From Archangium gephyra (GTDB lineage: Bacteria; Myxococcota; Myxococcia; Myxococcales; Myxococcaceae), in contig NZ_CP011509.1 of assembly GCF_001027285.1 (NCBI RefSeq), positions 2,674,501 through 2,738,500 of the forward strand: a stretch of DNA of 64,000 nt, written 5' to 3'. Of the stretch, positions 1-64,000 are shown in pieces. Every line of letters begins with the position of its first letter. Positions within the stretch are counted from its first letter, which is position 1. Under the pieces are notes generated by a model, which worked only from the letters and a program-made list of their open reading frames with translations, was not told the DNA's origin and did no database searches. The position numbers were made by a program, and so were the translations under genes.

Positions 1-1823
1 GCATCACCACGAACGAGCGGGGTGATGTCTTCGTGACGGGCTCGACGAACTCGCTCGCCTTCCTGAACAGCACGGGTCTGCCCTCGCTGACCACGAACAG
101 GGATGCCTATGTGGCCCGGGTCAGCACGGACGGAGAGACTCTGGCGTGGGTGCGCGTGTTTGGCAGCGCCGACACCGACGGTGATTCCGGCATGCGGGTG
201 GCTCGCGGTCCGGGCGGGACGCTGTATGTCGTGGGGAAGATTCGCTCCACCCTCGATGCCTCCTCGGGTGCCGGGCACACCTACGGTGCGTACGCGGCGG
301 GCGGTTCGGATGCGTTCCTCGCCCAGGTGTCCGAGGCGGATGGCACGCTGAACTGGTTCATGTTCCTGGGCGGCTCGAGCTCGGACGAGGGCCTGGACCT
401 GGCGGTGGACACGGTCAACCACCGGGTGTACGTCGCCGGGAAGACCGCCTCGGACGACTTCCCCAGGCAGACCGGGCGCTACATCCGCGCCGATGTGTCC
501 GATGCGTTCGTCACCCGGGTGGATGTCTCCGCGGACAACGTCCCGGCCATCCTGTGGTCGCGGCTCATCGGGAGCTCGGAGATCGACGAGGGCTTCGCGG
601 TGGCGCTCGATGGGTCCTCCCTCTTCCTGGGCGGCATCATCGGCTCCAACGACATCAAGCTGACCGTGGACAAGTTCCGCTCGACCTTCCATTCCGGTTC
701 GGACGACGGCTTCGTCACGAAACTGCATGCCGACACCGGTGAGGTCGAGTGGCTGTTCTACGTGGGCGGCAACGGCAAGGATGATGTCCGCGACCTCCTG
801 GTGCGAGGTGACACCCGGGAGCTCATCGTCGTGGGCAATACGGACTCCTCGAACTTCGCCGCGGGTGACGGCTCGGGCGACGTCTACGTGTTCCGGCTGG
901 AGTCGACGGGGGGGTCCATCGCCGGAACGGTGCAGGCCCTGGGACGTGCGGGCTCGCTCGACGAGACGGCCGGACAGGCCGCGATCGACGTGAAACACAA
1001 CGTCTTCATCGGGGGCTCGACGAGATCCTCGAAGGACTTCGCCACCCTGGAGGGCTGGGACACCGAATACTCCGGTGCGTCCGAGGGCTTCGTCGCCATG
1101 TGGTTCCCGGGCGAGGAGACGCCGTACTGGATTTCCTACCTGGGCGGGTCCAACGCCCTGGAGGGAGGGGCGGAGTCGGTGCGGGGAGTGGATGCCGGTC
1201 CGCTCGGGATGCTCACCCTGAGCGGGAGCTCCTTCGCGGCGGACCTGATGCGTGTCGAATCGGGCTTCGATCGGGAAGCGAGCGAGAAGGAGAACGGCTT
1301 CCTCTTCCGGGTGGCGACGGACTCCTCGGGCCCGAGAGCGGGCACGGTGAACCTCGCGCGCAACAGCGAGGGTCACATGACGGCGACGTGGTCCGGCTTC
1401 GTGGACGACGAGACGGACGTCGTGGGCTACGAGTGGGCCATCTCCACGAAGGGGGGCGCCGAACCGGAGGTCCCCTTCCAGTTCGCGGACTTCGTGACGA
1501 CGACGGTCACCGCCAGCGAGGTGGCCGAGCCAGGGACGACCTATTACGCCCATGTGCGCGCCATCAATGCCGTGGGCGGCCGCTCCCCGACCATTGCGTC
1601 GACGGGCTTCACGGTGCCAGTGCCGGTTCCGGTGCCGGGAGGCGGAGATGGGGGAACGGGGACGGGCGGCGAGGGCGAGGGGGAGGGCGAGGTGCTCTCT
1701 CCGCTCGGCTGGGGTTGCGGCAGCACGGGGGGCGGCGGCGTGGCGGGAGCGCTCGGACTGCTGGCGCTGGCCCTGCTGTCGTCACGCCGTCCGCGCGTGG
1801 CGCGGGTGCGCGGCCCGGAGTAG
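1..1823 (+). CDS. SBBP-repeat beta-propeller protein with MYXO-CTERM tail (5' partial)
   Basis: The frame is open to the window edge (from base 3), so the N-terminus lies outside; the GTG at 33 is internal. The visible ~606 residues are repeats of about 50-60 residues with the pattern 'DAFLAQV...W..FLGGS..DEG..LAVD....YVAG.T.S.DF', typical of SBBP/beta-propeller surface proteins. A fibronectin-III-like segment (about codons 440-530) and a Pro/Gly/Glu-rich linker follow. The C-terminus is a MYXO-CTERM sorting signal: SPLGWGCGS, a Gly/Leu-rich membrane segment and an Arg cluster. In myxobacteria such tails mark proteins for surface anchoring after cleavage near the Cys. It is first of four tandem paralogues on this strand; binding partner unknown. 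Family call is secure, role is not. Confidence 0.85.
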   Translation, partial: ITTNERGDVFVTGSTNSLAFLNSTGLPSLTTNRDAYVARVSTDGETLAWVRVFGSADTDGDSGMRVARGPGGTLYVVGKIRSTLDASSGAGHTYGAYAAGGSDAFLAQVSEADGTLNWFMFLGGSSSDEGLDLAVDTVNHRVYVAGKTASDDFPRQTGRYIRADVSDAFVTRVDVSADNVPAILWSRLIGSSEIDEGFAVALDGSSLFLGGIIGSNDIKLTVDKFRSTFHSGSDDGFVTKLHADTGEVEWLFYVGGNGKDDVRDLLVRGDTRELIVVGNTDSSNFAAGDGSGDVYVFRLESTGGSIAGTVQALGRAGSLDETAGQAAIDVKHNVFIGGSTRSSKDFATLEGWDTEYSGASEGFVAMWFPGEETPYWISYLGGSNALEGGAESVRGVDAGPLGMLTLSGSSFAADLMRVESGFDREASEKENGFLFRVATDSSGPRAGTVNLARNSEGHMTATWSGFVDDETDVVGYEWAISTKGGAEPEVPFQFADFVTTTVTASEVAEPGTTYYAHVRAINAVGGRSPTIASTGFTVPVPVPVPGGGDGGTGTGGEGEGEGEVLSPLGWGCGSTGGGGVAGALGLLALALLSSRRPRVARVRGPE

Positions 1824-1898
1824 TGAGGAGTGGGGCCAGGGCATGAGCCCGTGCTCCGTGCCCGCCGCCGCGGGCCTGCGCCTCCAAAGGAGTGTCAC

Positions 1899-4160
1899 GT
1901 GTTTCGTCGCTTGCTCGGTGCCCTGTGCGTGACCGCTGTCCTCCTGGTGTCCAGGGAGGCGCTCTGCCAACCCGGCTCCGTCGCTGCCCGAGCACCCGGC
2001 TCCCCTCCATCGCCCGTGTTCCTGCCGGGCATCGCTCCGGCGCCGGAGGGAGCCGCGGGGCACTTCGAGCTGCGGCATCCGGGAGCCAGCGCGCTCTTCA
2101 CCGGCACGGGCCTGGCGCTGCGCCTGTCCACCGGTGATCAGCGGGCGCGGGAACTGGGCTGGCAGGTGGCCGGTGGCAGGGCCACGCGGCCACGAGCGGA
2201 GAAGCCGAGGGAGGCGAAGCTTCACCGCCTGTTGGGAGCGCGCGACGCATGGGAGCCGGGGCTGCCCACCTACGCGGGCCTGCGCTACTCCGGTGTGTTG
2301 CCGGGCGTGGACCTGTGGTTCGAGGAGCGCGCCGAGGGCCTGGAGTACGGCTTCCGGGCCGAGCGCGGCGCCGACTTGCGGCGGGTGAAGCTGGAGTACA
2401 CCGGAGCGCTGGCGGTGCGGGTGGTGGAGCAGGGGCGGGCGTTGGAGGTGGAGCTGCCGGAGGGCGTGCTGCGGGAGCGGGGCCTGCGGTGCTCGCAGGA
2501 GGCGGAGGATGGCGCGTCGTGGGAAGTGGAGTGCCGGTTCGCCGAGGCCCGGCGCGTGGGCACGGGACGTTGGGAGTACGCCATCGAGGTGTCGGTGGAG
2601 CGGCCGGAGCTCCCGGTGGTGGTGGATCCCGTCATCCTCTGGAACAGCTACCTCGGGGGTCTTGGGACGCTCAACGGCATCTGGGACATCGAGCAGAACG
2701 GCGCGGGGGAGCTCTTCATCGCCGGTTCGATCGGCGTTTCTCCGAGCACCCCGCCGCGGAGCGAGAGCACGGTCTTTGGGAGTGGGGGAGGCGGCGCGGA
2801 TGTGGTCGTCGCCAAGTACCAGCGGGACGGTACGCTCGCGTGGTCGGTCCTGCTCGGTGGCAATGGCATCGAGCTGGGCAGGGCCCTGGCGCTCGGGGCA
2901 GCGGGTGAGGTGTACGTCGCGGGCACCACGACGTCGCTGAGCGTCCAATGGGAGCGGCCCTCGGGGACCCAGAGCAGCATCTCGCTGGGCTCCGCGGATG
3001 GTTTCGTGGCCCGGATCGCCGCCTCCGGCTCGGAGCTCGAGTGGTTCCAGCGCATCGGCGGGAATGGGGATGACCTCATCCAGAACATGCTCCGGACCGC
3101 CAATGGCCAGCTGTACGTCATCGGGGATACCACCTCGAACAACATCCCGGACCTCAAGGGTACCCCCAAGACCATCCTGGGGTCGGAGGCCTTCCTCACC
3201 CGTATCGATCCCTCGGCGCCCACCCCCAAGGTCCTCTGGACCGTGCTCTTCCAGGGAATGGGAAACGAGAGCCTGTACGATCTCCTGGACGAGGACGGCT
3301 TCATGTACGTCACGGGGAGCACCAGCTCGTTCTCCGCGGATGGTTCCCTGGATGCGCTCGTGGCCGTCGTCAGGGGCATCGACTCCGAACCGGAGCTTGT
3401 CCAGGAGCTCCACCTGGGTGGCAGCGGCAATGAAGAAGGGCGGGCCGTGCGCTTCAGTGGCCCCGCGGCGCAGCGGGAGGTGCGGGTGTTCGGGACCACC
3501 CGGTCGGACAACTTCGGAGGGGGGGCCAGGGGCGGTGCCGATATCTTCGTGGCCACGTATCCCACGTGGAGCCTGGACCCGACCATGCGCCAGAAGGCGT
3601 TGAAGCTCCTGGGCAGCGACGGGGAGGACATCCTCATCTGCGTGTCGGCCGATGCGTCCGGTCAGGTCTACCTCGGCGGAACGACGTCCGCGGTGAGGAG
3701 CTTCCCCATGACGGGCGGAGGCTTCGACTCCACCTATTCGGGCGGCGAGGTGGATGGCTTCGTGGCGAGGGTGGGACTCGAGGGAGAGCCGGCGATCCAG
3801 TGGGCCTCGTACGTTGGAGGCGAGGGCCGGGACGAGGTCTACGCGCTCCGGGTGGATGCGTTGGACCCGACGCGCCTGCTGCTCGGGGGTTCCACCACCT
3901 CGAAGGATCTGCCGTATTCCGGCGACGGCTACAGTCCGAGCCCGAATCCCAATGCGTTCAATGCGATGTTCCTGCTATCGGTGGATCTGGACGCCTCGCC
4001 AGAGCCGGACGGAGGGACGATGGGTCCGTTTTCTCCGCTGGGTTGGTCGTGTGGCTCCACGGCTCCCCGGGGAGCGCCGGGAGCATGGGGGCTCGTCACC
4101 CTCGTGGGGCTGGGGCTGCTCGGCTCGCGCCGCCGGAAGCGCCTGGCGCCTCGCGTGTAG
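1899..4160 (+). CDS. SBBP-repeat protein with DUF7948-like N-terminus and MYXO-CTERM
   Basis: The start chosen is the GTG at 1899 because AAAGGA lies 8 bases upstream and the first codons give a signal peptide (FRRLLGALCVTAVLLV, cleavage near ALCQ). The longer frame from 1830 would bury that signal. The 753-residue product has an N-terminal globular region (about 35-250; 'VLPGVDLWFEERAEGLEYGF', ending VVVDPVILWNSYLGG) of the DUF7948 kind that precedes SBBP repeats, then a propeller of 'YVAGTTTS' / 'DGFVARI' blades. It ends in SPLGWSCGS, a hydrophobic stretch and SRRRKR, the MYXO-CTERM signal. It is a secreted, probably surface-displayed paralogue of its neighbours; the short intergenic gaps suggest co-transcription. 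Ligand unknown. Confidence 0.88.
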   Translation: MFRRLLGALCVTAVLLVSREALCQPGSVAARAPGSPPSPVFLPGIAPAPEGAAGHFELRHPGASALFTGTGLALRLSTGDQRARELGWQVAGGRATRPRAEKPREAKLHRLLGARDAWEPGLPTYAGLRYSGVLPGVDLWFEERAEGLEYGFRAERGADLRRVKLEYTGALAVRVVEQGRALEVELPEGVLRERGLRCSQEAEDGASWEVECRFAEARRVGTGRWEYAIEVSVERPELPVVVDPVILWNSYLGGLGTLNGIWDIEQNGAGELFIAGSIGVSPSTPPRSESTVFGSGGGGADVVVAKYQRDGTLAWSVLLGGNGIELGRALALGAAGEVYVAGTTTSLSVQWERPSGTQSSISLGSADGFVARIAASGSELEWFQRIGGNGDDLIQNMLRTANGQLYVIGDTTSNNIPDLKGTPKTILGSEAFLTRIDPSAPTPKVLWTVLFQGMGNESLYDLLDEDGFMYVTGSTSSFSADGSLDALVAVVRGIDSEPELVQELHLGGSGNEEGRAVRFSGPAAQREVRVFGTTRSDNFGGGARGGADIFVATYPTWSLDPTMRQKALKLLGSDGEDILICVSADASGQVYLGGTTSAVRSFPMTGGGFDSTYSGGEVDGFVARVGLEGEPAIQWASYVGGEGRDEVYALRVDALDPTRLLLGGSTTSKDLPYSGDGYSPSPNPNAFNAMFLLSVDLDASPEPDGGTMGPFSPLGWSCGSTAPRGAPGAWGLVTLVGLGLLGSRRRKRLAPRV

Positions 4161-4170
4161 GGCACCTGCG

Positions 4171-4967
4171 TTCGTTTTCTCTGGAGAGGGGGCTCTCGTG
4201 TCTCGTCGTCTGTTCGGTTCGGTGGCCGCGGCCGGAGCCATCCTCGTGTCGTGGGTGGCGCTGAGCCAGCCCGGGTCGTCCCATGTTGCCGCCATGGAGC
4301 CACCGGCCCAGCGGATGGCGCCGGTGTTCCGGCCGGGCATCGCCCCGGTGGCCGGAGGCGCGGAGGGGCAGTACGAGCTGCGCCACCTGCGCTCGCGAGG
4401 GGTGTTCACCGACAAGGGGGTGGAGGTGCAACTGCCCTCGCGTACCCAGCGGACACGGGTGGTGGGCTGGAGCGTGGTGGGTGGGAGAGCGGTGCAGCCG
4501 CGTGCGGAGAAGCCGAGGGAGACGAAGCTGAACCGGCTGGTGGGGCCGAGCAAGAGCTGGGAGCGGGAGGTGCCCACCTACGGAGGCGTGCGCTACCCCG
4601 GAGTGCTGCCCGGAGTGGAGCTGTGGTGGGAGGAGCGGGCGGAGGGGGTGGAGTACGGCTTCCGGGCGGAGCGCGGGGGAGACCTGAGGAAGGTGAAGCT
4701 GGAGTACGCCGGGGCGAGGGAGGTGAGGGTGGTGGAGCAGGGGCGAGCGCTGGAGGTGGACCTGGGGGAGGGGGTGCTGAGGGAGCAGGGGTTGAAGTGC
4801 GAGCAGGAGCGGGAGGACGGGACGAAGAAGGAGGTGGGGTGCCGCTTCACGCAGGCGCGAGCGGTGGGGCCCGAGCGGTGGACGTATGCCATCGAGGTGG
4901 ACGTGGAGGACCCGGAGCGTCCGGTGGTGGTGGACCCGCTCGTCCTCTGGAACACCTACCTCGGGAG
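4171..4967 (+). repeat. Duplicated block, copy A (5' end of SBBP gene 3)
   Basis: This block covers the ribosome binding site, signal peptide and DUF7948-like region. It aligns without gaps to 6608-7404 (constant offset 2437 bases). By eye the core 4303-4967 carries only about 20-25 substitutions, many of them CGG/AGG arginine swaps. A more divergent patch encodes the signal-peptide/mature junction. Similarity collapses right after the codons for LVLWNTYLG. Confidence 0.85.
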
Positions 4968-6582
4968 CGCTGCCCAGGATGTGCTTCGGGACCTGGCGCT
5001 GAACGGCGAGGGAGAGGTCTTCATCGTCGGCACGGTGGGAGGGACCTCGCTCTCCCCGCCCGTGGATGCCGGCCGGGGCGCATCCGATGTGCTCGTCGCC
5101 AGGTTCCATGGGGACGGTGGGCTCGCCTGGTCGACGCTGCTCGGCGGAAGCGGCGAGGACGAGGGCAGGGCCATCGAATTGGGCGGCTCGGGCGAGGTGT
5201 ACGTGGCGGGCGTGACCTCCTCCACGGGGCTGGCGGTGAAGATGCCCGTCGACGAATTGGGAACGGGGAGCACCCTGCGAGGGGCTTCGGATGGCTTCAT
5301 CGCCCAACTCTCGTCCGCGGGAACGCTCGACTGGTTCATGTACTTCGGCGGAACGGGCGATGGGGGCGAGCAGGTCCACGACCTCGCGCTGGCTCCGGAC
5401 GGCAAGCTGTTTCTCGTCGGGGAGACCACCTCGGCGGATTTGCCGGGGACGTCGGGGACGCGCACCGTGGTGGGCACGGAGGCCTTCATGGTTCCCCTCA
5501 CTCCCAAGGGGCCGACTACTCCCGAACTGGGCGTGGGGTTTCTCTTGATGGGCTCGGGGAGCGTCGACTCCATCCGCGCCGTGACCGCCACCGACGAGGG
5601 CGTCTTCGTCGCCGGCACCTCCAATTCGTCTGATTTCCCCAAGGGCCTCATCGGCGGGATGGGGCCTGCTCATGCCGGGGCATTGGATGCGTTCGCTCTG
5701 AAGGTCAGGTCGCAGACGGGCCTCCTCGAATGGGGCGCCTTCCTCGGAGGTCCGGGCAACGACGAGGGCCGTGCGCTCGTGTGCAATGGGGTGGAGGGCT
5801 CCCCCTGCGTGGTCGCGGGGACCACCGATTCGGAAACCTTCGCGGGGGAACGGACGGATTCCCCCTCGAATGGAGTCTTCGTGCTGAGCCTCGAGTCGTT
5901 CACCGGCTCACTCGGCAACCCGTTGCGGCTGCAGGGGGCGTCGAGCAGTGAGGGCATCGCCCTGGCGCTCGACAAGGATCAGCGGGTCTATGTCGCCGGG
6001 CGTGCGGCGCCGGGCTTCTCCGTGGATGGTGGGTTCGATGGGAGCCGCGATGGCGGGACCGAGGCCTTCGTCGCACGGGTACAGCTCGAGCCCACGCTCG
6101 AGGTGCCGTGGTCCTCGTACGTGGGCGGCGGTGGCGAGGATGAGATCTTCGCGCTGAAGATCGATGCACAAAACCGCCTGTTCCTCGGAGGAGCCACCAC
6201 CTCGACGAACCTGCGGTATGCCGACGCGGGTTACGACGTGACCCACGATGGCAAGAGCAGGGAGATGTTCCTGCTGGCGGTGGACCTGGAGGCCGAGGCA
6301 CCGGGTGGAGGAGGGACGGACGGAGGCGAGCCGGACGGGGGTGGAACGGACGGAGGCGGGACGGACGGGGGTGGAACGGACGGAGGCGGGACGGACGGAG
6401 GCGGGGAGGGTGAAGAAGATGCCGGGCAGTCTGATGGGGGCACGGGGAAGCCGAGAGAGTCTCCGCTGGGCTGGTCCTGCTCGGCCGGTGGTGGGCCGGG
6501 TGCCCTGGCTCTTGGAGTGATCATCGGGGTGGCGTTTCATGCCTCCCGTCGTCGGAGGCGAGCCCCTGCTTCGCGGGGGTGA
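4198..6582 (+). CDS. SBBP-repeat protein with DUF7948-like N-terminus and MYXO-CTERM
   Basis: Start GTG 4198 follows GGAGAGG with good spacing and begins a signal peptide (SRRLFGSVAAAGAILVSWVALSQ). The product is 794 residues: DUF7948-like N-terminus (about 30-250), SBBP propeller (about 255-690), an Asp/Gly/Thr repeat linker encoded at 6313-6406, and a MYXO-CTERM tail (SPLGWSCSAGG, hydrophobic core, SRRRRR). The first ~255 codons are almost identical in nucleotide sequence to those of the next gene, whereas the propellers are clearly diverged. It is third of the four-gene paralogous array. The domains point to a secreted surface protein; no catalytic motif is visible, and an adhesive or sensory role would be a guess. 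Confidence 0.88.
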   Translation: MSRRLFGSVAAAGAILVSWVALSQPGSSHVAAMEPPAQRMAPVFRPGIAPVAGGAEGQYELRHLRSRGVFTDKGVEVQLPSRTQRTRVVGWSVVGGRAVQPRAEKPRETKLNRLVGPSKSWEREVPTYGGVRYPGVLPGVELWWEERAEGVEYGFRAERGGDLRKVKLEYAGAREVRVVEQGRALEVDLGEGVLREQGLKCEQEREDGTKKEVGCRFTQARAVGPERWTYAIEVDVEDPERPVVVDPLVLWNTYLGSAAQDVLRDLALNGEGEVFIVGTVGGTSLSPPVDAGRGASDVLVARFHGDGGLAWSTLLGGSGEDEGRAIELGGSGEVYVAGVTSSTGLAVKMPVDELGTGSTLRGASDGFIAQLSSAGTLDWFMYFGGTGDGGEQVHDLALAPDGKLFLVGETTSADLPGTSGTRTVVGTEAFMVPLTPKGPTTPELGVGFLLMGSGSVDSIRAVTATDEGVFVAGTSNSSDFPKGLIGGMGPAHAGALDAFALKVRSQTGLLEWGAFLGGPGNDEGRALVCNGVEGSPCVVAGTTDSETFAGERTDSPSNGVFVLSLESFTGSLGNPLRLQGASSSEGIALALDKDQRVYVAGRAAPGFSVDGGFDGSRDGGTEAFVARVQLEPTLEVPWSSYVGGGGEDEIFALKIDAQNRLFLGGATTSTNLRYADAGYDVTHDGKSREMFLLAVDLEAEAPGGGGTDGGEPDGGGTDGGGTDGGGTDGGGTDGGGEGEEDAGQSDGGTGKPRESPLGWSCSAGGGPGALALGVIIGVAFHASRRRRRAPASRG
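6313..6406 (+). repeat. In-frame 15-bp tandem repeat (GGGTD linker)
   Basis: Units of 15 bp encoding GGGTD/GGGEP are repeated about six times, with a 30-bp higher-order period (ACGGACGGGGGTGGA alternating with ACGGACGGAGGCGGG). They form the flexible linker before the MYXO-CTERM tail of the third SBBP protein. Such a run can change length by replication slippage without shifting frame. Confidence 0.8.
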
Positions 6583-6607
6583 GTCCTTTCGCGCGGTCCG
6601 CAGCGGG

Positions 6608-7404
6608 TTCATGTTCTCTGGAGAGGGGGCTTTCGTGTTTCGTCGTCTGTTCAGTTCGGTGGCTGTGGCCGGAGCCATCCTCGTGTCGTGGGTGGCACTG
6701 GGTCAGTCCATGCCTTCCAGCGCTCCAGCGATGGCGCAGCCGGCCCAGCGGATGGCGCCGGTGTTCCGGCCGGGCATCGCCCCGGTGGCCGGAGGCGCGG
6801 AGGGGCAGTACGAGCTGCGCCACCTGCGCTCGCGAGGGGTGTTCACCGACAAGGGTGTGGAGGTGCAGCTGCCCTCGCGCACCCAGAGGACACGGGTGGT
6901 GGGCTGGAGCGTGGTGGGTGGGAGAGCGGTGCAGCCGAGGGCGGAGAAGCCGAGGGAGACGAAGCTGAACCGGCTGGTGGGGCCGAGCAAGAGCTGGGAG
7001 AGGGAGGTGCCCACCTACGGAGGCGTGCGCTACCCGGGAGTGCTGCCTGGAGTGGAGCTGTGGTGGGAGGAGAGGGCGGAGGGGGTGGAGTACGGCTTCC
7101 GGGCGGAGAGGGGAGAGAACCTGAGGAAGGTGAAGCTGGAGTACGCCGGGGCGAGGGAGGTGAGGGTGGTGGAGCAGGGGCGAGCGCTGGAGGTGGACCT
7201 GGGGGAGGGGGTGCTGAGGGAGCAGGGGTTGAAGTGCGAGCAGGAGAGGGAGGACGGGACGAAGAAGGAGGTGGGGTGCCGCTTCACGCAGGCCCGAGCG
7301 GTGGGGCCCGAGCGATGGGCGTATGCCATCGAGGTGGACGTGGAGGACCCGGAGCGTCCGGTGGTGGTGGACCCGCTCGTCCTCTGGAACACCTACCTCG
7401 GGGG
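6608..7404 (+). repeat. Duplicated block, copy B (5' end of SBBP gene 4)
   Basis: Partner of the block at 4171-4967, same strand and same reading frame. The sharp loss of similarity where the propeller starts suggests recent duplication or gene conversion limited to the N-terminal module. Confidence 0.85.
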
Positions 7405-8965
7405 AACGGGTGCCGCCGATGAGCTCCGGGCCATCCAGCAGAACGCCAATGGGGAGCTCTTCATCGCGGGCACGATCAACTTCTTTTCCGGTTCCCTGCC
7501 CTCGGTGAGGAACACGAGCATCGGTCCGGGAGGAGCGGCCGACGTGTTCGTCGCCAAATTCCAGGCGTCCGGAGGGATGGAGTGGTGGACCGTCATGGGC
7601 GGCACCGGCGATGACACGGCCTGTTGTCTGGCCATCGGCGCCTCGGGGGAACTGTACGTCGCGGGCTCCTCGAACTCGGTACGCTTCGAGTGGCAGTTGC
7701 CCGGCGGAGGTGGGGCGACCAGCACCGCGAACACGTACAACACCGAGGATGGTTTCGTGGCCCGGCTCGCTTCCACCGGAGCGCAGATCGACTGGTTCCA
7801 CCGCGTGGGTTGGAACGGTGTGGAGACGGTCCATGCCCTGGAGCAGGGGGGAGGCCGGCTGTTCGTCGGCGGGAAGACGAACGCGACCGAGATTCCAGAC
7901 GCCTTGCCCCACGCGCCCCTCATGGGCGAGGAGGGCTTCATCATCCGCCTCGATCCCGCCATCCCCGCGGACCCCAGCCAGAAGAAGGCGGACTGGCTCC
8001 TGCTCATCCAGACGGTCAATGATCAGTACCCTGAAGATGCCGTGATGGGTCTGACCTACAAGAGCCCCGGCATCCTCTACGCGACGGGGTACTACACCGA
8101 TTTCGGGAATACCTCGCCCACGGTACTGGCCCCCAAGAACGCCTTCGCCGCACGTATCTTCGACGCCGATGGCAGTGCGCCCGAGGTCCGTTCGAAGCTC
8201 GGACACGGAAGACTCAAGGATGAGATTGGAATCGCGGTGACCCCGGTGACCGTCACCACGGGAGACAAGCTGGTGATGTGGGGAACCACCACGTCGCCCG
8301 ACTACCCGGGCGCTGGCTCGGTGCAAGGGCTCAGCGACGTCTTCGTCACGGTGCTCGCGGAGGGGGACGGTGGCACCCTGTCCGTGGAGAAATCGAGGCT
8401 CATCGGAGGCAGTGGCGAGGACGTGTTGCGCACCGTGACCCGGGAGAGTGACTCCTCTCGGCGTTTCTATGTCGGTGGCATCACCAGCTCTCCGGACCTG
8501 GACGTGGACGCGGGGGTCGACATCACGCAACAGGGCCTGGAAGGCTTCGTGGCGAGTGTTCGAATCGAGGTGGATCCCGTGCTCGAGGGGGCGACGTACG
8601 TGGGGGGCAGCTCGAGGGATGAGGTCCTCGCGCTGAAGGTGGACAATCGGGATCCGAGCCTCGTCTACATTGGCGGTTCCACCAGCTCGCCGGATCTCCG
8701 CTATTCCCCCAATGGCGTTGACACGAGTCCGAGTGGCGCGGGGACGAACGACATGTTCCTGCTGGCCCTGGACGTGGATGCCCCGTCGCCCGACCCGGGG
8801 CCAGGGCCGGGGCCAGGGGAGGAACCGGACCCGGAGACGGACCCCCTGTCTCCGCTGGGCTGGTCCTGCGGTGCCAGTGTCACCGGGGGGGGATGGAACG
8901 CCCTCGCGCTCGGGGTGCTCGTCGGGCTGGTGTCGTGGGTCTCGCGCCGGAGGCCGCGCGCCTGA
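6635..8965 (+). CDS. SBBP-repeat protein with DUF7948-like N-terminus and MYXO-CTERM
   Basis: GTG 6635 is preferred because it sits at the same place, behind the same GGAGAGG site, as the start of the preceding paralogue. An in-frame ATG at 6611 overlaps that site and is less likely. The product (776 residues) has a signal peptide, a DUF7948-like domain, SBBP blades, a short Pro/Gly/Asp linker ('PDPGPGPGPGEEPDPETD') and MYXO-CTERM (SPLGWSCGASVTGGG, hydrophobic core, SRRRPRA). It closes the tandem array and is followed by a perfect palindrome 1 bp after the stop codon. Secreted and probably outer-surface anchored; function unknown. Confidence 0.88.
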   Translation: MFRRLFSSVAVAGAILVSWVALGQSMPSSAPAMAQPAQRMAPVFRPGIAPVAGGAEGQYELRHLRSRGVFTDKGVEVQLPSRTQRTRVVGWSVVGGRAVQPRAEKPRETKLNRLVGPSKSWEREVPTYGGVRYPGVLPGVELWWEERAEGVEYGFRAERGENLRKVKLEYAGAREVRVVEQGRALEVDLGEGVLREQGLKCEQEREDGTKKEVGCRFTQARAVGPERWAYAIEVDVEDPERPVVVDPLVLWNTYLGGTGAADELRAIQQNANGELFIAGTINFFSGSLPSVRNTSIGPGGAADVFVAKFQASGGMEWWTVMGGTGDDTACCLAIGASGELYVAGSSNSVRFEWQLPGGGGATSTANTYNTEDGFVARLASTGAQIDWFHRVGWNGVETVHALEQGGGRLFVGGKTNATEIPDALPHAPLMGEEGFIIRLDPAIPADPSQKKADWLLLIQTVNDQYPEDAVMGLTYKSPGILYATGYYTDFGNTSPTVLAPKNAFAARIFDADGSAPEVRSKLGHGRLKDEIGIAVTPVTVTTGDKLVMWGTTTSPDYPGAGSVQGLSDVFVTVLAEGDGGTLSVEKSRLIGGSGEDVLRTVTRESDSSRRFYVGGITSSPDLDVDAGVDITQQGLEGFVASVRIEVDPVLEGATYVGGSSRDEVLALKVDNRDPSLVYIGGSTSSPDLRYSPNGVDTSPSGAGTNDMFLLALDVDAPSPDPGPGPGPGEEPDPETDPLSPLGWSCGASVTGGGWNALALGVLVGLVSWVSRRRPRA

Positions 8966-8966
8966 C

Positions 8967-8993
8967 GAAGTTGTCCAACAGTTGGACAACTTC
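8967..8993. promoter_or_regulatory. Perfect 27-bp palindrome, candidate repressor operator
   Basis: Arms GAAGTTGTCCAAC (8967-8979) and its exact reverse complement (8981-8993) flank one central base. It starts 1 bp after the stop of the SBBP gene and ends about 70 bp before the dehydrogenase start. A one-base loop and no T-run argue against a terminator. The size and symmetry fit a dimeric repressor such as a TetR- or MarR-type protein; no such gene is adjacent, so the ligand is unknown. Confidence 0.55.
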
Positions 8994-9035
8994 CCGCGAA
9001 CCGTCACCGGGCGGGCGGCCGAGCCTGGCATTAAC

Positions 9036-9054
9036 CTCCTCCGGCGCGGAGGAG
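9036..9054 (+). promoter_or_regulatory. Hairpin enclosing the Shine-Dalgarno of the dehydrogenase gene
   Basis: CTCCTCCG (9036-9043), loop GCG, CGGAGGAG (9047-9054): a perfect 8-bp stem. Its 3' arm contains the GGAGGAG ribosome binding site 8 bases before the ATG at 9063. If it folds it would hide the site and limit translation; regulation is inferred only. Confidence 0.45.
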
Positions 9055-9062
9055 ACAGGCAC

Positions 9063-9854
9063 ATGGAGAAGGTGACGGGAACGGCGCTGGTGACGGGGGG
9101 CAACCGGGGACTCGGGCTCGAGGTCTGCCGGCAACTGGGACGGCTCGGCATGCGAGTGCTGCTCACGGCCCGGGACATCGCCGAGGGGGCCAAGGCCACC
9201 GCGTCCCTGCACGCCGAGGGGCTCGACGTCGTCTTCGAGCCGCTCGACGTCACCTCCGCGGAGAGCCTCGACAAGCTGGTGGACCGGCTCGAGCGCCAGG
9301 GCACGCGGCTCGCGGCGCTCGTCAACAACGCGGGCCTCGCCATGGAGGGCTTCGACGCGAACGTCGCCGAGCGGACGGTCGCCGTGAACTTCCTCGGGCC
9401 GTTGCACCTCACCGAGCGCCTGTTGCCCCTCCTGGAGGAGCACGGCCGCATCGTCATGGTGTCCAGCGGGGTGGGCGAGCTGGAGGGCCTGTCCCCCGCG
9501 CTCCGCCAGCGCTTCGATCCGCCTCCGCCCAAGGAGGAACTGGTCGCGCTGCTCCAGACCTTCGTCGAGGACGTGCGCAGTGGCCAGTACGCGCAGAAGG
9601 GCTGGCCGGGCTCGGCCTACCGCGTCTCGAAGGTGGGGCTCAACGCGCTGACGCGCCTGCTCGCCGAGGAGCTGAAGCCGCGTCACCTCCTCGTGAACGC
9701 CGTCTGCCCGGGCTGGGTGAAGACGCGCATGGGGGGCTCGCACGCGCCCCGCGGGGTGGAGGAGGGCGCGGACACCATCGTATGGGCTGCAACCCTTCCC
9801 CCGGAGGGCCCCTCGGGTGGGTTCTTCCGCAACCGCCGCGCCATTCCCTGGTAG
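9063..9854 (+). CDS. Short-chain dehydrogenase/reductase
   Basis: 263 residues, a normal length for a classical SDR. The Rossmann nucleotide-binding motif TGGNRGLG is at residues 11-18, NNAG follows near residue 90, a Ser-Ser strand (VMVSSG) supplies the active-site Ser, and Y186-x3-K190 (YRVSK) is the catalytic pair. It should be a cytosolic NAD(P)H-dependent oxidoreductase for a carbonyl or alcohol substrate; the layout resembles carbonyl-reductase-like SDRs, but the substrate cannot be told. ATG 9063 is used because GGAGGAG stands 8 bases upstream. The gene is single, behind a perfect palindrome, and is followed by a weak hairpin (arms 9856-9862/9869-9875). Confidence 0.9.
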   Translation: MEKVTGTALVTGGNRGLGLEVCRQLGRLGMRVLLTARDIAEGAKATASLHAEGLDVVFEPLDVTSAESLDKLVDRLERQGTRLAALVNNAGLAMEGFDANVAERTVAVNFLGPLHLTERLLPLLEEHGRIVMVSSGVGELEGLSPALRQRFDPPPPKEELVALLQTFVEDVRSGQYAQKGWPGSAYRVSKVGLNALTRLLAEELKPRHLLVNAVCPGWVKTRMGGSHAPRGVEEGADTIVWAATLPPEGPSGGFFRNRRAIPW

Positions 9855-10097
9855 TCAGACGCGCGTGGGCGTCTGCGTCCCTGGACGGGCCTGTCGGATG
9901 CGCTCTCACTTCCCCTCGGGAGACCCGGCTGGCCGCCTGCTCGTTTTCCCATGAAGAGAACACTGGTCCACAGATGGGGTAACGCTTTGCCGCCTGGTGG
10001 AAGGCCGGGCACCCACGAGGGCAGTTCCAGTGGAGTGTCTCCCTTGCCGCTCCCCAGTCCGCCTCCCATAATGGCCCTCACTTTTCCCGGAGAGCAC

Positions 10098-12338
10098 GTG
10101 CAGGTCCACCGAGCCAGAACACTCTTGGCCGTGACGGTCGCCATTTTCGTCACGCTTCCGCGTGCAGGCGCCGCCGCAGCGGACGACAAGAAGCGCGCGG
10201 AGCGCGAGGCGCTCAAGGCCTCGCTGATGCAGGTGCTGCAGCGCGAGCCCCTCAACGCCAGCCGCGTGGCCGTCCACATGATGAGCCTCGATGACGGCAG
10301 CGTGGTGTTCAGCCACAACGCCGACGAGCTGCTCAACCCCGCCTCCAACGTGAAGCTCGTCACCTCGGCGGCGGCCCTCGCCACGCTGGGGCCCGAGTAC
10401 CGCTACGAGACCGAGTTCCTCGTGGAGGCCGAGTCCGATGGCCTCAAGGCCAAGACGCTCTACGTGCGCGGCAAGGGCGATCCCTCCGTCACCACCGAGC
10501 GCCTCTACGGCATCGTGGGCGAGCTCTTCCACACCGGCCTGCGCGAGGTGCAGGACATCATCGTGGATGACTCGTGGTTCGACGCCGAGCGCACGCCGCC
10601 CGGCTTCGATCAGGAGGACTCGGACCGGGCCTACATGGCGCCCACCGGTGCGCTGAGCCTCAACTGGAACGCGGTGGGCGTGTACCTGCGCCCCGGCGAC
10701 ACCCTCGGCGCCAAGGGCGTGGTGGAGGTGGAGCCGCAGAGTGACTTCTTCGTGGTGGAGAACACGCTGACCACGGGCAACGCCCGGGCGCGCCGCTTCT
10801 CGGTGGCCTCGGACGCCGCGGGGGCGCAGCAGAAGATCGTCGTGCGCGGCCAGGTGCCGCTCGGCGGCGCCTACATGAGCGTGTACAAGAAGATCGACAA
10901 CCCGCCCATGTACTTCGGCCAGACGCTCAAGCACATGCTGAACGCGCGGGGCGTGAAGGTGAAGGGCAAGGTGAAGCCGGGCCTCACGCCGTCCAAGGCG
11001 AAGCTGGTGTACGTGGCCCAGTCGGAGACGTTCGATCTCATCCTCAAGCGCCTCAACAAGCTCTCCAGCAACTTCGTGGCCGAGACGCTCCTCAAGACGA
11101 TGGGCGCCGAGGCGCGGGGCGCGCCGGGCAGCTTCGCCAAGGGCATCGACGTGGTGGAGGACTTCCTCTCGCGCGAGGTGGGCATTCCGCGCGGCACCTA
11201 CGTGATGAAGAACGGCAGCGGCCTCAACGACGCCAACCGCTTCTCCGCGGCGCAGTTCGACCGGATCCTCCGCTACATGTACGAGCGCTTCCCGTTGGCG
11301 CCCGAGTACCTGTCCTCGCTGGGCATCGCCGGCAAGGACGGCACGCTCAAGTACCGCTTCGACGGCACCGAGGCGGTGGGCCGGCTGCGCGCGAAGACGG
11401 GCACGCTGGAGAACGTGTCGGCGCTGAGCGGCTACGTGCAGGCGGCCGGTGGCGAGAAGTTCATCTTCTCCATGATGGTGAATGACTACCCGGGCCGCTC
11501 CGGCCCCGTGGTGCGCGGGCTGGACGCGCTGGGCGCGGGCCTGGCCTCGGTGGGCTCCTCCATGGGCCCCGGGCGCGCGGTGGCGGAGCTGTCCGGTGGC
11601 GAGCAGCCGGGCAGCCCCCAGGCCGAGGTGCTCAGCCGGGTGAAGACGTACCTGGCGCTGGGCAGCCAGCGGGATGCGCGCAACATCGGCTTCCTGCGCA
11701 CGGCGTGGCGCAGCGAGCGGGACCCGGCGGTGCGGGCGGTGGTGGCCGAGAGCCTCTACCAGTCCAACCCGCAGGACTACCTCGGGGTGCGCACGCTGCT
11801 GGACAGCTACTCGGCGGGCACGGACGTGTATGGCCGGTTGCGCACGGTGGCGCGGGAGCTGTCGGTGGACGTGCCGGGCCTGGGCAGCATGGTGGAGCTG
11901 GCGGCCAACGGCAACGCCGAGGCGCTCTCGCGCGTCATCGAACTGTCCTCGGCCGCCTCGGGTGACGCCACGTCCGAGACGGAGATGGCCGAGGGCCTGG
12001 GCGCGGTGGCGCGCACGGCGCCCGAGGAGCTGGTGCTGGCGCTCAAGGGCGCGGCGGCGAAGGACCGCGAGGTGGCCACCACGCTGCTGGCGCGCGGGCT
12101 GGTGCTGGCGGGCGAGTCGGAGCACCCCTTCTGGAAGGCGCTGAAGAAGAGCCTGGGCTCCACCGACACGAAGCTGGCGGAGTTCGCCCGCTCGCTGGAT
12201 GGGGCGCTGTCGCGCAAGGTGGCCGAGGAGAAGGCGCCCAAGCCGCTGGTGCCCACGCAGGTGGTGTCTCCGGCCTCCGCCGTCCAGGTGGGCCCCGGCG
12301 GCGTCGAGCGCACCGCCGACACCCGTCCGGGCGGGTGA
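10098..12338 (+). CDS. dacB: D-alanyl-D-alanine carboxypeptidase/endopeptidase (PBP4, peptidase S13) with helical C-terminal extension
   Basis: Start GTG 10098 follows GGAGAG and begins a signal peptide (RARTLLAVTVAIFVTLPRAGA). An upstream in-frame ATG (10071) lacks a ribosome site. Peptidase S13 motifs are complete: S83-N-V-K86 (SxxK), SSN near 323, and K433-T-G. The enzyme trims or cleaves D-Ala cross-links of periplasmic peptidoglycan. After the catalytic domain (to about residue 480) an extra ~265-residue Ala/Leu-rich helical region follows ('RNIGFLRTAWRSERDPAVRA' and similar), reminiscent of HEAT-type repeats and not part of ordinary PBP4. The total of 746 residues is far above the usual 450-500. 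Monocistronic by appearance. Confidence 0.9.
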   Translation: MQVHRARTLLAVTVAIFVTLPRAGAAAADDKKRAEREALKASLMQVLQREPLNASRVAVHMMSLDDGSVVFSHNADELLNPASNVKLVTSAAALATLGPEYRYETEFLVEAESDGLKAKTLYVRGKGDPSVTTERLYGIVGELFHTGLREVQDIIVDDSWFDAERTPPGFDQEDSDRAYMAPTGALSLNWNAVGVYLRPGDTLGAKGVVEVEPQSDFFVVENTLTTGNARARRFSVASDAAGAQQKIVVRGQVPLGGAYMSVYKKIDNPPMYFGQTLKHMLNARGVKVKGKVKPGLTPSKAKLVYVAQSETFDLILKRLNKLSSNFVAETLLKTMGAEARGAPGSFAKGIDVVEDFLSREVGIPRGTYVMKNGSGLNDANRFSAAQFDRILRYMYERFPLAPEYLSSLGIAGKDGTLKYRFDGTEAVGRLRAKTGTLENVSALSGYVQAAGGEKFIFSMMVNDYPGRSGPVVRGLDALGAGLASVGSSMGPGRAVAELSGGEQPGSPQAEVLSRVKTYLALGSQRDARNIGFLRTAWRSERDPAVRAVVAESLYQSNPQDYLGVRTLLDSYSAGTDVYGRLRTVARELSVDVPGLGSMVELAANGNAEALSRVIELSSAASGDATSETEMAEGLGAVARTAPEELVLALKGAAAKDREVATTLLARGLVLAGESEHPFWKALKKSLGSTDTKLAEFARSLDGALSRKVAEEKAPKPLVPTQVVSPASAVQVGPGGVERTADTRPGG

Positions 12339-12413
12339 GTCCAGCCCCCGGACGCTCGGCCGCCCTCCGTCCCAGCACCGGACAGATGACCGGGTGAATC
12401 CCTGTTCAGGTGG

Positions 12414-12501
12414 GGACTCGCCCGGTATGCTATAGGGCGAGTCCGATGGTGGGTTTCGAGCCACCACCCGACGCAATGTGACCGGTCCGTGGTGGACCGG
12501 T
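12414..12501 (+). promoter_or_regulatory. Structured ssb upstream region (three successive inverted repeats)
   Basis: Three symmetric elements precede ssb. First, 10-bp arms GGACTCGCCC/GGGCGAGTCC at 12414-12423/12435-12444 around a TATGCTATA core that could be a -10 box. Second, GGTGG/CCACC around 12449-12465. Third, 8-bp arms ACCGGTCC/GGACCGGT at 12481-12488/12494-12501. They may be an operator plus leader hairpins; nothing identifies a known riboswitch. Confidence 0.4.
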
Positions 12502-12523
12502 CCTCGTGGAAAGGCACGGCATC

Positions 12524-13042
12524 ATGGCTGGAGGAGTCAACAAGGTCATCCTCATCGGCAACCTCGGCGCGGACCCGGAGGTACGTTTCACCCCGGGCGG
12601 CCAGGCAGTCGCCAACTTCCGCATCGCGACCAGCGACACCTGGACGGACAAGAACGGCCAGAAGCAGGAGCGCACGGAGTGGCACCGCATCGTGGTGTGG
12701 GGGAAGCTCGCGGAGCTCTGCGGCGAGTACCTGAAGAAGGGCCGTCAGTGCTACGTCGAGGGCCGCCTGCAGACGCGGGAGTGGACCGACAAGGAGAATC
12801 GGAAGAACTACACCACCGAGGTGGTGGCCAACGCGGTGACCTTCCTCGGCGGCCGTGATGGCGCCGGAGCGGGCGCGGGCGGTGGCGGCGGTGGTGGTGG
12901 CCGCGCGGGTGGCTACTCGCAGCAGCGGGGCGGTGGCCAGCAGCAGGGCGGGTACGACGACTACGGTCCGCCCCCCATGGGCATGGACGAGGGTGGCGGC
13001 GGTGGCGGCAACGGTGGCGGGGACGACGACATCCCGTTCTAG
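12524..13042 (+). CDS. ssb: Single-stranded DNA-binding protein
   Basis: 172 residues. The OB-fold starts [20 protein letters not shown] and continues through '[20 protein letters not shown]' and '[10 protein letters not shown]', the standard bacterial SSB core (about 5-115). A long Gly-rich, Gln-containing linker leads to the acidic tail DDDIPF, which recruits replication and repair partners. It coats single-stranded DNA during replication, recombination and repair. ATG 12524 is chosen because AAGG lies 10 bases upstream and MAGGVNKV matches the family start; the in-frame GTG at 12506 has no ribosome site. It has its own structured upstream region and a strong terminator, so it is probably transcribed alone. 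Confidence 0.97.
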
Positions 13043-13070
13043 GGCTGAGCGCCCCGGCGCATGGAAGTGA

Positions 13071-13110
13071 AACGGCCGCTCCCGGGAGACCGGGGCGGCC
13101 GTTCGCTTTT
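13071..13110 (+). terminator. Intrinsic terminator of ssb
   Basis: Stem AACGGCCGC (13071-13079) / GCGGCCGTT (13095-13103), loop of 15 bases, then CGCTTTT. It lies 28 bp after the ssb stop and between convergent genes. Confidence 0.8.
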
Positions 13111-13152
13111 CCGGAGCCCGGGGCGCGGGCTCCTGTGGGGACCGCGCGCGGA

Positions 13153-13878
13153 CTAGTGGTCCGACTGCACGCCCCGCGCCTGCATGATGCGGGCGCGCTC
13201 CTGCATGACCTCCTCGGTGGCACCGGCCTTGTAGAGCGCGAAGAGGGCGCCCCAGCCGATGCCGAGCAGCACGAGGAAGATGACGATGGACCAGGGCTCG
13301 AAGCGGCGCATGGAGCGCTCGGAGGCCAGCAGGCCCCAGCCCATGGCGAAGCCCTGGAGGCCGTTGGCCAGGTGGTAGGCGGTGCCCAGCACGCCCAGCA
13401 CGTAGACGGCGATGGTGGGCGGGTGCCAGTGCATCTCGTAGGCGATGGCGGCGAAGGGCTCCGCGCCCCCGTAGATGAGGCGGGGCTGGAGGAAGGCCAG
13501 CCAGATGTGGGCGCCCAGGAAGGCGAGCACGCCCAGGCCGGCCACGCGCTGAACGATGTACTTGACGTTGCCGTAGTAGGGGTAGGCGAGGTTGTTCGGC
13601 TTGAAGCTGAACATGCGCACCATGCCCCACGCGGTGTGGAAGAGCAGCGGCAGCATCACGATGAGGAACGTGAGGGCCTGCGCGTACGGGTGCTTGTACT
13701 GCGTCACCGCGTTCTGCCAGGCCGCGCCACCGTAGAAGGCGGCGAGGTTGTCCCACAGGTGGTTCACCACCCAGATGCTCAGCGGCACCACGGCGAGGAA
13801 CGAGCCCAGGCGGGACTGCAGGAGCGGTGTCTTCTGGGGCTGGGAGAGATCGGAAGCGGTGGCGGCGTGCGTGCTCAT
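13153..13878 (-). CDS. sdhC: Succinate dehydrogenase cytochrome b subunit (b558 type)
   Basis: 241 residues with five predicted membrane helices and His residues at the heme-ligand positions of the b558 family (WVVNHLWDN, LLFHTAWG, GAHIWLAF, GTAYHLANG). In complex II this protein anchors the SdhA/SdhB subunits to the inner membrane and passes electrons to quinone. The ATG at 13878 is preferred over 13893 because GGAG sits 5 bases before it. No sdhA or sdhB lies next to it: ssb converges downstream and hslO diverges upstream. The gene is therefore isolated and its catalytic subunits must be elsewhere. Confidence 0.92.
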   Translation of the reverse strand: MSTHAATASDLSQPQKTPLLQSRLGSFLAVVPLSIWVVNHLWDNLAAFYGGAAWQNAVTQYKHPYAQALTFLIVMLPLLFHTAWGMVRMFSFKPNNLAYPYYGNVKYIVQRVAGLGVLAFLGAHIWLAFLQPRLIYGGAEPFAAIAYEMHWHPPTIAVYVLGVLGTAYHLANGLQGFAMGWGLLASERSMRRFEPWSIVIFLVLLGIGWGALFALYKAGATEEVMQERARIMQARGVQSDH

Positions 13879-14123
13879 CGGTACTCCGGACATCGCGCGG
13901 TTGGGGGCCGCATGAGTGACAGTCGGACGGACAGGGGGTTATAGCCCGTCCCGGAAGCGGGTAGGACTTTCCGCCATCAGATCAGCCAGCCGGGGCGTAT
14001 GAAGGTATCAGCCGGGGTGATGCCTGCCAGGAGGCCCCGCTGGCCGGAGCCCGGCCGGGGGAGCCCGGGGGTTGAATGTCATTGGCGAGCGACCCGCGGG
14101 TGGGCACGCTACTTCCAGACCCT

Positions 14124-15023
14124 ATGGCCGATGAACTCGTCAGTGGATTGTTGAAGGAAACGGACCTGCGCGTGGTGCTCGTCACCACCAGTGAGCTCGC
14201 CAGGCGGGCGCGCGAGCTGCACCGCTCCGCGACGGCCTCGGCTTCCTTGATGGCGGAGGCCCTCACCGCCGGAGCCCTGCTGGCCTCGCTGCAGAAGAGC
14301 GAGTCGCGCATCAACCTGCAGCTGGAGTGCGACGGGCCGCTCCGGGGCCTCTTCGTGGACGCGGACACCACGGGGGTGCTGCGCGGCTACGCCAAGAATC
14401 CCCTCGTGTCGCACCTGGGCGCCGAGGGCGCGTACCACTGGCGGCCGGCGCTGGGGAACAAGGGCTTCCTGTCGGTGCTGCGCGACCTGGGCGGGGGCGA
14501 GTACTACCGCTCGGCGGTGGAGCTCGAGGCCTTCGATCTGGCCAAGGACCTGGAGCACTACTTCACCACGTCGGATCAGCTGCCCACGCGCGTTTACCTC
14601 ACCGTGCTGCCGGGCGTCGTCGACGGCGCCCCCGAGCCGCTGGGCACCGTGGCGGGCCTGTTCCTCCAGCCGCTGCCGGACGGGGACCAGGCGGCCTTCC
14701 GGGAGCTGGGCGAGCGGATCTCCCGGGAATTCGAGTCCGCCATGAAGGCGCATGGGGGCCAGGGGGCGACGGCGCTCCTCAAGGCGCTGGTGCCCCAGGT
14801 GGACCTGGAGGTGATGTCCCGCTACCCCCTGTCCTTCACGTGCAGCTGCAGCAAGGAGCGGGTGAAGCGGGCCCTGGTGACCATGGGCCGGGCGGAGCTG
14901 GAGGACATCCTCGCCAACGAGGGGGAGGCCAAGGCGGACTGCCACTTCTGTACGACGCACTACGTCGTCACGGGGGAGGAGATTCGCGCGATTCTGGCGG
15001 AGATGGCCCAGGCCTCGAGCTGA
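14124..15023 (+). CDS. hslO: Hsp33 redox-regulated chaperone
   Basis: 299 residues. The N-terminal fold carries 'MAEALTAGALLASLQKSESR' and 'LQLECDGPLRGLFVDAD', typical of Hsp33. The C-terminal zinc site is intact: C240-x-C242 (CSCS) and C273-x2-C276 (CHFC). Zn release and disulfide formation under oxidative stress switch this cytosolic holdase on. ATG 14124 (MADELVSGLL) fits the family start; an in-frame ATG at 14076 after a G-run is the alternative. The gene diverges from sdhC and is followed at 99 bp by a phosphoribosyltransferase gene on the same strand. Confidence 0.95.
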   Translation: MADELVSGLLKETDLRVVLVTTSELARRARELHRSATASASLMAEALTAGALLASLQKSESRINLQLECDGPLRGLFVDADTTGVLRGYAKNPLVSHLGAEGAYHWRPALGNKGFLSVLRDLGGGEYYRSAVELEAFDLAKDLEHYFTTSDQLPTRVYLTVLPGVVDGAPEPLGTVAGLFLQPLPDGDQAAFRELGERISREFESAMKAHGGQGATALLKALVPQVDLEVMSRYPLSFTCSCSKERVKRALVTMGRAELEDILANEGEAKADCHFCTTHYVVTGEEIRAILAEMAQASS

Positions 15024-15122
15024 GCCGGACCTGGAGGGCAGGCAGGTGGGCTCCGGCGGGAGTGGCGGCACCGCGCCGCCCGGGGTATGACGCGGCCCGC
15101 ACCCCAGACCGGAGTCCTCCCC

Positions 15123-15797
15123 GTGGCCATCAAGCGGGCAACGCCCACCAAGGCACCGCCCATCAAGGCAACGCCCAAGGGCACGAAGGGCAAGCCTTCC
15201 CTGAAGCAGCAGGTGGAGAAGCTCGTCTCCATCCCGTCGGACATGATTCTCGCGCCCCAGGTGGAGGCGCCGCGCCAGCTCACGGGGAGAGATCAGTCGC
15301 GCTCGAACCGGAGCGTCCAGGAGCTGTCCTGGGCGGAGTTCGACCGCGCGGTGCAGACGCTCGCGCGCACCATCAGCCAGTCCTTCAAGCCCCAGGCGGT
15401 GGTGGGCGTGGCGCACGGCGGGGTGTTCGTGGGCGGGGCGCTGTCCAGCGCGCTCGGCTGTGACTTCTACCCGGTGCGCATCAGCCGCCGCAGCCGGGAC
15501 AAGGGCGCGGCCAAGCCGAAGCTGAGCGGGGAGATGCCGCGCGAGCTCAAGGGCAAGCGCGTGCTCATCGTGGACGACGTCGTCTCCAGTGGCGACACGC
15601 TGGAGCTGGCCACCGCGCTGGCCCAGAAGGTGGGGGCCAAGGAGGTGAACACCGCCTCGTTGGTGGCGCGGCCCGGGGGCTTCACCCCGAGCTTCTGCGC
15701 GCTGCCCACCGACGCGCTCGTCGTGTTCCCGTGGGACTACGAGGCCGTCACCGAGGACGGACGCTTCGACGTGGATCCGGACAAGGCGGGCGCCTAG
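15123..15797 (+). CDS. Phosphoribosyltransferase-domain protein
   Basis: 224 residues from GTG 15123, which has GGAG about 9 bases upstream; ATG 15087 is in frame but lacks a site. A basic, Lys/Pro/Thr-rich N-terminal tail (about 1-40) precedes a type I PRTase fold with VVGVAHGGVFVGGAL and the PRPP-binding motif VLIVDDVVSSGDTLELA. Such proteins use or bind PRPP in base salvage or act as regulators; resemblance to gpt/hpt-like domains does not fix the base. It lies 24 bp before selB and may be co-transcribed with it. Confidence 0.85.
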   Translation: MAIKRATPTKAPPIKATPKGTKGKPSLKQQVEKLVSIPSDMILAPQVEAPRQLTGRDQSRSNRSVQELSWAEFDRAVQTLARTISQSFKPQAVVGVAHGGVFVGGALSSALGCDFYPVRISRRSRDKGAAKPKLSGEMPRELKGKRVLIVDDVVSSGDTLELATALAQKVGAKEVNTASLVARPGGFTPSFCALPTDALVVFPWDYEAVTEDGRFDVDPDKAGA

Positions 15798-15821
15798 CCG
15801 GGAGGGAGAGCCAGGGGCGAG

Positions 15822-17738
15822 ATGATCATCGGCACCGCGGGGCACATCGATCACGGCAAGACGTCACTGGTCAAGGCGCTCACCGGTATCGACACCGACA
15901 GGCTCAAGGAGGAGAAGCGCCGCGGCATCACGCTGGAGCTGGGCTTCGCGCACCTGAAGCTCGACGATGGCACGGTGGCGGGCGTGGTGGACGTGCCCGG
16001 CCACGAGCGCTTCGTGAAGGCGATGGTGGCGGGCGCGGGCGGGGTGGACCTGGCGGTGCTGGTGGTGGCGGCGGACGAGGGCGTCATGCCCCAGACGCGC
16101 GAGCACCTGGACATCTGCCGGCTGCTCGGCGTGAAGGCCGGAGTCATCGCGCTCACCAAGTCGGACCTGCTGGCGGAGCTGGGCGCCGAGTGGCGCGCGC
16201 TGGTGGAGGCGGACCTGGCCACGCTGGTGGGAGGCACCTTCCTGGAGGGGGCGCCGGTGGTGCCCGTGTCCTCGAAGACGGGGGAGGGGCTGGACGCGCT
16301 GCGGGCCGCGCTCACCCGTGCGGCCCGGGGGCTGCCCTCGCGCCCCGCGGAGGGCCCCGCCTTCCTGCCGGTGGACCGGGCCTTCACCATCAAGGGTTTT
16401 GGCACGGTGGTGACGGGCACGTTGCTGTCGGGCACCTTCGCGGTGGAGGACGCCGTCTCGCTGCTGCCGGGCCTGCCGGGCCCGTTGCGGGTGCGTGGGC
16501 TGCAGATGCACGGCGAGGCGGTGCAGAAGGTGGCGGCGGGCCAGCGCACCGCGGTGAACCTGACGGGCGTGGAGCCCGAGGCGATCGCGCGCGGCATGGT
16601 GCTGGTGAAGGCCGGCGAGGTGCCCGAGACGCGCATGCTGGACGTGGAGCTGAGCCTGCTGCCTGCGGCGGAGGAGGGACTTCCCAAGCGCCGCAAGCTG
16701 TTGCTGCACCTGGGCACCGCGCAGGTGGAGGCCACGGTGGCGCTGTTGGACTTGGAGAAGCTGGAGCCGGGAGAGACGGCGCTCGTGCAGTTGCGGCTGT
16801 CCGAGCCGTTGGCGGCGTTGCCGGGCCAGCGCTTCATCCTCCGGGGCTCGCGCGCGCTGCCGGGCCGGGGCGCCACGCTGGCCGGTGGGCGCGTGCTGTC
16901 CATCACCCCGCCGCGCCGCCGCAAGGGAGGCTCCGAGGTGGTGGCCCCGCTGCTGGAGGCGGACGCGGGAGGCCAGGTGACGTGGTTGCTGCGCCACGCG
17001 GGCTACCGGGGCCTCACGCAGCAGGAACTCTTCGCCCGCTCGGCGCTCGCGCCCAAGGTGCTCTCGCGGACGCTGGAGTTGCTGGGCGCGCGGGGCACGG
17101 CGCTGCTGGTGGACCGGGAGAAGCGGCTGTACGTCTCGGGCGAGGTGTTCGAGGGCCTGCAGGCGCGTGCCCTGGCGCTGCTCGCGGCCTTCCACGAGCG
17201 GGAGCCGCTGCGCGAGGGCCTGTCGCGCGAGGAGCTGCGCCAGCGGTTGTCGGGCGAGCTGGACGCGCGCCTCTTCACGCGGGTGGTGCAGGCGCTGACG
17301 GACGCGGGGAAGGTGGAGGTGGACAAGGAGGTGGTGCGTCTCAAGGGGCGTGGCCGGACGCTGTCGCTGGACGAGGACGCGGCGCGCACGCGGCTGGTGG
17401 CGGACCTCTCCGCGGCGGGCCTGGCGCCGCCCACGCTCAACGAGCTGGCCGAGCGGCTGCGGTTGCCGGCGGCCCGGGTGCAGGAGTTGCTCAAGGTGGC
17501 GGTGGCCGAGGGCCGGGTGGTGCGCGTCAGCGAGGAGCTGTTCTTCGACACCGGGGCACTGGCGGGGTTGAAGGAGCGGCTGGTTGCCCACCTGCGCGAG
17601 AAGAAGGAGATTTCCACCCAGGCCTTCAAGGAGCTGGTGGGCCAGAGCCGGAAGTTCGTGATTCCCCTCTCGGAGTACTTCGACCGCGAGAAGGTGACGC
17701 TGCGGGTCGGAGAGAAACGGGTGCTGCGGCGCGCATGA
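15822..17738 (+). CDS. selB: Selenocysteine-specific translation elongation factor
   Basis: 638 residues starting [14 protein letters not shown]. GTPase motifs: GHIDHGKT (7-14), DVPGHE, TKSD. EF-Tu-like beta-barrels follow, then C-terminal winged-helix domains (about 380-638), the part that reads the SECIS element in selenoprotein mRNAs. It delivers Sec-tRNA(Sec) to UGA codons. Neither selA/selD nor tRNA-Sec is in the window, so other loci must supply them if the pathway works. An AGGGG site precedes ATG 15822. Its stop overlaps the start of the downstream kinase (ATGA), indicating coupled translation with an unrelated regulatory pair. Confidence 0.95.
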
Positions 17739-20236
17739 GGACGAAGCGTTACAGCGAGGCGGCCCTGCGAGAGCTCATCGAGGCTCTCGGCAACCCCATC
17801 TACGTGGCGCGTGGGGGCCGGGTGTGGGCGGCCAACGAGGCCTACCTGGAGATGCTGGGGCGGGGCCGCGAGCAGGTGGAGGGCCACCTCTTCCTGGACT
17901 TCGTGCGTCCGGAGGATCGGGTGCGGCTGGAGGCGCGTCAGCGGCGGCGGGAGGAGGGGACGCTGACGGAGTCCGTCCCCCAGCGCTACCTGGTGCCGAA
18001 GGCGGACGGGGGGATGATGGAGGTGGCGTCCCACGTGCAGCCGGTGGAGGTGGAGGGGGTGGGCACGGCGATGCTCATCAGCTGCCTGGTGCTGGGGCAG
18101 CGGCCGGCGGAGCTGGTGGTGGCCGAGCGCCTGGTGGAGACGAGCGCGGAGCTCGTCGCGGCGCGCTCGGAGGAGGCGGTGCGGCGGGTGGCGCTGGCGG
18201 GCCTCACCAGCGCGGGCTTCTCGGCGAGCTTCCTGGTGCGGGACGGGGAGCGCTTCCTCGCCCGGGATGGAGCCCTGCCGCCGGAGGATGGGGCACTGGG
18301 GCTGCAAGCGCTGTCCGAGGGGCGGCCCGTCTTCGGCCCGCTCCGGAATGAGGCCACGCCCGTCTACCTTCCGCTGGGCACCACGCTGTCGGAGGTGCTG
18401 TGGGTGTGCGGGGTGGGGCTGTCTCCCTCCTACGGCTCGGTGCTGGCGCTCTTCGCCAAGGTGGTGGGCGCGGCCCTCACCGACGCGCGGCTGCTGACGG
18501 ACGTGGAGCGGGGCCGGTGGGAGATGGTGGCGGTGGCCGAGGCGGCGCGCTTCGTCGCCCAACCGGAGCCGCCCTCGCCCGAGGACTTCCTCTCGCGCCT
18601 GGCCTCGCTGCTCGGCGCCGAGGCCGTGCTGCTGTACGTTCCCCGGACGCCCGAGGGCGAGCTCGCCCTCACGGCGCAGGTGGGGCTGGATGGGGAGCTG
18701 CAGGTGCGGTTCGCCGTGCCGCTGGGCGGCCTGTCGCCGTCCACGGTGGTGGCGCGGGGCGCGGTGCTCTCCAACGAGTCCGAGGAGCGCGCGCTGCTGG
18801 AGGCCACGGGCGGCCGTCTGGGCTGTGGCGCGGCGGTGCGTCTGGCGCATGGGGGCCACGCGCGGGGGCTCCTCCAGGTGCTGCGTCCGCCCGGACGCCC
18901 CTTCGCCGGAGCGGACCTGCGGCTGCTGGGCACGCTGTCCGAGCTGTTGATGACGCTGTTGGATCAGCGCCGCCTGCGCACCGAGTCCGCCCGGCAGCTC
19001 GCGGACACGCGCCTGCTGCTGGACCTGGCCCGGACCACCACCGCCACGCTGGAGGTGGCCAGCATCCTGGACGTGGCCTCGGACTTCCTCGTCAAGCTGC
19101 TGGACGTCTCCAACTGCTTCATCCTCCTGCACGACGAGCAGGCCGGGGTGTTGCGAGGCGCCGCCGCCTCCGCCACCCACCGCGACTTCTTCCGCGGTGT
19201 GGTGATTGCGCTGGATGACGCCGGCAGCGTCGCCGCGCGCGTGGCCCGTGAGCGCCGGCCCGTCGCCATTCCGGACCTGTCGAAGGTCGAGGGCATGGAG
19301 AAGCGTGAGCTCGTCCGCCGCTTCGAGGAGAAGGCGCTGCTGGCCCTGCCGCTCACCTCGCGCGAGGAGCTCATCGGCGTGGTGCTGCTGGACGACACCC
19401 GCCAGCCGCGCAGCTTCGACACCGCCTTCGTCGAGCTGGCCGAGGCCACCTGTGGGCAGATCGCCCTGGCCATCGCCAATGCCCGGCTCTACGAGTCGCT
19501 CTGGGCCTCGTACGCGGAGCTGGCCGCCGCGCGCGCGGAGATGGTGCAGCGCGAGCGCTTCGCCGCGCTCGGTGAGCTGTCCGCCATCGTGGCCCACGAG
19601 GTGCGCAACCCGCTGGGCGTCATCTTCAACGCCGTGGCCTCGCTGCGCCGCCTGCTCAAGGCCGAGGGCGACGCGGCCATGCTGCTGGACATCCTCGCGG
19701 AGGAGAGCGACCGGCTCAACCGCATGGTGGGAGACCTGTTGGACTTCACCCGCCCGCGAGAGACGATCCTGCAGCCCGAGGACGTGCCCCGGGTGCTGCA
19801 GGACGCGCTGGACTTCGCGCAGCAGAGCGCTTCCAACCGTGTCACCCTCGCCGTGGACGTGGCGGAGGACGTGCCCCGCGTGCCGATGGACCGGCGGCTC
19901 ATCCGCCAGGCCCTCGTCAACGTGCTGGTCAACGCCATCCAGGCCATGCCGCAGGGCGGGGTGGTGCAGGTGCGCGCCCGCCGCGAGGCCCACGGCAACA
20001 AGGACGTGCTGCGCATCGACGTGGCGGACCAGGGCTGTGGCATCCCCACCGAGCTGGTACACCGCGTCTTCGAGCCCTTCTTCACCACCAAGGCCCAGGG
20101 CACGGGGCTGGGGCTCGCCGTGGTCAAGCGCAACGTCGAGGTGCACCACGGCGAGCTGGCTCTGGAGAGCACGCCGGGCCGTGGCACCACTTTCACCTTC
20201 CGTCTTCCCCTCAGCCAGCCGACGAGTCCGCCGTGA
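17735..20236 (+). CDS. NtrB-like PAS/GAF sensor histidine kinase
   Basis: 833 residues from the ATG that overlaps the selB stop by 4 nt. Order: PAS domain (about 10-115), GAF-like regions (about 125-250, 270-400 and 415-575), dimerisation/phosphoacceptor box with H621 (IVAHEVRNPLG), and HATPase (DQGCGIPTELVHRVFEPFFT, GTGLGLAVVKR). There is no transmembrane segment, so it should sense a cytosolic cue. Its stop overlaps the GTG of the downstream sigma-54 activator, making that protein its obvious partner. The following sRNA array with -24/-12 promoters is the likely output. In M. xanthus a kinase/response-regulator pair is likewise found upstream of pxr (from memory). Confidence 0.92.
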   Translation: MRTKRYSEAALRELIEALGNPIYVARGGRVWAANEAYLEMLGRGREQVEGHLFLDFVRPEDRVRLEARQRRREEGTLTESVPQRYLVPKADGGMMEVASHVQPVEVEGVGTAMLISCLVLGQRPAELVVAERLVETSAELVAARSEEAVRRVALAGLTSAGFSASFLVRDGERFLARDGALPPEDGALGLQALSEGRPVFGPLRNEATPVYLPLGTTLSEVLWVCGVGLSPSYGSVLALFAKVVGAALTDARLLTDVERGRWEMVAVAEAARFVAQPEPPSPEDFLSRLASLLGAEAVLLYVPRTPEGELALTAQVGLDGELQVRFAVPLGGLSPSTVVARGAVLSNESEERALLEATGGRLGCGAAVRLAHGGHARGLLQVLRPPGRPFAGADLRLLGTLSELLMTLLDQRRLRTESARQLADTRLLLDLARTTTATLEVASILDVASDFLVKLLDVSNCFILLHDEQAGVLRGAAASATHRDFFRGVVIALDDAGSVAARVARERRPVAIPDLSKVEGMEKRELVRRFEEKALLALPLTSREELIGVVLLDDTRQPRSFDTAFVELAEATCGQIALAIANARLYESLWASYAELAAARAEMVQRERFAALGELSAIVAHEVRNPLGVIFNAVASLRRLLKAEGDAAMLLDILAEESDRLNRMVGDLLDFTRPRETILQPEDVPRVLQDALDFAQQSASNRVTLAVDVAEDVPRVPMDRRLIRQALVNVLVNAIQAMPQGGVVQVRARREAHGNKDVLRIDVADQGCGIPTELVHRVFEPFFTTKAQGTGLGLAVVKRNVEVHHGELALESTPGRGTTFTFRLPLSQPTSPP

Positions 20237-21669
20237 ACGACGCATCGAAGCCCCTGCCGCGTGGTTGCATCCTGGTCGTGGACGACCAGCGCAACATGCG
20301 AGCCACCACCGCGCTCCTCCTGCGCTCCGAGGGCTACTCCGTCCTCGAGGCCGCCACGGGGGAGGAGGCACTCGCCACCCTGTCCAACGGTGGGGTGGAC
20401 CTGATGCTGACGGACCTGAAGATGGAGCCCATGGACGGGCTCACCCTGCTGAAGAAGGCGCTGGAGGTGGCTCCGCGTCTTCAGGTCATCATGATGACGG
20501 CCTTCGGCTCCATCGAGAGCGCGGTGGAGGCCATGCGGCAGGGGGCGTTCGACTACGTCACCAAGCCCTTCAAGGAGGGCGAGCTGCGCTACCGGGTGGA
20601 GCGCGCGCTGGAGCGGGCCCGGATGCAGACGACGTTGGATCTGCTCACCGGCGAGTTCAACGAGCGCCACGGCCTGAGCGCGCTGGTGGGCCGCAGCGCG
20701 GCGATGCGCGAGCTGACGTCGCGTCTGACGCGCGTGGCGCAGAGCGACGCCACGGTGCTGGTGCAGGGCGAGAGCGGTACGGGCAAGGAGCTCGTCGCCC
20801 GCGCGGTGCACGCGCACAGCCGGCGCAAGGACAAGCCCTTCGTGCCGGTCAACTGCGCCGCCATCTCCGAGATGCTGCTGGAGAGCGAGCTGTTCGGCCA
20901 CGCCAAGGGGGCCTTCACGGGCGCGGTGCGGGCGCGGCGCGGCCTCGTGGAGGAGGCGGATGGCGGCACCCTCTTCATCGACGAGGTGACGGAGACGACG
21001 CCGGCCTTCCAGTCCAAGCTGCTGCGCACGCTGCAGGAGGGCGAGGTGCGGCGCGTGGGCGAGTCCACCTCCGTGAAGGTGGACGTGCGGATCGTCGCCG
21101 CCACCAACCGGGACATCGAGCTGGAGGTGCGCGAGAAGCGCTTCCGGCAGGACCTGTATTACCGGCTCAACGTGGTGACGCTGCGGGTGCCGCCCCTGCG
21201 CGAGCGCCTGGAGGACGTGCCGGAGCTGGCCGAGCACTTCCTCAAGCGGGCCAACGCGCGCAGCCCCAACCCCAAGCGGCTGTCGGAGGCGGCGGTGGGG
21301 CACCTGATGGGCTACAGCTTCCCGGGCAACGTGCGCGAGCTGGAGAACCTGGTGGAGCAGGCGGCGGCGCTGGCCGAGGGCGTGGAGCTGCTGCCCGAGG
21401 ACTTCCCGCTGCGCCCCAACACGCGCGTGGAGGCCAGTGGCCCGATGGGGAGCCCGGTGGGGATGTCCTCGCTGGACACCAGCATGCGGATGCCCACGCT
21501 GGCCGAGGCGGTGGAGGAGGCCGAGCGGCGGGCCATTGCCCAGGCCCTGGAGAAGCACGGGGTGGACCTGGGCCGCGTGGCCGAGGAGCTGTCCGTCTCC
21601 TCCACCACGCTGTGGCGCAAGATGAAGCGCCTCAACCTGCGTCCGTCCGGGGCGGATCATCGCGACTGA
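20233..21669 (+). CDS. NtrC-like sigma-54-dependent response regulator
   Basis: 478 residues. Receiver with acidic pair D17/D18 and phosphoacceptor D61 (TDLKMEPMDG), AAA+ domain with Walker A GESGTGKE (179-186), the sigma-54-contacting GAFTGA loop (226-231) and DGGTLFIDEV, and a C-terminal Fis-type HTH ('VDLGRVAEELSVSSTTLWRK'). It should bind upstream enhancer sites and open sigma-54 promoters by ATP hydrolysis. GTG 20233 overlaps the kinase stop (GTGA). Four -24/-12 promoters with a repeated upstream motif follow within 1.3 kb, so it is the prime candidate activator of the Pxr RNAs; that assignment is inference from position. Confidence 0.94.
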   Translation: MNDASKPLPRGCILVVDDQRNMRATTALLLRSEGYSVLEAATGEEALATLSNGGVDLMLTDLKMEPMDGLTLLKKALEVAPRLQVIMMTAFGSIESAVEAMRQGAFDYVTKPFKEGELRYRVERALERARMQTTLDLLTGEFNERHGLSALVGRSAAMRELTSRLTRVAQSDATVLVQGESGTGKELVARAVHAHSRRKDKPFVPVNCAAISEMLLESELFGHAKGAFTGAVRARRGLVEEADGGTLFIDEVTETTPAFQSKLLRTLQEGEVRRVGESTSVKVDVRIVAATNRDIELEVREKRFRQDLYYRLNVVTLRVPPLRERLEDVPELAEHFLKRANARSPNPKRLSEAAVGHLMGYSFPGNVRELENLVEQAAALAEGVELLPEDFPLRPNTRVEASGPMGSPVGMSSLDTSMRMPTLAEAVEEAERRAIAQALEKHGVDLGRVAEELSVSSTTLWRKMKRLNLRPSGADHRD

Positions 21670-21782
21670 ATCCGCTCGGGAATTGTGCGCCAGGGCACAC
21701 CCCGCCAGGAATGAAATGCCCCTTCACTCCTGAAAAGCGGAAGCGCTTGAGATGATTGCGGATTTTCACATCTGCAAAGGGA

Positions 21783-21796
21783 TTGCAGGGATGCAA
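21783..21796 (+). promoter_or_regulatory. Candidate activator site, sRNA unit 1
   Basis: Inverted repeat TTGCA-GGGA-TGCAA, about 80-90 bp before the -24 element, a usual distance for an NtrC-type enhancer. It occupies the same place as the CAGGGCTGCAA pairs in units 2-4. Confidence 0.5.
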
Positions 21797-21873
21797 TGCA
21801 CGGGGAGGGGCCGCGGAGGCCTCTTGGATTGCTAAGTGCCTGAAGTTACTGGACTCTGAGATTCCAGAAGCGC

Positions 21874-21890
21874 TGGCACGGTGAGTGCTA
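21874..21890 (+). promoter_or_regulatory. Sigma-54 (-24/-12) promoter, sRNA unit 1
   Basis: TGGCACG-GTGA-GTGCT: GG (21875-21876) and GC (21887-21888) are separated by exactly 10 bp, as sigma-54 requires. Predicted transcription start near 21900. Confidence 0.85.
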
Positions 21891-21899
21891 AAGCATGGA

Positions 21900-22024
21900 C
21901 CCGGAGCACGTCGACGTGGCGCTGAAGAGGTTCCCCCCCACCCCTTCAGTGTCTCCGATGAGCTTAATTTAGAAGAACCCGCGGCCCGGTCCCCTTCTTG
22001 GGGGTACCGGGCCGCCTTCTTTTT
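21900..22024 (+). ncRNA. pxr: Pxr-family developmental sRNA, copy 1
   Basis: A ~125-nt RNA is predicted from the start 12 nt past the -12 element to the T-run. The first hairpin has CTGAAG (21922-21927) / CTTCAG (21944-21949) as stem and seven consecutive C in its loop (21933-21939). A GC-rich terminator hairpin closes the RNA. In Myxococcus xanthus, Pxr is a ~130-nt RNA that blocks fruiting-body development while nutrients last; a change in its run of seven C restored development, and the gene lies between an NtrC-like regulator and a GNAT gene (from memory of the literature). Length, C7 loop and the same flanking genes support the call. This copy is the most diverged of the four, with a CACGTCGACGTG palindrome near its 5' end. 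Confidence 0.85.
21981..22024 (+). terminator. Terminator of sRNA copy 1
   Basis: Stem GCGGCCCGGT (21981-21990) / ACCGGGCCGC (22006-22015), extended by CCCC/GGGG across a bulge, then CTTCTTTTT. Confidence 0.9.
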
Positions 22025-22067
22025 GGGCTTTGCGAGAAGCCCGCTTTTCACATCTGCAAAGGCATTT

Positions 22068-22091
22068 CAGGGCTGCAATGCAGGGCTGCAA
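22068..22091 (+). promoter_or_regulatory. Candidate activator site, sRNA unit 2
   Basis: Two direct copies of CAGGGCTGCAA spaced 13 bp start to start, about 75-100 bp before the -24 element. Confidence 0.5.
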
Positions 22092-22165
22092 GCCGCGGGG
22101 GAGGGGAGGGCGAGCCCGAGATGCCAGATGCCCGGAATCACAAGACATTCGAGGCCCGAAAGGGC

Positions 22166-22182
22166 TGGCACGATGGCTGCTA
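22166..22182 (+). promoter_or_regulatory. Sigma-54 (-24/-12) promoter, sRNA unit 2
   Basis: TGGCACG-ATGG-CTGCT with the 10-bp GG/GC spacing (22167-22168, 22179-22180). Predicted start near 22192. Confidence 0.82.
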
Positions 22183-22191
22183 ATGGTTGGA

Positions 22192-22314
22192 CCCAGAGCA
22201 CGTCGAAGTGAGGCTGAAGAGGTTCCCCCCCACCACTTCAGCACTTCCGGTGAGCTTCCGAGAAGAACCCGCGGCCCGGTCCCCTTTCTTGAGGGTGCCG
22301 GGCCGCCTTCTTTT
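22192..22314 (+). ncRNA. pxr: Pxr-family sRNA, copy 2
   Basis: ~123 nt, same layout as copy 1: -24/-12 promoter, CTGAAG/CTTCAG stem around C7, terminator. The base after the A that follows the C-run differs (ACCACTTCAG against ACCCCTTCAG), which removes Cs near the loop. Regulation should match the other copies. Confidence 0.83.
22271..22314 (+). terminator. Terminator of sRNA copy 2
   Basis: Stem GCGGCCCGG (22271-22279) / CCGGGCCGC (22298-22306), then CTTCTTTT. Confidence 0.9.
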
Positions 22315-22380
22315 CGGGCCCTGGGCCAGCTCCCGCGCACCGCGCCCTCCCGAGGTGTTTTCACTTCTGCAAGGGGATTT

Positions 22381-22404
22381 CAGGGCTGCAATGCAGGGCT
22401 GCAA
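22381..22404 (+). promoter_or_regulatory. Candidate activator site, sRNA unit 3
   Basis: Same double CAGGGCTGCAA motif as unit 2, about 75-100 bp before the -24 element. Confidence 0.5.
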
Positions 22405-22477
22405 TGGCGCGGGCGGCACCGTGGGGGCCCATGCGCCAGGTGCCTGGAATCACAGGACATTCGAGGCCGGGAAGGGC

Positions 22478-22494
22478 TGGCACGGCGAGTGCTA
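22478..22494 (+). promoter_or_regulatory. Sigma-54 (-24/-12) promoter, sRNA unit 3
   Basis: TGGCACG-GCGA-GTGCT, GG/GC spacing 10 bp (22479-22480, 22491-22492). Predicted start near 22504. Confidence 0.85.
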
Positions 22495-22503
22495 AAGACT
22501 GGA

Positions 22504-22626
22504 TACGGAGCACGTCGAAGCGAGGCTGAAGTGGTTCCCCCCCACCCCTTCAGCACCTTCCGGTGAGCTTCTTGAGAAGACCTGCGGCCCGGTTCCCTTC
22601 CTGAGGGTGCCGGGCCGCCTTCTTTT
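22504..22626 (+). ncRNA. pxr: Pxr-family sRNA, copy 3
   Basis: ~123 nt. CTGAAG-TGGTT-C7-ACCC-CTTCAG hairpin, then terminator. By eye the predicted transcript is identical to copy 4, so both would give one RNA species at double dosage. Confidence 0.84.
22584..22626 (+). terminator. Terminator of sRNA copy 3
   Basis: Stem GCGGCCCGG (22584-22592) / CCGGGCCGC (22610-22618), then CTTCTTTT. Confidence 0.9.
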
Positions 22627-22696
22627 CGGGCCCTGGGCCCCGCTCCTTCGCTCCACCACGCCCTCCCGAAGCGTTTTCATTTCTGCAAGGGGATTT

Positions 22697-22720
22697 CAGA
22701 GCTGCAATGCAGGGCTGCAA
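22697..22720 (+). promoter_or_regulatory. Candidate activator site, sRNA unit 4
   Basis: Double motif with one change from unit 3: the first half reads CAGAGCTGCAA (A at 22700). Confidence 0.5.
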
Positions 22721-22793
22721 TGGCGCGGGCGGCACCGTGGGGGCCCATGCGCCAGGTACCTGGAATCACAGGACATTCGAGGCCGGGAAGGGC

Positions 22794-22810
22794 TGGCACG
22801 GCGAGTGCTA
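22794..22810 (+). promoter_or_regulatory. Sigma-54 (-24/-12) promoter, sRNA unit 4
   Basis: Identical to unit 3: TGGCACG-GCGA-GTGCT, GG at 22795-22796 and GC at 22807-22808. Predicted start near 22820. Confidence 0.85.
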
Positions 22811-22819
22811 AAGACTGGA

Positions 22820-22942
22820 TACGGAGCACGTCGAAGCGAGGCTGAAGTGGTTCCCCCCCACCCCTTCAGCACCTTCCGGTGAGCTTCTTGAGAAGACCTG
22901 CGGCCCGGTTCCCTTCCTGAGGGTGCCGGGCCGCCTTCTTTT
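22820..22942 (+). ncRNA. pxr: Pxr-family sRNA, copy 4
   Basis: ~123 nt, sequence apparently identical to copy 3, with its own promoter and terminator. It ends 53 bp before the GNAT start codon, so read-through would reach that gene. Confidence 0.84.
22900..22942 (+). terminator. Terminator of sRNA copy 4
   Basis: Stem GCGGCCCGG (22900-22908) / CCGGGCCGC (22926-22934), then CTTCTTTT. Confidence 0.9.
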
Positions 22943-22995
22943 ATACGCTCCAGGATTCGCGCCCGGGCGAGCGGCGCGGAGGAGGGGCTTCCGAC

Positions 22996-23829
22996 ATGCG
23001 CGATGCACACAGCGAGGCGCCGGGGCTGCGGCCGGCGCGGGTGGAGGACCATGCCGACTTCGTCCGGCTCTTCGGGGAGCTGGGCGTGGAGGAGTCACCG
23101 CCGCCGCTGGACGTCTGGGTGTCGGACCTCGTGAAGCGAGCCTTCTTCCTGGACGGGACAGCGGGGGCGGGGGCGTACGCGCTCGTCGATGTCCTGGGAG
23201 AGACCGGCTACGTGGTGAACCTGGTGGTGGCGCCGGACCAGCGGGGCAGGGGGTTGGGGCGGAAGGTGATGCGGGAGCTCGCCACCTGGTTCCGGGCGAG
23301 GGGTTGCCGCGAGTGGATGCTGTATGTGAAGCCGGACAACGAGCCGGCGCTGGCGTTGTACGGCGCGGTGGGGATGAAGGCGGGGCGGCTGGAGACCACG
23401 TGGCGCCTGTCGAGGGACCACCTGGAGGCCCTGCCACTGGCGCCAGCGGAGCTCGAGGTGGTGCCGGTGGCCGGGGCCGACCTCGCCCCGCTCACCCAGG
23501 CCTTCGGGTTGGTGCCGGGCAAGCTGGCCCGCTTCGCCACGCAGAGCACACACCGGTTGCGGCGCTTGAGGGACCCGGAACACCCGGAGGTGGCGGGGCT
23601 GGGGCTGATGGATGTGCGGCCCCAGGCGCGTGTGCTGACGCCCTTTTTCGCGGCGACTCCCGCACACGCCCGAGCGCTCCTGGAAGCGGCCTTCCTCGAG
23701 CTCGGGGGCGCGCAGGAGCTGCGCGTGGTGACGGGGGACTCGGAGCTCGGGTCCCTCCTGAGCGATGCGGGAGCGCGGGCCGTGCTGCGGACGCTGGCGA
23801 TGCGGGGGCCGCTGCCGGACCCGCAATGA
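22996..23829 (+). CDS. GNAT-family N-acetyltransferase
   Basis: 277 residues, ATG 22996 after GGAGGGG. The N-terminal half (about 10-145) is a GNAT domain: VVNLVVAPDQRGRGLGRKVM carries the acetyl-CoA-binding Q/R-x-x-G-x-G motif, and 'NEPALALYGAVGMKAG' the usual C-terminal signature. The second half (about 150-277) looks like a degenerate second module. It transfers an acetyl group from acetyl-CoA to an unknown amine. It lies directly downstream of the sRNA array, the same neighbour that flanks pxr in M. xanthus (from memory), and converges with the nuo operon. Confidence 0.9.
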   Translation: MRDAHSEAPGLRPARVEDHADFVRLFGELGVEESPPPLDVWVSDLVKRAFFLDGTAGAGAYALVDVLGETGYVVNLVVAPDQRGRGLGRKVMRELATWFRARGCREWMLYVKPDNEPALALYGAVGMKAGRLETTWRLSRDHLEALPLAPAELEVVPVAGADLAPLTQAFGLVPGKLARFATQSTHRLRRLRDPEHPEVAGLGLMDVRPQARVLTPFFAATPAHARALLEAAFLELGGAQELRVVTGDSELGSLLSDAGARAVLRTLAMRGPLPDPQ

Positions 23830-23857
23830 AAACGCCCGGGCGGAAGCCGCCCGGGCG
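23829..23857 (-). terminator. Terminator of the nuo operon
   Basis: Perfect 11-bp stem CGCCCGGGCGG (23833-23843) / CCGCCCGGGCG (23847-23857), loop AAG. On the minus strand it is followed by TTTT and lies 25 bp after the nuoN stop. It may also slow plus-strand read-through from the GNAT gene. Confidence 0.8.
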
Positions 23858-23882
23858 TGGGTGAAACCGGAGGAGCGGCGCC

Positions 23883-25442
23883 TCAGCGGGTGAACAGCGT
23901 CCCGGCCTGGGCGATCCACTCGGTGAGGGGGCCGGGCATGATGCCGAGCAGCACCACGGCGACGGTGGAGACCACCAGGGCCACCTCGGTCATCCAGCTG
24001 CGCTCGAGGGGGTGAGCGCCCTCGGGCACGGGCCGCATGTACATGTAGACGACCACGCGCAGGTAGTAATAGGCGCCGGCCGCGCTGGAGAGCACCGCGA
24101 TGATGGTGAGGCCCACGAGGCCCGCGTCCACGGCGGCACGGAAGAGGATGAGCTTTCCGATGAAGCCGATGGTGGGCGGGATGCCGGCGAGCGACAGCAT
24201 GAAGGCCGCCATGGCGAAGGCCCAACCCGGGCGGCGCTGCGCCAGGCCGCTGAAGCGCTCCAGGTCCCAGGCGGTGCCCTTCTCCTCGTCCTCGCGGCGC
24301 TCCAGCAGGGAGACGACGGCGAAGGCGCCCACCGCGGTGAAGGTGTAGGCGAGCAGGTAGTAGAGGATGCCGCGCAGGGCGTCGACACGGGCCACGGCCT
24401 CGGGGCTGGCGCCGACCAGCGCGCTGGCACCGAGCAGCTTGAACTCCTGGCCCGGGGCGGAGACGAAGAGGGCCGCCACGCCCAGCAGCAGGTAGCCGGC
24501 GTGGGCGATGGAGGAGTAGGCCAGCATGCGCTTCACGTTGCGCTGCGGGATGGCCAGCAGGTTGCCCGCCACCATGGTGAGCAGCGCCAGGGTGGAGAAC
24601 ATGGCGAAGGGCAGCTGCACGTCGATGCCACTGCCCACGCTGACGAACACGCGGACCAGGGCGACGAAGGCGGCGGCCTTCACACCGGCGCTCATGAGCG
24701 CGGTGACGGGGGTGGGAGCGCCCTCGTACACATCCGGCGTCCACATGTGGAAGGGCACCGCGGCCACCTTGAAGGCGAAGCCGGCGGCCACGAGCACGGA
24801 GCCCGCGTAGACGAGCGCCGCGTTGTCGGCCATGGCAGCCTTGAGCGGCTGCGTCATGTCCGCCAGCAGGGTGGTGCCGGTGGCGCCGTAGAGCAGCGCC
24901 GAGCCGTACAGCAGCACCGCCGAGGAGAAGGCGCCGAGGATGAAGTACTTGAAGCCCGCCTCGCTGGGCCGCGTGCCGCGCCGCAAGTACGACGTCAGCG
25001 CGTAGGTGGCGATGGAGAGCACCTCGACGTTGACGAAGAGGGTGATGAGCTCGTTGGACAGGCCCAGCAGGCTCATGCCCGCGCCCGCGAAGAGCATGAG
25101 GGCGTAGAACTCACCGCGCTCGGCGCCGCGCTTGCGCAGGAAGCCGGCCGCGGTGAGCGAGGCCAGCGCCAGCGACACGCAGACGGTGAACGTCAGGAAG
25201 CTGGAGAAGGGGTCCATCACCCCGAAGCCGAGGAACACCGCCCGGGCCGGCTCGGTGAGCAGCGACAGCGACATGATGCCGGCGAGGACGGACGTGGCGG
25301 TGGACAGCACCGCCTGGTAGCCGCGCGTCGAGTGGGCGGAGAGGAACACCTCCGACAGGAGCAGGATGCACGCTCCCACCACCAGGATGACGGCGGGCAG
25401 CAGCGGGAGGAAGTCTGCCGAGGTCAGGTTGGGCAGGTTCAT
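23883..25442 (-). CDS. nuoN: NADH-quinone oxidoreductase subunit N
   Basis: 519 residues, about 14 membrane helices, antiporter-like subunit of complex I. Typical stretches: 'GMSLLGLSNELITLFVNVEV', FKVAAVPFHMWTPDVYEGAPTP, 'MLAYSSIAHAGYLLLG'. It forms one of the proton channels in the inner-membrane arm. Last gene of nuoEFJKLMN, 15 bp after nuoM, followed by the operon terminator. Confidence 0.96.
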   Translation of the reverse strand: MNLPNLTSADFLPLLPAVILVVGACILLLSEVFLSAHSTRGYQAVLSTATSVLAGIMSLSLLTEPARAVFLGFGVMDPFSSFLTFTVCVSLALASLTAAGFLRKRGAERGEFYALMLFAGAGMSLLGLSNELITLFVNVEVLSIATYALTSYLRRGTRPSEAGFKYFILGAFSSAVLLYGSALLYGATGTTLLADMTQPLKAAMADNAALVYAGSVLVAAGFAFKVAAVPFHMWTPDVYEGAPTPVTALMSAGVKAAAFVALVRVFVSVGSGIDVQLPFAMFSTLALLTMVAGNLLAIPQRNVKRMLAYSSIAHAGYLLLGVAALFVSAPGQEFKLLGASALVGASPEAVARVDALRGILYYLLAYTFTAVGAFAVVSLLERREDEEKGTAWDLERFSGLAQRRPGWAFAMAAFMLSLAGIPPTIGFIGKLILFRAAVDAGLVGLTIIAVLSSAAGAYYYLRVVVYMYMRPVPEGAHPLERSWMTEVALVVSTVAVVLLGIMPGPLTEWIAQAGTLFTR

Positions 25443-25457
25443 GGTGGAGACTCTCGA

Positions 25458-27146
25458 CTAGCGCCGATCGGCGAGCGGGCCCGGCGTCGGGGCGTTGGGA
25501 GCAGCGGCCAGGCCGGCCGGAGGCAGGCCCATCACCGAGATCTGCACATCGCCCGGCCGCACCTGGCTGCCGGGAATGCCCAGCCCGGCGCGCTGGATGA
25601 AGCGCTCGGTGGAGGGGTTGATGCGATCCAGGAAGGGCTGAGGCATCAGGCCCATCACCAGCACCAGCACCAGGAAGGGGGCCACGGTGGCGAACTCGCG
25701 CAGGCTCAGGTCCGTGAGGCCCTGGTTCTCGCGGTGGGTGAGGGGGCCGAAGAACACCTTCTGCACCATCCACAGCATGTACGCCGCGCCGAGGATGACG
25801 CCCAGGGTGGCGAAGGCACCGAAGGCCATGCCGAGGCTGCTCTTGAAGGTGCCCAGCAGCACCAGGAACTCGCCCACGAAGCCGTTGGTGCCCGGCACCG
25901 CCACGGACGAGAAGGTGATGATGAGGAAGGACGCCGTGTACACCGGCACCACCTTGGCGATGCCGCCGTAGTCGGACATCAGGCGGGTGTGGCGCCGCTC
26001 GTACAGGAAGCCGAACAGGAGGAACAGCGCGCCCGTGGACACGCCGTGGTTGAGCATCTGGTAGGCGCTCCCGGTGGCGCCCTCGGCGGTGAGCGCCAGG
26101 ATGCCCAGCATGCAGTAGCCCAGGTGGCTCACGGACGAGTAGGCGATGAGCTTCTTGATGTCCCGCTGCGCCAGGCACATGAGCGCGCCGTAGACGATGC
26201 CAATCACCGACAGCGTGGCCAGCAGGGGGCGGGCCTGGTGGGCGGCGGACGGGAAGAACGGGATGGCGAAGCGCCAGAAGCCGAACGTGCCCATCTTCAG
26301 CATGACGCCGGCCAGGATCATGGAGCCGGCCACGGGCGCCTGCACGTGGGCGTCGGGCAACCACGTGTGCACCGGCCACATCGGCACCTTGATGGCGAAC
26401 GCGATGGCGAAGGCGGCGAACAGCCAGGGGCCCCAGCGGTAGAGGATTCCGGCCATGCCCGCGAGCTGCGAGCAGTCGCCCCCGGTGCCCATGCACGCGG
26501 AGATCTGCGAGTTGGCGGCCGCCATGCTGTTGAAGATGGTGGCGTAGTCGAAGGAGCGGTTACCCGGGGTGCTGCTGATGAAGTAGATGGCGACGATGGC
26601 CACCAGCATGAGCAGCGAGCCGGCCAGCGTGTAGAGGAAGAACTTCACCGCGGCCATCTGGCGATCCTCGGCGCCCCACACGCCCACCAGCAGGTACATG
26701 GGGATGAGCATCGCTTCCCAGAAGATGTAGAAGAGCAGCACGTCCAGCGACACCAGCGCGCCGAGCATCACCGTCTGCAGCACCAGCAGCGCGAGGTGGA
26801 ACTCCTTCACGCGCTCGGTGATGTACGTCTGCGAGGCCATGACGACCAGCGGCCCCAGGAAGACGGTGAGCAGCAGCAGGCTGACGGCCAGGCCGTCCAC
26901 GCCGATGTGGTAGCTGACGCCGAGCTGCTCGAGCCACCGGGTGCGGTACTCGAGCTGGAACTCGGCGCCGGACGGCTCGAAGCGCAGGTAGGCCCAGACG
27001 CCGAACACCAGGTCCAGCAGCATGCCGATGAACGTGATGGTGCGGATCTGCCCGCGCTCGGCGCCCGGCAGCATCCACACGAGCACCGCGAACAGCAGCG
27101 GCAGGTAGACGACGAGGTTGAGCAGATGGGTATCGAAGAAGCTCAT
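25458..27146 (-). CDS. nuoM: NADH-quinone oxidoreductase subunit M
   Basis: 562 residues. Antiporter-like membrane subunit with 'IPMYLLVGVWGAEDRQMAAV', AFAIKVPMWPVHTWLPDAH and 'KKLIAYSSVSHLGYCMLGI', carrying the conserved lysines of the proton path. Its ATG overlaps the nuoL stop by 4 nt. The C-terminus has a Pro/Ala-rich extension after the last helix. Confidence 0.96.
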   Translation of the reverse strand: MSFFDTHLLNLVVYLPLLFAVLVWMLPGAERGQIRTITFIGMLLDLVFGVWAYLRFEPSGAEFQLEYRTRWLEQLGVSYHIGVDGLAVSLLLLTVFLGPLVVMASQTYITERVKEFHLALLVLQTVMLGALVSLDVLLFYIFWEAMLIPMYLLVGVWGAEDRQMAAVKFFLYTLAGSLLMLVAIVAIYFISSTPGNRSFDYATIFNSMAAANSQISACMGTGGDCSQLAGMAGILYRWGPWLFAAFAIAFAIKVPMWPVHTWLPDAHVQAPVAGSMILAGVMLKMGTFGFWRFAIPFFPSAAHQARPLLATLSVIGIVYGALMCLAQRDIKKLIAYSSVSHLGYCMLGILALTAEGATGSAYQMLNHGVSTGALFLLFGFLYERRHTRLMSDYGGIAKVVPVYTASFLIITFSSVAVPGTNGFVGEFLVLLGTFKSSLGMAFGAFATLGVILGAAYMLWMVQKVFFGPLTHRENQGLTDLSLREFATVAPFLVLVLVMGLMPQPFLDRINPSTERFIQRAGLGIPGSQVRPGDVQISVMGLPPAGLAAAPNAPTPGPLADRR

Positions 27147-29365
27147 TTCATCACCAGGATGAGCGCGTACACCGCGCCGCCGAGCAGGGCCAGGGCCATC
27201 ACCGCGGCATAGGCCTGTGCGTCTCCCGTCTGCACGTAGCGCAGCGCACTACCCACGCGGGCCGTGACCCACGCGGTACCGCGCACCGCCACCGTGTCGA
27301 TGAGGAGGGTGTCCACCAGCTTGTAGAGGATGGCGCTCACGTTCTTCACCGGCCGGATGACCAGGAACTCGTAGGCCTCATCCACATAGAACTTGTTCTG
27401 CGTGAAGCGCCGCACGCCGCGGGCGAAGGCCGGAGCCGGCTGGCCCACCCGCGAGGGGAAGAACTTCAGGTACATGAAGCCGGCCGCCGCACCGCCCGCC
27501 AGCGCCACCAGCCACGCCTTGAGGTAGTCGGCGATGCTCGGGACGCTGTGGTCCAGCGCCACCTCGCCGCCGCGGGCGGCGATGCGCTCGGCGCTGGAGA
27601 ACACGGGGCCGAGGAAGTTCTCCATCACCGGCTGCATGACCCCACCCCGGCCCGGCATCAGCGGCAGCGCCTGGACGAGCGCGACGACGCTGAGGCCCGC
27701 GAGAATCCACAGCGGCGCCGTCATCCGCCAGTCGCTCTCGTGCGCGTGGGGAATCTTCGCCTCCGGCGAGCGCTTGCCCTCGAAGGTGAGCAGGTACACG
27801 CGCGACATGTAGAAGGCGGTGCAGGCGGCGATGAGCAGGCCCACGTAGTAGATGGCGCTCGAGGCCCACTCGTACCCGTGCAGGTGGTTGTGGTGGATGC
27901 CGTGGAAGATGGCGTCCTTGGAGAAGAAGCCGGAGAGCGGGACGATGCCGGTGATGGCGAGCGTGGCCACCAGGAAGGTGAACCACGTGTGCTTCATCTC
28001 GCGGCGCACGCCGCCCAGCTTCTTGATGTCCGTCTCGTCCGCGTTGCCGTGCATGACGCTGCCGGCGCCGAGGAAGAGGCAGGCCTTGAAGAAGGCGTGG
28101 GTGACCAGGTGCAGCACGGCCGCCCAGAAGATGCCCATGCCCACGCCCATGAACATGATGCCCAGCTGGGACACGGTGGAGTAGGCGAGCACCTTCTTGA
28201 TGTCGTCCTGCGCGAAGGCGATGAGCGCGGCCAGCAGCGAGGTGATGGTGCCGATGATGGCCACCGTCACCATGGCGGTGGGGCTGAGCACGAGCAGGAA
28301 GCTCATGCGGCTGAAGAGGTAGACGCCCGCGGTCACCATCGTCGCCGCGTGGATGAGGGCGGAGACGGGAGTCGGGCCGGCCATGGCGTCCGGCAGCCAC
28401 ACGTACAGCGGGAACTGGGCGCTCTTGCCCGCCGCGCCGAGCAGGAACAGCAGCATCGCCACCGTGAGCACGCCACCGAAGGTGCGGCCCTGGAGCGGCC
28501 CCTCGGAGATGGGCGACTCCAGGCTGAGGCCACCCTGGGCCTTCTCCGCCGTCACGTGCAGCGCGTTGGCCATGACCTCCAGACCCTGGAAGGACACGGG
28601 GCCCTTCATCTGCAGGCCCTCGCGGAAGCGCACCTGGGCCGTGTCCGGGGCGCCACCCACCATGCTGAAGTTGGGGCCGGTCGCCTGGGTGTTGAAGGCG
28701 CTCACCAGCAGGATGATGAGGAAGGTGGCGATGAGGAACGCGAAGTCACCGATGCGGTTGGTGACGAACGCCTTGCGGCCCGCCCACGCCTTGGCCGTGT
28801 CCGAGTACCAGAAGCCGATGAGCAGGTAGCTGGCCATACCGACGCCCTCCCAGCCCACGAAGAGCAGGACCAGGTTGTCGGCCAGCACCAGCGTCAGCAT
28901 CGCCGCCACGAAGAGGTTGAGGTACGCGAAGTACCGCCAGTACCCATCGTCGTGGGACATGTAGCTGGTGGAGTACAGGTGGATGAGGAAGCCCACGCCG
29001 GTGATGACCAGCAGCAGGGTTCCCGACAGGTGGTCCACCAGCAGGCCGAAGTTCACCCGGAAGGTGCCGGCCGAGAACCACGTGCCGAAGTCATACCCGA
29101 AGGCGTAGCGGATGGAGCCCGACGAGAAGGCGTTCTCCATCGACACCGCCTGGGAGGCCTCCAGCGGGCTCACCGACAGGAACGCCGACAGCGACAGCAG
29201 GAAGGAGCCCGCCACCGCGGCGCAGGCCACCAGGTAGACGTTGGCGCGGCCGAGCATCCGGCCAAACACGCCGCAGATGAACGCGCCCAACAGGGGCAGG
29301 GCGATGATCAGCCACAGAGCGGAGGGATCCAGCCGCAACTGAAGGAGGAATTGCTTGAGTTCCAT
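27143..29365 (-). CDS. nuoL: NADH-quinone oxidoreductase subunit L
   Basis: 740 residues, the largest membrane-arm subunit: an antiporter domain ('AAGKSAQFPLYVWLPDAMAG', 'HAATMVTAGVYLFSRMSFL') followed by the long lateral-helix region that spans nuoM/nuoN. An insert of about 60 residues near 215-275 (VGGAPDTAQVRFREG and on) enlarges one loop. It works in proton pumping coupled to NADH oxidation. It lies 39 bp after nuoK. Confidence 0.96.
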   Translation of the reverse strand: MELKQFLLQLRLDPSALWLIIALPLLGAFICGVFGRMLGRANVYLVACAAVAGSFLLSLSAFLSVSPLEASQAVSMENAFSSGSIRYAFGYDFGTWFSAGTFRVNFGLLVDHLSGTLLLVITGVGFLIHLYSTSYMSHDDGYWRYFAYLNLFVAAMLTLVLADNLVLLFVGWEGVGMASYLLIGFWYSDTAKAWAGRKAFVTNRIGDFAFLIATFLIILLVSAFNTQATGPNFSMVGGAPDTAQVRFREGLQMKGPVSFQGLEVMANALHVTAEKAQGGLSLESPISEGPLQGRTFGGVLTVAMLLFLLGAAGKSAQFPLYVWLPDAMAGPTPVSALIHAATMVTAGVYLFSRMSFLLVLSPTAMVTVAIIGTITSLLAALIAFAQDDIKKVLAYSTVSQLGIMFMGVGMGIFWAAVLHLVTHAFFKACLFLGAGSVMHGNADETDIKKLGGVRREMKHTWFTFLVATLAITGIVPLSGFFSKDAIFHGIHHNHLHGYEWASSAIYYVGLLIAACTAFYMSRVYLLTFEGKRSPEAKIPHAHESDWRMTAPLWILAGLSVVALVQALPLMPGRGGVMQPVMENFLGPVFSSAERIAARGGEVALDHSVPSIADYLKAWLVALAGGAAAGFMYLKFFPSRVGQPAPAFARGVRRFTQNKFYVDEAYEFLVIRPVKNVSAILYKLVDTLLIDTVAVRGTAWVTARVGSALRYVQTGDAQAYAAVMALALLGGAVYALILVMK

Positions 29366-29404
29366 GGGCGGAGAGCTCGTTTGGCGGAATGAGGTGCCGG
29401 GACG

Positions 29405-29707
29405 TCAGTGCTTCATCGTCCGGATTTCTTCGATGCTCACGGTGCCCCGGCTGCGGAACACGGCGATGACGATGGCCAGGCCGATGGAGGCCTCGGCCGC
29501 CGCGACCGCGATCACGAAGAACGCGGACACGTGCCCCACCAGGTGACCGTTCTGCTTGGCGAAGGCGAGGAACGTCAGGTTCGCCGCGTTGAGCATGAGC
29601 TCCACGCACATGAACACCACCAGCGCGTTGCGGCGGATCAGCACGCCGAACATGCCGAGGCAGAACAGGGCGGCGGCGAGGATGAGGTAGTAGGAGATCG
29701 GGACCAT
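29405..29707 (-). CDS. nuoK: NADH-quinone oxidoreductase subunit K
   Basis: 100 residues, three membrane helices, with the conserved glutamates in 'VVFMCVELMLNAANLTFLAF' and 'IAVAAAEASIGLAIVIAVFR'. Normal length for the family. It starts 57 bp after the nuoJ stop within the same operon. Confidence 0.95.
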   Translation of the reverse strand: MVPISYYLILAAALFCLGMFGVLIRRNALVVFMCVELMLNAANLTFLAFAKQNGHLVGHVSAFFVIAVAAAEASIGLAIVIAVFRSRGTVSIEEIRTMKH

Positions 29708-29764
29708 GGCCGTGGGAAGGGCGAGCGCCGCCCGCCTTCTAGCAGAGGGTTGAAGAGGACGGGC

Positions 29765-30280
29765 TCAAATCCGCGACTTGGCCACCACGACCGCGCCCAC
29801 CATGGCCACCAGCAGCAGGAGGCTGACGGCCTCGAAGGGCAGCAGCCACTGGGTGTAGATGACCTGGCCGATGGCCGGCAGCGTGCCGAAGCCGCTCGCG
29901 ACGGCCTGGGCCCCGGTGAACGTCGTCGTGGACGCCGGCATCCGCCAGATGGCCATCACCAGCACCACCAGCAGTCCCGCCGCCGCGCCCCCGCCCAGGA
30001 TGCGCGAGACCGTCAGCCGTGGTCCGGCCGCCGTCTCCTCGCCCAGGTTGAGCAGCATGATGACGAACAGGAAGAGCACCATGATGGCGCCCGCGTAGAC
30101 CAGCACCTGCAGCACCGCCACGGTGTGGGCCCACAAGAGCACGTAGATGCCGGCCAGGAAGAAGAACGTGGCCACCAGCGACATCGCCGAGCTGATGGCG
30201 CTCTTGGCGAAGATGACCATCCCGGCGGAAAGCAGCGTCAGGAGCGCGAAGGCTCCGAAGAGAACCAGCTCGACGTTCAC
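29765..30280 (-). CDS. nuoJ: NADH-quinone oxidoreductase subunit J
   Basis: 171 residues from the GTG at 30280, which overlaps the nuoF stop (GTGA). This gives the family-like start VNVELVLFGAFALLTLL, whereas a longer frame upstream would run through nuoF out of frame. Five helices, with the pi-bulge helix region 'VLQVLVYAGAIMVLFLFVIM'. Membrane-arm subunit of complex I. Confidence 0.93.
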   Translation of the reverse strand: MNVELVLFGAFALLTLLSAGMVIFAKSAISSAMSLVATFFFLAGIYVLLWAHTVAVLQVLVYAGAIMVLFLFVIMLLNLGEETAAGPRLTVSRILGGGAAAGLLVVLVMAIWRMPASTTTFTGAQAVASGFGTLPAIGQVIYTQWLLPFEAVSLLLLVAMVGAVVVAKSRI

Positions 30281-31611
30281 GACCAGTCTCCGAACGCGCC
30301 CCAGGGCTTGTCGCCGAACGGGCAGCGGTGCTCGCGGATGTGCGCCTCGAACTCGTCGCGGAAGCGCATGAGGAAGGAATGGGTCGGCAGCGCCGCGGCA
30401 TCGCCCAGCGCGCAGATGGTGTTGCCCAGGCCGATCGGCGGGTAGGGCGCGATGGAGGACGCCACGTTGGAGAGGATCTCCACGTCGCCCGGCTCGCCCC
30501 GGCCCTCTTCGAGCTTCCGCAAGAGGCGGGTCTGCCAGGGCGTGCCCTCGCGGCACGGGGTGCACTGGCCGCAGGACTCCTCGGCGTAGAAGCGCGCCAC
30601 GCGCCACAGGCTGCGCACCATGCAGGTGGTGTCATCCATGACGATCACGCCACCGGAGCCCGCCATGGTCTGCTTCACCTTGACGGCCTCGAACTCCATG
30701 GCCACGTCCAGCTCGTCCGGGCTGAGGATGGGCGCCGAGGAGCCGCCGGGAATCACGGCCTTCACCTTGCGCCCCGCGGGCAGGCCGCGGCCGTACTTGT
30801 CGTCGAAGATGAGCTGGTTGAAGGTGGCCTCGAGCGGCACCTCGTACACGCCCGGGCGGTTCACCGTGCCGGAGAGGCACACCAGCCGCGTACCGCCCGA
30901 CTTGTCGGTGCCCAGGCCGGCGTACCAGGCCGGGCCGCGGGTGAAGATGTGGGGCACGCTGGCGAGCGTCTCCACGTTGTTCACCACCGTGGGCGAGCCG
31001 AACAGGCCCACCACCGCGGGGAACGGCGGCTTGAGCCGGGGCCAGCCCTTCTTGCCCTCGAGGCTCTCCAGCAGCGCCGTCTCCTCGCCGCAGATGTAGG
31101 CGCCCGCGCCGCGCACCACGTAGCAGTCCAGCTGGTAGTCCTTGCCCAACACCTTCTTGCCGAAGATGCCGGCGGCGTACGCCTCGCGGATGGCCGCGTT
31201 GGTGCGCTCCGCCTGGAACTTGAACTCACCGCGCAGGTACACGTAGCAGGTGTGCACGCCCAGCGCGTAGGACGCGATGGCGATGCCCTCCAGCATCATG
31301 TGCGGATCGTGCTCGAGGATGTAGCGGTCCTTGAAGGTGCCCGGCTCGGACTCGTCGCCGTTGACGGCCAGGTACTTGGGCTTGGGGCTGTCCTTGGGGA
31401 CGAAGCTCCACTTGAGGCCCGTGGGGAAGCCGGCGCCGCCGCGGCCGCGGAGGTTCGACTTCTTCACCTCGTCGATGATCTGCGCCGGCGCCATCTCCAG
31501 GGCCTTCTCCAGACCCTTGTAGCCGCCACGCTTCTTGTACTCGTCGAGCTTCCAGGAGTTGGGCTTCCCCCAGGCCGCCGAGATGAGCGGTTCGAATGCC
31601 GTTGTCGCCAT
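30277..31611 (-). CDS. nuoF: NADH-quinone oxidoreductase subunit F
   Basis: 444 residues from ATG 31611 (MATTAFEPL). It carries the NADH-binding glycine loop GRGGAGFPTGLKW, FMN-site residues NGDESEPGTFKDR and the 4Fe-4S ligands CGQCTPCREG plus a later Cys (GNTICALGD). It accepts hydride from NADH into FMN and passes electrons to the Fe-S chain. It is 26 bp downstream of nuoE. No nuoG follows; nuoJ comes directly after. Confidence 0.97.
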   Translation of the reverse strand: MATTAFEPLISAAWGKPNSWKLDEYKKRGGYKGLEKALEMAPAQIIDEVKKSNLRGRGGAGFPTGLKWSFVPKDSPKPKYLAVNGDESEPGTFKDRYILEHDPHMMLEGIAIASYALGVHTCYVYLRGEFKFQAERTNAAIREAYAAGIFGKKVLGKDYQLDCYVVRGAGAYICGEETALLESLEGKKGWPRLKPPFPAVVGLFGSPTVVNNVETLASVPHIFTRGPAWYAGLGTDKSGGTRLVCLSGTVNRPGVYEVPLEATFNQLIFDDKYGRGLPAGRKVKAVIPGGSSAPILSPDELDVAMEFEAVKVKQTMAGSGGVIVMDDTTCMVRSLWRVARFYAEESCGQCTPCREGTPWQTRLLRKLEEGRGEPGDVEILSNVASSIAPYPPIGLGNTICALGDAAALPTHSFLMRFRDEFEAHIREHRCPFGDKPWGAFGDWS

Positions 31612-31637
31612 GGAATCAGGTTCCTTGATGGAGGAGG

Positions 31638-32168
31638 TCAGGAGAGCTTGTCGAAGATCGCGTCCAGCTTGGCCTTCGTGAGGCTCTCGTGGTGGTCCTC
31701 GTTGATTTGCAGGCACGGCGCGGTGCCGCAAGAGGCGAGGCACTCGGTCTCGCGCAGGGTGAAGCGCTCGTTCGCCTCACCGGCCTTCAGCCCGAGCTTC
31801 TGCTCCAGGTAGGCGAGCATCTTCTCCGCGCCCCACAGGGCACAGGAGAGGTTGGTGCAGACGTCCACCACGTACTTACCGGGCTTCTTCAGGTGGTACA
31901 TCACGTAGAAGCTGGCGACCTCGTAGGCGCGCTCGGGCGTGACGCCCAGCCGGCTGGCGACCAGCTTGAGTCCCTCGGGGGGCAGCCAGCCTTTCAGCTC
32001 CTGAAGGAGCCGCAGCGCGGGAAGCATCGCGGCGCTTTTACGATCGGCCGGGTAGTGCGAGAGGATCTCCGCGATCTCCGCATCGAACTTCTTCTGCTCT
32101 TCGGGGGTGAACAGGGGCTCCGCCATGGCGGGCGCTTCGTAAGTCTCGAAAGGCTTCGTTGTCAACAT
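31638..32168 (-). CDS. nuoE: NADH-quinone oxidoreductase subunit E
   Basis: Thioredoxin-like [2Fe-2S] subunit with ligands in CTNLSC (C-x4-C) and CLASC (C-x3-C), and the family stretch 'YEVASFYVMYHLKKPGKYVV'. 176 residues from ATG 32168; an internal ATG at 32126 (MAEPLFTPEEQ) would give 162 and is equally possible, as neither has a clear ribosome site. First gene of the partial nuo operon, diverging from the PilZ-receiver gene. Confidence 0.94.
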   Translation of the reverse strand: MLTTKPFETYEAPAMAEPLFTPEEQKKFDAEIAEILSHYPADRKSAAMLPALRLLQELKGWLPPEGLKLVASRLGVTPERAYEVASFYVMYHLKKPGKYVVDVCTNLSCALWGAEKMLAYLEQKLGLKAGEANERFTLRETECLASCGTAPCLQINEDHHESLTKAKLDAIFDKLS

Positions 32169-32229
32169 AAACCCACGGCGCTACACTCAGGCCCATCAGC
32201 GAAATGCCGAGCGATTTCAAGCCCTTGTT

Positions 32230-32985
32230 ATGAACCGGGGATCAGACGACAAGCGCGACGAGCCCCGGGTGCCCCTCGTGCTGAGGGTGCAGTTCCCGAA
32301 TCAGGAGCGAATGGTGGCGGTCACGGAGAACCTCTCCAAGGGGGGGATCTTCGTGCAGACCGACCGCACGTTCACGCCTGGGCAGGAGCTGGGACTGGCA
32401 CTTTCTTTCCCGGGGCTCATGAATCCGGTACAAGTCGTGGGGACGGTGGCCTGGGTCCGCCCAGCATCCGATGAGGCGCCGGGTGGTGTCGGCATCCGGG
32501 TGGTGCGCGATCAGGATCGGCAGCGATTGGGTGAAATCTTGAGCTCGGCAGGACAGACCCGCGCGTCGGACCGGACGGCCCTCCCCGCCGAGGGCTATCG
32601 TGTGCTCATCGTCGAGGACAACCCGCACATCGTCGAGATGTACAGCTACGTGCTCAAGAAGCTGGCGAGCGGCGAGCTGGCGGGCAAGGTGCCGCTGGAG
32701 GTCCACTTCTCGCCGGACGGGCACCACGCGCTGCAGGCGCTGCGCTCCACCCAGTTCAGCCTGGTGATGACGGACCTGTACATGCCGGTGATGGATGGCT
32801 TCGCGCTCATCGAGCGCATCCGCGCCGAGGAGCCGCTCAAGTCCATTCCCGTGGTGGCCATCTCCGCGGGAGGCCCGGAGGCCCGCGAGCGCGCCATGCA
32901 GCTGGGCGTGGACATCTACCTGCGCAAGCCGGTGCGTTTCCAGGAAGTGCTGGAGACGGTGAAGCAGCTGCTGCACATTCCGTGA
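32230..32985 (+). CDS. PilZ (TIGR02266) - receiver fusion protein
   Basis: 251 residues. The N-terminal ~100 residues are a PilZ-like domain of the myxobacterial TIGR02266 type (DEPRVPLVLRVQF, ENLSKGGIFVQT, 'GGVGIRVV'). A linker and a receiver domain follow with D182 as phosphoacceptor (TDLYMPVMDGF), an acidic pocket in LIVEDN and Lys in 'IYLRKPVRF'. PilZ proteins often bind c-di-GMP, but the full RxxxR motif is not evident here. The reversed order (receiver last) suggests phosphorylation-tuned PilZ signalling. Diverges from nuoE at 61 bp. Confidence 0.88.
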   Translation: MNRGSDDKRDEPRVPLVLRVQFPNQERMVAVTENLSKGGIFVQTDRTFTPGQELGLALSFPGLMNPVQVVGTVAWVRPASDEAPGGVGIRVVRDQDRQRLGEILSSAGQTRASDRTALPAEGYRVLIVEDNPHIVEMYSYVLKKLASGELAGKVPLEVHFSPDGHHALQALRSTQFSLVMTDLYMPVMDGFALIERIRAEEPLKSIPVVAISAGGPEARERAMQLGVDIYLRKPVRFQEVLETVKQLLHIP

Positions 32986-33083
32986 GAGCAGGCCCTGCGC
33001 GCAGGCCGTGCGAGCAGGCGCCGCTGGCCGAGCAGGGAGGCTGATTTGAGGCAGGGCTCCGGGACGCGTAGAGTCCGGCCCAC

Positions 33084-34556
33084 ATGCCCAAGTCCTCCAT
33101 CCACCGCGATACCGTCTGCGGCGAGGCGCTGTTCATCCTCCAGAGCCTGAGGGAGAACGGCCGTCTGGGACGCTCCAACAAGCTGGCCGACGTGAAGGCC
33201 GCCCTCGAGCCGTCCGTCTCGCTGGAGTTCGACAGCTACTACCTCTTCCTGCGCAAGTACCTCTACATCGCCCTGGATCACCGCGAGGCGCAGCTGCGCC
33301 TGACGGATCTGGGAGAGCGCGTGGTGGATGGCGAGCTGCAGGACAAGTTCGGCATGGAGGTGGGGGAGTTCTTCGCCGAGCAGCTCGGCACGGACCCGGC
33401 CATTGCCCACCTGCGTGACTCCGACGGGGCCCATTCCTCCATGCCGCCGCCTCCGCCGGAGGGCTACCTCGAGGAGCCGGAGGTGACGCGGACCGCGGAG
33501 CCGCCGATTCCCTCGCTGCCGAGGTCCCGCACGTCCGGGACGTTCGGCTTCGAGGTGCCGGTGGCCGCTCCCGTGCCGGTGCCGCCCCCGGTGGCCAGCG
33601 TCCGCAACGAGGCCGTCCCCCTGCCGCCCGCCGCGCCCGTGCCCGCCGTTGCTCCCATGGCGTCTCAAGCTCCCGTCGCCGCCGCTCCCGTGGCCAAGGC
33701 CCCGGAGCTGTTGGATCAGCGCTACCAGAAGCTCGAGTCGCTCGGTACCGGGCCGCTCGGCACCGCGTACAAGGGCCGCTTCAACGCGCTCGGGCTGGAC
33801 ATCTGCGTCAAGGAGCTGAAGGACATCTTCGGCTACTTCTCCTTCCTGCAGCGCGGCGACGTGCTCAAGCGGCTGAAGAAGGAGCTGTGCGCGCAGGCCC
33901 AGGTGCGCCACCCCGGCATCGTCCAGGTGCTGGACCAGAACACGGAGACGGCCCGGCCCTACTACGTGCTCGAGCTGCTGCACGGCAGTCTCAAGGGCAA
34001 GCTGGAGGAAGGGGAGGGCAAGGGCGTGCCGGTGGCGCTCGCCCTGCGCTGCTTCCTGCAGTGCGCCTATGCGCTGCGCGCCGCGCACGCCGCGGGCCTC
34101 ACCCACCACAACCTCAAGCCGGAGAACGTGCTCTTCGACGTCTACGGCAACGCGAAGCTGGGCGACTTCGGCCTGGTGCGCGTGGTGGAGCAGGACGCCT
34201 CCAAGGGGCTGCCCCAGGTCTTCGTGGGCGCCAGTGGCATGGTGTACCTGGCCCCCGAGCTCATCCAGCCGCAGCGCGCGAAGGAGGCCGGTCCCGCCGC
34301 CGACGTCTACGGGCTGGGCATCCTCCTCTACGAGATGCTCACCGGGCAGATTCCGGGCCGCCGCTCGCCGCTGCCCTCCGAGGTCAACCCCGAGGCCCCC
34401 GCTGGCCTGGATGCCATCTTCGACAAGATGACCCAGGACCGCGTGGACCAGCGCTACCCGGACCTCGACGCCATGCTGGAGGACTTCTACAAGTCCTTCC
34501 CCGAGGCGCAGTTCCTCGCCAAGGGCGATCTCATCCTGTCCTCGGAGCCGCGCTGA
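33084..34556 (+). CDS. Predicted pseudokinase with unique N-terminal domain
   Basis: 490 residues. Residues 1-110 form an unrecognised domain (RDTVCGEALFILQSLRENGR, 'LEFDSYYLFLRKYLYIALDH'), then a Pro/Ala-rich linker (120-210), then a Hanks-type kinase fold (212-470). The ATP-anchoring K243 (CVKELK) and D361-F-G are kept. The catalytic loop reads THHNLKPEN, so the catalytic Asp of HRD is Asn343, and the glycine loop is poor (GTGPLGTAYKG). This predicts little or no phosphotransfer and a scaffolding or sensing role. No transmembrane helix. Neighbours give no partner. Confidence 0.85.
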   Translation: MPKSSIHRDTVCGEALFILQSLRENGRLGRSNKLADVKAALEPSVSLEFDSYYLFLRKYLYIALDHREAQLRLTDLGERVVDGELQDKFGMEVGEFFAEQLGTDPAIAHLRDSDGAHSSMPPPPPEGYLEEPEVTRTAEPPIPSLPRSRTSGTFGFEVPVAAPVPVPPPVASVRNEAVPLPPAAPVPAVAPMASQAPVAAAPVAKAPELLDQRYQKLESLGTGPLGTAYKGRFNALGLDICVKELKDIFGYFSFLQRGDVLKRLKKELCAQAQVRHPGIVQVLDQNTETARPYYVLELLHGSLKGKLEEGEGKGVPVALALRCFLQCAYALRAAHAAGLTHHNLKPENVLFDVYGNAKLGDFGLVRVVEQDASKGLPQVFVGASGMVYLAPELIQPQRAKEAGPAADVYGLGILLYEMLTGQIPGRRSPLPSEVNPEAPAGLDAIFDKMTQDRVDQRYPDLDAMLEDFYKSFPEAQFLAKGDLILSSEPR

Positions 34557-34615
34557 CGCCTCCCGTGTGACGAGTGCTCGCGGCCGACGGGCCGGGCTGT
34601 CAGACTCGCTCCACC

Positions 34616-35818
34616 ATGAGCGACAGCCCGAACCCCCAGGACTCCGTGCTCATCACCGTCACCGGGAAGGACCATCCCGGCATCACCGCCCGCCTGACCG
34701 GCATCCTCGCCGAGGCGGGCGCGGCGCTACTCGACATCGAGCAGGTGGTGGTGCAGGGGCAGCTCACCCTGTGTCTGCTGGTGCGTCCGCCCGAGACGCG
34801 TGACGTGCTCAAGGAGCTGCTCTTCGTGGCTCGCGAGCTGGGCGTGTCGCTGGACTTCCAGCCGGTGGCCGCCCCGAAGGCTCCCACCGCCGCGGTGCCT
34901 GGCCGCTATGTCGTCACCGTGGTGGGCCGCTCCCTGGGCGCGCGTGAGCTGCACGCGGTGACCGAGCGGCTCGCCCGGCACGCGGCCAACATCGAGCGCG
35001 TCCACCGCCTGTCCGAGGCGGAGCTCGGCTCCGTGGAAATCCACATCGCCCTGCCGCCGGAGCGGGAGCCCGAGGCGCTCAAGCGCTCGTTGCTGGAGCT
35101 GTCCATGTCCACCAACGCCTTCGACGTGGCGTTGCAGCGCGAGAGCCTCTACCGGCGCAGCAAGCGGCTGGTGGTGATGGACATGGACTCCACGCTCATC
35201 CGCATCGAGGTCATCGACGAGCTGGCGCGGGCCCACGGCGTGGGCGAGCAGGTGGCGCGTATCACCGAGCGCGCCATGCACGGGGAGATGGACTACGACG
35301 AGTCCCTGCGCCAGCGCGTGTCGCTGCTGAAGGGGTTGGACGCGAAGGTGCTGCACGACATCGCCGCCCACCTCCCGCTCACCGAGGGCGCGGAGACGCT
35401 CATCCGCGTGCTCAAGCGCCTGGGCTACCGCACCGCCATCCTCAGCGGAGGCTTCTCCGTGGCGGCCGAGGCACTCAAGGCCCGGCTGGGCATCGACCAG
35501 GCCCACTCCAACATGCTGGAGGAAGTGGACGGCAAGCTCACCGGCCGCACGCTGGGGCCCATCGTCAACGCGCGCCGCAAGGCCGAGCTGCTGGAGAGCA
35601 TCGCCCAGGCGGAGGGCATCCTGCTCGACCAGGTCATCGCCGTGGGCGATGGCGCCAATGATCTGTTGATGCTCGAGCGCGCGGGCCTGGGCATCGCCTT
35701 CCGCGCCAAGCCCAAGCTGCGTCAGGCGGCCGATACCTCCATCTCCGCCGGCGGCCTGGACACCATCCTCTACCTCCTGGGCCTCTCCGGCCGCGAGCTC
35801 CAGGAAGTGTTGGGATAG
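34616..35818 (+). CDS. serB: Phosphoserine phosphatase with tandem ACT domains
   Basis: 400 residues from ATG 34616 (MSDSPNPQDS). Two ACT-type regulatory modules (about 8-85 and 95-175; VLITVTGKDHPGITARLTG) precede a HAD phosphatase with D189-M-D191-S-T, 'ILSGGFSVAAEALKA' and VIAVGDGANDLLML. It catalyses the last step of L-serine synthesis; the ACT domains suggest feedback by amino acids. Followed after 21 bp by the convergent MshEN gene. Confidence 0.95.
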   Translation: MSDSPNPQDSVLITVTGKDHPGITARLTGILAEAGAALLDIEQVVVQGQLTLCLLVRPPETRDVLKELLFVARELGVSLDFQPVAAPKAPTAAVPGRYVVTVVGRSLGARELHAVTERLARHAANIERVHRLSEAELGSVEIHIALPPEREPEALKRSLLELSMSTNAFDVALQRESLYRRSKRLVVMDMDSTLIRIEVIDELARAHGVGEQVARITERAMHGEMDYDESLRQRVSLLKGLDAKVLHDIAAHLPLTEGAETLIRVLKRLGYRTAILSGGFSVAAEALKARLGIDQAHSNMLEEVDGKLTGRTLGPIVNARRKAELLESIAQAEGILLDQVIAVGDGANDLLMLERAGLGIAFRAKPKLRQAADTSISAGGLDTILYLLGLSGRELQEVLG

Positions 35819-35839
35819 GACGTGCTGGGGTAGGGCGCC

Positions 35840-36679
35840 TCAGGAGGGGCGCATGCGCGCCGCCAGCTCCCGCTGCTGGACCATGCCCTTCTCCAGCAGC
35901 AGCTCGAGCAGGGCGCGCAGAATCTTGGAGCTCTTCTCCTGGTTGGCCTGTACCGCCTGCAGCCGCTGCATCTCCTCGGGCGAGAACACCTCCGCCGGGG
36001 CGGGCGAGCCGCTGAGAATCTCGTCGAGCAGGTCCGAGGCGCTCCCCGCGCCACCGGACCGCGCCGGAGCGGGAGCCGCGGCCTGCCGGGCGTTCTCCCG
36101 GGCCATGTTCGGCGCGATGTCGGCGATGGCCTTCACCACCGTCTTGCCGCTCATGTCGACGACCTTGAACTCGTCCTCGTCGCCGGACGAGACGCTGCTC
36201 TTGCTCGAGGCCGAGTGGGACGAGTGGGTGACGGCCGGATCCTGGTTGCGGTAGTGGCGCAGGATGGCGTTCTGGATTTCACGGTCGCCGGCCACCACGG
36301 GGACGACACGCGTCCGGCTGCGGGCGGCCACCTGGTCGATGGTCTGCAGGTCCGTGGGGTCCGCCATGGCGAGCACGAGCGTCTTGCCGTTGTCTCGCAG
36401 GGACACGGGGAAGACGCCCTTCTGCTCGGCGAGGCCCACGTCCAGCTTGGCGAGGGCGCCCACGTCCTTGGCGGTGCCCAGCTGGACACGCTGCACGCCC
36501 AGGCCCTGGGAGATGGCCTCGGTGATCGTGTCCTCCTTGGCGAGGCCCATGTCGGTGATGATGCGCGACAGGCGCCCGCCCCACTGGTCGTGCTGGGCGA
36601 GCGCGCTGCGAAGCTGCATCTCGTCGATGACGCGGGCCTTGACGAGAATCTCTCCGATACGGTTGCGAGGTGCGGCCAT
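35840..36679 (-). CDS. MshEN (GspE N-terminal) domain protein
   Basis: 279 residues from ATG 36679 (MAAPRNRIGEILV). The first ~150 residues match the N-terminal domain of type II secretion/type IV pilus ATPases (RIGEILVKARVIDEMQLRSA, 'LSRIITDMGLAKEDTITEAI'), a fold that can bind c-di-GMP. There is no ATPase domain: the rest is a Ser/Ala-rich linker and a short C-terminal helical part ('SKILRALLELLLEKGMVQQ') that resembles a second copy of the start. Stand-alone MshEN proteins of this kind are frequent in myxobacteria; the partner is unknown. Confidence 0.85.
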   Translation of the reverse strand: MAAPRNRIGEILVKARVIDEMQLRSALAQHDQWGGRLSRIITDMGLAKEDTITEAISQGLGVQRVQLGTAKDVGALAKLDVGLAEQKGVFPVSLRDNGKTLVLAMADPTDLQTIDQVAARSRTRVVPVVAGDREIQNAILRHYRNQDPAVTHSSHSASSKSSVSSGDEDEFKVVDMSGKTVVKAIADIAPNMARENARQAAAPAPARSGGAGSASDLLDEILSGSPAPAEVFSPEEMQRLQAVQANQEKSSKILRALLELLLEKGMVQQRELAARMRPS

Positions 36680-36720
36680 GGCCGCCAGTCTACGGAGGAA
36701 GGAGGCCGGAGTCGCGTTCG

Positions 36721-37080
36721 ATGCCACGAGGATTCGATACCTGCCTGGCGGAAGGGGTGGCGCTCTTCGACGCCGGGCGCTTCTTCGAGGCGCACGAGGC
36801 CTGGGAAGAAGCCTGGCAGCACGAGCGCGGCCCCCGCAGGCTGTTGCTGCAGGGCCTCATCCTCGTGGCGGCCGGCTGGCTCAAGCGCGACGCGGGCAAT
36901 GCCCGGGGCGCCTGGACGCTCTTCTCCCGCGCCCTGGAGCGGCTCGAGTCCCTGCCCTCGGCGTGTGAAGGCGTGGACGTGGGCCTTCTGCGTCCCCAGG
37001 TCGCGGGCTGGCGTGAGGGCGGCCCCTGTGACCGGCCCCTGCTCGCCCGGCTGCTCCACCACCAGGCAGGAGGCCCTTGA
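36721..37080 (+). CDS. DUF309 domain protein
   Basis: 119 residues from ATG 36721, with GGAG about 9 bases upstream. The helical DUF309 core is plain: LAEGVALFDAGRFFEAHEAW, EEAWQ, 'LLLQGLILVAAGWLKRDAGN'. Biochemical function of the family is not established. Its stop TGA shares a base with the ATG of the next small gene, so the two are translationally coupled. Confidence 0.88.
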   Translation: MPRGFDTCLAEGVALFDAGRFFEAHEAWEEAWQHERGPRRLLLQGLILVAAGWLKRDAGNARGAWTLFSRALERLESLPSACEGVDVGLLRPQVAGWREGGPCDRPLLARLLHHQAGGP

Positions 37081-37274
37081 TGCAACCCTTCGCGGACGAT
37101 GCCCTGCTGCTCTGCCCCTACTGCGGTGAGGAGGTGGAGGTGTCGGTGGACCCGGGTGGCCCCTCGTCGGAGACGTACGTGGAAGACTGCCCGGTGTGCT
37201 GCCGGCCGTGGGTGGTGCACGTCTCCCGCGAGGAGGAGGACGTGTCCGTCTACCTCGGGCGCGAGGACGACTGA
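37080..37274 (+). CDS. CPXCG-motif cysteine-rich small protein
   Basis: 64 residues. Two Cys pairs, CPYCGEEVEV and CPVC, followed by CRPWVVHVS, match the CPXCG family of small putative zinc proteins. The start ATG (37080) overlaps the preceding stop and has GGAGG upstream. Function unknown. Confidence 0.88.
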   Translation: MQPFADDALLLCPYCGEEVEVSVDPGGPSSETYVEDCPVCCRPWVVHVSREEEDVSVYLGREDD

Positions 37275-37455
37275 GCCGGCCGCAATGGGCCCGCGGCGCC
37301 TCGCCTTGACACGTTCCGAAGCATGGTTCTCTTGAAGCTGTGAGCGACGCCGGGCCCTGAAGACAGCGGGTCCGGCGCCAACGAACAAACTCTCAGTTTC
37401 AACTCAACAGCGCGCCGCTGCTCCGTCTGGAGTGTGGCGCGAACAGGAGACGTCC

Positions 37456-37908
37456 ATGCTGAACCGTTGGAACCCGTTCGAGATGAGCAATGGTGCTGTC
37501 GCGCTGGGCCCCATCATGGCCAAGGAGTTCGACCAGCTCTTCCGTGAGCTGAGCGTGCGCCAGGGCAACGCCCGCGAGCTCGTCCCGCCCGCGGACATCT
37601 ACGAGACGGCCGAGGGCATCACCCTGCAGGTGGACCTGCCGGGGCATGACCCGAAGGCCATCGAGGTGAAGGTGGAGAACGACACCCTCACCCTGCGCTC
37701 CGAGCGCAAGGTGGCCGAGCGCCCGGAGAAGGACAACGCGCGGCGTCTGGAGCGCAGCTTCGGCGTGTACGCCCGCTCCTTCGTGCTGCCGCGCACCGTG
37801 GACGCGTCCCGCGTGGAGGCCCGCTACGAGAATGGCGTGCTCACGCTGACGCTGCCGCGGCGCGAGGAGTCCCGCCCCCGCGTGGTCGAGGTGAAGGTCA
37901 ACGGCTGA
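37456..37908 (+). CDS. Hsp20/alpha-crystallin small heat-shock protein
   Basis: 150 residues from ATG 37456 after AGGAGA. The alpha-crystallin domain (about 42-140) is complete: PPADIYETAEGITLQVDLPG, 'VENDTLTLRSERK', 'ARYENGVLTLTLPR'. It acts as an ATP-independent holdase and resembles the SP21/HspA-type proteins of myxobacteria made in stress and development. The 181-bp gap upstream is partly AT-rich and contains TTGACA at 37306-37311 but no convincing -10; no CIRCE element is seen. Confidence 0.94.
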   Translation: MLNRWNPFEMSNGAVALGPIMAKEFDQLFRELSVRQGNARELVPPADIYETAEGITLQVDLPGHDPKAIEVKVENDTLTLRSERKVAERPEKDNARRLERSFGVYARSFVLPRTVDASRVEARYENGVLTLTLPRREESRPRVVEVKVNG

Positions 37909-38071
37909 GCTGAAGGGGAAGGGACGGCGGCACCGGCGGGACGGGCCTCTGGGCAGGCTCATCCCGTCCGGTTGAAGGCGACGCAGGACACACGGGCGGC
38001 GACGCGCACTCGACGGGGACCCTGCAAAGGGCCCCCGGGAGACGCTTCGCCGCTCGGGGCGTTGGCGCCGG

Positions 38072-38668
38072 CTAGCGCTTGACGGCGGTGGTGGTGCCAC
38101 CGAGCGCCAGCGGCACGCGGAACAGGTCGAGCACCTGCTGCACGTCCAGCGGCTTGGGCAGGCACGCCACGGCGCCGGCCTGCTTGGAGCTCTCCACCAC
38201 CTCGGGCGAGTGGGCGGACGTCATGGTGATGAGCCGCACGCCCTCCATCTGCTTGCGGGCGCGGATGCGGCGGCACACCTCGATACCGTCGATGTCCGGC
38301 ATGTTCAGGTCGATGAGCATGCCGTGCGGCTTCTGCTCGCTGACCAGCAGGAGCGCCTCGACGCCACTGGTGGTCGTCTGCAGCTCCACCTGGTTCGCGT
38401 AGGGCTTGAAGGCACGCTTGATGGCGTCGAGCACCTGCCGCTCGTCATCCACCACCAGCAGGCGCACGGTGCTGCTGCCCAACTCCTCGGGCACCGGCAT
38501 CTGGTGGGTGATGAGGAAGGTGCGAAGGTCCGCCGAGCGCACGCGCCGGTGACCGCCCGGCGTCCGGAACGCCATGAGGATGCCGCGGTCGATCCACTTG
38601 CTCACCGTGGACGGGTCCACCTGGAGCAACCGGCTGATGTCGTGGGTCGTGTAGAGCTGATCCGTCAT
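38072..38668 (-). CDS. Excisionase/MerR-type HTH fused to a C-terminal receiver
   Basis: 198 residues from ATG 38668, preceded by GGGGAG. The N-terminus is a BldC/excisionase-type DNA-binding domain (TTHDISRLLQVDPSTVSKWI, 'GGHRRVRSADLRTFL'). The C-terminal half is a receiver with VVDDE, phosphoacceptor Asp in IDLNMPDIDG and CLPKP. The order is the reverse of standard response regulators. It probably binds DNA and is tuned by phosphorylation from an orphan kinase. Confidence 0.88.
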   Translation of the reverse strand: MTDQLYTTHDISRLLQVDPSTVSKWIDRGILMAFRTPGGHRRVRSADLRTFLITHQMPVPEELGSSTVRLLVVDDERQVLDAIKRAFKPYANQVELQTTTSGVEALLLVSEQKPHGMLIDLNMPDIDGIEVCRRIRARKQMEGVRLITMTSAHSPEVVESSKQAGAVACLPKPLDVQQVLDLFRVPLALGGTTTAVKR

Positions 38669-38749
38669 CGAACTCCCCTCACTCTGCACTGCTGGCTTCC
38701 GGCCTTCATAGGATAAGACACCTAAGCGGGAAGCGAAAATTCTTCGATT

Positions 38750-39328
38750 TCACAACTTGACAGCTTGTAGGGCATCAGGGTCCCTCATGTGTTGAACGGT
38801 GGCCTCCCACCGTCCCGATGCCCGCAAGCACAACTCCACCAGCTCGCGCGCGGCCCCGTGACCTCCCCGGCACCGCGCCACGTAATGCACCGACTGACGA
38901 ACCTCGGCGGCGGCATCCGCCGGACAGGCCGACAGGCCCGCCATGCCCAGAGGGCCCAGGTCGTTGACGTCATCCCCCATGTACGCGCACTCCTCGGGGG
39001 AGACCTCCAGCTGGGACAGCAGCTCCCGGAAACCCGCCGCCTTGTTCTTGCGGCCCTGGAGCACGGCGGCCAGGCCCAGCTCCCGGCCGCGCACTTCCAC
39101 GATGGAGGAGGAGCGTGCGGTGAGGATGGCGGTGCGCAACCCCGCCAGCCTCGCCATCACCAGACCGTGGCCGTCCTTGACGTCGAAGCGCTTCATCACC
39201 TCGCCGCCATCGCCGTAATACAGGCCACCATCCGTGAGGACGCCGTCCACGTCGAAGGCGAGCAGACGCACGCGTGCCGCGCGCTCCGTCAGCTCGTCCC
39301 TGCTCGGTTTGGGCGGCAGCTCCGTCAT
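38750..39328 (-). CDS. kdsC: 3-deoxy-D-manno-octulosonate 8-phosphate phosphatase
   Basis: 192 residues from ATG 39328 with AGAGGGA upstream. HAD phosphatase without cap: FDVDGVLTDGGLYY, 'ILTARSSSIVEVRGRELGL', YMGDDVNDLG, matching KdsC. It converts Kdo-8-P to Kdo for the LPS core. Third in the pyrG-kdsA-kdsC run, 62 bp after kdsA. Confidence 0.93.
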   Translation of the reverse strand: MTELPPKPSRDELTERAARVRLLAFDVDGVLTDGGLYYGDGGEVMKRFDVKDGHGLVMARLAGLRTAILTARSSSIVEVRGRELGLAAVLQGRKNKAAGFRELLSQLEVSPEECAYMGDDVNDLGPLGMAGLSACPADAAAEVRQSVHYVARCRGGHGAARELVELCLRASGRWEATVQHMRDPDALQAVKL

Positions 39329-39390
39329 GTCGCGTCCCTCTGACTCCCTCCCCACGACTTCGTCCACACTACTTACCGCGAATTTCGCCA

Positions 39391-41882
<2,492 letters not shown>

Positions 41883-41946
41883 TCAATGATTCTGTCAACG
41901 CCACCGGACGCTCGCCTGGTCCCGGAAGTCGGGCAAGCGGCGCATT

Positions 41947-42180
41947 TCACTCCTGGCCCTGGGTCCTCGGGCGGGATTCGGCGTAGTCGCGGGCCCTGGG
42001 CTCGCAGTCGCGCTGCTCGCGCAGCGGACAGTGGCGGCAGGACCACCCGTCCCAGCCGCGTTTCACGGCGAGATGAAGACAGGCGTCGTAGTTGAAGCAG
42101 AACAGGTTGCGCTGGACTTCCACCGCCGTCTCGTCACGCAGGGCGGAAGGCAGGGGACTCGGGCACGGTGTGATGGACAA
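41947..42180 (-). CDS. Small cysteine-rich protein
   Basis: 77 residues from a proposed TTG at 42180 with GGAG 9 bases upstream; a longer frame to 42297 would cross the terminator and is unlikely. The core is FCFNYDACLHLAVKRGWDGW followed by SCRHCPLREQRDC: a Cys-x5-Cys and Cys-x2-Cys pattern seen in small putative metal-binding proteins of delta-proteobacteria. It stands 94 bp upstream of pyrG on the same strand. Start and function are uncertain. Confidence 0.55.
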   Translation of the reverse strand: MSITPCPSPLPSALRDETAVEVQRNLFCFNYDACLHLAVKRGWDGWSCRHCPLREQRDCEPRARDYAESRPRTQGQE

Positions 42181-42266
42181 GGTCAGGGACTCCGGCGGAT
42201 GAACGGGCCTTTTCCCCCCTCGCGCGTGCAACAGGGTTGTGGCACGCGCATTCCCGAGGACCCGGC

Positions 42267-42324
42267 AAAAAAAGGACCGCCCGTCTCGCGGCCCCAAGCG
42301 TGGAGGGGTGCGCGAGACGGGCGG
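42267..42324 (-). terminator. Strong intrinsic terminator on the minus strand
   Basis: A perfect 14-bp stem CCGCCCGTCTCGCG (42277-42290) / CGCGAGACGGGCGG (42311-42324), loop 20 nt. Read on the minus strand it is followed by TCC and seven T (A-run at 42267-42273). It ends transcription coming from the exporter gene and the tiny frame at 42368-42418. Confidence 0.85.
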
Positions 42325-42367
42325 GCCCGAACTGCTGGCGTCATCACTTCCGCCGCATGGGGCTTTA

Positions 42368-42418
42368 TCAGCGCGCCATACGAGCGGAGGTGGACGCCTG
42401 ACTGTTGCTGTCGGTCAA
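42368..42418 (-). CDS. Possible 16-residue peptide behind a perfect Shine-Dalgarno
   Basis: On the minus strand AGAAAGGAGGTGAT (42435-42422), complementary over 14 nt to the 3' end of 16S rRNA, stands at ideal spacing before TTG 42418. The frame reads MTDSNSQASTSARMAR and stops. The terminator at 42267-42324 follows within 45 bp, giving a compact unit about 130 bp after the exporter gene. An ATG inside the SD would give only two codons. The peptide matches nothing I recognise. The rest of the 42181-42544 gap shows only a weak inverted repeat (GCGGCG/CGCCGC). Confidence 0.35.
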   Translation of the reverse strand: MTDSNSQASTSARMAR

Positions 42419-42544
42419 GGCATCACCTCCTTTCTGCGGCGGCTTATGTAATGGCGGGTTTTTCGCCGCGCCACTCCACCGGGGAGGTGTTTCGTACCTG
42501 GATGCAGGGCAGGCGAGAGGGCGAGCGCCCGTCCGGAGGCCTTA

Positions 42545-44323
42545 CTAGGCCGCCACGAACTGACGCTCCACCAGCCGGCGGTAGAGGCCCTCCTGGCCCA
42601 TGAGCGCGGCGTGGTTGCCGCTCTGCACCACCTGGCCGCCCTCGAGCACCAGCACGCGGTCCGCGCCAATCACCGTGGACAAGCGGTGGGCGATGATGAG
42701 CGTGGTGCGGCCCTTCATCAGCCGCTCCAGGGCCTCCTGCACCAGGTGCTCGCTCTCGGCGTCGAGCGCGCTGGTGGCTTCGTCCAGCACCAGCAGGCGC
42801 GGATTCTTGAGCATGGCGCGCGCGATGGCGATGCGCTGCTTCTGGCCACCGGACAGCTGCACACCGCGCTCACCCACCAGGGTGCGGTAGCCCTCGGGGA
42901 AGCGGGAGATGAACTCGTGGGCGTTGGCGGCGCGCGCGGCGGCCTCGAGCTCCTCCTGCGTGGCGTCCATGCGGCCGTAGCGGATGTTGTCCTCGATGGA
43001 GGAGGCGAAGAGCATGGGCTCCTGGGCCACCGTGCCAATCTGCTGACGCAGCCACTCGGGATCCAACGCGTCCAGCGCCTTGCCGTCCAGCAGCAGGCGC
43101 CCGCCCTGCGGATCGTACATGCGGGCCAGCAGCCCGGCGATGGTGGACTTGCCCGCGCCCGAGGGGCCGACGATGGCCACCACCTCGCCCGGGTCCAGCT
43201 TCAAGTCGATGCCCTGCAGCACCGGCACGTCCGGGCGCGTGGGGTAGGCGAAACGCACCTGCTGGAACTCGACGCGGCCCTGCACCGACGCCAGGCGCTC
43301 GCCACCCGTGGCGGGGATGGTGGGCTTGCGGTCGATGAGCTCGAAGACGCGCTCGGCGGCGCCCGTGGCGCGCATGAAGTCCGCCCACAGGTCCGTCAGG
43401 GCGCCCAGCGCGAAGGCCACCATCATCGAGTAGATGAGGAAGGAGGTGAGATTGCCCACCGTCATCTTCCCGTCCAGCACCAGCCGGCCGCCGTACCAGA
43501 GCACCACCGCCGAGGCGAGGTAGGAAGCGGAGGAGGCCGCGGCCATGAAGATGGAGGACTGGCTCACCCGGCGGCGCGCGACGTCATAGGCGCGCTCGGT
43601 GGCCGAGCGGTAACGCTCCACCTCGTGCCGCTCGGCGGCGAAGGAGCGCACGGTGCGGATGCCGGAGAGGCTCTCCTCGGCGACCTCGTTGGCGGCGGCG
43701 AGCGCGTCCTGCGTCTGCTTGGACAGCCCGCGCACCCTGCGGCCGTACGTCACCGCGCCAATCGCCACCGCCGGGACGATGAGCAGCATCAGCCCCGTGA
43801 GCACCGGCGAGGTGTAGAGCAGCAGCGCGATGCCGCCCACCGCCTGCGCCGCGTTGCGCAGGCCCATGGAGATGTTCACGCTTACCGCGTTCTGCAGCAC
43901 CGTGGTGTCCGAGGCCAGCCGGTTGGTGAGCTCTCCCGTCTTGCGCTCGTCGAAGAAGCCCACCTCCTGGGACATGAGGCTGGCGAACAGATCCTGCCGC
44001 AGCTGCGTCACCACGCGCTCGCCCGCGGTGGTGAAGAGGTAGAAGCGCAGCGCCATCGCCACGCCCTGCAGGATGAAGACGACACCCATCGTCAGGGCGA
44101 TGCTGTCTATCTGCGCGCGGTCTCCCGCCTTGATGGCCTGGTCGATGATGTCCCCGATGGCCTTCGGGTACACCAGCATCAGGCCGCTGGCGATGAGCAG
44201 GAAGACGATGCCGCCCATGATCCTGCGCGCCTGGGGGCGGGCGAGGCTCATGATGCGGCGCACCGTCACTCGGGAGAACTTGGGCTTCTTGGAGGCGTCG
44301 GGTTTCTGGGGGGCGTCGGACAC
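42545..44323 (-). CDS. ABC-type multidrug/lipid exporter (MsbA/ABCB-like)
   Basis: 592 residues, a half-transporter with six membrane helices (about 30-315) fused to an ATPase domain (340-590): Walker A GPSGAGKST, Q-loop, signature LSGGQKQ, Walker B LLVLDEATSALD and H-loop IIAHRLST. It works as a homodimer in the inner membrane. It lies between pyrG-kdsA-kdsC and kdsB, which makes lipid A-core flipping (the MsbA role) plausible, though sequence alone cannot separate this from drug export. Confidence 0.9.
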   Translation of the reverse strand: MSDAPQKPDASKKPKFSRVTVRRIMSLARPQARRIMGGIVFLLIASGLMLVYPKAIGDIIDQAIKAGDRAQIDSIALTMGVVFILQGVAMALRFYLFTTAGERVVTQLRQDLFASLMSQEVGFFDERKTGELTNRLASDTTVLQNAVSVNISMGLRNAAQAVGGIALLLYTSPVLTGLMLLIVPAVAIGAVTYGRRVRGLSKQTQDALAAANEVAEESLSGIRTVRSFAAERHEVERYRSATERAYDVARRRVSQSSIFMAAASSASYLASAVVLWYGGRLVLDGKMTVGNLTSFLIYSMMVAFALGALTDLWADFMRATGAAERVFELIDRKPTIPATGGERLASVQGRVEFQQVRFAYPTRPDVPVLQGIDLKLDPGEVVAIVGPSGAGKSTIAGLLARMYDPQGGRLLLDGKALDALDPEWLRQQIGTVAQEPMLFASSIEDNIRYGRMDATQEELEAAARAANAHEFISRFPEGYRTLVGERGVQLSGGQKQRIAIARAMLKNPRLLVLDEATSALDAESEHLVQEALERLMKGRTTLIIAHRLSTVIGADRVLVLEGGQVVQSGNHAALMGQEGLYRRLVERQFVAA

Positions 44324-44385
44324 GCGCGCAGACTAACCCGGACTGTCCCGCGCCGCATGTCTCCTTGCTGGACGGGGGGCGGGCT

Positions 44386-45126
44386 TCAGCTCCCCCGCAT
44401 CACCGCCTCCACCCGGGCCACATCCTCGGGCACGTCCACCGCCACCGAGCGCCCCGTCACCTTCCCGCACCGGATGCGGATGCCGTGCTCCAGCGCTCGT
44501 AGCTGCTCCAACTTCTCCGCCTGCTCCAGCGGGGTGGCGCTCAGCTCCGCCAGCCGCAACAGCGTCTCGCGCCGGTAGCCGTACAGCCCCAGGTGCGCCC
44601 AGCGCCGCACCGCCCCCGCCTCGCCCGGCTCGCGGAGGAAGGGCACGGTGGCGCGGCTGAAGTAGAGCGCGTCCCCGTTGAGCGCCAGCACCGCCTTCAC
44701 CACGTGCGGGCTGTCCGCCTCGGCCGCCTCCAGCGGGCGCACCAGCGTGCCCATCTCCACCTCCGGGTGCACGAAGAGGCCCGCCAGTACCCTCAGTGAA
44801 ACCGGGTCCACCAGCGGCTCGTCGCCCTGCACGTTCACCCAGACGTCCACGTCCAGGTGCGCCCGCGCCACCTCGGCCACCCGGTCCGTCCCCGTGGCGC
44901 ACTCCGGCGACGTCATCACCACCGTGCCCCCGAAGCCCCGCACCGTCTCCTGGATGCGCACATCGTCAGTGGCCACCACCACCTCGTCGAAGGCCCGGGC
45001 CTCCTGGCAGCGCCGCCAGACGTGTTCAATCATCGGCCGGCCGGCGATGAGGGCCAGCGGCTTGCCGGGAAAGCGCGTGCTGGCATAGCGGGCGGGGATG
45101 ACGGCGAAGGTACGGGGCGAGGACAT
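44386..45126 (-). CDS. kdsB: 3-deoxy-manno-octulosonate cytidylyltransferase
   Basis: 246 residues from ATG 45126 (MSSPRTFAVIPARYASTRFP). Nucleotidyltransferase motifs PARYASTRFPGKPL, VVVATDDVRI and 'VNVQGDEPLVDP' define KdsB. It activates Kdo as CMP-Kdo with CTP for transfer to lipid A. It is 62 bp upstream of the exporter gene on the same strand and diverges from wecB across a G-rich tract. Confidence 0.96.
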   Translation of the reverse strand: MSSPRTFAVIPARYASTRFPGKPLALIAGRPMIEHVWRRCQEARAFDEVVVATDDVRIQETVRGFGGTVVMTSPECATGTDRVAEVARAHLDVDVWVNVQGDEPLVDPVSLRVLAGLFVHPEVEMGTLVRPLEAAEADSPHVVKAVLALNGDALYFSRATVPFLREPGEAGAVRRWAHLGLYGYRRETLLRLAELSATPLEQAEKLEQLRALEHGIRIRCGKVTGRSVAVDVPEDVARVEAVMRGS

Positions 45127-45168
45127 GGTGGGGCGCTCTCTATCAGATCCTCGACGCTGCAAGGCCCC

Positions 45169-45195
45169 GGGGGGTGGGGCAGGGGGGGAGGGGGG
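45169..45195 (+). promoter_or_regulatory. G-quadruplex-type motif between kdsB and wecB
   Basis: Four G-runs of 6, 4, 7 and 6 separated by 1-2 bases (45169-45174, 45176-45179, 45182-45188, 45190-45195), followed by C7-G6 (45199-45211). It lies about 40-65 bp before the wecB start on the non-template strand. A quadruplex is possible; effect unknown. Confidence 0.5.
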
Positions 45196-45232
45196 TGGCC
45201 CCCCCGGGGGGCGTGCCTAGCTTCCCGCCACC

Positions 45233-46405
45233 ATGAAGAAGGTCCTCCATATCGTCGGCGCTCGTCCCAACTTCATGAAGGTGGCTCCCATCCATCGGGC
45301 CATCTCCGAGCGCGGCGCACTCGAACAGAAGCTGGTGCACACCGGGCAGCACTACGACGTGAAGATGAGTGACGTCTTCTTCACCGACCTGGGCATGCCC
45401 ACCCCGGACATCCACCTCGGCATCGGCTCGGGCAGCCACGCGGAGCAGACGGCCAAGGTCATGCTCGAGCTGGAGAAGGTCTTCGCCAGCGAGAAGCCCG
45501 GCCTCGTCTCGGTGGTGGGTGACGTCAACAGCACCCTGGCCGCCGCGCTCGTGGCGGTGAAGATGCACATCCCCATCGCCCACGTGGAGGCGGGGCTGCG
45601 CAGCTTCGACTCCGCCATGCCCGAGGAGATCAACCGCGTCCTCACCGACCGCATCTCCGACCTGCTGCTGACGCCCTCGGCCGACGCCGACGCCAACCTC
45701 ATCCGCGAGGGCCTGGAGCCCGAGCGCATCCGGTTGGTGGGCAACGTGATGATCGACTCGCTGCTGGCGGCCCGGGAGAAGGCCCTGCGGCTGTCCACGC
45801 TCGAGGACATGGGGCTCGTCGCGCGCGGCTACGCCGTGTGCACCCTGCACCGCGCCTCCAACGTGGATGACGCCCAGGTGCTCACCGGACTGCTCTCCGC
45901 GCTGGGCCATGTGGCCAGCCGCCTGCCCGTGGTGTTCCCCGTCCACCCGCGCACCCGCAAGCGCATCGCGGAGCTGGGCCTGGACGCCTCGCTGGCTCGC
46001 ACCCCGGGCCTGCGCCTGGTGGAGCCCATGGGCTACCTGGAGTTCCTCGCGCTCACCTCCCAGGCCCGGCTCGTCTTCACCGACTCCGGCGGCCTCCAGG
46101 AGGAGACCACCGTGCTCGGCATTCCCTGCCTCACCGTGCGCGAGAACACCGAGCGCCCCATCACCGTGGACATCGGCACCAACCTCGTGGTGGGCACCAA
46201 CCCGGCCCGCATCCGGCAGGCCGCGGACCGCATCCTCGATGGTCACGAGAAGAAGGGCCGCGTCCCGGACCTCTGGGATGGGCGCACCGGCGAGCGCATC
46301 GCCCGCATGTACGAGGAGTTCCTCGGGGTGGGCAAGGCGCCGCGGCGCGCGGCCGGCAACCGCATCGTCCCCTCCGCGCCGACGGCGGAACACCACCCCG
46401 TCTGA
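45233..46405 (+). CDS. wecB: UDP-N-acetylglucosamine 2-epimerase (non-hydrolysing)
   Basis: 390 residues. The family is clear: KVLHIVGARPNFMKVAPI, HTGQHYDVKMSDVFF, VVGDVNSTLAAAL, HVEAGLRSFDSAMPEEINR and TDSGGLQEETTVLGIPCLTV. It interconverts UDP-GlcNAc and UDP-ManNAc in the cytosol for surface polysaccharide. The C-terminus has a short Ala/Arg/Pro tail. It diverges from kdsB; no dehydrogenase (wecC) follows. Confidence 0.95.
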   Translation: MKKVLHIVGARPNFMKVAPIHRAISERGALEQKLVHTGQHYDVKMSDVFFTDLGMPTPDIHLGIGSGSHAEQTAKVMLELEKVFASEKPGLVSVVGDVNSTLAAALVAVKMHIPIAHVEAGLRSFDSAMPEEINRVLTDRISDLLLTPSADADANLIREGLEPERIRLVGNVMIDSLLAAREKALRLSTLEDMGLVARGYAVCTLHRASNVDDAQVLTGLLSALGHVASRLPVVFPVHPRTRKRIAELGLDASLARTPGLRLVEPMGYLEFLALTSQARLVFTDSGGLQEETTVLGIPCLTVRENTERPITVDIGTNLVVGTNPARIRQAADRILDGHEKKGRVPDLWDGRTGERIARMYEEFLGVGKAPRRAAGNRIVPSAPTAEHHPV

Positions 46406-46612
46406 GCGGGGCCTCGCGCGGTGAAGGCCCGACGCCCATCCGAAGTGGGGCGTCCGGGAGCTTCAGCCGCCGCGGTGATGCGTGCAGGCGCACCGCGGCC
46501 TCGCCAGCAAGGCCCTGTCGCGTCGCAGCACCGGGGGAGGGAGGTCCTCCTCCGGGAGCTCCGCCATGGGCCTTCGAGCTGGCGGCCAGGTGAGCGCCCA
46601 AGCCCGCGCCGG

Positions 46613-46897
46613 GTGACTCACCGCCTTGCTCGGGGTCGCACCGGGACCCGGACACTTCGGGATTCCGGACGCATCTTCACCTCCGGACAGGAGGACGATG
46701 GCTACCTCGCTCATGGACAGACCGCCGGAGACGGGCCCGGGTCCGACGAGGGCTGGGGGTGCCTCGGGCCGGGCCTCTTCATCCTCCGGTCGATCCTCCT
46801 CGGTCTGGAGGGTGGCGTCGGCGTACGCTCCGCCTTCGCGGAGGGAATCCCCTTCAGCGTGCACCTGTCCCGGCGGCCTTCGTCCTCCGGCTCCTGA
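46613..46897 (+). pseudogene. C-terminal remnant of a histidine kinase (HATPase_c)
   Basis: In one frame the DNA encodes GDGPGSDEG, then GPGLFILRSILLGLEGGVGV and RSAFAEGIPFSVHLSR. This matches the end of a kinase ATPase domain (the usual DDGPG box, then GLGLFI.RSI...GG.V.VRSA..EG..FSVHL). About 40 residues keep family spacing and high GC at third positions; upstream the similarity fades (SGRIFTSGQEDDGY) and no phosphoacceptor box or good start is present. It lies 21 bp before a stand-alone receiver, as if a kinase-regulator pair lost its kinase. The flanking 46406-46612 shows nothing recognisable. Confidence 0.55.
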
Positions 46898-46918
46898 CCC
46901 GCTCTCCTGGCTGCTCCC

Positions 46919-47290
46919 ATGACCGAGCCCCGTCCCTCCACTCCCACTCCCATCCTGGTGGTCGACGACGACCCGGACATCCGCGAGGCCCTTCGCGACA
47001 TCCTCGACGATGCGGGCTACAGCGTCGTCCTCGCCTTCCACGGCCAGATGGCGCTGGAGCTGCTGGGGACGATGGGCCGGCCGTGCCTCGTCCTGCTGGA
47101 CTGGATGATGCCCGTGATGGATGGCGCCCAGTTCCTCCACCTGCTGCGCGAGAACCCGCTCTACGACACGGTGAAGGTCATCCTCTGCACCGCGAGCGGG
47201 CGGGATGTGCCTCCCGGTGCGCAGGGGCTCTTGCGCAAACCCTTCGAGCTGGAAGAGCTGCTGGCCGTCGTGTCCGATTCCTGCGACTGA
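46919..47290 (+). CDS. Single-domain response regulator
   Basis: 123 residues, a receiver only: ILVVDDDPDIREALRDIL, phosphoacceptor Asp in LLDWMMPVMDGAQF, Thr in ILCTASG and Lys in LLRKPFEL. With no output domain it probably relays phosphate or binds a partner. It follows the kinase remnant and precedes a Ser/Thr kinase by 53 bp. Confidence 0.93.
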   Translation: MTEPRPSTPTPILVVDDDPDIREALRDILDDAGYSVVLAFHGQMALELLGTMGRPCLVLLDWMMPVMDGAQFLHLLRENPLYDTVKVILCTASGRDVPPGAQGLLRKPFELEELLAVVSDSCD

Positions 47291-47343
47291 GCCATCGGTT
47301 GTCAGCGGTCATGTTAAGCTGCCCCACTTCGGAGGTAGCGCGC

Positions 47344-49365
47344 ATGAGCGAAGCCGTGGAGGGGCGGGTTCCAGCGGAGCGGCGGTGGGAGCGGAAGTGG
47401 CCGCGTCGGGCCGAGCGCGAGTGGGAGGAGGCGGGGCCACCCCCGCTCGGGACGGAGGTGGACGGCTACCGGCTGGAGCGGCGGCTGGGAGAGGGGGGCC
47501 AGGGCACGGTGTACCGGGCCCGCCGTGGAGGGCGCTCGTATGCCCTCAAGTTCCTGCCGCTGGACTCTCCGGATTGGGCGTGGCGGGAGCTGGAGGTGCG
47601 GCTGAGGCTGCGGCGCGTGGGCGGCCTGTCGGTGGAGAGCCACGGGTTGTGGCCGCACGAGGCGCCGCGCTTCCTCTACCTCGTCACCCCGTACGTGCAG
47701 GGGCAGCCGCTGTACGCCTGGGCCCGGACGAAGAATCCCACCGCGCGGGAGGTGGCGTGGATGGTGCGGTGGGTGGCGCGGCAGCTCGCGCAGGTGCACG
47801 CGGCCGGTGTGGTGCACCGGGACATCAAGGGCAGCAACGTGCTGGTGGGCAAGAAGGACGGGCGGCCGGTGCTGGTGGACTTCGGGGTGGGCACGTACGT
47901 GGGGGCGCCGGAAATCACCAGCCCCCTGGGGCTGCCGGGCACCCGGCACTACCGCAGCCCCGAGGCCCTGCGTTTCCGGCGCGAGCGGGCGGGTGAGCAC
48001 TCCCCGGCGAGGGCCACGGATGACCTGTGGGCGTTGGGCGTCGTCCTCTACTGGCTGCTCACGGGCAGCTACCCCTTCGACACGGAAGTGGCGGACGAGG
48101 GCACGCTGGCGGACCTCATCCTGAAGCACGCGCCCCCGCCGCCGCACGAACTCAACCCGCGCGTGCCACGGGCGCTGAGTGAGCTGTGCCTGCGCATGCT
48201 GGAGAAGCCACTCGAGGCGCGCCTGCCGGAGGCCGGGGCCGTGGAGCGGGCGCTGGAGGCCGTGCTGGCGCACGCGGATGCCGCCTGGGACGTGCCGTTG
48301 TGCGAGCAGTGGGGTCCGGAGGATGCCACCACGCCTCAACAGGCGTGGCTGGACTGGGGAGACATGCGGGACAAGGCGCGGCGGCTGCTGGAGTACGCGC
48401 GGCGCTTCCCCCGGCGGGGCCGGCCCGAGCCCCTCGCGGAGGCGTCCACGCTTCCGTGCTCGCCGGAGGAGCCACCGCCCGGAGCGGTGGGGGACACGAA
48501 GGCGGAGGAACTCTCGTCACCGTCGCGAGCACGGCGCGTGTCCTGGCGCTGGCTCGCCTGGGGTGGGGCCGCGTGTGTGTTGGGATTGATGGGATTGCTC
48601 TGGCTTTGGCCGGCTCCCACTTCGGAGGTGATGTCCGGCGACAGCATGCGACAGGTGACGGAAACCGGCCAGGAAGTGGCGGGCGGGGCCGGGCCGCCGG
48701 AAGGTGGGGGAGGCGCGGCGCCCGAGAAGGCGGCAACCCCCGCGCCCGTCGCCCCGGCGACGCCTCGGAAGGATGGCACGCGCGTGAGGACTCCCCAGCA
48801 GACCTCCAACCCCCAGCACGAACAGCCGCGCAAGCAGGACGCGCTGCCCGGCGCCACGGCGAGGACATGCGTCCTGGTGTGGGCCGCGGGCCAGCTCGCC
48901 TGCGCCAGCCCCGAGCCCCAGCTGCGCCCCACGACGCCCGCCCCGAGCGTGCCTCCGCCCGCCGAGTGCCCCGCCGGCTCCGTGGAGACGATGACGCAGG
49001 TGCTGGGGTTCCAGGGCTTCGGTGGGAAGCATGGCACCAACTTCCTCATCGACGGAAAGACACTCATCAATCAATTCATCACCGTGCGCCCGGGCCAGGA
49101 GGTCACGCTGGAGTCTTGGGCAGGGCTTCGGCGGCTTCCCGTCAGGACCGTGTATGTCGGACAGCTCATCTTCGGGGAGGGGCGCGTCTATGGGCGCTTC
49201 ACCCAGGCGCGTACCCCCGATGGACAGACGTACTCCGTCTGCTTCGATCTCTACGACGCCGCGAGAGACTTCCAGCGCGGTGTGAAGATGGAGCCCGGGA
49301 GCCGGCCGGACGCCGCGATCATTGTCTCCTCGGTGAAAATCAGTCCGGTGGCGCGCTTCGAATAA
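47344..49365 (+). CDS. Membrane Ser/Thr protein kinase with extracytoplasmic C-terminal domain
   Basis: 673 residues from ATG 47344, GGAGG 8 bases upstream. Active kinase motifs: glycine loop LGEGGQGTVY, K69 (YALKFL), catalytic D160 (VHRDIKGSN), D179-F-G and 'LPGTRHYRSPEALRF'. A single membrane helix near 400-425 (WLAWGGAACVLGLMGLLWLW) separates it from a Pro/Gly-rich linker and a C-terminal ~160-residue domain with few Cys (TCVLVWAAGQLACASPEPQL onward). The next gene is a secreted DUF2381 protein, a pairing that recurs in myxobacteria, so the two may sense an envelope ligand together (inference). Confidence 0.9.
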   Translation: MSEAVEGRVPAERRWERKWPRRAEREWEEAGPPPLGTEVDGYRLERRLGEGGQGTVYRARRGGRSYALKFLPLDSPDWAWRELEVRLRLRRVGGLSVESHGLWPHEAPRFLYLVTPYVQGQPLYAWARTKNPTAREVAWMVRWVARQLAQVHAAGVVHRDIKGSNVLVGKKDGRPVLVDFGVGTYVGAPEITSPLGLPGTRHYRSPEALRFRRERAGEHSPARATDDLWALGVVLYWLLTGSYPFDTEVADEGTLADLILKHAPPPPHELNPRVPRALSELCLRMLEKPLEARLPEAGAVERALEAVLAHADAAWDVPLCEQWGPEDATTPQQAWLDWGDMRDKARRLLEYARRFPRRGRPEPLAEASTLPCSPEEPPPGAVGDTKAEELSSPSRARRVSWRWLAWGGAACVLGLMGLLWLWPAPTSEVMSGDSMRQVTETGQEVAGGAGPPEGGGGAAPEKAATPAPVAPATPRKDGTRVRTPQQTSNPQHEQPRKQDALPGATARTCVLVWAAGQLACASPEPQLRPTTPAPSVPPPAECPAGSVETMTQVLGFQGFGGKHGTNFLIDGKTLINQFITVRPGQEVTLESWAGLRRLPVRTVYVGQLIFGEGRVYGRFTQARTPDGQTYSVCFDLYDAARDFQRGVKMEPGSRPDAAIIVSSVKISPVARFE

Positions 49366-49454
49366 ACGAGAGCCGGGTGCAACAAGCGTGGAAGAAGGGC
49401 GGAGCCAACGTGGGAAGTCCCTGGTAGCATGGCCACTTAGGAGGTCGTGTTGCC

Positions 49455-50393
49455 ATGCCCATTGCATCTCCCATCGCCCCCCTGCTGCTCCTTCTGTCCT
49501 CGAGTGCTCCCGTCCTCGCACAGTCCCAGACCTCACCCTGGGACATGTCGGGCGCGCCCCGCTTCACGGTGACGGCGGACACGGCGGGCGAGACCCGGGA
49601 GGTGCCCATCAGTCCGAATCGCACCCTGGCGTTCGTCTTCGATACGCCCGTCCAGAAGGGAGGCGTCGGGGTGGAGGAGCGTGAGGGCTTCCGTCAGGTG
49701 GCGTTGTCGGAGGACGGACTCATGCTCAACCTGCTGCCTTCCGACGCGCTGAAGCCGGGCAGGCGCCTGAGGCTGACGGTGCGTTTCGCCGATGGGGCCA
49801 CGCCCACGAGCCTGGACTTCACGCTGGTGGTGTCCCCCCGGGCCGACCCTCAGGTGGAGGTCTACCGCGAGCTGCGCCCGTGCGACTCGTACCGGCAACA
49901 GGCCGAGGAGGCGGAGGCGAGGGCGCGGCATTACCAGACACTGCTGGCCCGGGAGCGCTCGGAGCACGGGGCGCCCCGAGGGCTCATGGGGCTGCTCGCC
50001 TTGAAGCAGATGGATGTCGAGGGCATCCGCTCCAAGCCCATCACCGTGGAGGTCACCCCGCGCCCCGGAGAGGCCTTCTCCGTCCAGGATGCGGTGAGCT
50101 ACCGCGCCACGGGCGGAGCGGACGATGCCAAGGTGACGCGGCTGGCGGTGGCGCTGATTCTGCGGAACCAGGAGTCCACGCCATGGATGCCCACGCACGC
50201 GCAGCTCGTGGGCGACGGCGTGCGGTGGGAGGTGGAGGTGTGGCTGCCGCAGCCCCTGTCTCCCGGCGAGACGGGACGCGTGCTGCTGGAGGTGGAGCGG
50301 CCCGGACTCGCGGGCTCGGGGCCCTACCTGCTCAAGCTGTGGGAGGAGGGGACGACTCGCGCGGTCACCCTCTCGGGCGTGACTTTTCCGTGA
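49455..50393 (+). CDS. DUF2381 (TIGR02268) secreted protein
   Basis: 312 residues with a signal peptide (ASPIAPLLLLLSSSAPVLAQ). The TIGR02268 Myxococcus paralogous family is recognised by 'VPISPNRTLAFVFDTPVQKG', LLPSDALKPGRRLRLTVRF and the C-terminal 'WEVEVWLPQPLSPGETGRVL' with 'GPYLLKLWEE'. A short coiled-coil-like stretch (about 145-175) lies between two beta-rich halves. Periplasmic or surface role; function unknown. GGAGG precedes the start, 89 bp after the kinase. Confidence 0.88.
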   Translation: MPIASPIAPLLLLLSSSAPVLAQSQTSPWDMSGAPRFTVTADTAGETREVPISPNRTLAFVFDTPVQKGGVGVEEREGFRQVALSEDGLMLNLLPSDALKPGRRLRLTVRFADGATPTSLDFTLVVSPRADPQVEVYRELRPCDSYRQQAEEAEARARHYQTLLARERSEHGAPRGLMGLLALKQMDVEGIRSKPITVEVTPRPGEAFSVQDAVSYRATGGADDAKVTRLAVALILRNQESTPWMPTHAQLVGDGVRWEVEVWLPQPLSPGETGRVLLEVERPGLAGSGPYLLKLWEEGTTRAVTLSGVTFP

Positions 50394-50460
50394 GGGAAGA
50401 CTCACCAGGTCTTCTTCCGCGTGCTAACCTCCGCGGGTCCTCTTTATCGGAGATCCGCCC

Positions 50461-50718
50461 ATGTCTTCGTTTCCCGTTCCCATGCAATGCATCCGGAGCC
50501 TCGCGATGTGGCTGCGCGCCACCCGGGTCAAAGCGGGGCTCACCCAGCATCAAGTGGCCGAGGCTTGTGACCTCTACACGGGGGTGTACGGCCGGATAGA
50601 GCGCGCGGGGATGATGCCCACCGTGCCGTCGCTCCAGCGGATATGTCTGGTGTTGAAGTTGGATTACCAGTCCCTGGTGGACAGGGTGACGCGCGGGGAA
50701 GAGCCCCTGGAGCACTGA
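50461..50718 (+). CDS. Small XRE-type helix-turn-helix protein
   Basis: 85 residues. The HTH (MWLRATRVKAGLTQHQVAEA, 'YGRIERAGMMPTVPSLQRIC') covers about 15-75 with almost nothing else. A DNA-binding regulator of the XRE/Cro kind. It lies 67 bp after the DUF2381 gene and converges with the DUF2378 gene; target unknown. Confidence 0.85.
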   Translation: MSSFPVPMQCIRSLAMWLRATRVKAGLTQHQVAEACDLYTGVYGRIERAGMMPTVPSLQRICLVLKLDYQSLVDRVTRGEEPLEH

Positions 50719-50824
50719 CTGCTGTGTTTGATGGCGTGTAGGTCCTTCGTGGGAGGGCGGTGGGGTAGCTCGCCCTCCCAGTTCCGCTCCATCGTTCCTC
50801 TCGAGACGGGGGGACACATGGCGT

Positions 50825-51442
50825 CTACGTCCAGGAGAGCTCGTACGCGTTGACGCCCGGCTCCGCCTGCCACGAGCGCACCTTCGTGCCCTTCACCTTC
50901 GCGGCCTCGAACGTCGCCAGGAAGCCGCCCTCGACGAACGGACGCGGACTGAAGTCTCCCTTCACGGTGAGCACGCCGCTCCAGGGCCCCGTCGGCTTCA
51001 CGTCGACCTCCACGCCACTCACTCCCACCAGGATGGCCCACGGCAGCTTGTTGAGCAGCCGGTGCGGATCTCCCTGCACCAACACCAGCAGCGTCCTGCC
51101 CGCCGCCGACACCAGGAAGTTCTCCGCCGCCTGCTGTCCCAATTGCCGCAGCGCCGTCTCGAAGTCCTCCTTCTCCCCGCTGCCCAGCCGGGCCGCCGCG
51201 TAGAGCACCTCGAGGTACTTGCCGGAGGGATAGCTGAAGAAGTCCAGGAACTGCCTCTCCCCGAGCGCCGCCAGGCACCGCTGCACCGCCGCTTCGCCTC
51301 CCCGCTGCCGCACCACCTCCAGCACGGCGTTGAAGAGCATCCCCCGCACGGCGGCCTTCTCCGGCAGCGCGGACAGCAAACCGCGCAACTCCTCCTCGGA
51401 GCCGTGCGGCGGCGAGTGGGGCAGGGCGCTCGGGTCCTTCAT
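50825..51442 (-). CDS. DUF2378 (TIGR02265) protein
   Basis: 205 residues from ATG 51442 with GGGAG upstream; ATG 51460 is an alternative. The family pattern is visible: 'LLSALPEKAAVRGMLFNAVL', FFSYPSGKYLEVLYAAARLG, 'PHRLLNKLPWAILVGVSGVE' and the C-terminal 'FVEGGFLATFEAAKVKGTKV'. This is one of the large Myxococcus paralogous families with no known activity, often near regulators. Confidence 0.9.
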   Translation of the reverse strand: MKDPSALPHSPPHGSEEELRGLLSALPEKAAVRGMLFNAVLEVVRQRGGEAAVQRCLAALGERQFLDFFSYPSGKYLEVLYAAARLGSGEKEDFETALRQLGQQAAENFLVSAAGRTLLVLVQGDPHRLLNKLPWAILVGVSGVEVDVKPTGPWSGVLTVKGDFSPRPFVEGGFLATFEAAKVKGTKVRSWQAEPGVNAYELSWT

Positions 51443-51605
51443 GTGCTTCTCATCTCCCATCAAGGCGGGGGGGCGACGGGTGATTCCACGTCCACCCCTT
51501 GCTCGGCAAGGGGGTGAAGCCAGGGAGCAGGGAAGTGCTCCCAGTGAACAGGGCCGGACCCGGGGAGGAAGCGCGCGGCGCACTGTGTTAAGCCGTCACT
51601 GCCGC

Positions 51606-52640
51606 ATGAGAGCGCAGAGCGAGCCCATCTCCACCCCGTCTGGCGAGGCCCCCGAGGGCTACGTGGACATCCCATTCGTCGTCGAGCCGAACTATGCCGG
51701 CTGGCGGCTCGACCGCTACCTCTCCGAGAAGCTCCGCCGCCTGACGCGCGAGCGCCTCCACGGCATCATCCAGCGCGGCGTCCTCCACGAGGGCCGCCGC
51801 CTCAAGCCCTCCACCCCCGTCTACCCGGGCCTCTGCTTCCGCCTCCGCCGGCCCGTCAGCGCCGAGCCCGAGACGCCCACCGAACTGCCCGCCGTCTTCC
51901 AGGACGACTGGCTGCTCGTGCTCGACAAACCCGCGGGCCTCCCCATCCACCCCACCGCGCGCTACCACAAGGGCACCCTCGTCTCCCTGCTGCGCGAGCG
52001 CTTCGGCGAGACCTTCGCCGAGCCCGCCCACCGGCTCGACCGGGAGACGAGCGGACTCGTCGTCTGCGGGCGCACCACCGAGTCCTGCCGCGTCCTCGGC
52101 CGCCTCTTCGTCTCCCGCGACGTGCACAAGGAGTACCTCGCCGTGTGCGAGGGCCACCCGCCCGAGGACACCTTCCACGTGGACGCGCCCATCGCCGAGG
52201 GCACCGCGCTCATCCGCATCGCTGTGCGCATCGACGCCGTGGAGGGCAAGGAGAGCCGCACCCGCTTCCAGGTGCTCCAGCGCTTCACCCGCGAGGGCCA
52301 GCCCTTCTCCCTGCTGCGCTGCTACCCGGAGACGGGGCGCCAGCACCAGATTCGCATCCACCTGCGCGAGGCGGGCTTCCCCCTCGTGGGCGACAAGATG
52401 TACGGCCCGGACCCCGGCTACTTCGACCGCTTCAGCCGGCACTGTCTGGAGCCCGAGGCCTGGGCCCGCCTGCGCCTGCCGCGCCACGCCCTGCACGCCG
52501 CGCGCATCTCCTTCCCCCACCCGGGGAGCGGACTGGCCGTCACCTTCGACTCGCCCCTGCCCGGGGACCTGCAGGACTTCATCGCCGGCAAGCCCGTCAC
52601 CGCGGCGCCCCCGTCCGGCACCGACACGGACGCGGCATGA
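51606..52640 (+). CDS. RluA-family pseudouridine synthase
   Basis: 344 residues from ATG 51606. S4-like RNA-binding N-terminus (about 25-95; DRYLSEKLRRLTRERLHGII) and the catalytic domain with HRLDRETSGLVVCGRT (Asp nucleophile), LLRCYPETGRQHQIRIHL and 'GFPLVGDKMYG'. It isomerises uridine in rRNA or tRNA; the exact site is not predictable. It is 10 bp upstream of the histidine kinase gene. Confidence 0.93.
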   Translation: MRAQSEPISTPSGEAPEGYVDIPFVVEPNYAGWRLDRYLSEKLRRLTRERLHGIIQRGVLHEGRRLKPSTPVYPGLCFRLRRPVSAEPETPTELPAVFQDDWLLVLDKPAGLPIHPTARYHKGTLVSLLRERFGETFAEPAHRLDRETSGLVVCGRTTESCRVLGRLFVSRDVHKEYLAVCEGHPPEDTFHVDAPIAEGTALIRIAVRIDAVEGKESRTRFQVLQRFTREGQPFSLLRCYPETGRQHQIRIHLREAGFPLVGDKMYGPDPGYFDRFSRHCLEPEAWARLRLPRHALHAARISFPHPGSGLAVTFDSPLPGDLQDFIAGKPVTAAPPSGTDTDAA

Positions 52641-52650
52641 GGGCTTCTCC

Positions 52651-54855
52651 ATGAACAGGGCGAGCGAGCCTCCCGCCGATTCCAGCACGATGGACGCCTT
52701 GCTCCCCGCGTCCCTCCTGGACGTCATCACCGAGGGCGTGACCGTCTTCGACGCGGACGGGCGCTTCACCTACCTCAACACCGTGGCGGAGCGGGTGCTC
52801 GGGGCCTCGCGCGAGCAGCTGCTCGGACGGCGCGTGGGCGAGGTGTATCCCGACTTCCGCGAGACGCCCCTGGGCTCGGCCGCCCAGCGCTCCCTGACGG
52901 AGCGTGTCCCCATCACCGTCGAGGCCTTCTATGGCCCGCAGGGCGTCTGGCTCGAGGCGAGCATGGTGCCGCATGGCCGCCACCTGGTGGTGCTGCTCCG
53001 GGACGTGACGGCACGCCGTCAGGCGGAGCAGGCCCAGGAGAAGAGCGCCAGCCGGCTGTCGCTGTTGCAGGAGATGACGGCGAAGCTGTCCGCGGCCGTC
53101 TCCACCGAGGAGGTGGGCGCCGTCCTCGTGCGCGGCGCCAAGGAGGCGACGGGGGCCGAGCTGGGCTGGGTGGGCCTGGTGGAGCCCGAGGGGCGGGCGC
53201 TGCGGATGGTGGCCTGTGAGGGCGTCCCCGTCGAGCTGAAGCTCCAGTACGCCCGGCTCCCGCTCGATGCGCAGCTGCCCCTCACCCAGGCCTTCGTCAC
53301 CGGGGAGTCCGAGTGGCTGGGCTCGCTCGCGGACTTCGAGGCCCGCTATCCCCACCTGGTGGAGTTCGTGCGGGCCTCTCCCAGCCAGGCGGGTGCCTAT
53401 GTGCCCATGCGCGCCAAGGACACGTCCCTGGGTGCCATCACGCTCGCCTTCGCGAAGCCCCGCACCTTCGACGAGGCGGACCGCGGCTTCATGATGGCCC
53501 TGGCGCACCAGGGCGCGCTCGCGTTCGACCGGGCCCGGCTCTTCGATCGGGAGCAGGCCGCGCGCGCCGAGGCCGAGTCCCATGTGAAGGAGCAGGTGCG
53601 CGCGCGCCAGGAACTGGAAGCCGTGGCGTCGCGGCAGCGCTTCCTCTCCGAGGCCAGCACGCTGCTGGCCAGCTCGCTCGACTACTCCACCACGATGGAG
53701 AGCCTGGCGCGGCTGGTGGTGCCCAGACTCGCGGACCTGTGTGCGGTGGACATGCTCACCGCCGAGGATCGCGTGGAACATCTGGCGCTGGCTCATGCGC
53801 ACCCCGAGCGGTTGGACCTGGCACGGGAGATCATCCGCCGCAATCCCATCGACCTGAGGGCCGAGCGCGGAGCGGGCAGGGTGCTGCGCACGGGCCAGCC
53901 GGAGTGGGTAGCGGACGTCTCCGACGAGCAGCTCGCCACCCTCGCCCGGGCTTCCCCGGTGCTGTCGATGCTGCGGGAGCTCGGCATCCGCTCGTTCCTC
54001 TGCGTGCCACTGGTGGCCCGTGGACGGGTGCTCGGCTGTCTCTCCCTGCTGCAGACCACGAGCCAACGGCACTACGCCGAGGCGGACCTGCGGCTGGCCG
54101 AGGAGCTGGCGCACCGGGCCGCCCTCAGCGTGGACAACGCGCGCCTGTACCGCGAGGCCCAGGAGGCCATCCGCCTGCGCGACGAGTTCCTCTCCATCGC
54201 CAGCCACGAGCTGAAGACGCCCCTCACCTCGCTGCGGTTGCAGCTCTCCCTGCTCGAGCGGCTCATGGGCGCGGAGGTGCTGGCGCGGCTCGGCGGCAAG
54301 CTGGAGGGGGCGCACCGCCAGGTGGACCGGCTCGCCAGCCTCGTCACCACGCTGCTGGACGTGAGCCGCATCGCCACCGGGCGCATCAGCCTGGAGCTGT
54401 CCGAGGTGGACTTCACCCTCGCGGTGCGCGAGGCCCTGGAGCGGTTGCGCGAGGTGTTCGCCCAGGCCGGCTGCACCGTGACGCTCCAGGCGTGGGGGCC
54501 GGTGGTGGGGCGGTGGGACGCGCTCCGGTTGGATCAGGTCATCGTCAACCTGCTCACCAACGCGGCCAAGTACGGGCAGGGCCGGCCCATCACCGTCCGC
54601 GTGGAGGCGGACCGCGAGCTGGCCCGGCTCACCGTGCGGGACGAGGGCATCGGCATCGCCGCCGAGGCCCTGCCCCGGCTCTTCGGGCGCTTCGAGCGCG
54701 CGGTGAGCGTCCGGCACTACGGCGGCCTGGGGCTGGGGCTCTACATCAGCCGGCAGATCATCGAGGCGCTCGGCGGACGGGTGAGCGTGGACAGCCGCCC
54801 GGGCGAGGGCGCCACCTTCACCGTGGAGCTGCCTCGCGGAGGCCCCCGCCCCTGA
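52651..54855 (+). CDS. PAS-GAF-GAF hybrid-less sensor histidine kinase
   Basis: 734 residues: PAS (about 18-125), coiled-coil linker, two GAF-type domains (145-305 and 345-495), phosphoacceptor H519 (IASHELKTPL), HATPase with NLLTNAAKYG, DEGIGI and 'YGGLGLGLYISRQIIEALGG'. No membrane helix, so it senses an internal cue. No response regulator is adjacent. Its last 38 bp overlap the 3' end of the convergent large gene. Confidence 0.92.
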   Translation: MNRASEPPADSSTMDALLPASLLDVITEGVTVFDADGRFTYLNTVAERVLGASREQLLGRRVGEVYPDFRETPLGSAAQRSLTERVPITVEAFYGPQGVWLEASMVPHGRHLVVLLRDVTARRQAEQAQEKSASRLSLLQEMTAKLSAAVSTEEVGAVLVRGAKEATGAELGWVGLVEPEGRALRMVACEGVPVELKLQYARLPLDAQLPLTQAFVTGESEWLGSLADFEARYPHLVEFVRASPSQAGAYVPMRAKDTSLGAITLAFAKPRTFDEADRGFMMALAHQGALAFDRARLFDREQAARAEAESHVKEQVRARQELEAVASRQRFLSEASTLLASSLDYSTTMESLARLVVPRLADLCAVDMLTAEDRVEHLALAHAHPERLDLAREIIRRNPIDLRAERGAGRVLRTGQPEWVADVSDEQLATLARASPVLSMLRELGIRSFLCVPLVARGRVLGCLSLLQTTSQRHYAEADLRLAEELAHRAALSVDNARLYREAQEAIRLRDEFLSIASHELKTPLTSLRLQLSLLERLMGAEVLARLGGKLEGAHRQVDRLASLVTTLLDVSRIATGRISLELSEVDFTLAVREALERLREVFAQAGCTVTLQAWGPVVGRWDALRLDQVIVNLLTNAAKYGQGRPITVRVEADRELARLTVRDEGIGIAAEALPRLFGRFERAVSVRHYGGLGLGLYISRQIIEALGGRVSVDSRPGEGATFTVELPRGGPRP

Positions 54856-57800
54856 GGTCGTTGCCGAGGGCCTCGGCCTCGCGGACGAAGCCCGAGAGCC
54901 CGCGCGTCCGGGCGTCCTCCTCCAGGACTTTCAAGCGCTGCCAGGCCAGGGGGAGCCGGCCCCAGGCCCGTTCCGCCTCGGCGAGCGCCAGCCGGGCCTC
55001 GTACTCCAGCGGGACGAGCCCGGTGCGTCGTGTCTCGGCGAGCACCGCCTCCAGCCGTTTCACCGCCTCGCCGTGCCTGCCCTCCGCGGTGAGCACCCGC
55101 GCCGCCATCAAGGCCGAGCCGAGCCGCGTCTGGACATGCTGGCTCCGGGCCGCGAGGGCTTGCGCCCGGGCGCTCGCCTCGCGGGCCAGGGCGGGCTGGT
55201 TGCGCGCCAGGTGCACCAGGGCCAGGGCGGTGTGGGCCTGGGCCTCTCCATCCGGCAGTCCCAGGCCGCGCAGCGTCTCCACCGCGGCGAGCAGCGGCTC
55301 CAGTGCGGCCTCCGGCCTGCCTTCCTCCACCGCGAGCAGCCCGAGCGCCACCTGCGTCTCGGCCACCTCGCTGCGGCCCTCCAGCTTGTGGCGCAGGCCC
55401 AGGGCCTCCTCGTACTGGCGGCGCGCGCTCACCAGGTCTCCCTCCAGCAGCGCCACCTGCCCGGAGCCCTGGAGGAGGTAGGCGGTATAGCGGTCGTCCT
55501 GGGTCTGTCGTGACAGGGTGAGCCCCTCCGCGTAGTGGCGCCGGGCCTCTTCCGGGTGGCCCTCCTCCAGCGCGAGGTTGCCCAGCGTCCACAGCCCCAC
55601 CACCAGGGCATAGCGGTAGCCCGTCTCCCGGCTCAGGCGCACGCCCTCTTCCGCGGGTTTGCGCGCCCGGGCCACGTCCCCGCGCATCAACCGCAGCTGC
55701 GCCAGGTTGCTGAGCGTCAGCCCCTCGGTGCGCCGGTCGTTGATGTCCCGCTGGATGGCCAGCGCCTGCTCGAAGAGGGGCTCGGCCTGGGCCAGTTCGC
55801 CCTGCATGAGCAGGGTGTCGGCGATGTTCTGCTGCGCCAGGGCCACGCCGCTGCGGTGGTCGATGTCCTTCCAGATGCGCAGCGCCTCGGAGAAGACGCG
55901 CTTGGCCTCCTCGTAGTTGCCCTCCTCGTAGGCGACGTTGGCCAGGCGGTTGAGCGTGTCGCCCTCGGAGCGCGGGTCTCCGGCGTCGACGAAGATGCGC
56001 AGGGCCTGCTGGCAGGCGGTGGTGGCATCCGCGTGGTGGCCCAGCCGCAGCAGCGCGTTGCACTGCGCCAGCCGGGCGCGGCCCACCAGCAGGCGCGAGC
56101 CCCGCTCGGTGCCCTTGCGCACCGCGCGCGCGGCCAGGGGCAGCACCCCCTTGTAGTCGGAGAGGCTGTGGCGCACCTGGGCCTCGGCGAGGTCGATGCG
56201 CTCGTCCTCGCGGGTGGACGGGGCCATCTGGCGCAGCGCCGCGAGGGTGACGAGCGCGTCACGTCCCTGGCCGCCCGAGGCCTGCGCGCTGGCGAGCCGC
56301 AGGCCGTGGTCGAGGTCATCGGGGAAGAGGGCGGAGAGGGTGCGGTAGCTGTCCACCGCCTTGGCCCAGTCCTTCTCCATCTCGTGGAGGCGGCCCTCCA
56401 CCAGCAGCTGCTCCTCGCGGGACAGGCCCTTGGCGAGCGCGAGCGCGCGGCTGGCGGCCTCGAGCGCGCGCGTGTCGTAGCCGAGCACCGCCCAGGTCTC
56501 CGCGAGGGCGGAGTGGGCCAGGGCGAAGCGGGGGTCCGCGGCGAGGGCCTGGGTGAAGAAGTCCCGGGCCTTCAGCGGCTCGGAGGCGCGCAGCCGGGCG
56601 AGGCCCTCGGCGTAGAGGCGCAGCGCGGTGGCGTTGGCGGGCAGCGCGCCCGTGGTATGTCCGGCGTCCGCCGTGGGGCCGAGCCTTCCGCGGAGCTGGT
56701 CGCCCATGCGCGCGACGAGCTCGAGGATCTCCGCCTGCGTTCCGTTCTCCCGGAGCATGGCCACCTCCTCGCCGTTGGAGGCGTCCTGCAGCCGGAGCAC
56801 GAGGCTGAGCCTGCCGCCCATGTCGTCCGTCATGGCCAGGTAGGAGCCGAGCACCACCATGTCCACGCCGAGGTGGGAGCGGATGCGGTGGAGCGTGTCC
56901 GGGGCGAGGCTCTCGCTGTCGGCGAGGGACAGCTCGCGCTTCATCCGCACGACGGTCTCGCCCGACACCAGGCGGAGGTCCTCCCTCACGGTGAGCTCGG
57001 CGGTGAGCATCTCGGAGAAGGCGGTGGACAGCCAGGAGACCTCGGCGCGTCCGGAGAGGTTCTTGAAGCCGAGCACCGCCACCGCGCGGCGCGGCGTCAC
57101 CTGCCGGGGCCCCGGGCCGGAAGCCGAGGGCGAGAGGCTCCACGTGCGTGCCGCGTAGCCGGCCAGCGCGGCGAGCACGAGCGCGCACAGCACGAGCAGC
57201 ACCGCGGGCACCCGCCGGCTCCGCTCGGGCCGTCCGGGAATGGTGGGGATGGCGGGCAGCGAGGGGCTCGAGAGGGTGATGCGCCGGGCCTTGGCCGTGT
57301 CCTGGGGCGCCACCAGCGGCGCCTTTCCCACCACGCCCACCTCGCACACCTCCACCGGCTCCTCCACCCCGGCCAGCAGGTAGAAGCCGTGGGCGCGCCA
57401 TGACAGCCCCGGTCCCGTCCCGCTGGTGCCCACGACGGCGCGGCGGGCGATGTCGAAGGCGGCGCGCGACATCAACGTCTGTCCGCCATGGGCCAGCGGC
57501 ATGATGCGGGCGGCGATCAGCTTGGTGAGCCCCTCCACGTCCACGGGCTTGGCGCCCTGGGCCACCAGGTGGGGCGGGTTCTCACGCAGCACCACCTCGC
57601 CCAGGTGGATGCCCGCGCGCGCCTGGAGCTTCACTCCCTGCTCCCGCTCCAGCATCGCGAGCCGCTCGTGGTAGGCGAGCGCGTAGCGGGTGGCGTCCAC
57701 CGGCCGCTCGAAGAGCAGCAGGAAGCCGTCGGTCTTGTCGATCTCCTGTCCGCCGTGAACGTGCAGCAGCTCGCGGGCCAGTTGATCATGCCGGGCGAAG

Positions 57801-58729
57801 AGCTCGGCGGCGCGGGCGTCGCCCAGGGACTCGACGAGCCGGGTGCTGTCGGTGAGGTCCAACAGCAGCACGGTGCGGATGGCGACGCTCGGCTCGTCGA
57901 GCGGACGGGGCACCCCGCTGGGCTGCACGAGCGTGCGGACCACCTCGCGGGCGCTGGTGAAGCGCTTGCGCGGCAGCGGATCCATGCAGCGGCGGATGAC
58001 CACCTCCCAGCGGTGGGGCAGGCCCAGCCCCTGCGAGGACGCCGAGCCGCGGCGCAGCAGCTCGAGCAGGGCCATCGTCTCGGAGTCCGGCGAGGACAGC
58101 GCCCCCGCGAGCAGCTCGAGCAGGATGAGCCCCAGCGAATAGAGGTCCGAGGCGCTCGTGGGCTCGGTCCCCTGGTGCCGCTCGGGCGCCAGGTGGAGCG
58201 CGGTGGCTGGGGGGTTCGCGCTCTCCCAGCCCCAGGCGGGCGCGGCGAGCACGGCGCGTGTCCCCTCCGGCGCCGGGATGAGCATCACCCGGGCGCTGCG
58301 AAGGTCTCCATGCACGAGGCCCGCGTCGTGAAGCGTGGCGAGGCCCTCGCAGAGCTGGCGCGCCAGGGGCAGTGCCTCCTGGGGAGTCAGCGGGCCGCTC
58401 TGGCGCAGCCGCTCCTCCAGGCTCTCGCCCTCGAGCCGCTCCGTGGCGAGGAAGGACAGCTCCACGCCGGACACCTCGTCGTGGTGGCGGCCGACCTCCA
58501 GGATGCGCTGCACGTGGGGACTCACCACGTCCCGGGCCCGGTGCAGCTCGTGCTCGAGGCGCTCCAGCGACGCCAGGTCCCCTCTGCCCGTGCGGACCAG
58601 CCGCACCGTGACGTGCTGCTGGCGCTCCTCGTCGAGCGCCTCGTACGTCTCGTCCCGCCCCACGGGGGTGATGGACCGCAGCAGCTTGTAGCGGCCGACG
58701 AAGCGCCGCTCGCTACCAGAGGAGGTCAT
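54818..58729 (-). CDS. Pseudokinase - class III cyclase - TolB-like/TPR signalling protein
   Basis: 1303 residues from ATG 58729 (MTSSGSERRFVGRYKLL); a frame to 58822 is open but without a ribosome site. Modules: kinase-like (about 10-280) with degenerate key residues (VTVRLV for VAIK, HGDLRSARV for HRDxKxxN, no DFG); class III nucleotide cyclase (about 295-470) with both metal aspartates (LLLDLTDST, EIDKTDGFLLLF); a membrane helix near 520-540; a TolB/FlgO-like domain (VAVLGFKNLSG, 'LGVDMVVLGSYLAMTDD'); and a long series of TPRs (about 720-1290). The kinase part should bind rather than phosphorylate; the cyclase may be active. Role unknown. Confidence 0.88.
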   Translation of the reverse strand: MTSSGSERRFVGRYKLLRSITPVGRDETYEALDEERQQHVTVRLVRTGRGDLASLERLEHELHRARDVVSPHVQRILEVGRHHDEVSGVELSFLATERLEGESLEERLRQSGPLTPQEALPLARQLCEGLATLHDAGLVHGDLRSARVMLIPAPEGTRAVLAAPAWGWESANPPATALHLAPERHQGTEPTSASDLYSLGLILLELLAGALSSPDSETMALLELLRRGSASSQGLGLPHRWEVVIRRCMDPLPRKRFTSAREVVRTLVQPSGVPRPLDEPSVAIRTVLLLDLTDSTRLVESLGDARAAELFARHDQLARELLHVHGGQEIDKTDGFLLLFERPVDATRYALAYHERLAMLEREQGVKLQARAGIHLGEVVLRENPPHLVAQGAKPVDVEGLTKLIAARIMPLAHGGQTLMSRAAFDIARRAVVGTSGTGPGLSWRAHGFYLLAGVEEPVEVCEVGVVGKAPLVAPQDTAKARRITLSSPSLPAIPTIPGRPERSRRVPAVLLVLCALVLAALAGYAARTWSLSPSASGPGPRQVTPRRAVAVLGFKNLSGRAEVSWLSTAFSEMLTAELTVREDLRLVSGETVVRMKRELSLADSESLAPDTLHRIRSHLGVDMVVLGSYLAMTDDMGGRLSLVLRLQDASNGEEVAMLRENGTQAEILELVARMGDQLRGRLGPTADAGHTTGALPANATALRLYAEGLARLRASEPLKARDFFTQALAADPRFALAHSALAETWAVLGYDTRALEAASRALALAKGLSREEQLLVEGRLHEMEKDWAKAVDSYRTLSALFPDDLDHGLRLASAQASGGQGRDALVTLAALRQMAPSTREDERIDLAEAQVRHSLSDYKGVLPLAARAVRKGTERGSRLLVGRARLAQCNALLRLGHHADATTACQQALRIFVDAGDPRSEGDTLNRLANVAYEEGNYEEAKRVFSEALRIWKDIDHRSGVALAQQNIADTLLMQGELAQAEPLFEQALAIQRDINDRRTEGLTLSNLAQLRLMRGDVARARKPAEEGVRLSRETGYRYALVVGLWTLGNLALEEGHPEEARRHYAEGLTLSRQTQDDRYTAYLLQGSGQVALLEGDLVSARRQYEEALGLRHKLEGRSEVAETQVALGLLAVEEGRPEAALEPLLAAVETLRGLGLPDGEAQAHTALALVHLARNQPALAREASARAQALAARSQHVQTRLGSALMAARVLTAEGRHGEAVKRLEAVLAETRRTGLVPLEYEARLALAEAERAWGRLPLAWQRLKVLEEDARTRGLSGFVREAEALGNDLRGGGLREAAPR

Positions 58730-58898
58730 CGGAGCCATTCCAGACGCCGGGGGGGGAACCGTGGCGGATTGTGCCACACGCCCTCCAGGAGGCGATCTCC
58801 GGTTGGCTTCATCGCGAGGCATTACGGACAGATGACTGGAGGGAAACGTTCTGGGTGGAATTCCACCTGCGATGAACGGGCGGAGGCCCTCTCCCGAG

Positions 58899-60344
58899 CT
58901 ACGGCTGTTTCGGCTTCAAGATGTCCCACATGAAGACGAGTATCAGGGGAAAGCACGTGAGCAGCGGGTAGAACAAGAAGGAGAACAGCAGGCCGGGCAT
59001 CACGGTGATGCCCCTGTTCTTCGTGTAGCTCATGCTGGTCCAGGCCAGGAGCGCGTACCCGACGTACGAGAGGGGATGGCCTGGAAATGGCCCGGCAAAC
59101 AGGGCGGACGAATAGAAGAGGGCCGCTCCGCCGGCGATGCCCAGCCGGAACCTGTTGTCCTGGAACCAGCTGTTCCCGGGTGGGTGGGAATGCACGAGGG
59201 GATGACTCTCGGGCGAGTGGCTGTCTCCTGCGGGGCGAGGCTGCTGGAGGACGTCGTGGAGGGTGGGGGGTGGTTGGGGCACCACGAGGTACTGCTTCCC
59301 AGACTGGAAGACGAGCTCCCGTCCGGTGCTCCGGCCACGATGGAGTCCGGTGAGCGGCCAGAACCGCCCGTCCCGGGCGCGGGTGAGCTCCCGCAGGGCG
59401 TGCTCGAACTCGCCGGGAGGAAGTTGCCGCAGGTGCTCGACCAGGGACTCCAACGGCCGCAGCTCCGCGGGCAGGAGCTTCAGGACAGGGACGCCCAGGA
59501 GTTTCAGGCAGACGTCGAGAAAGGTGCGGTGGCGCGTGGGGAGGAGGGTGGCTCCATGGGGCCCGAAGACGCCCAGCCCCCACCGCTCGGGGCTCGGGTG
59601 GTTCACGTGACGGCAATATGCCGGGCTGGTGGCCACGGCGTTCGCCTGGGGCTGCCCGTGCGTCATGTTCACGGTCCGCAGGCAGAGCCGGAGCAGGGAC
59701 GTCAAGGTCTTGGAGTAGGAGAGGGAGAAGAGGGTGAGCCCCATCCTCTTCACATGGAGACCGATCCACCCGGGCAGCAGGATGACGGCCTCGGGCTGGA
59801 GCGCGGCGAGGGGCAGCTGGACCGGGTCTCCGAACCAGGGCCGCCAGAGCAGCCGGTTCGGTGTGAGCCAGACGCGCCCGGGCGAGGTCCAGGAGAGCAT
59901 CCAGTCCTCGAAGAGCACGGGGTCGTCCGCGCCAGGCGGCCGTGGAGGGAGTGCGAGCGTCAGGGTTTCCAGCCCGCTCAGCGCCTCCGCGAGGGAGGCT
60001 CCATTCTGGAGGGGGGCCTGCGCGAGCCGTTTGTGGGCCAGGGCCTCCAGCTTGACGCGCTGGGTGCGCAGCTCCTGGAGGACGCGGAGCCCGGGGTGCT
60101 CCCGGGGCCACTGCTCCCGGCGGGCGCGGTGCTCCACATAGGCGAGCACCTCGGTGAGCTCCGCCTCGTGCTCCCGTGTTTCCTTCAGGAGCTCGGGTTG
60201 GCCGCGCAGCGCGCTCTGCCAGCGGAAGGAGGAGAGTTGCTGGATGAGCCGGGTGTAGCGCTCGCGGGCCCGCTCGAGGTGCTCCCAGCGGCCCTCGAGC
60301 TGGCGGCGCAGGGACTCGAGTGCTGGGGGCGTCGGCGCGGACAT
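58899..60344 (-). CDS. Uncharacterised membrane protein with coiled-coil N-terminus
   Basis: 481 residues from ATG 60344; a further ATG at 60377 is in frame. I do not recognise the family. Visible parts: a helical N-terminus (about 5-115) rich in Arg/Glu/Leu; a middle region with 'WMLSWTSPGRVWLTPNRLLW', which resembles a PH/GRAM-like strand pattern; and a C-terminus with two or three hydrophobic segments ('GIAGGAALFYSSALFAGPF', 'GLLFSFLFYPLLTCFPLILV'). Probably inner-membrane associated. It diverges from the radical-SAM gene 70 bp away and may share its control region. Confidence 0.75.
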   Translation of the reverse strand: MSAPTPPALESLRRQLEGRWEHLERARERYTRLIQQLSSFRWQSALRGQPELLKETREHEAELTEVLAYVEHRARREQWPREHPGLRVLQELRTQRVKLEALAHKRLAQAPLQNGASLAEALSGLETLTLALPPRPPGADDPVLFEDWMLSWTSPGRVWLTPNRLLWRPWFGDPVQLPLAALQPEAVILLPGWIGLHVKRMGLTLFSLSYSKTLTSLLRLCLRTVNMTHGQPQANAVATSPAYCRHVNHPSPERWGLGVFGPHGATLLPTRHRTFLDVCLKLLGVPVLKLLPAELRPLESLVEHLRQLPPGEFEHALRELTRARDGRFWPLTGLHRGRSTGRELVFQSGKQYLVVPQPPPTLHDVLQQPRPAGDSHSPESHPLVHSHPPGNSWFQDNRFRLGIAGGAALFYSSALFAGPFPGHPLSYVGYALLAWTSMSYTKNRGITVMPGLLFSFLFYPLLTCFPLILVFMWDILKPKQP

Positions 60345-60414
60345 GACAGGGATTGTGCCATACGTACGGACCCGCATTGGCGCGAGGGGAGGGCTCCCCT
60401 ATGCTGCCCGGCCG

Positions 60415-62283
60415 ATGAAGGTCGCGCTGGTCGTGATGCCGCTGGCGGCGGTCCACCGCCCGAGTCTCGCCGCGGGCCTGCTCCAGGCCGCCGTGAAGGC
60501 CCGGGGCATCGAGTGCCAGACGAAGTACTTCAACGTGACGCTCTGGAAGATGCTGGGAGCGGAGGCCTACCGCTTCTTCTGCCATGAGGCGCCCATGACG
60601 GCGCTGGCCGGGGAGTGGGCCTTCGCGCAGGCCTTCCACGGGCGGCGCGAGGGCGCGCGGGAGGCCTACGCGCGCGAGGTGTTGGACCATCCGGTGTGGG
60701 GCATGCCGCACGCGCCGCGTGGACACGTGTGGGCGCTGGAGGAGGTGGCGCCGGCGTTCCTGCGCGTTGCCTTCGAGTCCTGCGACTGGGGCCAGTACGA
60801 CCTGGTGGGCTTCACCAGCACCTTCGAGCAGACGATGCCCTCGCTGTGCCTGGCGCGGATGATTCGCGAGCGCTACCCGAAGGTGAAGCTGGTGGTGGGC
60901 GGCGCCAACTTCGAGGCGGGGATGGGCCGGCAGTACCTGGAGCAGTACGGCTTCCTCGACTACGTGGCCACGGGCGAGGCGGACGTCTCCTTTCCCCAGC
61001 TCTGCGAGCACCTGCGCGAGGGCCGCGGCGAGGTGCCTCCGGGCTTCCTCTACCGGGAGGGAGACGCGGTGCGCGAGTCGCCCCGGCGCAAGGAGCCGGG
61101 CTACGCGAACCTGGACGCGCTGCCGACGCCCGACTACGAGGACTTCTTCCACCTGGTGCGCACGAGCGCGCCGGAGCTGGCGGCTGGAATGTGGCTGCCG
61201 CTGGAGGCCTCGCGGGGCTGCTGGTGGGGCGAGCACTCGCACTGCACCTTCTGCGGCCTCAACGGCGAGGCGATGACCTTCCGCCGCAAGAGCTGGCGGC
61301 GCGTGGTGGACGAGCTGGAGGAGGTGGGCCGGCGCCATGGCGCCACGCCCGTGCAGTACGCCGACAACATCCTGGCGATGGACTACTTCAAGGACCTGCT
61401 GCCCCACTGGGCGGGCCAGCCGGTGCGCACGGAGAAGTTCTTCGAGATCAAATCCAACCTCAAGCGCCGGCAGGTGCGGCTGTTGCGCGAGGCGGGCATC
61501 ACCCGGGTGCAGGCCGGCGTGGAGACGCTGGCGGACGGGACGCTCAAGGTGATGCGCAAGGGCGTGTCGGGCGCGCAGAACGTGGCGCTGCTGCGCTGGT
61601 GCCAGGAGTCGGGCGTGGACTCGCTCTGGAACGTCATCTACGGCTTCCCTCGCGAGGACGTGGACGACTACGCGCGCACGCTCGCGCTCCTCCAGAAGCT
61701 GGGGCACCTGCGGCCTCCGGACCTCTGCTCGCCCATCCGCATGGACCGCTTCAGCCCCAACCACGCGGGCTGGCGGGAGCAGGGCTTCACCGGCATCCGG
61801 CCCATGCCAGCCTACCGGCACGTCTTCGCGCTGCCCGAGGCGACGCTCCACGAGCTGGCCTACTACTTCGACTACGAGCACCCCCGCTTCGACGAGGTGC
61901 TCGCGCGGGGCGCGCAGCTCCAGTCCTTCATCCACCAGTGGCAGGAGCGCCACCGGCGGCGGGAGAACGGAGAGCTCGCGGTGAGGCCGCACTGGCAGGG
62001 AGGTTTCGTGCTCGTGGACAGCCGCTTCAACCTCCCGCCCGCCAGCGAGCGCCTCGCGGAGGCCACGGTGTCGCTGCTGCTGGCGTGTGATGCGCCCGTC
62101 TCGCGCGAGCAGGCGCTGCGGACGGCGGCGGAGGCCACCGGTGCCTCGAATACCGGGGCGCTGGAGCGGGAACTGTCCCGGCTGCTCGAGTGGGGCATCA
62201 TCGCCAGCCTGGGCTCGCTGCTGGTGACGCTGGCGATGCTTCCGGAAGGACTGCGGACGGAGCGGCTCGCGAGAGCCCACTGA
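60415..62283 (+). CDS. RiPP maturation radical SAM / B12-binding protein (rSAM_ocin_1-like)
   Basis: 622 residues from ATG 60415 (MKVALVVMPLAAVHRPSLAA). N-terminal cobalamin-binding-like Rossmann region (about 1-215; 'DLVGFTSTFEQTMPSLCLAR', VVGGANFEAGMG), then a radical SAM core whose cluster motif is C269-x7-C277-x2-C280 (SRGCWWGEHSHCTFCGLNGE). This spacing and the following MTFRRKS are the hallmark of the peptide-modifying TIGR03975 group, thought to methylate carbon atoms of ribosomal peptides. First of four closely spaced genes; 17 bp before a small ORF with a strong ribosome site. Confidence 0.9.
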   Translation: MKVALVVMPLAAVHRPSLAAGLLQAAVKARGIECQTKYFNVTLWKMLGAEAYRFFCHEAPMTALAGEWAFAQAFHGRREGAREAYAREVLDHPVWGMPHAPRGHVWALEEVAPAFLRVAFESCDWGQYDLVGFTSTFEQTMPSLCLARMIRERYPKVKLVVGGANFEAGMGRQYLEQYGFLDYVATGEADVSFPQLCEHLREGRGEVPPGFLYREGDAVRESPRRKEPGYANLDALPTPDYEDFFHLVRTSAPELAAGMWLPLEASRGCWWGEHSHCTFCGLNGEAMTFRRKSWRRVVDELEEVGRRHGATPVQYADNILAMDYFKDLLPHWAGQPVRTEKFFEIKSNLKRRQVRLLREAGITRVQAGVETLADGTLKVMRKGVSGAQNVALLRWCQESGVDSLWNVIYGFPREDVDDYARTLALLQKLGHLRPPDLCSPIRMDRFSPNHAGWREQGFTGIRPMPAYRHVFALPEATLHELAYYFDYEHPRFDEVLARGAQLQSFIHQWQERHRRRENGELAVRPHWQGGFVLVDSRFNLPPASERLAEATVSLLLACDAPVSREQALRTAAEATGASNTGALERELSRLLEWGIIASLGSLLVTLAMLPEGLRTERLARAH

Positions 62284-62300
62284 CAACGAAGGGAGGGGAG

Positions 62301-62468
62301 ATGTCGAAGCAGACGAGGTACCTGCTGACGGTGGACTCGGCGACGGGGACGGCGGTGAAGCTGGAGCGCCTGGGAGAAGCGGGAGACCTGACCGAGGTGC
62401 CCTTGAGCTCGCTCTCGCTGGCGCCCGCGGGCGTGCCGGGGGCGGCGCCCATGGCCGCGGGGGGATGA
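62301..62468 (+). CDS. 55-residue leader-like ORF, possibly frameshifted into the next frame
   Basis: Start ATG 62301 follows GGAGGGGAG. The product begins MSKQTRYLLTVDSATGTAV, continues with 'LERLGEAGDLTEVPLSSLSL' and ends in a Pro/Ala/Gly run at a TGA. A run of six G (62459-62464) lies just before the stop. One extra G would join this frame to the next ORF, whose protein reads as a natural continuation (AAGG then MMMPMAF). It is either a separate small gene or the N-terminus of one longer protein. Position beside a RiPP radical SAM enzyme makes a precursor role possible but unproven. Confidence 0.6.
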   Translation: MSKQTRYLLTVDSATGTAVKLERLGEAGDLTEVPLSSLSLAPAGVPGAAPMAAGG

Positions 62469-62938
62469 TGATGCCCATGGCCTTTCCGCAGATGCCGGCG
62501 ATGGTCCCCGTCCTCGTGCCGGCCTACCTCTATATGTACGCGCCGGTGGCCCCCATGCCGGTCGCCGGCTTCGCCCCACCGGTGGGCCCTGGCGTGAGCC
62601 CGAGTCTCGTTGGCCCGGGCGCGCCCGGAGGCCCCGGGGCGTATTCGACGCTCTCCGGCCCGGGCGCACCCGGAGGCCCCGGGGTGTATTCGACGCTCAC
62701 CGGACCCGGAGCGCCCGGCGGGCCGGGAGCACTGACGGCATCGGTCTCCGTCGCTGACGCGCGCACCGCTGCCACGCAGACCCAGGGTCCTGGGGGACCC
62801 GGCGGCACCCCCACCACCGCCACCACGACGCAGGGGCCTGGAGGTCCAGGCGCTCCGGGGGCGCTGGGCACCCAGGGGCCGGGAGGACCGGGAGGACCCG
62901 GGGGGGCCTCTGGCGGTGGAGAGGGGGGCTCGCGGTAG
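62465..62938 (+). CDS. Gly/Pro-rich collagen-like repeat protein, candidate RiPP substrate
   Basis: 157 residues from ATG 62465 (ATGATGATG overlapping the upstream TGA). A Met/Pro/Val-rich hydrophobic head ('PAMVPVLVPAYLYMYAPVAP') leads to three exact 15-residue repeats GPGAPGGPG-(A/V)YSTL(S/T), then looser TQGPGGPG units and a Gly/Ser tail ending in GGSR. No Cys. I do not recognise the family. Being sandwiched between a radical SAM peptide-modifying enzyme and an App1-like gene suggests it could be the modified substrate; this is inference. Confidence 0.6.
   Translation: MMMPMAFPQMPAMVPVLVPAYLYMYAPVAPMPVAGFAPPVGPGVSPSLVGPGAPGGPGAYSTLSGPGAPGGPGVYSTLTGPGAPGGPGALTASVSVADARTAATQTQGPGGPGGTPTTATTTQGPGGPGAPGALGTQGPGGPGGPGGASGGGEGGSR
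62612..62743 (+). repeat. 45-bp in-frame tandem repeat, three units
   Basis: Units start at 62612, 62657 and 62702, each coding GPGAPGGPG plus a six-residue variable part (AYSTLS, VYSTLT, ALTASV). Exact 45-bp spacing preserves the frame and would allow slippage-driven length change. Confidence 0.85.
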
Positions 62939-62947
62939 GCTGGGGGG

Positions 62948-64000
62948 GTGGACCTGCCCGCCGCTGCCCGGAAGCTCCAGTCGCTCCGCTCCTTGATGAC
63001 CGGTCACACCGACCGGAGCGAGGAGCGGCGCATCCTCGAGTTGTTCATTGGCGCGACCGCCGCCGAGCTCAACCACCTGCTCCTCAACGTGGACCTGGAC
63101 GTGTTGTTCGGGGACGTGGATGACCGGGTGGTGGGCCCGGACAACCTCACCGCGCTGCTGGAGCTGCTGTGCGTGAAGCGGGCGCCCGAGCTGGGTCTGC
63201 CCGTTCGCGCCGCGCTCATCACCGCGCTCCAGAAGGGAGAGACCCCCGGCCTGGCCGAGCGCATGGTGCGCGCCCTCTTCCTCGGGCTGCGTGGCCGCGA
63301 GCTGTCCGAGTTCAAGAACCTGCTCGATGGCCGTGGCAACTCCCACGACTTGCAGCAGCTGCTCTTCCACGATGTGGACGATGGGAGCATCCGGCAGGAC
63401 ATCCTCACACATATCCAGCGGGAGGCCGCCGCCGCCCCGAGCGGCGAGAACAAGGTGTTGAGCGACATCGACGACACCTTCCTGGCCAACTGGAAGGACA
63501 CGCGCTACCCGCCCAAGACGGTGTACCCGGGGGTGCTCCAGTTCTACCGCGAGCTGGACCGGGGGCCGGGCGTCATCCCCGGGCGCGAGGGAGACCTCAC
63601 CTTCATCAGCGCGCGTCCGCAGGATCCGCTCGGCCTCATCGAGGACCGGACGCTGGCCACGCTGCGCGAGCACGGCGTGTCGTCGGCGGTGATGCTCTCG
63701 GGGGCATTCACCCACCTGCTGGGCAACTCGCGCATCGCCACCATGAAGTTCGAGAACTTCAGCCGCTACCTCCAGCTCTACCCCGAGTATGGCTTTGTCT
63801 TCACGGGGGACAGCGGGCAGGGGGATGTGGCTTTTGGTGAGAGAATGCTCACAGAGCATCCGGAGTCGGTGCGGGCCGTGTTCATCCACGACGTCGTGGA
63901 GACCCCCGAGTCCGTCCGGATGACGTGGCGCGCCAAACGCATCTTCTTCTTCGACACCTATATCGGTGCCGCGGTGGAGGCCTTCGAGGTGGGCGTCATC
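62948..64000 (+). CDS. App1-like (DUF2183) phosphatase-domain protein, 3' partial
   Basis: 351 codons are visible; the frame runs off the window. GTG 62948 directly after a G-run is the most likely start, 9 bp after the preceding stop. Residues 1-165 are helical and unrecognised ('ILELFIGATAAELNHLLLNV'). From 170 comes an App1/LNS2-like HAD phosphatase: D173-I-D175-D-T (LSDIDDTFLANW), FISARPQD, FTGDSGQGDVAFG and VFIHDV. Relatives act on phosphatidate or similar phosphomonoesters. It is the fourth gene of the radical-SAM run; whether it takes part in the same process is unknown. Confidence 0.82.
   Translation, partial: MDLPAAARKLQSLRSLMTGHTDRSEERRILELFIGATAAELNHLLLNVDLDVLFGDVDDRVVGPDNLTALLELLCVKRAPELGLPVRAALITALQKGETPGLAERMVRALFLGLRGRELSEFKNLLDGRGNSHDLQQLLFHDVDDGSIRQDILTHIQREAAAAPSGENKVLSDIDDTFLANWKDTRYPPKTVYPGVLQFYRELDRGPGVIPGREGDLTFISARPQDPLGLIEDRTLATLREHGVSSAVMLSGAFTHLLGNSRIATMKFENFSRYLQLYPEYGFVFTGDSGQGDVAFGERMLTEHPESVRAVFIHDVVETPESVRMTWRAKRIFFFDTYIGAAVEAFEVGVI

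What the first reader, a model, noticed from the sequence alone, without database searches (positions are those of the whole stretch)
21763..22942. Four tandem Pxr-type sRNA genes beside a sigma-54 two-component pair
Each unit carries an exact -24/-12 promoter, a ~123-nt segment with a seven-C hairpin loop, and an intrinsic terminator. The array sits between an NtrC-like activator and a GNAT gene, the same neighbours I recall for pxr in M. xanthus, where one RNA copy gates development by starvation. Multi-copy pxr has, as I recall, been reported in Cystobacter relatives; a four-unit array with separate promoters and terminators allows dosage control or division of labour.
Basis: partly seen in the sequence, partly recalled or inferred. 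Interest (0 to 1): 0.9.

Follow-up and report, generated by a model that had tools for sequence, protein, structure and literature searches.

The report
Four tandem Pxr developmental sRNA genes
A myxobacterial chromosome carries four side-by-side copies of a known small RNA gene that in a relative holds back fruiting-body formation while food lasts; such arrays are already known in this group, but comparing the copies points to an undescribed helix at the start of the RNA and to its likely activator sites.

Summary
Observation confirmed. 21763-22942 holds four tandem Pxr (RF01812) units, each with its own enhancer-like dyads, sigma-54 promoter, C7-loop hairpin and terminator. They lie between pxrK/pxrR-type two-component genes and a GNAT gene. 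Three units pass Rfam's cutoff; unit 1 misses it (72.9 against 80 bits). The interpretation (Pxr) is supported. It is not novel as a kind: tandem Pxr paralogs with separate sigma-54 promoters are published for Cystobacter violaceus and C. minor (three copies). Unit 4 is a recent copy of unit 3, with identical promoter and RNA. Tandem arrays occur in 15 of 96 family genomes searched.

Three results are not in the parts I read of four Pxr papers. (1) The ~14-nt leader between promoter and Rfam's 5' end pairs with the segment drawn as 'SL2'. This helix (P0) covaries more strongly than SL1 or SL2 and forms in the predicted fold of 91 of 93 distinct transcripts. (2) A dyad TTKCA-N4-TGMAA lies in 102 of 103 distinct testable upstream regions; it is the probable PxrR site. 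(3) The downstream GNAT (pxrA type) is syntenic in five genera, not only Myxococcus. Expression, processing, targets and function in this host are untested.

The parts
17735..20236 (+). pxrK-type sensor histidine kinase (PAS, GAF, HisKA, HATPase); ATG at 17735 is my choice of start
   Evidence: reading frame, Pfam, syntenic orthologs
20233..21669 (+). pxrR-type NtrC-like response regulator (receiver, sigma-54 activator, HTH_8)
   Evidence: Pfam; homologs beside pxr in relatives
21764..21796 (+). unit 1 enhancer-like dyads TTTCACATCTGCAA and TTGCAGGGATGCAA
21874..21890 (+). unit 1 sigma-54 (-24/-12) promoter
21900..22023 (+). unit 1 predicted Pxr transcript; C7 loop 21933-21939; leader-helix arms about 21904-21913 and 21956-21965
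   Evidence: 72.9 bits Rfam (below cutoff)
22046..22091 (+). unit 2 enhancer-like dyads (three, the last two overlapping by one base)
22166..22182 (+). unit 2 sigma-54 promoter
22192..22314 (+). unit 2 predicted Pxr transcript; C7 loop 22225-22231; leader-helix arms about 22196-22209 and 22243-22257
   Evidence: 86.4 bits Rfam
22359..22404 (+). unit 3 enhancer-like dyads (three, the last two overlapping by one base)
22478..22494 (+). unit 3 sigma-54 promoter
22504..22626 (+). unit 3 predicted Pxr transcript; C7 loop 22537-22543; leader-helix arms about 22507-22520 and 22556-22571
   Evidence: 81.6 bits Rfam
22675..22720 (+). unit 4 enhancer-like dyads (three, the last two overlapping by one base)
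22794..22810 (+). unit 4 sigma-54 promoter, identical to unit 3
22820..22942 (+). unit 4 predicted Pxr transcript, identical RNA to unit 3; C7 loop 22853-22859; leader-helix arms about 22823-22836 and 22872-22887
   Evidence: 81.6 bits Rfam
22996..23829 (+). GNAT acetyltransferase, probable syntenic ortholog of M. xanthus pxrA (MXAN_1079)
   Evidence: Pfam; one match per genome at E <= 1e-50, directly downstream of pxr

Best explanation
This is a four-unit tandem array of genuine Pxr sRNA genes in an Archangium-type genome. PxrK signals to PxrR; PxrR binds TTKCA-N4-TGMAA dyads about 60-140 bp upstream of each -24 element and drives sigma-54 RNA polymerase at each unit. Each unit makes a primary transcript of about 123-124 nt that ends at its own terminator. 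In that transcript the 5' leader pairs with the segment after SL1 (helix P0), so SL1 with its invariant C7 loop sits at the tip of one long closed hairpin, followed by the SL3 terminator stem. As in M. xanthus the RNA then represses entry into fruiting-body development while nutrients are present, through the C7 loop. Unit 1 is the counterpart of single-copy pxr; units 2-4 descend from an old duplicate, and unit 4 is a recent copy of unit 3. Four parallel units give more RNA and three RNA variants. SHOWN here: sequence anatomy, family membership, covariation of P0, conservation of the dyads, phylogeny of units. INFERRED: transcription from the predicted starts, PxrR as binder of the dyads, role of P0 in folding, stability or processing, repression of development in this host.
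For: Rfam hits. Promoter and loop patterns only at the four units. P0 on 42 aligned representatives: 83.7% of cells paired against 66.4+-1.4 after shuffling and 33.7-44.4% with slid partners, 70 double-change cells against 17-27 slid. One row per genus (20 genera): 80.8% paired against 63.4% with 3' sides swapped between genera, highest of 200 swaps 70.9%. Three of the ten P0 column pairs rank 2nd, 4th and 5th of 6,693 by corrected G-test; the other seven 54th to 5050th. At least five P0 pairs in the MFE of 91 of 93 distinct transcripts; probabilities 0.52-1.0 at the paired leader positions of the window's units. Dyads in 102 of 103 distinct testable upstream regions, at least two in 99; shuffles expect 2.9 and 0.06; the 12 places in the 64-kb window all lie in 21722-22720. 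Later units separate from first units plus single-copy pxr at 99/98 support; the window's four units as one clade rejected, p-AU 7.9e-07. M. xanthus function, PxrK/R dependence and loop requirement: PMC5568312, PMC5684412, PMC10217877 (read in part).
Against: Unit 1 misses Rfam's cutoff. Taken alone, the native leader of unit 2 pairs no better than shuffled leaders (fraction 0.54), nor clearly that of unit 3 (0.215); only unit 1 is clear (0.010); over the family 27 of 46 beat 95% of shuffled leaders and 15 of 46 beat 95% of leaders from other genera. RNAalifold did not itself predict P0 on the alignment. Published paralogs in positions 1 and 3 did not block development in M. xanthus (PMC5568312). 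My distance of unit 3 to M. xanthus (0.124) does not match the published Cb.3 value (0.344), so that match is by position only. The chimera calculation meant to explain those failures does not separate unit 1 from M. xanthus. No expression data.
Confidence: 0.82

Rival explanations
1. Only one unit (unit 2) is a working developmental regulator; units 1, 3 and 4 are decaying or redundant duplicates whose RNAs do not accumulate.
For: Published paralogs Cb.1 and Cb.3 accumulated poorly and failed in M. xanthus, Cb.2 worked (PMC5568312, parts read). Distances of units 1 and 2 to each other and to M. xanthus are near the published Cb.1 and Cb.2 values. Unit 1 is below the Rfam cutoff.
Against: All four keep the C7 loop, promoter, dyads, P0 and terminator. 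First units of this type persist in first position in 8 genomes of two genera (grouping 93/93, not starred). The published constructs placed the alleles behind the M. xanthus upstream region, so, if transcription starts where predicted, with the M. xanthus leader, which replaces one arm of P0 (inference).
Confidence: 0.25
2. Division of labour: the three RNA variants act on different targets or at different times.
For: Units 1, 2 and 3/4 differ in SL1 flanks, P0 and SL3, and first and later units were separate lineages before the two array genera g1 and g6 split.
Against: The loop GGTTCCCCCCCACC is identical in all four and nearly invariant across the family. Later units tend to cluster by genome or species group, with identical or near-identical copies in several genomes, which suits dosage better than specialisation.
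Confidence: 0.2
3. The main role is in cis: PxrR/sigma-54 transcription through a series of leaky terminators sets the level of the downstream GNAT (pxrA).
For: Only 53 bp separate the last terminator from the GNAT start; the simple scan found no sigma-70-type promoter in 21400-23300. pxrA RNA rises when pxr is deleted in M. xanthus, and the authors could not exclude a positional effect (PMC11928866 sections 11, 16).
Against: 3 of 6 genomes of the window's genus and 4 of 4 g6 genomes have arrays but no GNAT match. The evolved strain PX, whose pxr differs by one loop base, also shows raised pxrA (PMC11928866, PMC5684412). The authors predict a separate pxrA promoter in M. xanthus.
Confidence: 0.12
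4. Conserved P0 reflects constraint on the DNA (promoter spacer or initial transcribed region), not an RNA helix.
For: It lies directly downstream of the -12 element and is well conserved within genera.
Against: Compensatory changes with a partner about 40-60 nt away, much rarer in slid or between-genus swapped pairings.
Confidence: 0.07

Closest known systems
[quoted passage not shown] violaceus Cbvi 34 (three copies; PMC5568312, citing an earlier paper not held)
   Same: Same locus downstream of nla19/pxrR, each copy with its own sigma-54 promoter, SL1 conserved. The A. violaceum Cb vi76 records found here hold at least three copies, of which the first and last resemble units 1 and 3 of the window
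   Different: Four units here, the last a copy of the third (6 of 289 mismatches, none in the promoter or RNA); GNAT gene kept downstream; leader helix and enhancer dyads not described in the parts I read
Single-copy Pxr of Myxococcus xanthus (RF01812)
   Same: C7 loop, SL1, SL3, sigma-54 promoter, pxrK/pxrR upstream, GNAT downstream
   Different: One copy there; the SL2 hairpin GGUG-AGU-CACC forms in the leaderless M. xanthus fold but not in the folds of the window's units with leader
Multi-copy sRNA families such as Vibrio Qrr (named in PMC5568312)
   Same: Several sRNA copies with redundant or additive action (PMC5568312); sigma-54 and an NtrC-type activator there are recalled
   Different: Dispersed copies, different RNA and pathway (recalled)

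Membership tests
Pxr sRNA (Rfam RF01812) | Score at or above the curated gathering score of 80 bits (units 2, 3, 4) | tested here: met
   86.4, 81.6, 81.6 bits
Pxr sRNA (Rfam RF01812) | Score at or above the curated gathering score of 80 bits (unit 1) | tested here: not met
   72.9 bits, E 3.5e-12. With leader-inclusive model R1 it scores 113.5 bits, but R1 was built with units 1-3 among its 42 rows
Pxr sRNA (Rfam RF01812) | SL1 with the loop whose fifth base must be C (a C-to-A change there inactivates M. xanthus Pxr, PMC5684412) | tested here: met
   GGTTCCCCCCCACC in all four
Pxr sRNA (Rfam RF01812) | SL3 terminator stem with conserved core | tested here: met
   Folds in all four, alignment columns 89-128
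Pxr sRNA (Rfam RF01812) | SL2 hairpin of the published three-stem model | tested here: not met
   Not in the MFE of any window unit with leader. Family-wide support is weak and mixed: 63.9% of cells paired, shuffled 57.7+-2.4 (1 of 500 as high), slid +1 64.3%; one row per genus 65.6% against 16-58% slid. Published work also reports paralogs 1 and 3 without SL2
Pxr sRNA (Rfam RF01812) | Sigma-54 promoter and position behind pxrR | tested here: met
Pxr sRNA (Rfam RF01812) | Expression as Pxr-L and Pxr-S, loss of Pxr-S on starvation, block of development | not testable with these tools
   needs RNA and mutants
Published tandem Pxr arrays (Cystobacter) | Several pxr copies in tandem, each with a sigma-54 promoter, between pxrR and an NADH dehydrogenase gene | tested here: met
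   next gene past the GNAT is a minus-strand frame at 23883-25442 that I call nuoN by recall, conserved in relatives and not run against Pfam
pxrA (MXAN_1079) | GNAT gene directly downstream of pxr, sole strong homolog in the genome | tested here: met
   34 of 96 family genomes have a match at E <= 1e-50, one per genome, starting within about 120 bp downstream of a pxr hit by the coordinates; 5 of the 34 have one in-frame stop inside the match. MXAN_1079 itself was not fetched

The most novel reading that the evidence does not exclude
Pxr is a two-state RNA. In the primary transcript the leader holds the 'SL2' segment in helix P0; removal of the leader (one way that Pxr-L could become Pxr-S) releases that segment, lets SL2 form where it can (Myxococcus-type sequences), and so makes activity depend on processing. 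Archangium-type units, which have P0 but no SL2, would then be locked in one state or use another switch, which would make tandem copies functionally distinct from single-copy Pxr.
Probability: 0.2. Interest if true: 0.65.

Novelty: new member of a known kind. Interest (0 to 1): 0.45.

Why it matters
Pxr is a case of one small RNA gating entry into multicellular development; its targets and processing are unsettled in the papers read. Arrays with different copy numbers in close relatives are a natural dosage series. The leader helix gives a precise, mutable hypothesis for what the unannotated 5' part of the RNA does, and if the predicted start is right, published cross-species tests exchanged one arm of a helix. 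The dyad motif gives a direct handle on PxrR and its other targets. Finding a pxrA-type gene at the same place in five genera argues against the published view that it arose later than pxr and is found only in Myxococcus species.

Tried and rejected
Direct pairing of the C7 loop with the GNAT start region: median duplex energy -13.0 over 27 loci (window -15.9), but controls gave pxrK -19.9 (45), SelB -10.2 (9), nuoN -6.35 (56) and pxrR -5.6 (65), so the test does not discriminate; the strong pxrK value comes from SelB coding sequence at the overlap. Dropped as evidence.

Chimera explanation of the failed Cystobacter paralogs (M. xanthus leader joined to the window's units): the MFE gained from the leader is 7.0 kcal/mol in M. 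xanthus, 7.2 for chimeric unit 1, 9.1 for unit 2 and 4.4 for unit 3; it fits units 2 and 3 but not unit 1. Kept only as a lead.

Second Pxr-like loci: L048 and L053 (Rfam 35.6 and 38.4 bits) are not among the units with a C7 loop; not pursued. Minus-strand matches of R1 in the window (16.8-27.7 bits) overlap the palindromic terminators.

Rows dropped: of 108 units with a parsed anchor, 46 cluster representatives (under 93% similar) were kept and 42 aligned; L082, L084, L087 and L088 were left out by choice (odd loop end, second locus, and no or only a two-mismatch sigma-54 promoter). All 46 are; L056 has a mis-parsed SL3 and counts as a miss. Three Pxr of small-genome MAGs (L090, L091, L100) and a cut-off unit of L038 were in neither set. 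Dyad count: one search gave 102 of 104 because one row (L037, contig edge) took a wrong stretch; one search repeats it without that row; one unit without promoter and three identical regions are left out. In A1 L009, L018 and L027 were given on the wrong strand; A1 was used only to look. One search's output was cut.
Full report
WHAT IS THERE. The window is bases 2674501-2738500 of a 12,489,432-bp single-contig genome; the length fits Archangium gephyra as I recall it, but no call names it. Between a pxrR-type regulator (20233-21669) and a GNAT gene (22996-23829) lie four direct repeats. cmscan gives RF01812 (Pxr) at 22206-22314 (86.4 bits), 22518-22626 and 22834-22942 (81.6 each), above the cutoff of 80, and at 21914-22023 with 72.9 bits, E 3.5e-12, below it. 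No fifth match in the genome at E <= 0.001. The promoter pattern TGGCAY-N6-TGCTA and the loop core occur four times each in 64 kb, only here.

PRIOR ART. PMC5568312 (parts 1-4 of 6; passages): tandem Pxr paralogs in Cystobacter minor and C. violaceus, each with its own sigma-54 promoter; the second paralog blocks M. xanthus development, the first and third do not and accumulate poorly. PMC5684412 (abstract and outline, sections 3 and 8, first part of section 4, passages): SL1 and SL3 are needed, and a change of the fifth loop base inactivates. PMC10217877 (passages): pxrK/pxrR = MXAN_1077/1078 control Pxr synthesis, and RNase D makes Pxr-L from Pxr-XL. PMC11928866 (sections 11 and 16, passages): pxrA = MXAN_1079, raised without Pxr, reported in Myxococcus species only and as younger than pxr, using an E < 1e-100 and > 80% similarity filter. 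So the array is a new member of a published kind. Paper searches listed no other work on Pxr arrays, on a leader or on PxrR sites; other listed papers that mention Pxr (PMC8963815, PMC8538405, PMC7694542) were not opened, and subscription papers, including the original description and the earlier evolution paper, are not held. The statement that the leader and dyads are undescribed reaches no further than that.

DISTRIBUTION. Rfam Pxr rings in 93 of 195 genomes of the phylum, all in the window's family. A model with the leader (R1) rings in 95 of 96 genomes of that family at E <= 0.001 and, in the phylum at 1e-8, in 96 of 195, the one outside being weak (47.3 bits). R1's E-values are rough and its seeds match by construction; weak matches are a capped list. 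Reading together, tandem arrays of 2-5 are in 15 of 96: the window's genus (g1) 6 of 6, g6 4 of 4, g3 4 of 6, g20 1 of 1; the 27 genomes of g19 (Myxococcus and Pyxidicoccus records) have one hit each at 1e-8. In the collection of 84,980 species the loop-core pattern hits 38 stretches; 37 carry myxobacterial titles, and one is titled Comamonas sp. KCTC 72670, whose contig length equals that of G125, a genome of g19. No viral contig has the pattern.

UNIT HISTORY. With enhancer to terminator aligned, first units plus single-copy pxr (13 rows) separate from later units (30 rows) at 99/98; the window's four units as one clade are rejected (p-AU 7.9e-07); units 3 and 4 are sisters at 100/98. A shorter alignment gave weaker support. 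Units 3 and 4 differ at 6 of 289 positions, all upstream of 22443, so promoter and RNA are identical. In G064 units 2 and 4, and 3 and 5, are nearest each other, and in G092 likewise: apparent block duplications. K2P distances unit 1-2 (0.145), 1-3 (0.238), M. xanthus-1 (0.311) and M. xanthus-2 (0.211) are near the published Cb values 0.144, 0.226, 0.322 and 0.233; M. xanthus-3 (0.124) is not near the published Cb.3 value (0.344), and 2-3 (0.134) is lower than 0.174 (M. xanthus from the AM003 record).

LEADER HELIX. Predicted +1 lies 13-14 nt upstream of the Rfam 5' end. In the fold of each window unit the leader pairs with the segment after SL1 (other units). On a structure-blind MAFFT alignment of 42 representatives the ten pairs are formed in 83.7% of cells (shuffled 66.4+-1.4; slid 33.7-44.4), with 70 double-change cells (slid 17-27) and covariation score 0.533 (slid 0.07-0.14). 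On the same alignment SL1 has 15 double-change cells and score 0.186, SL2 18 and 0.251. SL2 pairs in 63.9% of cells against 57.7+-2.4 shuffled (1 of 500 as high) but 64.3% slid by +1; with one row per genus it does exceed its slid versions (65.6% against 16-58%), so it has weak support, partly perhaps because it shares columns with P0. One row per genus (20 genera, 200 draws), P0: 80.8% paired; 63.4% when 3' sides are exchanged between genera, at most 70.9%. Three P0 column pairs rank 2nd, 4th and 5th of 6,693; the others 54, 69, 187, 217, 788, 833 and 5050. RNAalifold on the alignment did not itself predict P0 or lower SL1, probably because of gap placement. In the energy test 27 of 46 native leaders beat at least 95% of shuffled leaders and 15 of 46 beat at least 95% of leaders from other genera; in the window only unit 1 does so, against shuffles. 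91 of 93 distinct transcripts have at least five leader-tail pairs in the MFE; misses are L044:5083 and L056 (mis-parsed). In the MFE without leader, unit 3 loses the lower part of SL1; with it SL1 forms. P0 and SL2 use the same bases, so they exclude each other in Myxococcus-type RNAs.

ENHANCERS. TTKCA-N4-TGMAA with at most one mismatch occurs in 102 of 103 distinct regions 40-140 bp upstream of the -24 element, at least twice in 99; shuffles expect 2.9 and 0.06; the commonest start-to-start spacing is 19 bp (67 of 129), found in all four window units. In the whole window the 12 places all lie in 21722-22720; three overlap a neighbour by one base. PxrR as the binder is inferred from position, promoter type and its Fis-type HTH.

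GNAT. 40 of 96 family genomes match at E <= 1e-15, one match each. The 34 at E <= 1e-50 start within about 120 bp downstream of pxr by coordinates: window's genus 3 of 6, g7 (includes Hyalangium versicolor) 3 of 7, g8 1 of 1, g19 26 of 27, g20 1 of 1; five of the 34 carry one in-frame stop in the match. The 27th g19 genome has a fragment at the locus; five weaker matches (E 5e-18 to 1.5e-25) lie elsewhere. Trees of GNAT and PxrR (27 rows) agree on the window's genus with g20 (100/100 and 96/92) but not on the deeper placement of that group, which is unsure in both; distance correlation 0.63. This fits one old gene lost several times better than an origin within Myxococcus; independent acquisition at the same spot is not formally excluded.

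VERDICT. Real, correctly read, ordinary as a kind; the leader helix and the dyads are the parts worth following.

Noticed in passing
L055:5046-5166 (-) and L056:5071-5191 (-): In the MAG titled Archangium sp. SZUA-606 (G139) two more Pxr-like units with sigma-54 promoter, two dyads and C7 loop lie on contig stretches without a pxrR match; one stretch carries a sufB-type gene, the other a polyphosphate kinase gene. Dispersed copies, or contamination.
   Followed up: partly
L084:5068-5199 (-): G110 has a second Pxr-like unit (69.9 bits with R1) with promoter and two dyads on a contig stretch without a pxrR match.
   Followed up: partly
L042:4624-4735 (-) and L046:4368-4704 (-): In two g3 MAGs (G067, G071) the Pxr units next to pxrR lie on the opposite strand to pxrR.
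   Followed up: no
L090, L091, L100: Small-genome MAGs (2.1-2.7 Mb, g23) keep a Pxr with loop GGTTTCCCCCCACC near nuoN but no pxrR match at E <= 1e-5 within the 10-kb locus.
   Followed up: partly
L087:5062-5187 (-) and L088:4054-4165 (+): Two g21 MAGs have Pxr without a good sigma-54 promoter; the upstream sequence looks rather sigma-70-like by eye, and the one testable (L088) has no dyads.
   Followed up: no
   Followed up: no
window 17735-17738 and 20233-20236: selB, pxrK and pxrR frames overlap by four bases in series, suggesting one operon with a selenocysteine elongation factor; adjacency is kept in many of the loci.
   Followed up: no
L123 (G125): A record titled Comamonas sp. KCTC 72670 carries a Myxococcus-type pxr locus and has the contig length of a genome of g19: probably a mislabelled record.
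   Followed up: no
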